Program-made: the position numbers and the translations under genes
Shown here: positions 1 to 28,385 of the stretch, piece after piece
How the letters are laid out: the number at the start of each line of letters is the position of its first letter
Numbering within the stretch: the stretch's first letter is position 1
Notes under the pieces: generated by a model
Databases searched by the model: none
What the model saw: only the letters and a program-made list of their open reading frames with translations
What the model was told of the DNA's origin: nothing
DNA from: a virus
Strand: one strand, 5' to 3'
DNA: 28,385 bases
Virus record (IMG/VR): IMGVR_UViG_3300037065_000049
Location: 1-28,385 of that record

Positions 1-1361
1 TCGACCCGCTGGTCTGGAACAAACGGTCCGGCAACCTCGTGGGCGGCCACCAGCGGTACGCGGTCCTCAAGGACCTCGGCGTCGAGCGCGTCCGGGTCCG
101 CGTCGTGGACCTCCCGCCCAACGAGGAGCGCGCCCTCAACGTCGCGCTGAACCGGATCACCGGGGAGTGGGACTTCCCGAAGCTGACCGAGCTGCTGGTA
201 GCCCTCGACGCGGGCGACCTGGACGTCGGCCTGACCGGGTTCGACGAGGCCCAGGTCAAGGACTTGGTCGACTTCGAGAAGGCGGCCCAGGGGGAACCGG
301 AGGCGCCGGACACCGGGGAGGTCATCGCGCCCCCGGCCAAGCCGGTCACCAAGAAGGGCACCCTCTGGCACCTGGGGTCGCACCGCCTCCTGTGCGGCGA
401 CTGCCGCGAGCCCGCTGACGTCGCCCGCCTCCTGGCCGGGGAGGCCGTCCACCTGGTCGTCACCTCCCCGCCCTACGCCGCGCAGCGCGAGTACGACGGC
501 GACAGCGGGTTCGTACCGGTCCTCCCCGAGGCCTACGGCGAGTGGTTCCGCCCCCTCCAGGCCAACCTCGCCCGCCACCTGGCCCCGGACGGGTCGTTCT
601 TCCTGAACCTCAAGGAACACTGCCAGGACGGCCAGCGCCACCCCTACGTCAAGGACCTGGTCCTCCGCCTGGCCCGGGAGTGGGGCTGGCGGTTCGTGGA
701 CGAGTTCGCCTGGGTCCACGGCGGCACCCCCAAGGGCGTCGTCAACCGGTTCAAGAACGGGTGGGAGCCCGTCTTCCAGCTCACCCGCGGCGCCCATAAG
801 TTCCGGCCGGACGCGGTCCGCCACGCCAGCGAGGACATCCCGGACTGGGGCGGGGACCACACGTCGCAGAACGACGGCAAGAAAATGCACGGCAAAAACA
901 AGCACAGGAAGTCGGCAGGCAGGCAGGCGCACGAGGGGGTCGGCGGGACGCAGGGGCAGGGGCTGCCCCGAGGGGGCGTCTTTGACGGCCAGGACCTCGA
1001 CGTCAAGGCGGGCCTCGCGTACCCGTCCAACGTGTTGAGCGTGGGCAAGAACCGCGAGGCCCTGGGCCACGGCGCCGCCTACCCCGTCGGCCTCCCGGAG
1101 TTCTTCGTCAAGGCCTACTCCGACCCGGGCGACGTGGTCCTGGACCCGTTCCTGGGATCCGGCACGACCCTGGTGGCCGCCGAGCTGCACGGCCGTCGCG
1201 GCTACGGCCTCGAGCTGTCCCCGGCCTACTGCGACATCATCGTCCACCGCTGGCAGACCATGACCGGCAAGAAGGCCGTGGCCGCCGGCGACCCGAGGTG
1301 CCACGTGAAACAATTTGTGGGAACAACGAAAGGAGCAGGGAATGGCCAACCCCCGAGGTAA
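1..1361 (+). CDS. ParB-like domain fused to a beta-class DNA methyltransferase, 5' end missing
   Basis: The reading frame is open to the left edge (frame starting at base 3), so the true start lies outside the window; the GTG at 39 falls inside the conserved ParB-like motif GGHQRY and is not a credible start. The first ~90 visible residues resemble the ParB/sulfiredoxin-type domain that phages often join to methylases. A methyltransferase follows: catalytic motif IV reads TSPPY (462-476) and the SAM-binding motif DPFLGSGTT (1143-1169) comes after it. Motif IV before motif I is the beta-class order; TSPPY suits N4-cytosine or N6-adenine methylation. Between them, about 840-1040 is a basic, Gly-rich stretch that may be the target-recognition region. 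The likely role is to mask phage DNA from host restriction or mark it for packaging or regulation. It overlaps the next gene by 20 bases. Target sequence is unknown. Confidence 0.88.
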   Translation, partial: DPLVWNKRSGNLVGGHQRYAVLKDLGVERVRVRVVDLPPNEERALNVALNRITGEWDFPKLTELLVALDAGDLDVGLTGFDEAQVKDLVDFEKAAQGEPEAPDTGEVIAPPAKPVTKKGTLWHLGSHRLLCGDCREPADVARLLAGEAVHLVVTSPPYAAQREYDGDSGFVPVLPEAYGEWFRPLQANLARHLAPDGSFFLNLKEHCQDGQRHPYVKDLVLRLAREWGWRFVDEFAWVHGGTPKGVVNRFKNGWEPVFQLTRGAHKFRPDAVRHASEDIPDWGGDHTSQNDGKKMHGKNKHRKSAGRQAHEGVGGTQGQGLPRGGVFDGQDLDVKAGLAYPSNVLSVGKNREALGHGAAYPVGLPEFFVKAYSDPGDVVLDPFLGSGTTLVAAELHGRRGYGLELSPAYCDIIVHRWQTMTGKKAVAAGDPRCHVKQFVGTTKGAGNGQPPR

Positions 1362-1713
1362 CCCGCAGAACCTGATCCCCTTCAAGCCGGGCCAGTCGGG
1401 CAACCCGAGCGGCCGGCCCAAGCGGCGGCCCATCTCGGACGCCTACGAGGCGGTCGCGGACCTGCCCCTGCCGGAGGATCTGCGGGCCAAGCTGAAGCTG
1501 CCCAAGGGCGCCAAGTACCGGGACGCCGTGGCCCTGCGCCAGTTCCAGATGGCCATCATCAAGGGCAACTCCCCCGCGGCCAAGGAGATCCGCGAAGCCA
1601 TCGAGGGCAAGGCCACGCAGCGCGTCGAGCTGGTCGGCGGGGAGGACGCGCCGCCGATCGGGATCACCTATGAGCTCGTCGAACCCCCCAAGCCTCGACC
1701 CCCGGCGGGTTAA
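1342..1713 (+). CDS. DUF5681-like protein, small terminase subunit candidate
   Basis: A 123-residue protein. The ATG at 1342 is chosen because a good ribosome site, AAAGGAG (1329-1335), lies seven bases upstream; a GTG at 1315 is further upstream but has no such site. The N terminus carries the FKPGQSGNPSGRPK motif typical of DUF5681 proteins, which in phages are commonly encoded just before the large terminase. The rest is charged and probably helical. Position and family suggest a DNA-recognition partner of the terminase, but no helix-turn-helix is obvious by eye, so the terminase role is inference. The gene overlaps the methyltransferase by 20 bases and the large terminase by 44 bases, suggesting coupled translation. 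Confidence 0.75.
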   Translation: MANPRGNPQNLIPFKPGQSGNPSGRPKRRPISDAYEAVADLPLPEDLRAKLKLPKGAKYRDAVALRQFQMAIIKGNSPAAKEIREAIEGKATQRVELVGGEDAPPIGITYELVEPPKPRPPAG

Positions 1714-2914
1714 GGTCACCCGGGTCTTCGACCGCAACTACCGGTCGACCGCCCAGTTCCCGGTCAACGTCGGCGGCGCCCGCTCCACCAAGAGCTACTC
1801 CATCGCGCAGCTGCTGGTGCAGCGCCTCATCACGCGCCGGGACCGGAAGATCCTCGTCTCGCGGAAAACGTTCCCGGCCCTCCGCATCACCGCCTACAAG
1901 CTGGTCGTCGACCTCCTGTCTGCCTACGGCTACCTGCCGCGCCTCCACCACGACAAGGTGGCCCACCTCATCACCTGCCCGTGGACCGGCGCCTTCATGG
2001 CCTTCATGGCCATCGACGACCCCGAGAAGATCAAGTCGACCGAGTGGAACGACATCTGGATGGAGGAGGCCAGCGAGTTCGACTGGAACGACTTCCTCAT
2101 CCTGCAGACCCGCATGAGCGCGCCCTGCGCGCCGGGGGAGCCCAACCAGATATTCCTGTCCCTCAACCCCACTGACGAGGACGGGTGGATCAACCAGCAG
2201 CTGATCCTCTCGCCCGCCTTCAAGGGCCGCGTCGACCTCATCGAGTCCACCTACCGGGACAACCCGTTCCTGTCCGCCGAGTACATCGCGGTCCTCGAGG
2301 GCCTCAAGGACCAGGACCCGAACGCCCACCAGATCTACGCCGAGGGCAAGTTCGGCAAGCTGACGAACGTCATCTACAACCCCTACGTCGTCGTGCCCGC
2401 CTTCCCGGAGGAGTTCGACGACACGTTCTATGGGCTCGACTTCGGCTTCAACAACCCGTCCGCCCTGCTCGAGATCAACCAGAAGGACAAGGTGCATCAC
2501 TACCTGCGGCAGCTGATCTACAAGACCGGCCTCACGAACGCGGACCTGATCGAGGAGGTGAAGCGGGTCATCCCCAACAAGAAGCACTGGCGCCGCCCCT
2601 TCTACGCCGACGCCGCGGAGCCCGCCCGCATCGAGGAGTTCTGCAAGGCCGGGTTCAACGTCCACTCGGCGGACAAGGACGTGAAGCCCGGGATTGATTT
2701 GTGCCAAAGGCTGAAATTCTATACGATGTCCGACAACGTCGACCTGAACAAAGAACGGGCCAGCTACAAGTGGAAGACCGACAAGAACGGCCACATCCTC
2801 GACGAACCGGTGAAATTCATGGACCACCTGATGGACGCCAAGCGGTACGGGATCTACAGTCGGGCCAAGAAGATCGGGGCGATCCCGAGCATCATGGTCT
2901 TCGACAATGATTAA
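1670..2914 (+). CDS. terL: Terminase large subunit (DNA packaging ATPase/nuclease)
   Basis: A 414-residue packaging motor that pumps DNA into the prohead through the portal and cuts the concatemer. The ATPase domain has a Walker A-like GGARSTKS (residues 35-42) and a Walker B-like DIWMEE (129-134) with the catalytic acidic residue at its end. The RNase H-like nuclease domain shows the three expected acidic stations: D257 in LDFGFNNP, D314 in FYADAAEP, and D385/D389 in DHLMD. Length and motifs fit the PBSX/Terminase_3 group. The ATG at 1670 lies inside the preceding gene and has no strong ribosome site, so translation probably depends on coupling. The last eight bases overlap the next gene. 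Confidence 0.95.
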   Translation: MSSSNPPSLDPRRVKVTRVFDRNYRSTAQFPVNVGGARSTKSYSIAQLLVQRLITRRDRKILVSRKTFPALRITAYKLVVDLLSAYGYLPRLHHDKVAHLITCPWTGAFMAFMAIDDPEKIKSTEWNDIWMEEASEFDWNDFLILQTRMSAPCAPGEPNQIFLSLNPTDEDGWINQQLILSPAFKGRVDLIESTYRDNPFLSAEYIAVLEGLKDQDPNAHQIYAEGKFGKLTNVIYNPYVVVPAFPEEFDDTFYGLDFGFNNPSALLEINQKDKVHHYLRQLIYKTGLTNADLIEEVKRVIPNKKHWRRPFYADAAEPARIEEFCKAGFNVHSADKDVKPGIDLCQRLKFYTMSDNVDLNKERASYKWKTDKNGHILDEPVKFMDHLMDAKRYGIYSRAKKIGAIPSIMVFDND

Positions 2915-3227
2915 GGCCGCGCGCTGGCTCTGGCGCGCCGGCCTGTTCTGGCTGGCCGGCAAGTTCCTCGAGTGGTCCGTCGCCCTGCACCCCGAGCCCT
3001 TCAACGCCTACATCCTCGAGCGGTCCACCGTCGCCACCTTCCAGGCCGTGAAGCAGAACCTGCGCGCCCGCGGCACCCGCCTCTGTGAGGCCTGCACGTC
3101 CACGCGGGGCCCGCTCAAGCGCGTCGGCGGCGTCTTCGCCTGCCCCGCTCACCTCAACCAGGTCCGCGCCCAAGAGGCCGAGAAGCAGCGCCGTGCGGCA
3201 CTGCCGCCGCAGGCGGCGCACGCGTGA
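2907..3227 (+). CDS. Small Cys/His (zinc-ribbon-like) protein between terminase and portal
   Basis: A 106-residue protein of unknown function that starts within the last bases of the terminase gene and ends in a GTGA overlap with the portal gene. The N-terminal third is rich in Trp, Leu and Ala (about residues 5-25) and may be amphipathic or membrane-associating. The second half carries CEAC, then about 15 residues, then CPAH, a C-x2-C...C-x2-H arrangement consistent with a zinc site. The C terminus is a charged, helical, Ala-rich tail. The same Cys/His layout appears in the short gene at 5967-6203, suggesting the two are distant paralogues. It could be a head assembly accessory; nothing in the sequence fixes a function. 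Confidence 0.72.
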   Translation: MIKAARWLWRAGLFWLAGKFLEWSVALHPEPFNAYILERSTVATFQAVKQNLRARGTRLCEACTSTRGPLKRVGGVFACPAHLNQVRAQEAEKQRRAALPPQAAHA

Positions 3228-5344
3228 AGCGCGTCTCGATGCGCCTCGACCCGGCCGAGCGCGACCTGCTCAAGGCCCTGCGCGCCAACCCGAACGCGCG
3301 CGCCAAGGAGCTGCGGTCCCAGGGCGACGAGCCGGACACCCAGTTCGAGAGCGGCATCCCGCAACCGATCCCCTTCAGCGACGTCAGCGAGGCCTACGGC
3401 CTCCACGTCTGGGTCTACGCCTGCGTCCGCGCCATCGCCACGGCGGCGACGAGCGTCGACATCCTCCCCTACGTCCAGGACCCCGAGGGCAAGTGGACCC
3501 TCAACGAGACGCACGCCTTCCACAAACTCCTGATGAACCCCAACCCGTACATGACCGGCCGGAACCTGCGGGAGTTCACCTTCCTGACGCAACCGTTGAC
3601 CGGCAACGCGTACTACGCCCTAGAGCGCCTGGGCGGCAAGGAGGTCAAGGAGATCTGGCCCCTCCCCGCGGGCCACGTGCGCCCCGTCACCACCAAGGCC
3701 AAGTTCATCGACCACTACATCTACGACGTGGCCGGCCACCTGATCCGGTTCGAGGCCGACGAGATCATGCACTTCCGGGACGCCAGCCCCACGTCGCTGC
3801 ACTACGGCCAGGGCGCCATCCAGCCCATCGTCAACGCGATCACCTCCGACCTCAACGCCATGATGTGGAACAAAGCCTTCTTCGCCAACGGGGCCAAGCT
3901 CGACGGCGTCCTCGAGACGGACCAGGCGCTGGAGTCGGACACCAAGCGCAAGCTGATGGCGGCCTGGAAAAAGATGTACGCGGGCAACGCCAACAACGGC
4001 AGCACGGCCATCATGGACGGCGGCGTGAAGTACCGCCAGCTCACCGCCAACATCAAGGACATGGACTTCGTCAACCTCCGCAAGCAGGTCCGCGACGAGG
4101 TGCTGGCCGCGTTCAACGTCCCGCCCTCGGTGGTCGGCCTCCTCGAGTTCGCCAACTACTCCAACATGAAGGAGCAGATGCGCGCCTTCTGGACGAACAA
4201 CATCATCCCGCGCCTGACCAGCTACGGCGACACGCTCACGCTCCGGGCCCGGCAGACGACGGGCGACGCCAAGACCGTGTTCCAGGCGGACACGTCCACG
4301 GTCGAGGCCCTCCGCGCCAACGAGAAGGACCGGGCCGACACGGTCATGGTCTACGTCAACGCGGGTGTCCCCATCAACGACATCATCACGAAGCTGGACC
4401 TCCCCTTCGAGCAGGTCGAGGGCGGCGACGTCGCGCGGCCGCGCTACACCACGCCGGACCCGGGCACCGGCGCCGTTCCCGCGGACCCCAACGCGCCACC
4501 GCCACCGCCCGCCAAGGGCCTGACCAAGGCGGTCAAGGCCGACGAGGAAGCGATGCGCGACGCGGCCTGGAAAGCGTTCGACGCCAAGCTCGTGCCGCAC
4601 GAGGAGTCCTTCATCACCTCCATGCGCGGGTTCTTCAAGGGCCAGAGGCGCCGGGTCGTCAAGGCCGTCGAGGACCACGCCGCCCAGTTCGTGGGCAAGA
4701 CCTTCGCCGTCCGCGCCAAGAACACCGACGCCGTGGTCCACCTCGTGTTCGACATCCAGAAGGAGAACGACCTGATGGGCCAGGCCGCGGACCGCCACAT
4801 CCGGGGCACCTACTTCGACTTCGCCGTCGCCACCGCCCGCAAGGTCAAGCCCGGCTTCGATTTCAACCTGCAGGACCCGCACGCGCTGGCGTGGATCGAG
4901 GCGAAGAAGGTCAAGCTCGTGCAGGAGGCCAACGCCTACACGCTCGAGCAGATCTCCGACGCCGTGGTCGAGGGCGTGGGCCAGGCCGTCGCCGGCGGGT
5001 TCGGCGCGGGGGAGACCATCGCGCAGATCACGGACCGGATCGACGAGGTCTACAAGTTCGCCGTGGACGCGCGGGCCGAGCGCATCGCGCGCACGGAAGT
5101 GATCGGCGCGTCCAACGCCGGGGCCTTCGACGGCATGGAGAAGACTGGCGTCGAGCAGAAGGGCTGGCTGTCCTCGCGGGACAACAAGGTCCGCGACACC
5201 CACGTCGCCATCGAGGCGGCCGGGCCCGTCGGGATCCACGACACGTTCGTGTCCCCGTCCGGCGCCGCGCTCCAGTACCCCGGCGACCCGCAGGGCGGAG
5301 CGGCCGAGATCGTGAACTGCCGGTGCGCGCTGGTCGCGCGGTAG
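3224..5344 (+). CDS. HK97-family portal protein fused to MuF (SPP1 gp7-like) head morphogenesis domain
   Basis: A 706-residue protein combining two proteins that are separate in most phages. Residues ~1-420 read as an HK97-type portal: HVWVYACVRAIA near the N terminus, the GNAYYALER region, and the C-terminal AFNVPPSVVG...ANYSNMKEQMRAFW block. The portal is the dodecameric ring at the head vertex through which DNA passes. A Pro-rich linker (about residues 422-432) leads into ~270 residues ending with hallmarks of the SPP1 gp7/Mu gpF family: ARTEVIGASNAG, then LSSRDNKVRDTH, and a final VNCRCALVAR. MuF proteins are minor head proteins bound to portal and ejected or retained with the genome. Start is GTG at 3224 in a GTGA overlap; ATG at 3239 is an alternative. 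No frameshift or stop separates the two halves. Confidence 0.93.
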   Translation: MKRVSMRLDPAERDLLKALRANPNARAKELRSQGDEPDTQFESGIPQPIPFSDVSEAYGLHVWVYACVRAIATAATSVDILPYVQDPEGKWTLNETHAFHKLLMNPNPYMTGRNLREFTFLTQPLTGNAYYALERLGGKEVKEIWPLPAGHVRPVTTKAKFIDHYIYDVAGHLIRFEADEIMHFRDASPTSLHYGQGAIQPIVNAITSDLNAMMWNKAFFANGAKLDGVLETDQALESDTKRKLMAAWKKMYAGNANNGSTAIMDGGVKYRQLTANIKDMDFVNLRKQVRDEVLAAFNVPPSVVGLLEFANYSNMKEQMRAFWTNNIIPRLTSYGDTLTLRARQTTGDAKTVFQADTSTVEALRANEKDRADTVMVYVNAGVPINDIITKLDLPFEQVEGGDVARPRYTTPDPGTGAVPADPNAPPPPPAKGLTKAVKADEEAMRDAAWKAFDAKLVPHEESFITSMRGFFKGQRRRVVKAVEDHAAQFVGKTFAVRAKNTDAVVHLVFDIQKENDLMGQAADRHIRGTYFDFAVATARKVKPGFDFNLQDPHALAWIEAKKVKLVQEANAYTLEQISDAVVEGVGQAVAGGFGAGETIAQITDRIDEVYKFAVDARAERIARTEVIGASNAGAFDGMEKTGVEQKGWLSSRDNKVRDTHVAIEAAGPVGIHDTFVSPSGAALQYPGDPQGGAAEIVNCRCALVAR

Positions 5345-5439
5345 GAGATGAATTAAAGCGTTTCATCTGCTACGATTCGGCAAGCACCCGCACCGCCGCC
5401 TTTATTTTCACCGCCTTTGGCGGACCAAGGAGGAATCAA
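5345..5439 (+). promoter_or_regulatory. Leader region with two small hairpins and a weak promoter candidate
   Basis: This 95-base gap is more A+T rich than its surroundings. It holds an inverted repeat GATGAA...TTCATC just after the portal stop and a second one, CCGCC-TTT-GGCGG, shortly before the ribosome site. TACGAT preceded 17 bases upstream by ATGAAT is a poor match to a sigma70 promoter. A strong ribosome site (AAGGAGG) precedes the ATG at 5440. A separate promoter for the next gene is plausible but not established. Confidence 0.3.
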
Positions 5440-5904
5440 ATGAAGAAGCTGCTCACCGGCATCACCCTGGCCCTGGGCCTGGCCTTCCTGGCCCCCAAGG
5501 CGCACGCCCTCGAGACCATCAAGCCGCTCCACCCGTCCGTCCAGATCGTGCTCACCAGCACGACCTACACCGGCGCGGTGTCCAGCACCACGGCCTCCGT
5601 CGACCTTTCCGGCGGCGACCTGACGTCCATCTCCTGCGCGTACTACATCGGCAGCGCGTCCTCGACGGGCACGCCGACCCTCGACGCGGCCATCCAGATC
5701 TCGCCCGACGGCGGGACCAACTGGACCACGGCGGGGTCCTTCACGCAGCAGACCTCGACCGCGACGGCCACCGTCAACGGCAAGACCTTCGTCAAGCAGG
5801 ACGTCTCGACGGGGCCCGGCACGAAGGCGCGGATCTTGTTCACGGGCGCGGCCAACACCAGCTGGATCGGCGTCAAGGCCTGGTGCCTGCCGACGGTCGA
5901 CTGA
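5440..5904 (+). CDS. Secreted beta-rich protein with Sec signal peptide (moron candidate)
   Basis: A 154-residue protein. The ATG at 5440 follows a strong AAGGAGG site at ideal spacing; the longer frame upstream is only a shadow of the portal gene. The N terminus is a textbook Sec signal peptide: MKK, a hydrophobic core TGITLALGLAFLAP, and an AHA cleavage site after residue 23. The mature part is rich in Ser, Thr, Gly and Val, probably a beta sandwich, with exactly two cysteines (66 and 149) that could form a disulfide after export. The motif ISPDGGTNW is seen in phage virion proteins, so a decoration role cannot be ruled out. It lies between portal and protease, flanked by a leader gap and a strong hairpin, as expected for an added cargo gene. 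Its function is unknown; surface modification or superinfection exclusion are options. Confidence 0.8.
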   Translation: MKKLLTGITLALGLAFLAPKAHALETIKPLHPSVQIVLTSTTYTGAVSSTTASVDLSGGDLTSISCAYYIGSASSTGTPTLDAAIQISPDGGTNWTTAGSFTQQTSTATATVNGKTFVKQDVSTGPGTKARILFTGAANTSWIGVKAWCLPTVD

Positions 5905-5932
5905 ACGACTTAACGTAGGGCAACAAGTACGG

Positions 5933-5965
5933 CCCCTCGGCGCTGCCAGGCGCGGCGCCGGGGGG
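5933..5965 (+). terminator. Strong GC hairpin after the secreted-protein gene
   Basis: Arms at 5933-5943 and 5955-5965 form 11 pairs including one G-T wobble, around an 11-base loop. No T-tract follows, so it is not a classical intrinsic terminator. It may attenuate transcription, stabilise the upstream message, or occlude the ribosome site of the next gene, whose start lies immediately downstream. Confidence 0.5.
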
Positions 5966-5966
5966 A

Positions 5967-6203
5967 GTGGAAGGGGGGAAGGTGCGCCGACGAGATCGCC
6001 TGGCCCAGGTCATCCTGGGGTGGCTGCTGAAGATTCACCCGGACCTGCTGGCCGACCGGGACGCGGCGCTGGCCCGCGCGGTCGTGGTGGCGGTCCTCGA
6101 AGGGAACGGCCTCACGATGTGCCGCGCGTGCGCGCAGCGGGTGGGCCTGGTGAGGCAGAACGGCGAGTGGGTCTGCGCGGCCCACCGGACCACGGAGGCG
6201 TGA
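5967..6203 (+). CDS. Second small Cys/His (zinc-ribbon-like) protein
   Basis: A short protein of 78 residues from the GTG at 5967, or 73 from the GTG at 5982; the latter has a G-rich ribosome-like run at 5973-5978, but both spacings are short, so the start is uncertain. The first half is hydrophobic and helical. The second half holds CRAC, about 14 residues, then CAAH, the same C-x2-C...C-x2-H layout as the protein at 2907-3227, and the two share the motif spacing and a Gly-x-aromatic/Val lead-in before the second pair. The gene ends three bases before the protease start. It is probably a real gene of the head module with unknown function; a metal-binding assembly factor is a guess. Confidence 0.6.
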   Translation: MEGGKVRRRDRLAQVILGWLLKIHPDLLADRDAALARAVVVAVLEGNGLTMCRACAQRVGLVRQNGEWVCAAHRTTEA

Positions 6204-6206
6204 ACC

Positions 6207-7061
6207 ATGTCCAAGAAGACCCGGCTCGGCTACGTCAAGGAGATCAACGCCGAAGAACGCTCCGTGACGGCCTACGTCTCGACGCATGAGTGGGACCGGA
6301 TGCAGGAGCGCTTCGCCAAGGGCGCCTGGAACCTGGAAGCCTTCAGGAAGAACCCCGTCGTCCTGATGGGCCACGACACCGGCAGCCTCCCCATCGGCAA
6401 GGCCGTCTCCATCGCCGAGGACGAGCACGGGCTCCTGGCCAAGACGGTGTTCCACGAGGAGACGCAGCAGGCCAAGGACGTGTTCAACCTCTACAAGGCC
6501 GGCTTCCTCAACGCTTTCAGCGTGGGCTTCATCCCGAAGAACTTCGTCGCCGAGACCCTGCCCGACGGCCAGAGCAAGGGGATCGTGTTCACCGACGCCG
6601 AGCTGTACGAGTACTCCGCCGTCGCCGTCCCGGCCAACCCGGGCGCCCTGGTGTCGCGGGAAGTGGCCGAGATGGTGGTCAAGACTTTCGGCGAGAATCT
6701 GGTGCAACCCCTCGCGGGCGACGAGGCCGGCCGTTACCTGGTGGTCCCCGACGCGGGCCCGGTGCCCCGCCCGGCCGACGACCTCGACGCGGCGCTCAAG
6801 CAGCTGGCCGACATGGCGCGGATCGTGAAGGGCAAGCCGCTGGACGAGCAGAAGCTGTCCCTGGTCAAGAGCGCCATCGACACCCTGCACGAGGCCGTGG
6901 TCGCCTCCACCCCGGGCCTGGCCGCCGCCGACTTCGCGCGGTTGAGCGAGGCCGTCAAAGGCTACGCGGACGTCCTCCGCACCATCGCCCCCCAACGCAC
7001 CGCCATTTTGAAACAAACGATTTCCCAGGTCGGGAAAGCCCTCACGGGCCGCGCGGGCTAG
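6207..7061 (+). CDS. Prohead maturation protease, HK97/S78 family
   Basis: A 284-residue protease that trims the capsid protein's scaffolding domain during head maturation. The first ~160 residues match the caudoviral prohead protease fold. The catalytic His is expected at H56 in VLMGHDT and the catalytic Ser at S105 in NAFSVGF; the downstream DAELYEYSAVAVPANPGA block is also characteristic of the family. Residues ~165-284 are an acidic, helical extension of unknown role that may act in assembly with the scaffold. It sits directly before the major capsid gene, the standard order. ATG at 6207 follows the previous stop by three bases. Confidence 0.93.
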   Translation: MSKKTRLGYVKEINAEERSVTAYVSTHEWDRMQERFAKGAWNLEAFRKNPVVLMGHDTGSLPIGKAVSIAEDEHGLLAKTVFHEETQQAKDVFNLYKAGFLNAFSVGFIPKNFVAETLPDGQSKGIVFTDAELYEYSAVAVPANPGALVSREVAEMVVKTFGENLVQPLAGDEAGRYLVVPDAGPVPRPADDLDAALKQLADMARIVKGKPLDEQKLSLVKSAIDTLHEAVVASTPGLAAADFARLSEAVKGYADVLRTIAPQRTAILKQTISQVGKALTGRAG

Positions 7062-7096
7062 TTACCCGCGCAGACCGACCTGAAAGAGAGCACGCC

Positions 7097-8416
7097 ATGT
7101 CCGAAGTTGCTACGAAAGAAGAGCTCGACGGCCTCGTCAAGACCGTCAAGGACGCGACCGACGCGCTGAAGAACGCGCACGCCGCGGACAAAGAGAACAT
7201 CAAGACCTTGGTCGAAGAGACCATCAAGTCCGTCCTCGCCAGCGACCCCCGCGTCACCCAGTCCCGCAAGGTGTTGTTCGCGGACAACGCGCCCACCGAG
7301 ATGGACGAGGTGATGGAGTCGGCGCCCGAGGAGGCCAAGAAGGCCCTCGACAACTGCTTCATCCTGTCCAAGGTCCTGGGCAAGCCCGTCCAGCACCTCA
7401 AGTCCTGGCGGAAGTTCGGCACCAAGTTCGCCGACTTCAAGAAGGCGCTCGACACCTCCGCCTCCGGCGGCGGCACCGAGTGGATCCCCACCGACTTCAC
7501 CGGTCGGCTCTGGGAGCTGGTCCGGGTGCAGGGCTCCGTCGTGCCCTTGTTCCCGATGATCCAGATGCCCACCCAGGTCTACACCCCGCCCATCCAGCTC
7601 GGCCGCGTGGTTTCCTACATGCACAACGAGCAAACGGCGGACACCGGCCAGACGAAGATGCCCGTGGGCGACGGCAACACGCTCTCCGGGAAGATCACGC
7701 TGACCTCCAAGGGCCACAGCGCCCGCGTGCTGACCTCCAAGGAACAGGAAGAGGACTCCATCGTCCCCATCCTCCCCTGGCTCCAGCAGCAGGTGGTCAT
7801 GGCACTGGCCGAAGGCCGCGAGGACGCCATCATCAACGGCGACACCGCCGGATCCCAGGACTCGGACGACACCAACGCCGCGGGGCATAACCGGATGTGG
7901 AACGGGCTCCGCTACCTGGCGCTCAACAACAGCTTGTCCTACGACCTGGCCACGCTGACGCTGTCCAACATCCGCGCCAACCTCCGGGCCAACATGCTGA
8001 AGTACGGCGTGCTGCCCCAGAACCTGGCGCTGATCTGCGACCTGCGCACCTACATCAAGCTCGTCGACCTCGACGCGGTGACAACGATGGAGAAGTTCGG
8101 GCCGATGGCCACGGTGCTGCGCGGCCAGTTGGGCGTCCTGGACGGTATCCCCGTCATCGTTTCCGAGTGGGCGCGGAGCGGCCTCAACGCCTCCGGCGTC
8201 TACGACGGCGTGACCACCACGAAGGGCAGCCTCCTGCTCGTGTACCGGAACGGCTACGTGTTCGGCGAACGCCGGACCGCGACCGTCCAGGTCCTGCGGG
8301 AGCTCTACGCCGAGTCCGACCAGGACGCGGTGATCACGAAGGAGCGCGTCGCGTTCTCGCCGACGCACCCCATCGCGTCGAACCCGACGGTCACCATCGG
8401 CTACAACATCGGCTGA
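7097..8416 (+). CDS. Major capsid protein, HK97 fold
   Basis: A 439-residue shell protein. The ATG at 7097 follows a GAAAGAGAG ribosome site; the longer frame upstream is a shadow of the protease. Residues ~1-60 are charged and helical, like the HK97 delta (scaffolding) domain removed by the protease. The body is typical of the Phage_capsid family: GGGTEWIPTDFTGRLWELVR, then the strand-rich SYMHNEQTADTGQTKMPVG region, ALAEGREDAIINGD, and a late LGVLDGIPVIVSE followed by GSLLLVYRNGYVFGERR. The gene is followed by a GC-rich hairpin. As the most abundant virion protein it is the best marker for placing this phage. Confidence 0.94.
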   Translation: MSEVATKEELDGLVKTVKDATDALKNAHAADKENIKTLVEETIKSVLASDPRVTQSRKVLFADNAPTEMDEVMESAPEEAKKALDNCFILSKVLGKPVQHLKSWRKFGTKFADFKKALDTSASGGGTEWIPTDFTGRLWELVRVQGSVVPLFPMIQMPTQVYTPPIQLGRVVSYMHNEQTADTGQTKMPVGDGNTLSGKITLTSKGHSARVLTSKEQEEDSIVPILPWLQQQVVMALAEGREDAIINGDTAGSQDSDDTNAAGHNRMWNGLRYLALNNSLSYDLATLTLSNIRANLRANMLKYGVLPQNLALICDLRTYIKLVDLDAVTTMEKFGPMATVLRGQLGVLDGIPVIVSEWARSGLNASGVYDGVTTTKGSLLLVYRNGYVFGERRTATVQVLRELYAESDQDAVITKERVAFSPTHPIASNPTVTIGYNIG

Positions 8417-8431
8417 TCCCGTCGTTCAGTT

Positions 8432-8459
8432 GGGGGGAGGGGGACTCGCCTCTCCCCCC
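8432..8459 (+). terminator. GC hairpin between capsid gene and next gene, possible attenuator
   Basis: Arms 8432-8439 and 8452-8459 are perfectly complementary over eight bases, around a 12-base loop, starting 16 bases after the capsid stop. There is no T-tract. A hairpin here could stabilise the capsid message or reduce read-through into the connector genes, giving extra capsid protein relative to downstream products. Confidence 0.5.
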
Positions 8460-8483
8460 TGCGGAACGATGGAGGGCAGCACC

Positions 8484-8828
8484 ATGCAGAAGACGAGTCT
8501 GAAGTACGTCGGGCCCAGGCCCTACAAGTCCACAGACCACGTCACCGGCGAGACCGTCTCGGTCGCGGCTGGCGACGTCGTGGCCCTTTCCAACGAGAAA
8601 GCGTCCCAGGTCCTCCGCGACTTCCCCGCCAACTGGCAACCCTTCGGACCCCTTTCCAGCATCGCCCCCGCGACGCCTCCGGCGCAGACCGCCCACGCGC
8701 CCATCGTCTCGCCCGAGGCCCCCGTCGTCCCGCCGGCGCCGCCTTCCGTCCCGGCCGCGCCCACGCCCGCCCCCGCCCCCGCGCGCGCACCTAAACCCGC
8801 GCCCCGCAAGAAGCCGGGCCGCCGATGA
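8484..8828 (+). CDS. Small head protein with Pro/Ala-rich tail, function unknown
   Basis: A 114-residue protein. The ATG at 8484 is preferred because GGAGGG lies just upstream at good spacing; an ATG at 8469 is the alternative. The first ~55 residues form a compact region with the pattern GETVSVAAGDVVALSNEKAS followed by VLRDFPANW, reminiscent of short proteins often encoded between capsid and connector genes. The remainder is almost entirely Pro, Ala and Val, ending in a basic Lys/Arg tail, so it is likely disordered. It ends in an ATGA overlap with the connector gene. Possible roles are a head fibre or a capsid-associated accessory; neither is shown by the sequence. Confidence 0.72.
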   Translation: MQKTSLKYVGPRPYKSTDHVTGETVSVAAGDVVALSNEKASQVLRDFPANWQPFGPLSSIAPATPPAQTAHAPIVSPEAPVVPPAPPSVPAAPTPAPAPARAPKPAPRKKPGRR

Positions 8829-9439
8829 GCCTCGACACCGCCGTCGCCCTGGTGGCCGTCGCCGACGCGCGCACGGTCCTGAAGATCGCCGGGTCCAGCG
8901 AGGACACCGTCCTGGCCGACCTCATCAACCGGGCCTCCGCCTTGGCCTCCAAGTACGCCGGGCGGCAACTCGTCTCCACGCAGCGCACCGAGTACTACGA
9001 CGGCGACGGGGACCGTCAACTCATCTTGAACCACCGCCCCGTCACGGCGGTCGCCTCGGTCTACATAGACGGGCTCCGCACCTTCGGCGCGGACACTTTG
9101 GTGGACAGCGCGGCGGACCTCATCACGGACGGCGCGGCCGGGATCCTCGAGCTCTGGAACAACGGCGGGTCCTTCACCAAGGGGAGGGCCAACGTCAAGG
9201 TGACCTACACCGCGGGCTACGTCGCCGGGTCCACCGTGCCCCACGACCTCGAGGAAGCGGTGCTGCTGATCGTGCAGCACCACTACAAGCGCATCTACCA
9301 GGACGGCCGGATCGGCCTGCAGTCCGAGACCCTGGACGACCGCACGCTCACCTACTCCCAGGACGCCATCCCGCCCAAGGCCAAGATGATCCTGGAACGC
9401 TACCGCGACGTCCTGTCGCCCGGGGGCGGCCATGCTTGA
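8825..9439 (+). CDS. Head-tail connector, gp6-like
   Basis: A 204-residue protein placed where head-completion connectors normally lie, right after the capsid block. The N-terminal helices (LADLINRASALASKYAGRQL), the strand-rich RTEYYDGDGDRQLILNHRPV and the VKVTYTAGYV motif followed by a helical HDLEEAVLLIVQHHYK are typical of gp6/gp15-like connector proteins, which form a ring under the portal. It starts in an ATGA overlap with the preceding gene and overlaps the next by eight bases. Confidence 0.85.
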   Translation: MSLDTAVALVAVADARTVLKIAGSSEDTVLADLINRASALASKYAGRQLVSTQRTEYYDGDGDRQLILNHRPVTAVASVYIDGLRTFGADTLVDSAADLITDGAAGILELWNNGGSFTKGRANVKVTYTAGYVAGSTVPHDLEEAVLLIVQHHYKRIYQDGRIGLQSETLDDRTLTYSQDAIPPKAKMILERYRDVLSPGGGHA

Positions 9440-10001
9440 GATGCAGATCGACGGCGTCGCCAATCTCGCCAAGACGGGCCAGGACCTGGTGCAGGCGCGG
9501 GACCGCGTGCGGGAGCTGCTGTCCAAGGCCTCCCAGGACTTCGCCAACGACGCGACGACCACCATCAAGGAGAAGTTCCTCTCCGGCGGCCAGGACCACC
9601 TGAAGGTGCGGACGGGCCGGCTCCGCACCAGCATCCGATACCTCCTGGCCGAGCAGCCGACCGAGATCACCGTCACCTTCGGGTCGGACGTCCCCTACGC
9701 GGCCATCCACGAGTTCGGCGGCCGCACCCCGGCCCACGACATCCGGCCCAAGCGCCGGCGGTTCCTCCGCTTCGTGAGCCCCAACTTTTCCGGCACGGTG
9801 CGCCGCACCAAGTCCGGCAAGCTGGCCCGGCGCCAGGCCGAGGGCGCGGTCGTCTTCGCCCAGGTGGTCCACCACCCCGGCTCCCTCATTCCGCCCCGCC
9901 CGTTCCTGGGGCCCGGCGTGGCCGAGAACCTGCCGCGGCTGGAGAAGACCATCGGGGACGTCCTGGAACGCGCCGTCTCCGGGGCGTGGCATGGCGAGTA
10001 A
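9432..10001 (+). CDS. HK97 gp10-like tail completion / virion morphogenesis protein
   Basis: A 189-residue protein. The central part VRTGRLRTSIRY, then VTFGSDVPYAAIHEFGG and the C-terminal PRPFLGPG are hallmark elements of the HK97 gp10/minor tail and phage virion morphogenesis (Mu gpG-like) families. These proteins act at the head-tail junction. Compared with gp10 it carries an extra basic insert around residues 98-140 (RPKRRRFLRF through LARRQAEG). It overlaps its upstream neighbour by eight bases and its downstream neighbour by eleven. Confidence 0.85.
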   Translation: MLEMQIDGVANLAKTGQDLVQARDRVRELLSKASQDFANDATTTIKEKFLSGGQDHLKVRTGRLRTSIRYLLAEQPTEITVTFGSDVPYAAIHEFGGRTPAHDIRPKRRRFLRFVSPNFSGTVRRTKSGKLARRQAEGAVVFAQVVHHPGSLIPPRPFLGPGVAENLPRLEKTIGDVLERAVSGAWHGE

Positions 10002-10443
10002 GCGCGCCACCCTCCTGGCCTATTTGCGGGACACCGTCCTGGCCCAGATCGCCACCGGGAGCGGCTACAACTTCACCGTCGGGTCCGTGAAGCGCGGGGT
10101 CTACGAGATCGACGCGCTGCCCCAGTCGGCGCTGCCAGCGATCTGCATCGCCCGCACGATGGAGGACCGGAGCAACCTGACCGGGAACCAGTTCATCGGA
10201 CGGCTCGAGGTCGTCCTGCTCGGCTACGTCAAGAGCGCCACCGGCGTCACGGGCACGATGGACGAGGTGGAGAAGTTCGTCGAGGACATCACCAAGGCCC
10301 TCGAGCAGGACCGCCTGCAGGGCGACCACGTCAAGTGGACCGAGGTCAAGCGCGTGGTGACCAGCGACGGCGACACCGACGACCTCGGCGTGTGCGCGAT
10401 CACCGTCGAGTTCCAATACGTCAGCGAAGGGGTGAGCCCGTGA
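9991..10443 (+). CDS. Tail terminator-like protein candidate
   Basis: A 150-residue protein that follows the gp10-like gene and precedes the tail tube gene, the slot of the tail terminator (gpU/gp17-like), which caps the tail tube and joins it to the head. The sequence shows an N-terminal helix (KRATLLAYLRDTVLAQI), several beta strands and a C-terminal strand VCAITVEFQYVSEG, consistent with that small alpha/beta fold. No diagnostic motif is visible, so the assignment rests on order, size and predicted fold. Confidence 0.7.
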   Translation: MASKRATLLAYLRDTVLAQIATGSGYNFTVGSVKRGVYEIDALPQSALPAICIARTMEDRSNLTGNQFIGRLEVVLLGYVKSATGVTGTMDEVEKFVEDITKALEQDRLQGDHVKWTEVKRVVTSDGDTDDLGVCAITVEFQYVSEGVSP

Positions 10444-10670
10444 GCCAGAAGAAGGTCAAAGACAAGATGGTGCGACCCGGCGACTTCGCCGACAAAGGGC
10501 TCGGCCTCTCGGCCGCGCGGGACGAGTCCGCGCTCGAGCTGATCTGCGTCCAGGAATGCGTGATCCCCGGCGCCGGGCGGTTCCTCGCTGGCGCCAGCAT
10601 CACCGACCCCGTCGTCATCGCGAAGCTTTTAGGCAGTCCGTGTTTTAAGCCAGCCCAGGAGGTTGAATAA
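10440..10670 (+). CDS. Short hypothetical protein before the tail tube gene
   Basis: A 76-residue protein read from the GTG at 10440, which overlaps the previous stop as GTGA and has an AAGGGG ribosome-like site upstream. It is acidic to neutral with two cysteines (ICVQEC) and a Gly/Ala-rich middle (GAGRFLAGASITDP). The last residues sit directly before an AGGAGG site for the tube gene. Nothing identifies its function; a tail assembly accessory is a positional guess. Confidence 0.6.
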   Translation: MSQKKVKDKMVRPGDFADKGLGLSAARDESALELICVQECVIPGAGRFLAGASITDPVVIAKLLGSPCFKPAQEVE

Positions 10671-10672
10671 CC

Positions 10673-11968
10673 ATGTCTCTCTACGGAAAACAACAGTTTC
10701 AATTCGGGCTCGCGCTCGAAAGCGTGCGCGGCACCGCGGAGGCATCGCCGGTCAAGTGGTACCCGGCGATGGACCCCGAGATCAAATACGCCCCCGCCCT
10801 CCTCGAGGACAACGGCCTACGCGGCGTCCGCGCGGACTTCGCGCCCGTCGCCGGCCGCAAGCTCGGCACCGGCAAGGTGAAGTTCATCCTGGACCCACAG
10901 ATGATCGGCGAGTTCATGTACTCCCTGATGGGCGGCGTCGCCAGCGCGGAGTCGTCCGTGGTCCTGATCGACAGCACCAACAACAAGCTGGACTTCAACA
11001 TTGGCGCCAGCCAGCTGACGGCCACCATCGCCAGCGCGTCCTACCCCATCGGCCTGACCCAGGCCGGGGCCGGGACGCTCTGCAAGGCGATCTACGACGC
11101 CATCGTCGCGGCCGAGGCCGTCGGCACCTACACGGTGACCTACAGCCGGTCCACGAAGAAGTTCACAATCACCCGGAGCGCCGGGACGCTCAACCTGCTG
11201 TGGAACACCGGGACCAACACGGCGACCAGCATCGCGGCGACCATCGGGTTCTCCACCGCGGCCAACAGCACGGGCGCGACCTCCTACACCGGGGGCACGT
11301 CCGTCGAGTACGCCTTCGCCCACACGTTCTCCCTGGGCACCGGGGTGCAGCCGCCGTCCTACACGTTCTTCCTCAACTGGGGCATCGACGTGAAGGTCTA
11401 CAAGCGGTCCTGCGTCCAGGCCGTGAATCTGTCCGGCCCGGTCGACAACCTGATCCAGGTCGAGGTCGACTTCCTGTTCGAGTCGGAGGCGGCCAGCGGC
11501 AGCATCGGGTCGCCGTCCTTCCCGACGCAGCGGTACCTCTCGTTCCAGCACACGACCTACAAGATCGCCGGCTCGACGAACCAGGACGTCAAGGCGTGGA
11601 CGCTCAAGCTGTCGAACCAGGCCAAGCACCGCCTCACCCTGGCCCAGGTCCAGCCCGCCCAGGACATCGTGGCGCCCGAGCCGTTCATGGTCGAGGGCAC
11701 GCTCGACATCGACTTCCAGGCGGAGACGGAGCGGGCCAAGATGCTGGCCATGACGTCCTCCGTGCAGCGGATCCTGGTCGAGGGGTCCACCATCGGCAAC
11801 GGCGTGAAGTACGCCGTGGACCTCCCGGTCACCGACGCCCGATACGCCGAGTTCCCCTTCGGCTACGAGAACAACCTGCTGGCGGCCAAGGTGAACTACA
11901 AGGGCTACCACGACGGCACGTCCATCATCCTGCCGGTGGTGACCAACCAGGTCGTCGCCTACGCCTGA
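10673..11968 (+). CDS. Major tail tube protein with an inserted beta domain
   Basis: A 431-residue protein, started at an ATG two bases after the previous stop and preceded by AGGAGG. The N terminus GKQQFQFGLALESVRGTAEA and the strand-rich ALLEDNGLRGVRADFAPVAGRK are typical of siphovirus tube proteins, as is the C-terminal part with VEGTLDIDFQAETERAKML. Residues ~105-205 look like a separate insertion: they read YTVTYSRSTKKFTITRSAG, LLWNTGTNTATSIAATIGF and a closing TSYTGG. This pattern is familiar from other phage tail and baseplate proteins. Tube proteins stack as hexamers around the tape measure; inserted domains usually project from the tail surface. Confidence 0.88.
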   Translation: MSLYGKQQFQFGLALESVRGTAEASPVKWYPAMDPEIKYAPALLEDNGLRGVRADFAPVAGRKLGTGKVKFILDPQMIGEFMYSLMGGVASAESSVVLIDSTNNKLDFNIGASQLTATIASASYPIGLTQAGAGTLCKAIYDAIVAAEAVGTYTVTYSRSTKKFTITRSAGTLNLLWNTGTNTATSIAATIGFSTAANSTGATSYTGGTSVEYAFAHTFSLGTGVQPPSYTFFLNWGIDVKVYKRSCVQAVNLSGPVDNLIQVEVDFLFESEAASGSIGSPSFPTQRYLSFQHTTYKIAGSTNQDVKAWTLKLSNQAKHRLTLAQVQPAQDIVAPEPFMVEGTLDIDFQAETERAKMLAMTSSVQRILVEGSTIGNGVKYAVDLPVTDARYAEFPFGYENNLLAAKVNYKGYHDGTSIILPVVTNQVVAYA

Positions 11969-12177
11969 TGGACCTCGCGGGGGAGATCATGCGCACCACG
12001 CCCGCGGACGGCGCGCACCTGGCCGAGATGGCCTTGTGCGGCGTCCCGGCGGACGTGCGCCGCTACACCTTCTACGCCGCCTGGCGGGGGATCGTCGCTG
12101 ACCGGACGGTCCCCCGCCGGCGCCGCGCCCCGCTGTTCCGCGCCCTTGTGGAGGCCGTAGAGATCGAGGTGGGCTGA
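11968..12177 (+). CDS. Small protein between tail tube and tape measure, tail chaperone candidate
   Basis: A 69-residue protein whose ATG overlaps the tube gene's stop by one base (TGATG). It is mainly helical, with a basic patch VPRRRRAPLF and an acidic end VEAVEIEVG. Its slot is that of the tail assembly chaperone, but that function is usually encoded by two frames joined by a programmed slip, and no second frame or slippery heptamer is apparent. It may be a reduced chaperone. The gene ends one base before the tape measure start. Confidence 0.6.
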   Translation: MDLAGEIMRTTPADGAHLAEMALCGVPADVRRYTFYAAWRGIVADRTVPRRRRAPLFRALVEAVEIEVG

Positions 12178-12178
12178 C

Positions 12179-14083
12179 GTGGCCGACAAGGTCATCCAGC
12201 TTTCCGTCAAGGTCAACTCCGACACCGGGGCGCTCGAGGTCCTGGGCGCCAAGTTCCAGGGCGTCTCGGAAAAGGCCAAGCAGGCCCAGGGATCCTTCTC
12301 CGGGCTGAAGGGGGAGGCCGCCGGCCTCCTCAAGCAGTTCCTCCCGTTCGCCACCACCGGCGGCATCATCGCCTTCTTCTCCAACGCCGTCCTCAAGTCC
12401 AACGAGCACGCCGAGGCCATGCGCCGCCTGAAGGGCGACGTGGACGCGGCGGGCCTGTCCTTCGACAAGAACAAGGACCAGATCGTCCGGTGGTCCGAGG
12501 CCATCCAGGCCGCGACCCGGTTCGACAACGACCAGGCCATCTCCTCTCTCGAGCGGTTCGTCCGCGCCACCGGCAACCTCGCCACCGCCATGCGGGCGTC
12601 CAAGCTGGCGATGGACATCTCCGTCCAGACCGGGAAGAACCTGCAGGAGTCCGAGCAGCTCCTCATCGACCTGATCGCGGGCAACGAGCGCGGGCTCAAG
12701 ATGGCCAACAAGGAACTGGGCGCCTTCACCGGCGGGGCCCGGACCGCCCAGTCGGCCATCGACAACCTCCAGCGCACCTTGGGCGGCGCGGCGGAGAAGG
12801 AGCAGTCCTTCACCAAGGAGGCCAGCCAGACCAAGGCCGCCTTCGACGACTTCTCCCGGACCATCGGCGACGCCCTCGGGCCGGCCGTGGCCTTCGTCAT
12901 GCGGCAGTTCACCAACCTCCTGAAGGTGGTCGAGTCCCTGGGCTCGAGCATCGCCGGGGTCTTCGCCGCCATGTTCGAGGGGTTCAAGGGCTTCGCGGCC
13001 GGGATGCTGGCCGTGACCACCGGCCACTTCTCCCAGGCCAAGGTGATCGCGCTCGACACCGCCAAGAACATCGAGGGGGTGTTCCAGAAGACCTCCGAGG
13101 ACATGGACCACATCTGGGAGTCGCAGACCGACAAGCAGATAGCGGAGGCCTTGAAGGCCAGCAACGGCCGGATCGCCGTGAGCGTCCAGGGCGCCGAGGC
13201 CATGCACGACAAGCTGGCGGAGATCGAGGCCGAGATCCAGCAGAAGATGGCAGCGCTCGGCGAGGAGACCTTCGCCAAGAAGCGGCTCATGGACCAGGCC
13301 GAAATCGCGGCCGAGCGGGCCAAGATCGAGAAGGAGTTCAAGGACGAGGTCGACAAGAACGGCCGGATCGTGAAGGTCAACCAGGACCGGCAGAAGGCCC
13401 TGGACAAGCTCGGCCAGCTGGCGGTGAAGCAGGACCAGGAACGCACCCGCCAAGAGGTCAAGATCAAGACGCAGGGCGCGCTGGACATCGTCGACCTTTC
13501 CCTGCAGACCCTCAACATCCTCAACAGCATGGGCGACAATTCCACCAAGGCGGAGGTCGCTCGGGCCCGGGTGATCCTGGCCCTCGAGAAGGCCATCGCC
13601 ATCGGGCGGATCTGGACGGCGGCCAGCTCGGGCAACGTGGCCGTCGACGTGGGCATGAAGATCGCCGGCACAGCCCTCGTCGTGGCCCAGTTCGCGCAGC
13701 AGTCCAAAGCCATCGGCGAGGCGGCCAGCCGGGCCAACGCGGGCACGGGCTCCATCGGCGCCGGCGGGTCCGAGGACGCCGGCGGGCCGGGGTCCGGCGT
13801 CTCGGGGATCTCCGGCGGCGCGCCTGGCGTGGGCGGCGGGCCCGCAACGGAGGTAATCGGCGGCGGGTTCGGTGGCGGGGGCGGCGGCGGGGGAAGCGGG
13901 ACGACCGTCATCAACGTGGGCGGCGTCGTCGTCCAGTTCTCCGCGGACCACGTGGACCTCTCCGACATCGACGTGGTCGGGCAGAAGCTGGCCGAATACG
14001 TCCGCAGCGGCGTCGTGGGCGGCGTCGCGCTGGCGGTTGTCATGAAGAACGTCGGCGACCGCAACGCGGCCCGGGCGGTGTGA
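12179..14083 (+). CDS. Tail tape measure protein
   Basis: A 634-residue protein started at GTG one base after the preceding stop. Long helical stretches with heptad character (about residues 1-60 and 340-430) bracket a hydrophobic region (LLKQFLPFATTGGIIAFFS, and VFAAMFEGFKGFAAGMLAV) as in tape measure proteins. These set tail length, are threaded in the tail tube and can help DNA cross the membrane. The C-terminal ~110 residues are an unusually Gly-rich linker (GGGFGGGGGGGGSG) followed by a short strand-rich end. Using the rule of about 0.15 nm per residue, the tail would be roughly 95 nm, a short to medium siphovirus tail. Confidence 0.92.
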   Translation: MADKVIQLSVKVNSDTGALEVLGAKFQGVSEKAKQAQGSFSGLKGEAAGLLKQFLPFATTGGIIAFFSNAVLKSNEHAEAMRRLKGDVDAAGLSFDKNKDQIVRWSEAIQAATRFDNDQAISSLERFVRATGNLATAMRASKLAMDISVQTGKNLQESEQLLIDLIAGNERGLKMANKELGAFTGGARTAQSAIDNLQRTLGGAAEKEQSFTKEASQTKAAFDDFSRTIGDALGPAVAFVMRQFTNLLKVVESLGSSIAGVFAAMFEGFKGFAAGMLAVTTGHFSQAKVIALDTAKNIEGVFQKTSEDMDHIWESQTDKQIAEALKASNGRIAVSVQGAEAMHDKLAEIEAEIQQKMAALGEETFAKKRLMDQAEIAAERAKIEKEFKDEVDKNGRIVKVNQDRQKALDKLGQLAVKQDQERTRQEVKIKTQGALDIVDLSLQTLNILNSMGDNSTKAEVARARVILALEKAIAIGRIWTAASSGNVAVDVGMKIAGTALVVAQFAQQSKAIGEAASRANAGTGSIGAGGSEDAGGPGSGVSGISGGAPGVGGGPATEVIGGGFGGGGGGGGSGTTVINVGGVVVQFSADHVDLSDIDVVGQKLAEYVRSGVVGGVALAVVMKNVGDRNAARAV

Positions 14084-14084
14084 C

Positions 14085-14861
14085 GTGAGCTCCGAACCCC
14101 TCCTCTTCACCAAGAACTACGTCGACGACGAGGCCTTGGTCACCGTCTCCCACGGCGACGGGTCCAAGGGCTACCTGTTCGACCGAGACCAGGACTCCAA
14201 GTGGACGACCTCCGGCGCCAATAGCGACGCCACCGAGGTGTCCGTGGCCGTGGAGTTCTACGAGAGCGGCGTCGCCGTGAGCCGGACCATCGACCGGATC
14301 CTCCTCATCAACCACAACCTGAAGGACTGGCACCTGGACTACTGGGACGGCTCGGCCTGGGTCCTCCTCCTGACCGTGACGGCCGACGCGCTCGGGAACA
14401 CGCTCAAGACCCTCTCCAGCACCGCCACGACCAAGGTGCGCCTGCGCGCCACCGCGACGCAGATCGCGGACGCCGAGAAGTTCGTCGGGGAGATGGTCGT
14501 CTGCGCCCTCCTCGTGGATCCCGGACGCGACGTGGAGCCGGCCTACGCGCCACGGTGGCGGGAACTGACCGCCGAGCTGGTGATGGGCGAAGGCAGCCTG
14601 CACCGCGTCACGACGCGGTGGGCCCAGAACCGCGTCCAGCGGTATGAGGCCAGCGTCACCTTCAGCTTCCTCAACAGCGCCGCCCGCGACGCGCTCAAGG
14701 CCGTCCGGGACGACGCCGAGCCATTCCTGTGGTACCCAGAGTCCGTGACCCGTCCGGCAGAGATTTACCTGGTGTTCTGGTCCGCGCCCTGGGCCGAGAA
14801 GTACGTCTCGAGCTACAAGGGCGCCGGATCCCAGGTGACGATGGAAGTCCGGGAAGTCTGA
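14085..14861 (+). CDS. Distal tail protein candidate
   Basis: A 258-residue protein directly after the tape measure, started at GTG. The N-terminal half is strand-rich with Trp/Tyr-rich motifs (DWHLDYWDGSAWVLLL) like discoidin-type modules. The C-terminal half has an alternating pattern ending in YLVFWSAPWAEK and VTMEVREV. In siphoviruses this slot normally holds the distal tail (Dit-like) protein that joins tube to hub. The gene order supports that, while direct sequence evidence is limited. The stop overlaps the next start by one base (TGATG). Confidence 0.68.
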   Translation: MSSEPLLFTKNYVDDEALVTVSHGDGSKGYLFDRDQDSKWTTSGANSDATEVSVAVEFYESGVAVSRTIDRILLINHNLKDWHLDYWDGSAWVLLLTVTADALGNTLKTLSSTATTKVRLRATATQIADAEKFVGEMVVCALLVDPGRDVEPAYAPRWRELTAELVMGEGSLHRVTTRWAQNRVQRYEASVTFSFLNSAARDALKAVRDDAEPFLWYPESVTRPAEIYLVFWSAPWAEKYVSSYKGAGSQVTMEVREV

Positions 14862-17335
14862 TGAAGACCGTGACCACCGCCCTGCGGCTGGCCCTGGCCC
14901 GGAACAAGGGAGAGGCGACGCGCGAGGTCTCCTACAAGCGGCGGTACTGGGACACGGCCGCGCTGGCCTACGTGTGGGAGGCGGCATGGACGGTGGTGAG
15001 CCGGGCCGACGTCGTGGCCGTCTCGCCCGTGACGGAGCAGCTGGACTCCGAGCAGCTCAACGAGTTCAAGGTTTCCAACGTCACGCTGACCCTGCTGAAC
15101 ACGGACAACCGCTGGCGCGAGGACAACCCCTTCGGCATCTTCGCCCAGGACAGCGGGTCGCCGGGCCTGCAGTACGACCCCTACTGGACCAAGTTCCGCG
15201 TGCGCGTGGGCATCCGCCTGCCCGACGGCTCGGACGAGTACGTCTCCCTCTTCAGCGGCGTGGCCGTGGAGTACACCTCCGCCAGCAACGACCAGGTCCA
15301 GGTCACAGTGCAGGGCCTGGAAAGCCTCCTGATGAACGCCAACGCCGAGGACGTCTCGACGACCGTGACGGAGGAATACTTCGCCGGCCCGGGGACCGTG
15401 TTCACCACGGCCAACCCGGGCGTCGGCGTCATCACGGAAGTGTCGGTCGCGGGGATCGCCGTCGCCGGCGGGGACTCCACCTGGAGCGCCTCTGACCTGG
15501 ACGACCCCAACCTGGGCGCCACCGTCACGTTCCAGGGCAGCCAGTCCGCGGTGCGCATCACCTACAAGTATTGGCAGCAGAACAAGCGGATCGAGGAGCT
15601 GGTGCGCTCCCTGCTCACGGCCGCCGGGATCCCGTCGGTGGACCAGCTGGTCAGCCCGGTCGTGTTCTCCAACCCCATCCTGAACGCCATCGTCATCGAC
15701 TCGATGGCGGACTGGCAGGCGGGCACGCCGACCAGCATCGACTACGCTGCGGTGCCGGGGTCCATCAAGATCGACATCACGGACCCCGCGAACTACTCCC
15801 TGCTCGACTCGTTCACCGACGGCAACTTCACGGCCAACCCTGTGTGGACGCCCCAGGGGAACATCTCGTGGAGCGTGACCGGCGGCGGCCGCCTGCGCTA
15901 CGACAAGGGTGGTGTCACCAACATGGGCGTGATCTCCACGCCCGTCCCGCCCGCGCGGATCGGCCTGTGGAAGTGGACGATGAACGGCGTCGACAGCTCC
16001 TTCGACAAGGTGACCTTCGGGTTCAACGTGATGGGCTTCGTGCAGGACACCACCAACCCCTTCTACCAGTACTCCTTCAACGGGAACATGCTGAAGATCA
16101 CGGCGCCGCCCTACTCCGGGAGCAGCAACCAGAAGTGGCAGCTCATCGTGGCGGACCAGGTGATCGCGCAGACGGACTACAACCTGCCGCTCCTGGCCTC
16201 CGGCGACGTGGTCATCAAGGTGATCGCCTACGGCAACCACACGTTCCAGGTGTACGTCGACAGCGTCCTGATCCTGCAGGGGTACTCCCCCCTCTACGTC
16301 GTCCCGAACTTCTTCGGCATCGCCACCGAGCAGGGCGCCTTCGTCCTCACGGACCGGGAGGTCGACGACATCTACGTGCCCAAGGCCCAGTTCACGGCGA
16401 CGTGGGTCAGCCCGACCTACGACATGACGGCCGGCGTCATCACCATCGGGAAGCTGTTCGCGGACTACTCCACCGGCCTGGCCGAGACGGTGACCTTCGA
16501 GACGCGGACCTCCCCGGACGGCTCGACCTGGGACGCATGGACATCCATCGACGGGGCGGGCCAGGTGCAGTCCACGATCCGGCGGTACCTGCAGCTCCGC
16601 ATCGTGTTCGGCCACAATTCCTCTCGCTACGCCGAGCCCATCGTCAACAAGGTCCGCATCGAGTACCAGACAAACGTGGCGACGATCACCCTGGCCAAGT
16701 TCACCGGCCAGACGGTCTACTCCGCCATCCAGGCGTTCGGCCAGTTCTCCAACTACGAGTGGGGCTTCACCGCCGACGAGGACTTCTTCTTCCGCAGCAA
16801 GGATACCAGCCGCCAGGCCGACGAGACCGTGGACCGCAAGGACATCCAGGCCATCTCCTCCCTGACGACCGGCTACGACAAGGTGTACAGCGAGGTCCGC
16901 GTGACCTACGGCAACTTCACCGCCGCCCTGAAGGCCACCGGGCGGCCGCCGCGAGACTCCCTGTCCCGGTTCAAGAGCCGCATCCTCGAGGTCAGCGTGA
17001 CCGACATCGTGATCGGGAACGACTCCGACGTGGCCACCGGCGTCGCCAAGCTGTTCTTCAACTACTTTTCCCGGCCGCGACGGCGCCTGCGGGCCACCTG
17101 CCGCTTCCTGCCGCACGTGGACCTGTCGGACACCCTGCTCGTGAACTTTCAGCAGAACCGGCCCAAGAAGACCTGGACGATGGGCGACGAGACCGTCTCC
17201 CTCGGGGACCAGGACGCCAGCCTGTGGGGCGCCGGGGAGCAGCTGGTCAGCGACATGTACGCGAAGGTGATCGGGGCGCGGCACGACACGCAACGGTACG
17301 CCAGCGAGTTCGACCTTGAGGAGATCCTCCCATGA
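14861..17335 (+). CDS. Tail hub/baseplate protein (Tal-like) with a lectin-like middle domain
   Basis: An 824-residue protein; the ATG at 14861 overlaps the previous stop. The N-terminal ~275 residues (KVSNVTLTLLNTDNRWRED, then YVSLFSGVAVEYTSASND and VQVTVQGLESLLMN) resemble hub proteins of the gp27/Tal kind. Residues ~300-510 look like a concanavalin/laminin-G-type beta sandwich (DSFTDGNFTANPVW to FVLTDREVDDIYVPK), a likely sugar-binding insertion. The C-terminal part returns to hub-like sequence (FTGQTVYSAIQAFGQFSNYEWGF). It would close the tail tip and participate in adsorption. No peptidase motif is visible, so infection-time wall cleavage by this protein cannot be claimed. Confidence 0.78.
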   Translation: MKTVTTALRLALARNKGEATREVSYKRRYWDTAALAYVWEAAWTVVSRADVVAVSPVTEQLDSEQLNEFKVSNVTLTLLNTDNRWREDNPFGIFAQDSGSPGLQYDPYWTKFRVRVGIRLPDGSDEYVSLFSGVAVEYTSASNDQVQVTVQGLESLLMNANAEDVSTTVTEEYFAGPGTVFTTANPGVGVITEVSVAGIAVAGGDSTWSASDLDDPNLGATVTFQGSQSAVRITYKYWQQNKRIEELVRSLLTAAGIPSVDQLVSPVVFSNPILNAIVIDSMADWQAGTPTSIDYAAVPGSIKIDITDPANYSLLDSFTDGNFTANPVWTPQGNISWSVTGGGRLRYDKGGVTNMGVISTPVPPARIGLWKWTMNGVDSSFDKVTFGFNVMGFVQDTTNPFYQYSFNGNMLKITAPPYSGSSNQKWQLIVADQVIAQTDYNLPLLASGDVVIKVIAYGNHTFQVYVDSVLILQGYSPLYVVPNFFGIATEQGAFVLTDREVDDIYVPKAQFTATWVSPTYDMTAGVITIGKLFADYSTGLAETVTFETRTSPDGSTWDAWTSIDGAGQVQSTIRRYLQLRIVFGHNSSRYAEPIVNKVRIEYQTNVATITLAKFTGQTVYSAIQAFGQFSNYEWGFTADEDFFFRSKDTSRQADETVDRKDIQAISSLTTGYDKVYSEVRVTYGNFTAALKATGRPPRDSLSRFKSRILEVSVTDIVIGNDSDVATGVAKLFFNYFSRPRRRLRATCRFLPHVDLSDTLLVNFQQNRPKKTWTMGDETVSLGDQDASLWGAGEQLVSDMYAKVIGARHDTQRYASEFDLEEILP

Positions 17336-18141
17336 GCCTGCCCTATATCCTCGCCAACAACCCGGGCAACAAGCCGGACGCCGAGAAGTTCATGGCGAAC
17401 TATTACTGGCTCCTGGCCATGCTCAAGGGGTCGTTCATCTCCAACGGCGGGTTCGAGGGGTGGGCGGCCGCGACGTCGTTCGTGAACCCGGCGGACGGCG
17501 CGGCGCTGGCCGACTCGTGGAAGCTGACCAAGGGCGGCACGTCGCCGGCCTCCGTCAACTTCGCCCGCGAGGCCACGATCAAGGACTCCGGCTCCTACAG
17601 CAACAAGATGAGCCCGACGGTGGCGGGCTCGAGCAACTCCTACATCCGGGTCTACCAGGACGCCCCGGTCCCCGCGCGGTTCTCCTCCAAGACGATGGTC
17701 TTCGGCGTCATGGTGAAGGCGTCGGTGGCCAACAAGTGCCGCATCTCCGTGACCGACGGCGTGACCGAGTCCACCGGCTCCTACCACTCCGGGGACGGGA
17801 CCTGGCAGAAGCTGACGGTCGCCATCACCGTGAGCTCGGCGCCGGTCCTCATGCGGGTCTCCATCGACATGACGACGGACTTCACCGGGGACGTCTACGT
17901 GGACTCCTGTTTCCTGTACGCCATCGAGGCGGCCATGACGCTGACGGCGCAGCAGGCCCTGGAGTACTTCGGGCCCGACCAGGCCGGCACGATCACCACC
18001 GGGACCGTCACCCTGTCGGAGATCATCTTCGTGCCCCAGGCCACGGCCCCCGCGCTCGGGGTGGGGGTGATGTATTTGGACTCGACGTTCAACCAGCTCA
18101 TGATCTCGAAGGACGGCCTCTCGTGGACCGTCGTCGCTTAA
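17332..18141 (+). CDS. Tail protein with carbohydrate-binding-like module
   Basis: A 269-residue protein starting in an ATGA overlap with the hub gene. After an N-terminal ~30 residues, FISNGGFEGW opens a jelly-roll pattern (to about residue 200) resembling CBM4/9-type carbohydrate-binding modules, with the closing FTGDVYVDSCFLY. The C-terminal end LMISKDGLSWTVV is typical of short phage fibre or tail-tip proteins. The likely role is receptor or polysaccharide recognition at the tail tip, or an adaptor for the large tailspike that follows. The specific ligand is unknown. Confidence 0.72.
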   Translation: MSLPYILANNPGNKPDAEKFMANYYWLLAMLKGSFISNGGFEGWAAATSFVNPADGAALADSWKLTKGGTSPASVNFAREATIKDSGSYSNKMSPTVAGSSNSYIRVYQDAPVPARFSSKTMVFGVMVKASVANKCRISVTDGVTESTGSYHSGDGTWQKLTVAITVSSAPVLMRVSIDMTTDFTGDVYVDSCFLYAIEAAMTLTAQQALEYFGPDQAGTITTGTVTLSEIIFVPQATAPALGVGVMYLDSTFNQLMISKDGLSWTVVA

Positions 18142-18151
18142 GGGGGAAACC

Positions 18152-20479
18152 ATGAAACCGTTCCAGCGCTTCCTGCTCTGCACCGTCGCCGCCGTCGCGC
18201 TCCTCGCGCCCCGGCCCGCGCGCGCCGCCACCGGCGCCGCGGTGGACGTCACCACCAACACCGCCACCTACCGCGTCCCGGTCCGGCTGAAGAAGGGGCC
18301 GCTCTACGACGCCAAGGCGTGGGGCGCCGTCGGGGACGGGTCGACCGACGACACCGCCGCGATCCAGGCTATGTTCGACGCGTGCCAGGTCATCACCGGC
18401 TGCACCGCGTTCTTCCCGGCCGGGATCTACAAGATCTCCTCGCAGCTGACCTACACCGGCAACTCCATCGACGTCCTGGGCGAGAACCCAGACCGGAGCG
18501 TCATCAAGGCCTCGAGCGCGACACAAAACATCCTGCACTTCTCGAGCGGCGGGAACGGGAGCGTCCGCCGGATGGGCTTCTCCTACACCGTGTTCAGGTC
18601 GACCGGGTCGGCGATCTTCTTCGACACGTGGGGCAGCGCGCAGATCGAGAACTGCTCCTTCGTCGGCCAGTGGCTGTCCGTCCGGCTCGAGACGGCCAAC
18701 TTCGTCGTGGTGAAGGACACCCTGATCCAGCCCACGACCGCCACGACCTCCGTCGGCATCCTGGTCCACGGCGGGATCGAGCAGACCCTGGACCACGTCA
18801 CGATCAACGGCGACACCACGAACCAGCCCAAGGCGGGCGTCGAGATCACCAGCTCGGGCGGGATCTGGCTCACGCAGGTGGAGGTGAACCACGGCGGCAT
18901 CGGGATCCTGATCGACCCGACGGGCACCGACGAGGTGAACCCCATCCACATGAGCCACAACATCCTGGACAGCAACAACTCCGGCGCGGGGATCAAGATC
19001 TCGCCGAGCGCCTCCGCGCGGGTGGGCTTCCTCAAGGCGACCAACGAGTCGTGGAGCAGTAACGGCGTCGTGGGCGGGGGCTACGGGATGGACCTGGACG
19101 GGGCCGGGACCATCGTGGATATCCGGGTTTCCAACTCCGAGATCGCCAACAACGGGAGCCACGGGGTCCACTACAACGCCGGGACGGACGTCCACTTCGT
19201 GGGGAACTCCATCATCGGGAACAGCCAGTCGTCCGCCAACACGTACTCGGACGTCTGGGTGGGCGCGGGGAACAGCAAGTTTTCTTTCATCGGGAACCGC
19301 ATGGGGACCACGGCCGGCTTCGCCAGCACCAAGGAGAAGTACGGCCTGGAGATCGCGGCCGGCGGCGCCGACCAGTACCAGGTGATAGGGAACAACTTCT
19401 ACACGACGAACACGGGAGGCTTCTCCGACGGTGGGACGGGAGCCAACAAGACCCTGTTCGCCAACATCCCCCAGGAGAGCAACGACTACCTGAAGATCTC
19501 GAGCGGGACCGTGACGGCCCTGCGCGCCGGGAGCGTGACGGACACGGGCCTGACGAGCGGCCGGCTGGCGCTGGTCAGCACTGGCGGCCTCCTGGCGGAC
19601 TCGTCGGCGATCACATACTCGGGCGGCGCGCTGACGGCGACGTCCTTCGCGGGCAGCGGCGCATCCATCACGGGGATCTCCGGGAGCAACGTCAGCGGCG
19701 GGACCTTCGGCGCCGTCAACGGGTCCGCGATCACGAACATCAGCGGGTCCAACGTGTCGGGCGGGACGTTCGGAGCGGTGAACGGCTCGGCGCTCACCGC
19801 GCTGAACGCCTCCAACCTCGCCAGCGGGACGGTCGCCGACGCGCGGCTGTCCTCGAACGTGCCGCTTAAGGACACGGCAGCCACCCTGACCGGGGCCTAC
19901 ACCATCTCGGGCGCGACGAATGGGAACAATTGGCTCACCTTCACGGACACGACGCAGAGCTTTTTATGGGGCGTGCGTGGGGACACCAATCATGTGATGG
20001 AGCTCTACAACGCGACCGCTGGATCCGACGTGGTGGTCTTCACGACCACATCGCGCATGGGCCTGGGGACGGAGGCACCCTCTGCGCAGCTGCACACCAC
20101 GTCGTCCGTGCGGTTCGCCAGCTTCGGCGCCGGGGCGGCCACCTTCGACGCCAACGGCAACGTGTCGTCGGTTTCCGACGTGCGCATGAAGGACGTCCAG
20201 TGCGACTTCACCAAGGGCCTGTCGACCGTCCTGCAGCTCAAGCCCAAGAACTACAAGTGGAAGGCGTCTACCGGGTTCGACACCGTCAACGTCTACACCG
20301 GGTTCGTGGCCCAGGACGTCGCGGCCGTGCTCCCCGAGGCGGCCTGGAAGAACAAGGATGGGATGTACTCCCTGCAGGACCGGCCCATCGAGGCCGCCCT
20401 GGTGAACGCGGTCAAAGAATTGTCGAAGAAGGTGGACGACCTCACGGCCCGCATCGCGGTGCTGGAGAAGAAGAAATAA
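18152..20479 (+). CDS. Tailspike: Sec signal peptide, beta-helix domain, C-terminal S74 autocleaving chaperone
   Basis: A 775-residue protein with a clear AGGGGG ribosome site before ATG 18152. Residues 1-25 read as a signal peptide: basic start MKPFQR, hydrophobic FLLCTVAAVALLAP, then RARA-type cleavage before ATG. Next comes a pectate-lyase-type superfamily opening (LYDAKAWGAVGDGSTDD) and a right-handed beta-helix to about residue 440. Residues ~445-590 contain Gly/Ser repeats (see separate entry). The C terminus is a Peptidase_S74 domain starting SDVRMK: S675 and K680 match the Ser-Lys dyad of the endosialidase chaperone, which trimerises the spike then cuts itself off, leaving a coiled coil (VKELSKKVDDLTARIAVLE). 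Probably a polysaccharide depolymerase or receptor spike. A signal peptide on such a protein is unusual. Confidence 0.88.
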   Translation: MKPFQRFLLCTVAAVALLAPRPARAATGAAVDVTTNTATYRVPVRLKKGPLYDAKAWGAVGDGSTDDTAAIQAMFDACQVITGCTAFFPAGIYKISSQLTYTGNSIDVLGENPDRSVIKASSATQNILHFSSGGNGSVRRMGFSYTVFRSTGSAIFFDTWGSAQIENCSFVGQWLSVRLETANFVVVKDTLIQPTTATTSVGILVHGGIEQTLDHVTINGDTTNQPKAGVEITSSGGIWLTQVEVNHGGIGILIDPTGTDEVNPIHMSHNILDSNNSGAGIKISPSASARVGFLKATNESWSSNGVVGGGYGMDLDGAGTIVDIRVSNSEIANNGSHGVHYNAGTDVHFVGNSIIGNSQSSANTYSDVWVGAGNSKFSFIGNRMGTTAGFASTKEKYGLEIAAGGADQYQVIGNNFYTTNTGGFSDGGTGANKTLFANIPQESNDYLKISSGTVTALRAGSVTDTGLTSGRLALVSTGGLLADSSAITYSGGALTATSFAGSGASITGISGSNVSGGTFGAVNGSAITNISGSNVSGGTFGAVNGSALTALNASNLASGTVADARLSSNVPLKDTAATLTGAYTISGATNGNNWLTFTDTTQSFLWGVRGDTNHVMELYNATAGSDVVVFTTTSRMGLGTEAPSAQLHTTSSVRFASFGAGAATFDANGNVSSVSDVRMKDVQCDFTKGLSTVLQLKPKNYKWKASTGFDTVNVYTGFVAQDVAAVLPEAAWKNKDGMYSLQDRPIEAALVNAVKELSKKVDDLTARIAVLEKKK
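19676..19864 (+). repeat. 21-residue tandem repeats in the tailspike stalk
   Basis: Two nearly identical 63-base units encode ISGSNVSGGTFGAVNGSAIT/LT (19676-19738 and 19739-19801). A third, degenerate unit begins LNASNLASGTVADARL (from 19802). Codons differ between the copies although the protein repeat is conserved, so this is an old duplication kept by selection on the protein, not a recent DNA slip. Confidence 0.8.
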
Positions 20480-20497
20480 AACGAGGGGGAAGGCCCG

Positions 20498-20866
20498 ATG
20501 GAAAACGAGCAGGTGGTGAAGACGCTACTGGAGTTCCTGGTGAAGAACGCGCCGGGCTTCTTTTCAATGCTCGGGTTCATGTCGGCGATCCTCATGGTGA
20601 TCGTCTTGCGACGGCCAGTCCTGCGCGTTTGGAAGAAGTGGTCGGGCAGCGGGGACTGCGAAGATTCAGGCGGACGGCGGCGGGACGACGCGATCATCGC
20701 TCAATTTTTGAGCGCGTACAAAGAGAGCGTGCAAATCGGGACGCAGGTCGCGCAGGAGATTAATAATCTCGCCGGGGCGATCAGAGAACAGGCGACAGCG
20801 ACCAACCAGGGCTTCCGGGACACCCACCGAAAGCTGGACACCGTCCTGACAAAGCACGGGCATTAA
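20498..20866 (+). CDS. Single-span membrane protein ahead of the endolysin, holin-like or accessory candidate
   Basis: A 122-residue protein with a GAGGGGGAAGG ribosome site before ATG 20498. One hydrophobic span (about residues 21-37, FFSMLGFMSAILMVIVL) is followed by a basic RRPVLRVWKKW stop-transfer, then a polar, helical C terminus (residues ~60-122) with possible coiled coil. Its place before the amidase suggests a lysis role, but a single span with a long soluble tail is also common in small phage membrane accessories. A terminator-like hairpin lies just beyond its stop. A second, more typical holin candidate is at 21637-21873. Confidence 0.68.
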   Translation: MENEQVVKTLLEFLVKNAPGFFSMLGFMSAILMVIVLRRPVLRVWKKWSGSGDCEDSGGRRRDDAIIAQFLSAYKESVQIGTQVAQEINNLAGAIREQATATNQGFRDTHRKLDTVLTKHGH

Positions 20867-20870
20867 AGAG

Positions 20871-20892
20871 GTCAGCGCCAGAAGTCGCTGAC
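20871..20892 (-). terminator. Hairpin between convergent ORFs
   Basis: GTCAGCG (20871-20877) and CGCTGAC (20886-20892) pair perfectly across an eight-base loop. Read on the minus strand, the stem is followed by CTCTTTAA, a short T-rich tail, so it best suits termination of the minus-strand ORF whose stop codon lies inside the stem. On the plus strand it would also fall just past the stop of the 20498-20866 gene. Confidence 0.5.
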
Positions 20893-21018
20893 TTCCTCGT
20901 CGGGGATACTGAGCAACCGGACGCGGCCCGGTTCTTTCGGGGCGTCGTCTTTGATCTGGTCCAGGTCCAGTTCTTCGATGAACTCTTTCGGCACGAACCG
21001 CAGGTGGTTTGGTTCCAT
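20872..21018 (-). CDS. 48-residue minus-strand protein in the lysis region
   Basis: Reading the minus strand from ATG at 21018 to TGA at 20872 gives a 48-residue acidic protein: MEPNHLRFVPKEF, then IEELDLDQIKDDA, and a final RVRLLSIPDEEVSDFWR. The codons are mostly G/C-ending, as in the genuine genes, and there is no competing plus-strand gene in the interval. Against it, no Shine-Dalgarno is visible upstream of the ATG and no good promoter can be seen. The stop sits in a hairpin with a short T-rich tail on this strand, as expected at the end of a convergent gene. It is the only minus-strand gene that can be supported in the window. Function unknown; regulation of the lysis genes is possible. 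Confidence 0.42.
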   Translation of the reverse strand: MEPNHLRFVPKEFIEELDLDQIKDDAPKEPGRVRLLSIPDEEVSDFWR

Positions 21019-21035
21019 AAGATATTGGAAGCGCG

Positions 21036-21626
21036 ATGGGTGTGAAAAGTTACAGGAAGAAAGGGGGCATCGTGGAGATCCCGTTCCTGCAGGCGAAATA
21101 CTACCGGGCCGTGCCGCTCACGACGCCCCGCAAGGTGGACCTGGTCGTGCTACACTGCGCCGAGGTCGCCGAGTCCGCGGGTGGGGCCGAGTGGCTCCTG
21201 AAGTACTGCGCCGCCAACGACCGCGTCGCGTCCTGGCACTACGCCGTGGACTGCGACTCCATCACCCAGTCGGTCCGCGAGGCGGACGTCGCCTACCACG
21301 CGCCGGGCGCCAACGCCAACGGTATCGGCATCGAGATGGCGACCCTCGGCCGGCCGACCGCGGCCATGTGGGCGGACGCCTACTCCCAGAAGATGATGAC
21401 CCTGGCCGCCTTCCTGACCGCCGGGATCTGCGCCCGCCACAAGATCGAGCCCTTCTTCGTGGACGCCGCGGGCCTGCTCGAGAAGCGGCGCGGCGTCACG
21501 ACGCACGCCCAGGTCACCCTGGCCTTCAAGCAGGGGGACCACACGGACCCGGGCCCCGACTTCCCGGTCCACGACTTCCTGGCGAAGGTCAAGGCCCGGC
21601 TGGACGCCGGGAATTTTCAGCTGTGA
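21036..21626 (+). CDS. Endolysin, N-acetylmuramoyl-L-alanine amidase (Amidase_2)
   Basis: A 196-residue amidase that cuts the bond between muramic acid and L-alanine in peptidoglycan at the end of infection. The family pattern is present: strand VDLVVLHCAEV with the first zinc His, ASWHYAVDCDSITQSV, the VAYHAPGANANGIGIEM block, the second zinc His in THAQV, and the third ligand region DHTDPGPDFP. The protein has no signal peptide, so export relies on a holin. Start 21036 has a weak GGAAG site; GTG 21072, preceded by AAGGGGG, is a reasonable alternative that removes 12 basic residues. It is followed closely by the membrane-protein genes. Confidence 0.9.
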   Translation: MGVKSYRKKGGIVEIPFLQAKYYRAVPLTTPRKVDLVVLHCAEVAESAGGAEWLLKYCAANDRVASWHYAVDCDSITQSVREADVAYHAPGANANGIGIEMATLGRPTAAMWADAYSQKMMTLAAFLTAGICARHKIEPFFVDAAGLLEKRRGVTTHAQVTLAFKQGDHTDPGPDFPVHDFLAKVKARLDAGNFQL

Positions 21627-21636
21627 GGAGGACGAC

Positions 21637-21873
21637 GTGAAAGCTCCCGGCATCGTGAAGGGTTTCCTGTTCGACGAGTCCCGCAAGTTCGGGCTCGGGC
21701 TGTGGCTCCTGCTGATCGCGGTGGTGTTCTTCGCCAAGGCGATGCTGACCTCCGAGCAGTTCATGACGATGGTCATGGTCGTCGCGGCCCTCATCGGCGG
21801 CGGCACCCTGGCCGACACCTACCTGGGCAAGGCCCGGGACAAAGATGCTCCCCCTCCTCCTCCATCTGCGTAA
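21637..21873 (+). CDS. Two-span membrane protein, holin candidate
   Basis: A 78-residue protein with a strong GAGGAGG site before the GTG at 21637. Two hydrophobic segments, LGLWLLLIAVVFFAKAML (about residues 19-36) and FMTMVMVVAALIGGGTL (42-58), with a short connecting loop, and a charged Pro-rich end (KARDKDAPPPPPSA), fit a class II holin. Its position right after the amidase supports this. Small two-span proteins in lysis clusters can also be antiholins. It overlaps the next gene by 29 bases. Confidence 0.68.
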   Translation: MKAPGIVKGFLFDESRKFGLGLWLLLIAVVFFAKAMLTSEQFMTMVMVVAALIGGGTLADTYLGKARDKDAPPPPPSA

Positions 21874-22330
21874 CCTCGGCTGGCGGCGTGCCCTGGCCCT
21901 GTTCGGTGGGGGCGTCCTACTGGCCCTTGCGCTCCAATGCTGGCGCCAGCGGCAGGAGCTGCAGCGGCTCCGGCTGGCCTACGACCACCCCAAGACCGTG
22001 GAGGTCGTGCGCGAGGTCCGGGTCCAGGGTCCCGAGCGGGTCGTGGTCCGGGTCGTGCGGGAGCCGAGCGGCCGGGTCGAGACCACCAGCGAGGTGACCC
22101 GCGGGCCGGTCGTGACCACCCGGGACGGCGCCAAGACGTCAGAGCCGGTGTTCGAACAGCCCGCCCGGACCTCCGGCTGGATCCTGGGCGGCGGCGCGGA
22201 CGGCTGGACCCCGTACCAAACGAAGGACGTCGCGTTCTATGGGGGGTATCGGTTCGGGGGACGACTCGACATCTTGGGCCGGGTGACCGGGGCAGCCCGG
22301 GCCGGCCTCGTGATTCTGTGGCGGTTCTAA
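21845..22330 (+). CDS. Membrane-anchored envelope protein, spanin-like candidate
   Basis: A 161-residue protein beginning inside the holin candidate. An N-terminal hydrophobic anchor (about residues 16-31, LALFGGGVLLALALQC) precedes a charged, likely coiled region (WRQRQELQRLRLAYDHP), a Val/Glu-rich stretch with repeats of VVREV/VVRVV, and a strand-like C terminus (FYGGYRFGGRLDILGRV) ending in RF. The order amidase, holin candidate, single-anchor protein is that of Gram-negative phage lysis cassettes, where the last member is the spanin that disrupts the outer membrane. Sequence-level identity to known spanins is not evident; a beta-rich C terminus is atypical for an Rz-type spanin. Confidence 0.6.
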   Translation: MLPLLLHLRNLGWRRALALFGGGVLLALALQCWRQRQELQRLRLAYDHPKTVEVVREVRVQGPERVVVRVVREPSGRVETTSEVTRGPVVTTRDGAKTSEPVFEQPARTSGWILGGGADGWTPYQTKDVAFYGGYRFGGRLDILGRVTGAARAGLVILWRF

Positions 22331-22345
22331 TCGAAGGAGGCATCC

Positions 22346-22660
22346 ATGCATTATGCAAACGGTAGGGCGGCGAGGGTCGGCGACATAGTCCGCGGCAAGG
22401 GATACAACTTCAAGCACGAGATCGTAGGGGCTTTGATCGAGGCCCACCCGGAGACGACGACCTGCAACTGCTCGGTCGCCTGCATCGGGGTCCGCAAAGA
22501 CGCGCCCCTGCAGATGAAGGGCTGGGTCGCTTTCGATGCGGACGGGAAGCTCAAGGTATGGGACCGGCTCCCGGAGGTCCAGGTGAGCGTGGAATACGGC
22601 CAGCTGGACGCCTTCGTGGCCCTGGATCCAGACACCGGGGAAGTGCTGCCCCCGGCCTGA
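22346..22660 (+). CDS. Small hypothetical protein with a CxCxxxC cluster, last gene of the late region
   Basis: A 104-residue protein with an excellent AAGGAGG ribosome site. The N terminus ARVGDIVRGKGYNFKHEIVG reads as a small beta barrel-like segment. A tight cysteine cluster TCNCSVACIG follows at about residues 39-48, then an acidic, strand-rich C terminus (VEYGQLDAFVALDPD). It is followed directly by a strong intrinsic terminator. The cysteines may bind metal. No known family is recognised; it may be a late accessory. Confidence 0.66.
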   Translation: MHYANGRAARVGDIVRGKGYNFKHEIVGALIEAHPETTTCNCSVACIGVRKDAPLQMKGWVAFDADGKLKVWDRLPEVQVSVEYGQLDAFVALDPDTGEVLPPA

Positions 22661-22698
22661 CCCGCTTTAACCGCGCGTTCCCTCCGTGCGGGGCAACA

Positions 22699-22740
22699 GG
22701 CCCCCGCCCCGTTCATCGTCCGGGGCGGGGGCCCTCTTTT
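22699..22740 (+). terminator. Intrinsic terminator ending the late region
   Basis: A perfect 12-bp G+C stem (arms 22699-22710 and 22722-22733) with an 11-base loop is followed by CTCTTTTGTT. It is the strongest factor-independent terminator in the window and separates the late genes from the next promoter by only two bases. Confidence 0.93.
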
Positions 22741-22741
22741 G

Positions 22742-22770
22742 TTGACGCCCAGGCTTTCAGGGGGTATACT
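22742..22770 (+). promoter_or_regulatory. Near-consensus sigma70 promoter
   Basis: TTGACG (-35, 22742-22747), exactly 17 bases, then TATACT (-10, 22765-22770). The predicted start of transcription, about seven bases downstream, coincides with the ATG at 22777, which implies a leaderless message. It lies immediately after the intrinsic terminator. Confidence 0.85.
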
Positions 22771-22776
22771 TTCCGT

Positions 22777-23241
22777 ATGACAAGAATGGGTCGGCCACTG
22801 CTCCCCAAGAACGAACGCCGGGATCGGATATTCATGCTCCGATTGAACCGACGGGAATTTGCCCATTTGAAGGAACTCGCTGGCGACCTGTCTTTTTCTG
22901 ATTTTATTCGGCGCCGACTGCTCTTCGAGGAGACCGGCCACACACAACACGACCGCGCCGGGCTTTCATCTTCCAGGACATATCAAACCTGGGTGAGCAT
23001 GATCAAACGCTGTGAAGACCCGAAGGTCCACGGGTACCAACATTACGGTGGTCGCGGGATCAAGGTCTGCCCCGAATGGTCCGCCAGCTTCCTGACTTTT
23101 TATCACGACATGGGAGATCGCCCAGAAGGCCTCTCCATCGACCGCATCGATGTAAACGGGAACTACTGCCCCGAGAATTGCCGTTGGGCCACCCCGGCCC
23201 AACAAACCGCCAACCGCCGTCCCAAAACCCCCACGAAATAA
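22777..23241 (+). CDS. HNH-type homing endonuclease-like protein with ribbon-helix-helix-like N terminus
   Basis: A 154-residue protein that appears to be its own transcription unit, with a promoter so close that the transcript should begin at or next to the ATG; no ribosome site is visible. A second ATG at 22789 is equally possible. Residues ~18-49 (IFMLRLNRREFAHLKELAG, then SFSDFIRRRLL) look like a ribbon-helix-helix DNA-binding segment. Residues ~68-148 have the known HNH/AP2-like phage pattern: TYQTWVSMIKRCEDP, YGGRGIKVCPEW, a GDRPEGLSIDRID turn (D122, D125) and NYCPENCRWAT. This group occurs as free-standing homing endonucleases that copy themselves between phage genomes. Base composition is less G+C rich than its neighbours, supporting horizontal arrival. 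A regulatory DNA-binding role is the alternative. Confidence 0.8.
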   Translation: MTRMGRPLLPKNERRDRIFMLRLNRREFAHLKELAGDLSFSDFIRRRLLFEETGHTQHDRAGLSSSRTYQTWVSMIKRCEDPKVHGYQHYGGRGIKVCPEWSASFLTFYHDMGDRPEGLSIDRIDVNGNYCPENCRWATPAQQTANRRPKTPTK

Positions 23242-23246
23242 ACCCC

Positions 23247-23275
23247 TTGCAATTCCCGACTTTCTGATATACAAT
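23247..23275 (+). promoter_or_regulatory. Sigma70-like promoter for the small-gene cassette
   Basis: TTGCAA (-35, 23247-23252), exactly 17 bases, TACAAT (-10, 23270-23275). It begins six bases after the stop of the HNH gene and is followed by a leader of about 30 bases with an ideal AAGGAGG site (23299-23305) before ATG 23312. Confidence 0.8.
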
Positions 23276-23311
23276 AAGTCAGAGGGAAGGAGAAGAACAA
23301 GGAGGACGACG

Positions 23312-23542
23312 ATGACGAAGATCGAATGCGCCACTTGCCACAAGCACCTTGGAGGACCCGCCGACGCGCCTGCGGCCCAGATCAGCCACGGCATCTGCAT
23401 CGACTGCCTGAAGAAGCAGAGCCCGGGCGCCTACTTCTTCGGCCGCCGCCGGGCCCTGCAGGAGCGCCTGGCCGCCTTTGACCGCGCCCCTGGAGCGATG
23501 GACCTCAATGGGTTCTTCTTCGCACACGGGCGGGCCGCATGA
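23312..23542 (+). CDS. Small zinc-binding-like protein, first gene of the coupled cassette
   Basis: A 76-residue protein directly downstream of a promoter and a perfect ribosome site. The first 35 residues contain CATC and CIDC about 20 residues apart, a typical four-cysteine zinc knuckle, with GGPADAP between. The C-terminal half is helical (RRRALQERLAAFDR) and ends FFFAHGRAA. The stop overlaps the next start as ATGA. Phage early genes often encode such small zinc proteins that bind host machinery; that role is inference. Confidence 0.75.
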   Translation: MTKIECATCHKHLGGPADAPAAQISHGICIDCLKKQSPGAYFFGRRRALQERLAAFDRAPGAMDLNGFFFAHGRAA

Positions 23543-23736
23543 AGACCTTCACGCCTTCCCGGCTGGTCATGGCCACCGACCAGGTCCGGCGGGACTTCCC
23601 CAACGCCCTGATGGCGGACGGGTTCAAGGCCACGGTCGAGGCCGCCGAGAGCGACGGCCGGAGCATCGAGGTCACCTTCATGGACGCTATCTGGGGCCGG
23701 ACGGTCCTCGAGATGAAAGCGACGGTGCTCGGGTGA
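23539..23736 (+). CDS. Small hypothetical protein, second gene of the coupled cassette
   Basis: A 65-residue protein whose ATG overlaps the previous stop by four bases. It has a helical N terminus (SRLVMATDQVRRDFPNALM) and a strand-rich end (RSIEVTFMDAIWGRTVLEM). No motif is recognised. The stop overlaps the next start as GTGA. Confidence 0.65.
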   Translation: MKTFTPSRLVMATDQVRRDFPNALMADGFKATVEAAESDGRSIEVTFMDAIWGRTVLEMKATVLG

Positions 23737-24176
23737 GCGCCCGCCGCGTCGTCGCCCTGGTCCTCGCCCTCACCCTCGCCGCCCGCCCGGCTTCCGCCGG
23801 CGTGCCCAAGTGGCTGGTCTGGGCCGCGCTCGGCGTCGCCGCCGGGGTGACGGCCTCCAACTACGCCACGAGCGCCCACCACCTGCGCGCCGAGGCCGAC
23901 GCACTCCGGTACACGGTCTCGACCGGGGACTTCGAGGGCATGGCGGCCCCGCGCGTCGTCTTCGCGGTTCCAGACCTGACCTACCTCCAGCCGATCCGGG
24001 ACCGGGTCATGGCCCAGGCAGCCAGCCTGGACAAGCGGGCGGATCGGCGGCAGCACGTCGCCACCGCCCTGGCCGTGGTGTCCATCGCTGCGGCCGGGAT
24101 GACGATCACCACCGGCGCCCACAGCTTCATGGTGCGGCGCACGGTCCGCTTCGGCGGGCAAGGAGGCGTCCGATGA
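23733..24176 (+). CDS. Membrane or exported protein, third gene of the coupled cassette
   Basis: A 147-residue protein read from GTG 23733 in a GTGA overlap. The N terminus is a signal-peptide-like segment (basic SARR, hydrophobic VVALVLALTLAA, then RPASAG). A second hydrophobic region follows at once (WLVWAALGVAAGVTA, about residues 28-42), and a third near the C terminus (VATALAVVSIAAAGMTITT, about residues 111-129), before a basic end. The middle is soluble and helical. Several hydrophobic segments suggest an inner membrane protein, as in superinfection-exclusion or membrane-modifying phage factors, but no family is recognised. Confidence 0.7.
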   Translation: MSARRVVALVLALTLAARPASAGVPKWLVWAALGVAAGVTASNYATSAHHLRAEADALRYTVSTGDFEGMAAPRVVFAVPDLTYLQPIRDRVMAQAASLDKRADRRQHVATALAVVSIAAAGMTITTGAHSFMVRRTVRFGGQGGVR

Positions 24177-24376
24177 ACGGTCCCGCGCTGGTCAAGGTGG
24201 AGTTCGAGAACGACGCCGTCCGGGAGCGGGCCGCGGGCCTGACCTCCTACACCCGCGACATCCTGCCGAGCGGGCGGTGCTGCTGGATCGTGCCGCTCGA
24301 GAACCTCTCCAAGATCGCCCAGGAGCTGGCGGGCGAGGGCTTCACGGTGAAGGGTCACCTGGAGGTGTACGGATGA
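24173..24376 (+). CDS. Small hypothetical protein, fourth gene of the coupled cassette
   Basis: A 67-residue protein with an AAGGAGG site inside the preceding gene and an ATGA overlap. Strand VKVEFENDAVRERAAGL, then a short SGRCCWIVPLENL and a helix IAQELAGEGF followed by VKGHLEVY suggest a small alpha/beta fold. No family is recognised. The stop overlaps the next start as ATGA. Confidence 0.66.
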   Translation: MNGPALVKVEFENDAVRERAAGLTSYTRDILPSGRCCWIVPLENLSKIAQELAGEGFTVKGHLEVYG

Positions 24377-24600
24377 ACTTCACGACCGTGGACCGGATCC
24401 GTGGGCTGGTCGAACACATCAAGGCCGACGCCCGAAAATTCGGCGTTCTTTCAACCGGCGAGAAGATCGCTGTGGCTCTGGTGATGAACCGGACGGACTG
24501 GCTCAATGAGGCGGGCTGGCCTTCGGTCCTCGAGGCGGTGGAACGCCTTGGGCCCGAATGGCTGGCGGCAGCGCTGCAGGTCCAGAGGGATCTCGAGTGA
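24373..24600 (+). CDS. Small hypothetical protein, fifth gene of the coupled cassette
   Basis: A 75-residue, predominantly helical protein (DRIRGLVEHIKADARKFG, then TGEKIAVALVMNRTDWLNEA and PSVLEAVERLGPEWLAAAL). Its layout, a helix followed by an amphipathic C terminus, is common in small phage proteins that act on host partners, but no motif is diagnostic. It overlaps its neighbours as ATGA and GTGA. Confidence 0.66.
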   Translation: MNFTTVDRIRGLVEHIKADARKFGVLSTGEKIAVALVMNRTDWLNEAGWPSVLEAVERLGPEWLAAALQVQRDLE

Positions 24601-24767
24601 CCGCGCGCGAGGCGGTCCGCCGGCGCGAACTGAACGACGACCACAACGCCATGATGACAGAGGCCACCGCCATCTACAACGCTGTCCCCTGGTCCCTCGG
24701 CAAGCAGGACCTGGCCCGCAACCGGGCGGAGATCGCCGAGGCCCTGGTCGGCGAGTTCGGGTCGTGA
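24597..24767 (+). CDS. Small hypothetical protein, sixth gene of the coupled cassette
   Basis: A 56-residue protein started at GTG in a GTGA overlap. It is highly charged and helical (AREAVRRRELNDDHNAMMTE, then ARNRAEIAEALVGEFG). No recognised family. It may be a small DNA- or protein-binding peptide. The stop overlaps the next start as GTGA. Confidence 0.6.
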   Translation: MTAREAVRRRELNDDHNAMMTEATAIYNAVPWSLGKQDLARNRAEIAEALVGEFGS

Positions 24768-24952
24768 GCCTCGCGCGCGACTTCTACGCCCGGTGGCTGG
24801 CCGGGGACCGGACCGGCGTCGTCGACGACTTGGCCTACCTCGACCGTCGGCCCGCCCTCCTCGCGGCGGTGGAGCTGGCGGGCATCCTCGACGACCGGGA
24901 CCAGGCCCAACTCCTGCGCCGCCTCCGCGTCAAGCTCGCCGACTTCGGCTGA
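24764..24952 (+). CDS. Small hypothetical protein, seventh and last gene of the coupled cassette
   Basis: A 62-residue acidic, helical protein started at GTG in a GTGA overlap (ARDFYARWLAGDRTGVVDDL, then LLAAVELAGILDDRDQAQLL). No family is recognised. About 45 bases later the next promoter begins. No convincing intrinsic terminator lies between, although a T-rich stretch with a short CCGGA/TCCGG pair is present. Confidence 0.6.
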   Translation: MSLARDFYARWLAGDRTGVVDDLAYLDRRPALLAAVELAGILDDRDQAQLLRRLRVKLADFG

Positions 24953-24996
24953 CCCCCGCCCGCCGCGTCCCCGGATTTTTTCCAGGTTTTTTCCGG

Positions 24997-25025
24997 TTGA
25001 CGCGGGGGGCCTCGTTTGGTACATT
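24997..25025 (+). promoter_or_regulatory. Sigma70-like promoter ahead of the leader ORF
   Basis: TTGACG (-35, 24997-25002), exactly 17 bases, TACATT (-10, 25020-25025). It is the third promoter of the same form in 2.3 kb. Predicted transcription starts near 25032, about 42 bases before the small ORF. Confidence 0.75.
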
Positions 25026-25045
25026 TCCCGAGTTCCACGAAACTA

Positions 25046-25119
25046 CCCCGCGCCCGCGGGCAGGAGATGAGCGATGATCCATTCCACGACCCCGCGCCTT
25101 TTCACCGAGCCCGCGGGGT
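25046..25119 (+). promoter_or_regulatory. Leader RNA with alternative GC hairpins (attenuator candidate)
   Basis: CCCCGCG occurs at 25046-25052 and again, as ACCCCGCG, at 25089-25096. A single complementary arm CGCGGGGT lies at 25112-25119, so it can pair with either upstream copy. The first copy can also fold on itself with CGGG at 25057-25060, close to the ribosome site AGGAG (25062-25066). The 25089-25119 hairpin is followed by TTTCCTCTTCCT. Mutually exclusive pairings of this kind are expected in attenuators. Confidence 0.4.
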
Positions 25120-25202
25120 TTCCTCTTCCTCCCCAGGGCGGCCGGGCGGCCGATGCGGAGATTCATCTCCCTCTGCAGTCCCTGGGGCGGGAGAACTTGT
25201 GA
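25074..25202 (+). CDS. 42-residue leader ORF or small early protein
   Basis: ATG 25074 follows AGGAG (25062-25066) at seven bases, the best spacing; an overlapping ATG at 25067 in another frame abuts that site and is unlikely. The peptide begins MIHSTTPRLFTEPAGF and ends EIHLPLQSLGRENL, with a Pro/Gly-rich middle. It terminates one base before the stem of a strong intrinsic terminator, so it forms a promoter-ORF-terminator unit of about 250 bases. Two readings are possible: a small early protein, or a leader peptide whose translation controls read-through into the recombination genes. No run of one amino acid codon, as in classical biosynthetic leaders, is present. Confidence 0.45.
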   Translation: MIHSTTPRLFTEPAGFPLPPQGGRAADAEIHLPLQSLGRENL

Positions 25203-25248
25203 GCCGGGGTGCCTACCTTTGGGGGGAGGCATCCCGGCTTCTTTATTT
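25203..25248 (+). terminator. Intrinsic terminator after the leader ORF
   Basis: Arms 25203-25214 and 25227-25238 form 12 pairs with one G-T wobble, a 12-base loop and a TTCTTTATTT tail. The stem begins at the base following the stop codon of the leader ORF, so a terminating ribosome would cover its left arm. Confidence 0.88.
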
Positions 25249-25284
25249 GACGATGCCGTAAAAATGCAGTGAGGGAGGAAGACG

Positions 25285-26334
25285 ATGGCGTTCCAAAAAG
25301 CTGACAAGAGGCAGGGCCGTCTGCGGATCGCGCTGACGGCGCCGTCGGGGGGCGGCAAGACGTTCTCCGGGCTATTGATCGCCCAGGGGATCATCGAGGG
25401 CATGAAGAATATGGGCCTGGACACCGGCAAAGGGATCGCGGTGATCGACACGGAGAACGGGTCGGCGCTCGACTACGCGGACCGCTTCGAGTTCGACCAC
25501 CTGAAGATCGACCCGCCCTACACCACGCCCAAGTACGTCACCGCCATGCAGGAGGCCTACGACGGCGGCTACGCGGTCCTGTTCGTGGACTCGCTGTCCC
25601 ACGCCTGGGCCGGGGAGGGCGGACTGCTCCAGAAGAAGGAGGCGCTCGACACCCGGGGCGGCAACAGCTACACCAACTGGGCCGGCATCACCAAGGAGCA
25701 CGAGCAGCTGAAGGCCATCATCCTGTCGAACAAGATCCACCTGATCTGCGCGATGCGGTCCAAGCAGGACTACGTCATCGAGCAGAACGACAAGGGCAAG
25801 AGCGCGCCCCGGAAGGTCGGCCTGGCCCCGGTGCAGCGGGAGGGGATGGAATACGAGTTCACCGTCGTCTTCGACCTGGGCATGGACCACAGCGCCCAAG
25901 TCTCCAAGGACCGCACGGCCATGTTCGACGGCGCCATCTTCAAGCCGACCAAGGACACCGGGAAGTTGCTCCTCGACTGGCGCATGAGCGGCAAGCCCGA
26001 GCAGGTCGAGGCGCCGCCCGCTGCCGCACCGGTCGCCGCCGCGCCGCCGCCCGCCAAGGCCCCGGCCCCGCCCACCAGGCTGCAGGGCGTCTTCAACGTC
26101 TCCCTCATCACGCCCTACGACAAGCCGAACAACGCCGGGAAGGCCTGGAAGATCATGACCTACGACACCGAGGGCCCCACCGAGATGAAGACCGACGTGC
26201 CGGAGTTCGTGGCCGCGGCCGACGTCGCGCTGAAGGCGGGCCTGACCGTCAACATCACCTACGACGCCTACGCGAACGGCTGCGTCATCATCGCCCTGGC
26301 GACGGTCCCGCGCCCGGCGGCGGTGCCGGCATGA
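25285..26334 (+). CDS. Sak4-like RecA-fold ATPase (single-strand annealing/recombination)
   Basis: A 349-residue ATPase started at an ATG preceded by GGGAGGAAG. Walker A is APSGGGKT (residues 19-26), IDTENGSA follows (54-61), and Walker B is VLFVDSLSH (D102). This is the AAA_24/Sak4-type phage ATPase used in homologous recombination together with an SSB. A ~30-residue Pro/Ala linker (about 237-262) leads to a C-terminal domain with alternating strands (GVFNVSLITPYDK, then WKIMTYDTEG and LTVNITYDAYANGCVIIALA), which is OB-like and may bind single-stranded DNA. No stand-alone SSB is seen in the window. The stop overlaps the next start as ATGA. Confidence 0.88.
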   Translation: MAFQKADKRQGRLRIALTAPSGGGKTFSGLLIAQGIIEGMKNMGLDTGKGIAVIDTENGSALDYADRFEFDHLKIDPPYTTPKYVTAMQEAYDGGYAVLFVDSLSHAWAGEGGLLQKKEALDTRGGNSYTNWAGITKEHEQLKAIILSNKIHLICAMRSKQDYVIEQNDKGKSAPRKVGLAPVQREGMEYEFTVVFDLGMDHSAQVSKDRTAMFDGAIFKPTKDTGKLLLDWRMSGKPEQVEAPPAAAPVAAAPPPAKAPAPPTRLQGVFNVSLITPYDKPNNAGKAWKIMTYDTEGPTEMKTDVPEFVAAADVALKAGLTVNITYDAYANGCVIIALATVPRPAAVPA

Positions 26335-26852
26335 GCTCCCTCTACGACCTGACGGAGGAGCTGGTCGCGCTCGACAAGCTGCTCGAGGAACTGGGCGGCG
26401 ACGTCACCGGCGTCGAGGGGCAGACGCTCGAGACCTGGGCCTCGCAGTTCCAGTGGCAGATGGCCAACAAGGTCGACGCCTACGGGGCGCTGTACAAGAA
26501 CCTGGAAGCGGACGCCAAGGCCATCGCAGAGGAGGTCAAGCGCCTCTCCGACCGGAAGCGCACGCTGGAGAACCGGGGATCCCGGCTCCTGGCGCTGGCG
26601 AAGTTCAGCATGGAGCGGCTCAAGACCCGGAAGCTCGAGGGCCAGCGGTTCACCATCGCCATCCAGAAGGCCGGGGGCCTGGACCCGCTGGAGATCCTGA
26701 TCGAGCGCGCGGAGGACCTGCCGGAGCGGTTCCAGCGGAAGTCCGTCGACTTCGACAAGGACGCCATCCGCGCGGCGCTGGAAGCCCAGGACCACGAGCT
26801 GGAAGGGAAGGCCCGGCTCGGAGAACGCGGGGAATACGTCCGCATCAAGTAG
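26331..26852 (+). CDS. Siphovirus Gp157-family protein
   Basis: A 173-residue protein. The start LYDLTEELVALDKLLEE, the central coiled coil with KNLEADAKAIAEEVKRLSDR and KRTLENRGSRLL, and the strand-like RFTIAIQKAGG followed by a C-terminal part containing LPERFQRKS match the Gp157 family of siphoviruses. Those proteins are encoded beside recombination ATPases and annealing proteins; one was linked to phage resistance in Streptococcus thermophilus, but the biochemical role is unknown. It overlaps the ATPase gene as ATGA, indicating a shared operon. Confidence 0.85.
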   Translation: MSSLYDLTEELVALDKLLEELGGDVTGVEGQTLETWASQFQWQMANKVDAYGALYKNLEADAKAIAEEVKRLSDRKRTLENRGSRLLALAKFSMERLKTRKLEGQRFTIAIQKAGGLDPLEILIERAEDLPERFQRKSVDFDKDAIRAALEAQDHELEGKARLGERGEYVRIK

Positions 26853-26855
26853 CCC

Positions 26856-28385
26856 ATGCCCCAGACCGACACCACGACCGACGTCCGCGTGTCCCTGCAC
26901 GGCGCCGTCCGGGCGGTAGCCACCGCCTGTGACGGCGCCGTCCAGCAGGACGGCCAGGGGTTCAACTCCTACGACCGCGACTTCGGCCACGCCCTGGCCG
27001 TCCAGGACCCCGCCACGTGGTCTCCCCGCAAGGCCCGCGCCGCCTGGAATATGCTCCGCAAGTATAAGGGGCAGCTGCAGCGCGCCGGGATCGACTTCGC
27101 GGCCATCCCCGAGCCCCCCGAGGCCGCGCCTTACGCCCCGCCCGGCCCGAGCCAGGCCGAGGTCGAAGCGGTCCACCGCGCCGCATTCCCGCCGGTCCGC
27201 CGGGTGATCGTCCGGGACGACGACAAGTTCGGCATGGTGTTCCGCGACGCGGACTCGGCCGTCTGGCACCGCATCAAGGCCGACGTGAAGGCCATCCCGG
27301 GCGCCATGTTCGAGCCCGCCACCACGGCCTGGACCGTGCCTCGGACGCCCTTCGTCCTGGAGAAGCTCCTCCCCTTTCTGAAGACGCACGGCTTCGTCGC
27401 CACGCCCGAGATCCACGCGGAGGTCCACAAGCTCCAGGCCAAGGTCGAGGAGACCAAGGCCAACGTCGAGGCGTCCCGCGCGACCGATGCCGAGATCGAC
27501 GTGCCCGGCCTGGGCGGCACGCTCCGCCCGTTCCAGCGCGCCGGGGTCGCCTACGCCGTGAAGAACGAGCGCGTCCTGATCGGGGACGAGATGGGCCTCG
27601 GCAAGACCGTCCAGGCCCTGGCCGCCTGCCAAGCCATGGGCGCGTTCCCCGTCGTCGTGGTCTGCCCCGCGTCCCTCAAGGTGAACTGGTACCGCGAGGC
27701 GTGCAAGTGGCTCCCCGGCAAGCGCGTCACGATCTGGGACAGCCGGGGCGGCTGGCCGGCGGACGTGGTCGTCGTGAACTACGACGTCCTCGGCAAGCTG
27801 GTGGACCGGCTCAAGGCGCTGGCGCCGGCGGCCGTGGTCTTCGACGAGTGCCATTACCTCAAGACCCGGAAGGCCAAGCGCACCGAGGCGGCCAAGGACC
27901 TGGCCACCGTCGCCAAGGTCCGCCTGGCGCTGTCCGGGACGCCCATCTTAAACCGGCCGTCCGAGCTGGTGACGCAGCTGGAGCTCCTCGGCCGCATCGA
28001 AGAGTTCGGCGGCTACTGGCAGTTCGTCCGTCGGTACTGCCAGGCCTTCCGGGGGGACCACGGCGTGGACACCGCGGGCGCCGCCAACCTCGAGGAGCTG
28101 AACCACCGGCTGCGGTCGACGTGCTTCATCCGGCGGAACAAGGCGGACGTCCTCACCGAGCTGCCGCCCAAGCAACGGTCCGTCGTGCCGCTGGCCATCG
28201 ACAACCGGCCGGAGTACGACCGGGCGGAGGAGGACCTCATCCAGTGGATCCGGGAGCAGGCCCTCAAGAACGACGAGCTGCTGCTCCTGTCCCAGGCGGA
28301 CCGGGAGGCCCAAGCCGACGCGGCCGCCAACCGGGCGCGCGCGGCCGAGCAGCTGGTGCGGATCGAGGCCCTCAAGCGCCTGGCC
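26856..28385 (+). CDS. SNF2/DEAD-type helicase with HARP-like N-terminal region, 3' end missing
   Basis: The frame is open from ATG 26856 to the right edge (510 codons visible), so the C-terminal RecA lobe is outside the window. The start follows the Gp157 stop by three bases. The N-terminal ~190 residues include KFGMVFRDADSAVWHRIKAD and AMFEPATTAWTVP, similar to the region that precedes SMARCAL1-type helicases. The helicase core begins LRPFQRAGVAYAV; Walker A is GDEMGLGKT (residues 243-251), motif Ia is VVVCPASLKVNWYRE, the DECH box is at residues 330-333, and motif III reads LALSGTPILNRPSEL. It is a DNA translocase that probably anneals or remodels forked DNA in phage replication or repair, not a replicative hexameric helicase. 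Confidence 0.92.
   Translation, partial: MPQTDTTTDVRVSLHGAVRAVATACDGAVQQDGQGFNSYDRDFGHALAVQDPATWSPRKARAAWNMLRKYKGQLQRAGIDFAAIPEPPEAAPYAPPGPSQAEVEAVHRAAFPPVRRVIVRDDDKFGMVFRDADSAVWHRIKADVKAIPGAMFEPATTAWTVPRTPFVLEKLLPFLKTHGFVATPEIHAEVHKLQAKVEETKANVEASRATDAEIDVPGLGGTLRPFQRAGVAYAVKNERVLIGDEMGLGKTVQALAACQAMGAFPVVVVCPASLKVNWYREACKWLPGKRVTIWDSRGGWPADVVVVNYDVLGKLVDRLKALAPAAVVFDECHYLKTRKAKRTEAAKDLATVAKVRLALSGTPILNRPSELVTQLELLGRIEEFGGYWQFVRRYCQAFRGDHGVDTAGAANLEELNHRLRSTCFIRRNKADVLTELPPKQRSVVPLAIDNRPEYDRAEEDLIQWIREQALKNDELLLLSQADREAQADAAANRARAAEQLVRIEALKRLA

Follow-up and report, generated by a model that had tools for sequence, protein, structure and literature searches.

Seven Small Phage Genes Joined by Four-Base Overlaps: Probably an Ordinary Accessory Operon

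Introduction

Ahead of the recombination/replication module of a phage lie seven small genes, each overlapping the next by exactly four bases. Does such a run mark the subunits of one complex made in a fixed ratio, a set of factors directed against the host, or simply the way in which this phage packs its genes? An earlier note on this DNA had favored the first two readings. We asked how unusual the run is, whether its genes are real, and what their relatives keep company with.

The Phage Genome

The window is the whole 28,385-base virus record IMGVR_UViG_3300037065_000049, and all positions given are those of the window. The same phage is found on PMLI01000351.1, a 37,377-base contig of the Acidimicrobiaceae MAG 'fen_671'. 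Window positions 1–24743 are identical to the contig and 24768–28385 are 99.97% identical. The two are circularly permuted relative to each other, and the contig adds 9 kb absent from the 28.4-kb window. Since it carries the same phage, the complete phage genome is put at ~37.4 kb by comparison of the two assemblies. The ends of the contig fall within g6, where 24 bases differ; that difference looks like an assembly end. Membership in the Acidimicrobiaceae bin is weak evidence of the host. A search of 298 genomes of the order to which the MAG belongs gave the phage itself as the only match to the cassette. The terminase has PBSX-type relatives, with at most 38% identity among named phages.

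Layout and Coding Status of the Cassette

The features of the region are collected in Table 1.

Table 1. Features of the cassette and its surroundings, in window coordinates.
Feature	Coordinates	Strand	Description
Sigma70-like promoter of the cassette	23247..23275	+	TTGCAA-17-TACAAT
g1	23312..23542	+	76 aa; CxxC...SHGICxxC, zinc-ribbon-like; ribosome site -11.4 kcal/mol
g2	23539..23736	+	65 aa; PHROG matches below threshold
g3	23733..24176	+	147 aa; by hydropathy, a signal-like segment at the N-terminus (ASA-G) and a transmembrane-like one at residues 109-127
g4	24173..24376	+	67 aa; predicted ferredoxin-like fold; internal ribosome site -11.4 kcal/mol
g5	24373..24600	+	75 aa; phrog_22116, STGE-motif all-helical family; ribosome site -13.1 kcal/mol, the strongest internal one
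g6	24597..24767	+	56 aa; coding by codon usage
g7	24764..24952	+	62 aa; no ribosome site (-3.5 kcal/mol); coding by codon usage
Second promoter-like site, before the Sak4-like gene	24997..25025	+	TTGACG-17-TACATT
Hairpin of ~14 pairs, then a T-rich tail	25204..25250	+	Probable terminator or attenuator at the end of the cassette transcript
AAA_24 / phrog_1366 (Sak4-like) gene	25285..26334	+	First gene of the recombination/replication module

The seven open reading frames of the earlier note are all present at the lengths it gave. Each of the six junctions is an ATGA or GTGA overlap, and the coordinates verify exactly four bases in all six. A gene caller run without an overlap bonus recovered g1–g7 with the junctions unchanged. 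The phage genome is 67% GC, and long chance open frames are plentiful on both strands. Coding status was scored from codon usage trained on the phage genome minus the cassette, with the own frame of each ORF compared to the five others. The score in the own frame is positive for all seven (3.9 to 42.8) and exceeds that of the five alternative frames, and GC3 ranges from 0.79 to 0.97. All seven are genuine coding genes. The lowest scores are those of g5 (+3.9) and g1 (+7.5). Since g5 is backed by homology, g1 is the least certain gene and has the weakest independent support of the seven.

Promoters and Position

The sigma70-like promoter proposed for the cassette is found where it was placed. 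Promoter-like sites precede the HNH gene (22742), the cassette (23247) and the Sak4-like gene (24997), three where 0.4 would be expected in the 6.6-kb region. Across the full 37.4-kb genome, five such sites occur on this strand, and these three are among them. A 13-pair perfect terminator at 22699–22733 closes the preceding lysis region. The cassette is placed between the HNH gene and a Sak4-like/Gp157/SNF2/ParB/RusA module, so that the densely packed set of small genes described in the earlier note, with its promoter at the head, directly precedes recombination and replication functions. The downstream genes encode, besides the AAA_24/phrog_1366 (Sak4-like) protein, Sipho_Gp157, an SNF2 helicase, ParB, RusA, an IstB/DnaC-like ATPase and a C-5 methylase. 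From the promoter-like sites, the terminator and the terminator-like hairpin on either side, and these downstream genes, we presume that the cassette opens the early region.

The arrangement is reminiscent of the early operons of siphoviruses. The early polycistronic units of SPP1 (PMC6316719) likewise present a promoter-led block of small, uncharacterized genes beside replication/recombination genes. The likeness to the SPP1 units is one of layout.

The Run of Overlaps

The -4 junction is the most frequent tight junction in this phage, accounting for 18 of 40 overall and 12 of 34 when the cassette is left out. Among related and comparison loci, it is again the commonest class, with 189 of 646 tight junctions (29%), rising to 35% for pairs of small genes. 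It is also by far the most frequent intergenic distance across 1,695 prokaryotes (PMC10666635). Because the -4 junction is already the commonest in this phage, in the comparison loci and in cellular genomes, the run of six goes only mildly to the extreme within a normal packing habit, and the statistical surprise is small. Permuting the junctions of this genome gives a probability of 0.11 for a run of at least six, and simulation at -4 rates of 0.29–0.35 gives 0.015–0.042. The related and comparison loci contain three -4 runs of length four and one of five, the longest. The run of six thus lies in the tail of that set, which counts against treating the cassette as ordinary.

Ribosome Sites and Coupling

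Ribosome-site strength was taken as pairing with the 16S tail, for which the background median is -4.5 and the 5% tail is -9.0 kcal/mol. Strong sites precede g1, g4 and g5; those of g2 (-6.3), g3 (-7.6) and g6 (-6.3 kcal/mol) are moderate or weak, and g7 has none. The earlier note had seen a single ideal ribosome site, at the head of the cassette; the sites of g4 and g5 are as strong as that of g1. It had also read obligatory translational coupling and fixed stoichiometry from the overlaps. With site strengths ranging from -3.5 to -13.1 kcal/mol, a fixed ratio is not supported, and whether coupling is obligatory cannot be read from sequence. Some coupling by termination–reinitiation is likely, since most overlapping gene pairs that have been tested are coupled, often with the assistance of ribosome sites (PMC6728339). 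The cassette resembles the coupled pairs of that study and of PMC10666635 in its stop/start overlaps (ATGA or GTGA throughout), and differs in that strong ribosome sites also precede two of its downstream genes. Those internal sites fit both translation-dependent and independent starts (PMC6728339).

The g5 Family

Searches of all seven proteins against Pfam, NCBIfam, PADLOC and PHROGs were significant for g5 alone. The earlier note recognized none of the seven. That stands for the other six; g5 has a significant profile match to phrog_22116 (E = 9e-8, 33 bits), although the match spans only positions 18–54 of 74. The likeness includes an invariant core, S27 T28 G29 E30 A35 A55 R58, shared by 21 sequences of the family. 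No function is assigned to phrog_22116, so the name explains nothing of how g5 acts. The predicted structure of g5 is a compact six-helix bundle (pLDDT 92). Its fold has no match among solved structures in the PDB, and its profile found nothing significant among PDB sequences.

Relatives of g5 occur at 27 viral loci and on plasmids of Sinorhizobium, Mesorhizobium, Xanthomonas, Alicycliphilus and Variovorax. Across 396 genomes from the phylum of the MAG, the family appeared in the phage itself and in one weak match, which gives no pointer to the host. The neighbors are varied and include CHC2-type primase-like, ParA-like and YqaJ/RecT-like recombination genes and resolvases, with unannotated ones identified by eye. 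In other phages most are small uncharacterized genes or genes for replication or partition; some plasmid relatives lie near restriction, toxin–antitoxin or anti-phage-associated genes. At none of the 27 viral loci does a g5 relative have any of the other six cassette genes as a neighbor.

Depletion of nonsynonymous change, which the earlier note had taken as the mark of conservation as protein, was assessed for g5. In nucleotide comparisons of sufficiently diverged pairs, pN/pS is ~0.24–0.58; two very close pairs are uninformative, one of them having pN > pS on very few changes. These ratios indicate that g5 is under purifying selection. We regard g5 as the lead most worth study: a small helical family in phages and in plasmids of many proteobacteria, kept by selection and without a match in solved structures.

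The Other Six Proteins

The other six have no relative in any collection searched (viral contigs, phages, plasmids and the order of the MAG), by searches that detect close relatives only. Scans of viral contigs with g3, g2+g4, g1 and g6+g7 found no relatives, the joined queries g2+g4 and g6+g7 having half the sensitivity. With the seven proteins joined, tblastn against phages and plasmids gave g5 as the sole convincing match.

The "zinc knuckle" protein of the earlier note is g1. It does have two CxxC pairs (C6/C9 and C29/C32), but as read from the sequence they form the zinc-ribbon-like pattern CxxC-x19-CxxC instead. Matches of g1 to curated zinc-ribbon families are below threshold, and nothing was found for it in the PDB. 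Its SHGIC motif, taken as a lead, resembles those in zinc-ribbon tails of signaling proteins. The two PHROG matches of g2 are to phrog_7955 (E 0.011) and phrog_2416 (E 0.016). A search for it with both families in 48 virus records gave nothing, in a setting where the controls gave no signal either. The exported or membrane protein suggested earlier is g3, and the suggestion is supported: its N-terminus resembles a signal peptide, and a second hydrophobic segment follows. A relation of g3 to SLATT membrane effectors is not supported: SLATT_1 matched residues 88–130 only (E 0.011, 15.7 bits against the NCBIfam cut-off of 41). From its single sequence, g4 is predicted to be beta-alpha-beta-beta-alpha-beta (pLDDT 82), and Foldseek returned generic ferredoxin-like matches, none significant.

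Interpretation

On balance, the cassette is probably an ordinary accessory operon, probably an early one, in which seven small and independent genes are packed as is usual for this phage. This reading is supported by the seven coding ORFs, by the -4 junction being habitual here and in related loci, and by the unequal ribosome sites. It is also supported by the clustering of promoters at this place beside recombination/replication genes, and by the occurrence of g5 relatives in unrelated phages and plasmids without the other six. Early expression is judged probable from position. In such an operon, a single mRNA would run from near 23282 to the hairpin at 25204–25250. Ribosomes would load at g1 and reach the weak-site genes g2, g3, g6 and g7 by termination–reinitiation, and strong loading or re-loading at g4 and g5 would lead to unequal amounts of product. 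Most likely, the proteins would work independently of one another, on targets in the host or on DNA, as infection begins, with g1 as a zinc-ribbon protein, g3 as a membrane protein and g5 as a widespread helper of mobile elements. The genes would have been assembled by mosaic exchange and not as subunits of one machine.

That several members each inhibit a host defense or process, as the earlier note suggested, is a possibility drawn from position, and we consider it unlikely. The cassette's own promoter and its place ahead of the recombination module would suit such an island, as would the smallness and unrelatedness of its ORFan members and the company kept by some plasmid relatives of g5. 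Against this, no defense, Pfam or NCBIfam model matched above its cut-off, and the phage neighbors of g5 are mostly of other kinds. PADLOC, which covers defense and not anti-defense, had no match at E <= 1 for any of the seven. A narrower version, a lineage-specific take-over or anti-defense set in which g5 would be an early helper common to many mobile elements, seems to us quite unlikely.

For the products, or most of them, to be subunits of one complex whose ratio is fixed by obligatory coupling is very unlikely. Six consecutive -4 junctions invite the idea, and short overlaps are enriched among genes for heteromeric-complex subunits in cellular genomes (PMC10666635). However, -4 is the default in this phage whatever the function, the ribosome sites differ by ~10 kcal/mol, and g3 is membrane-like while the remaining products look soluble. 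Moreover, the sole member with relatives, g5, is found without the other six. Since those six have no relatives, some cassette products may yet form a lineage-specific complex. As a matter of calibration, small phage genes are normally packed with successive 4-nt overlaps, and a run alone demonstrates neither a complex nor a fixed stoichiometry. Going from the overlaps to a complex, or to anti-defense, has no support here. Finally, it is hardly credible that chance open frames in high-GC DNA account for some of the ORFs: the base composition and the six proteins without relatives would allow it, but the coding scores, the GC3 values and the selection on g5 speak against it.

Observations on Flanking Genes

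Within 22699–23241, the HNH endonuclease gene (ATG at 22777) has its own promoter at 22742–22770, behind the perfect terminator. The -10 box is 6 nt upstream of the ATG, so the mRNA is probably leaderless. The codon usage of this gene differs from that of the rest of the phage, and it looks like a recent mobile insertion.

The segment 24953–25284 is non-coding and strongly structured (z = -2.3). A promoter lies at its beginning, and a hairpin resembling a terminator is found ~35 nt upstream of the Sak4-like gene. The segment is a candidate for a small RNA of ~220 nt or an attenuated leader. Rfam gave no match above threshold for it, and a 42-codon ORF at 25074 was dismissed because it scores as non-coding.

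The SNF2 helicase (26856–28385) has an N-terminal W-VP...L...GF pattern that resembles HARP-type domains, and g4 has a short pattern similar to it. A relation of g4 to that part of the helicase was rejected, as BLASTP gave no match and Foldseek only generic ferredoxin-like ones. The ORF at 39–1361, read by eye, joins an N-terminal portion resembling ParB to a DNA methylase of the TSPPY type. A second ParB is encoded within or close to the 9 kb outside the window, as is a C-5 methylase.
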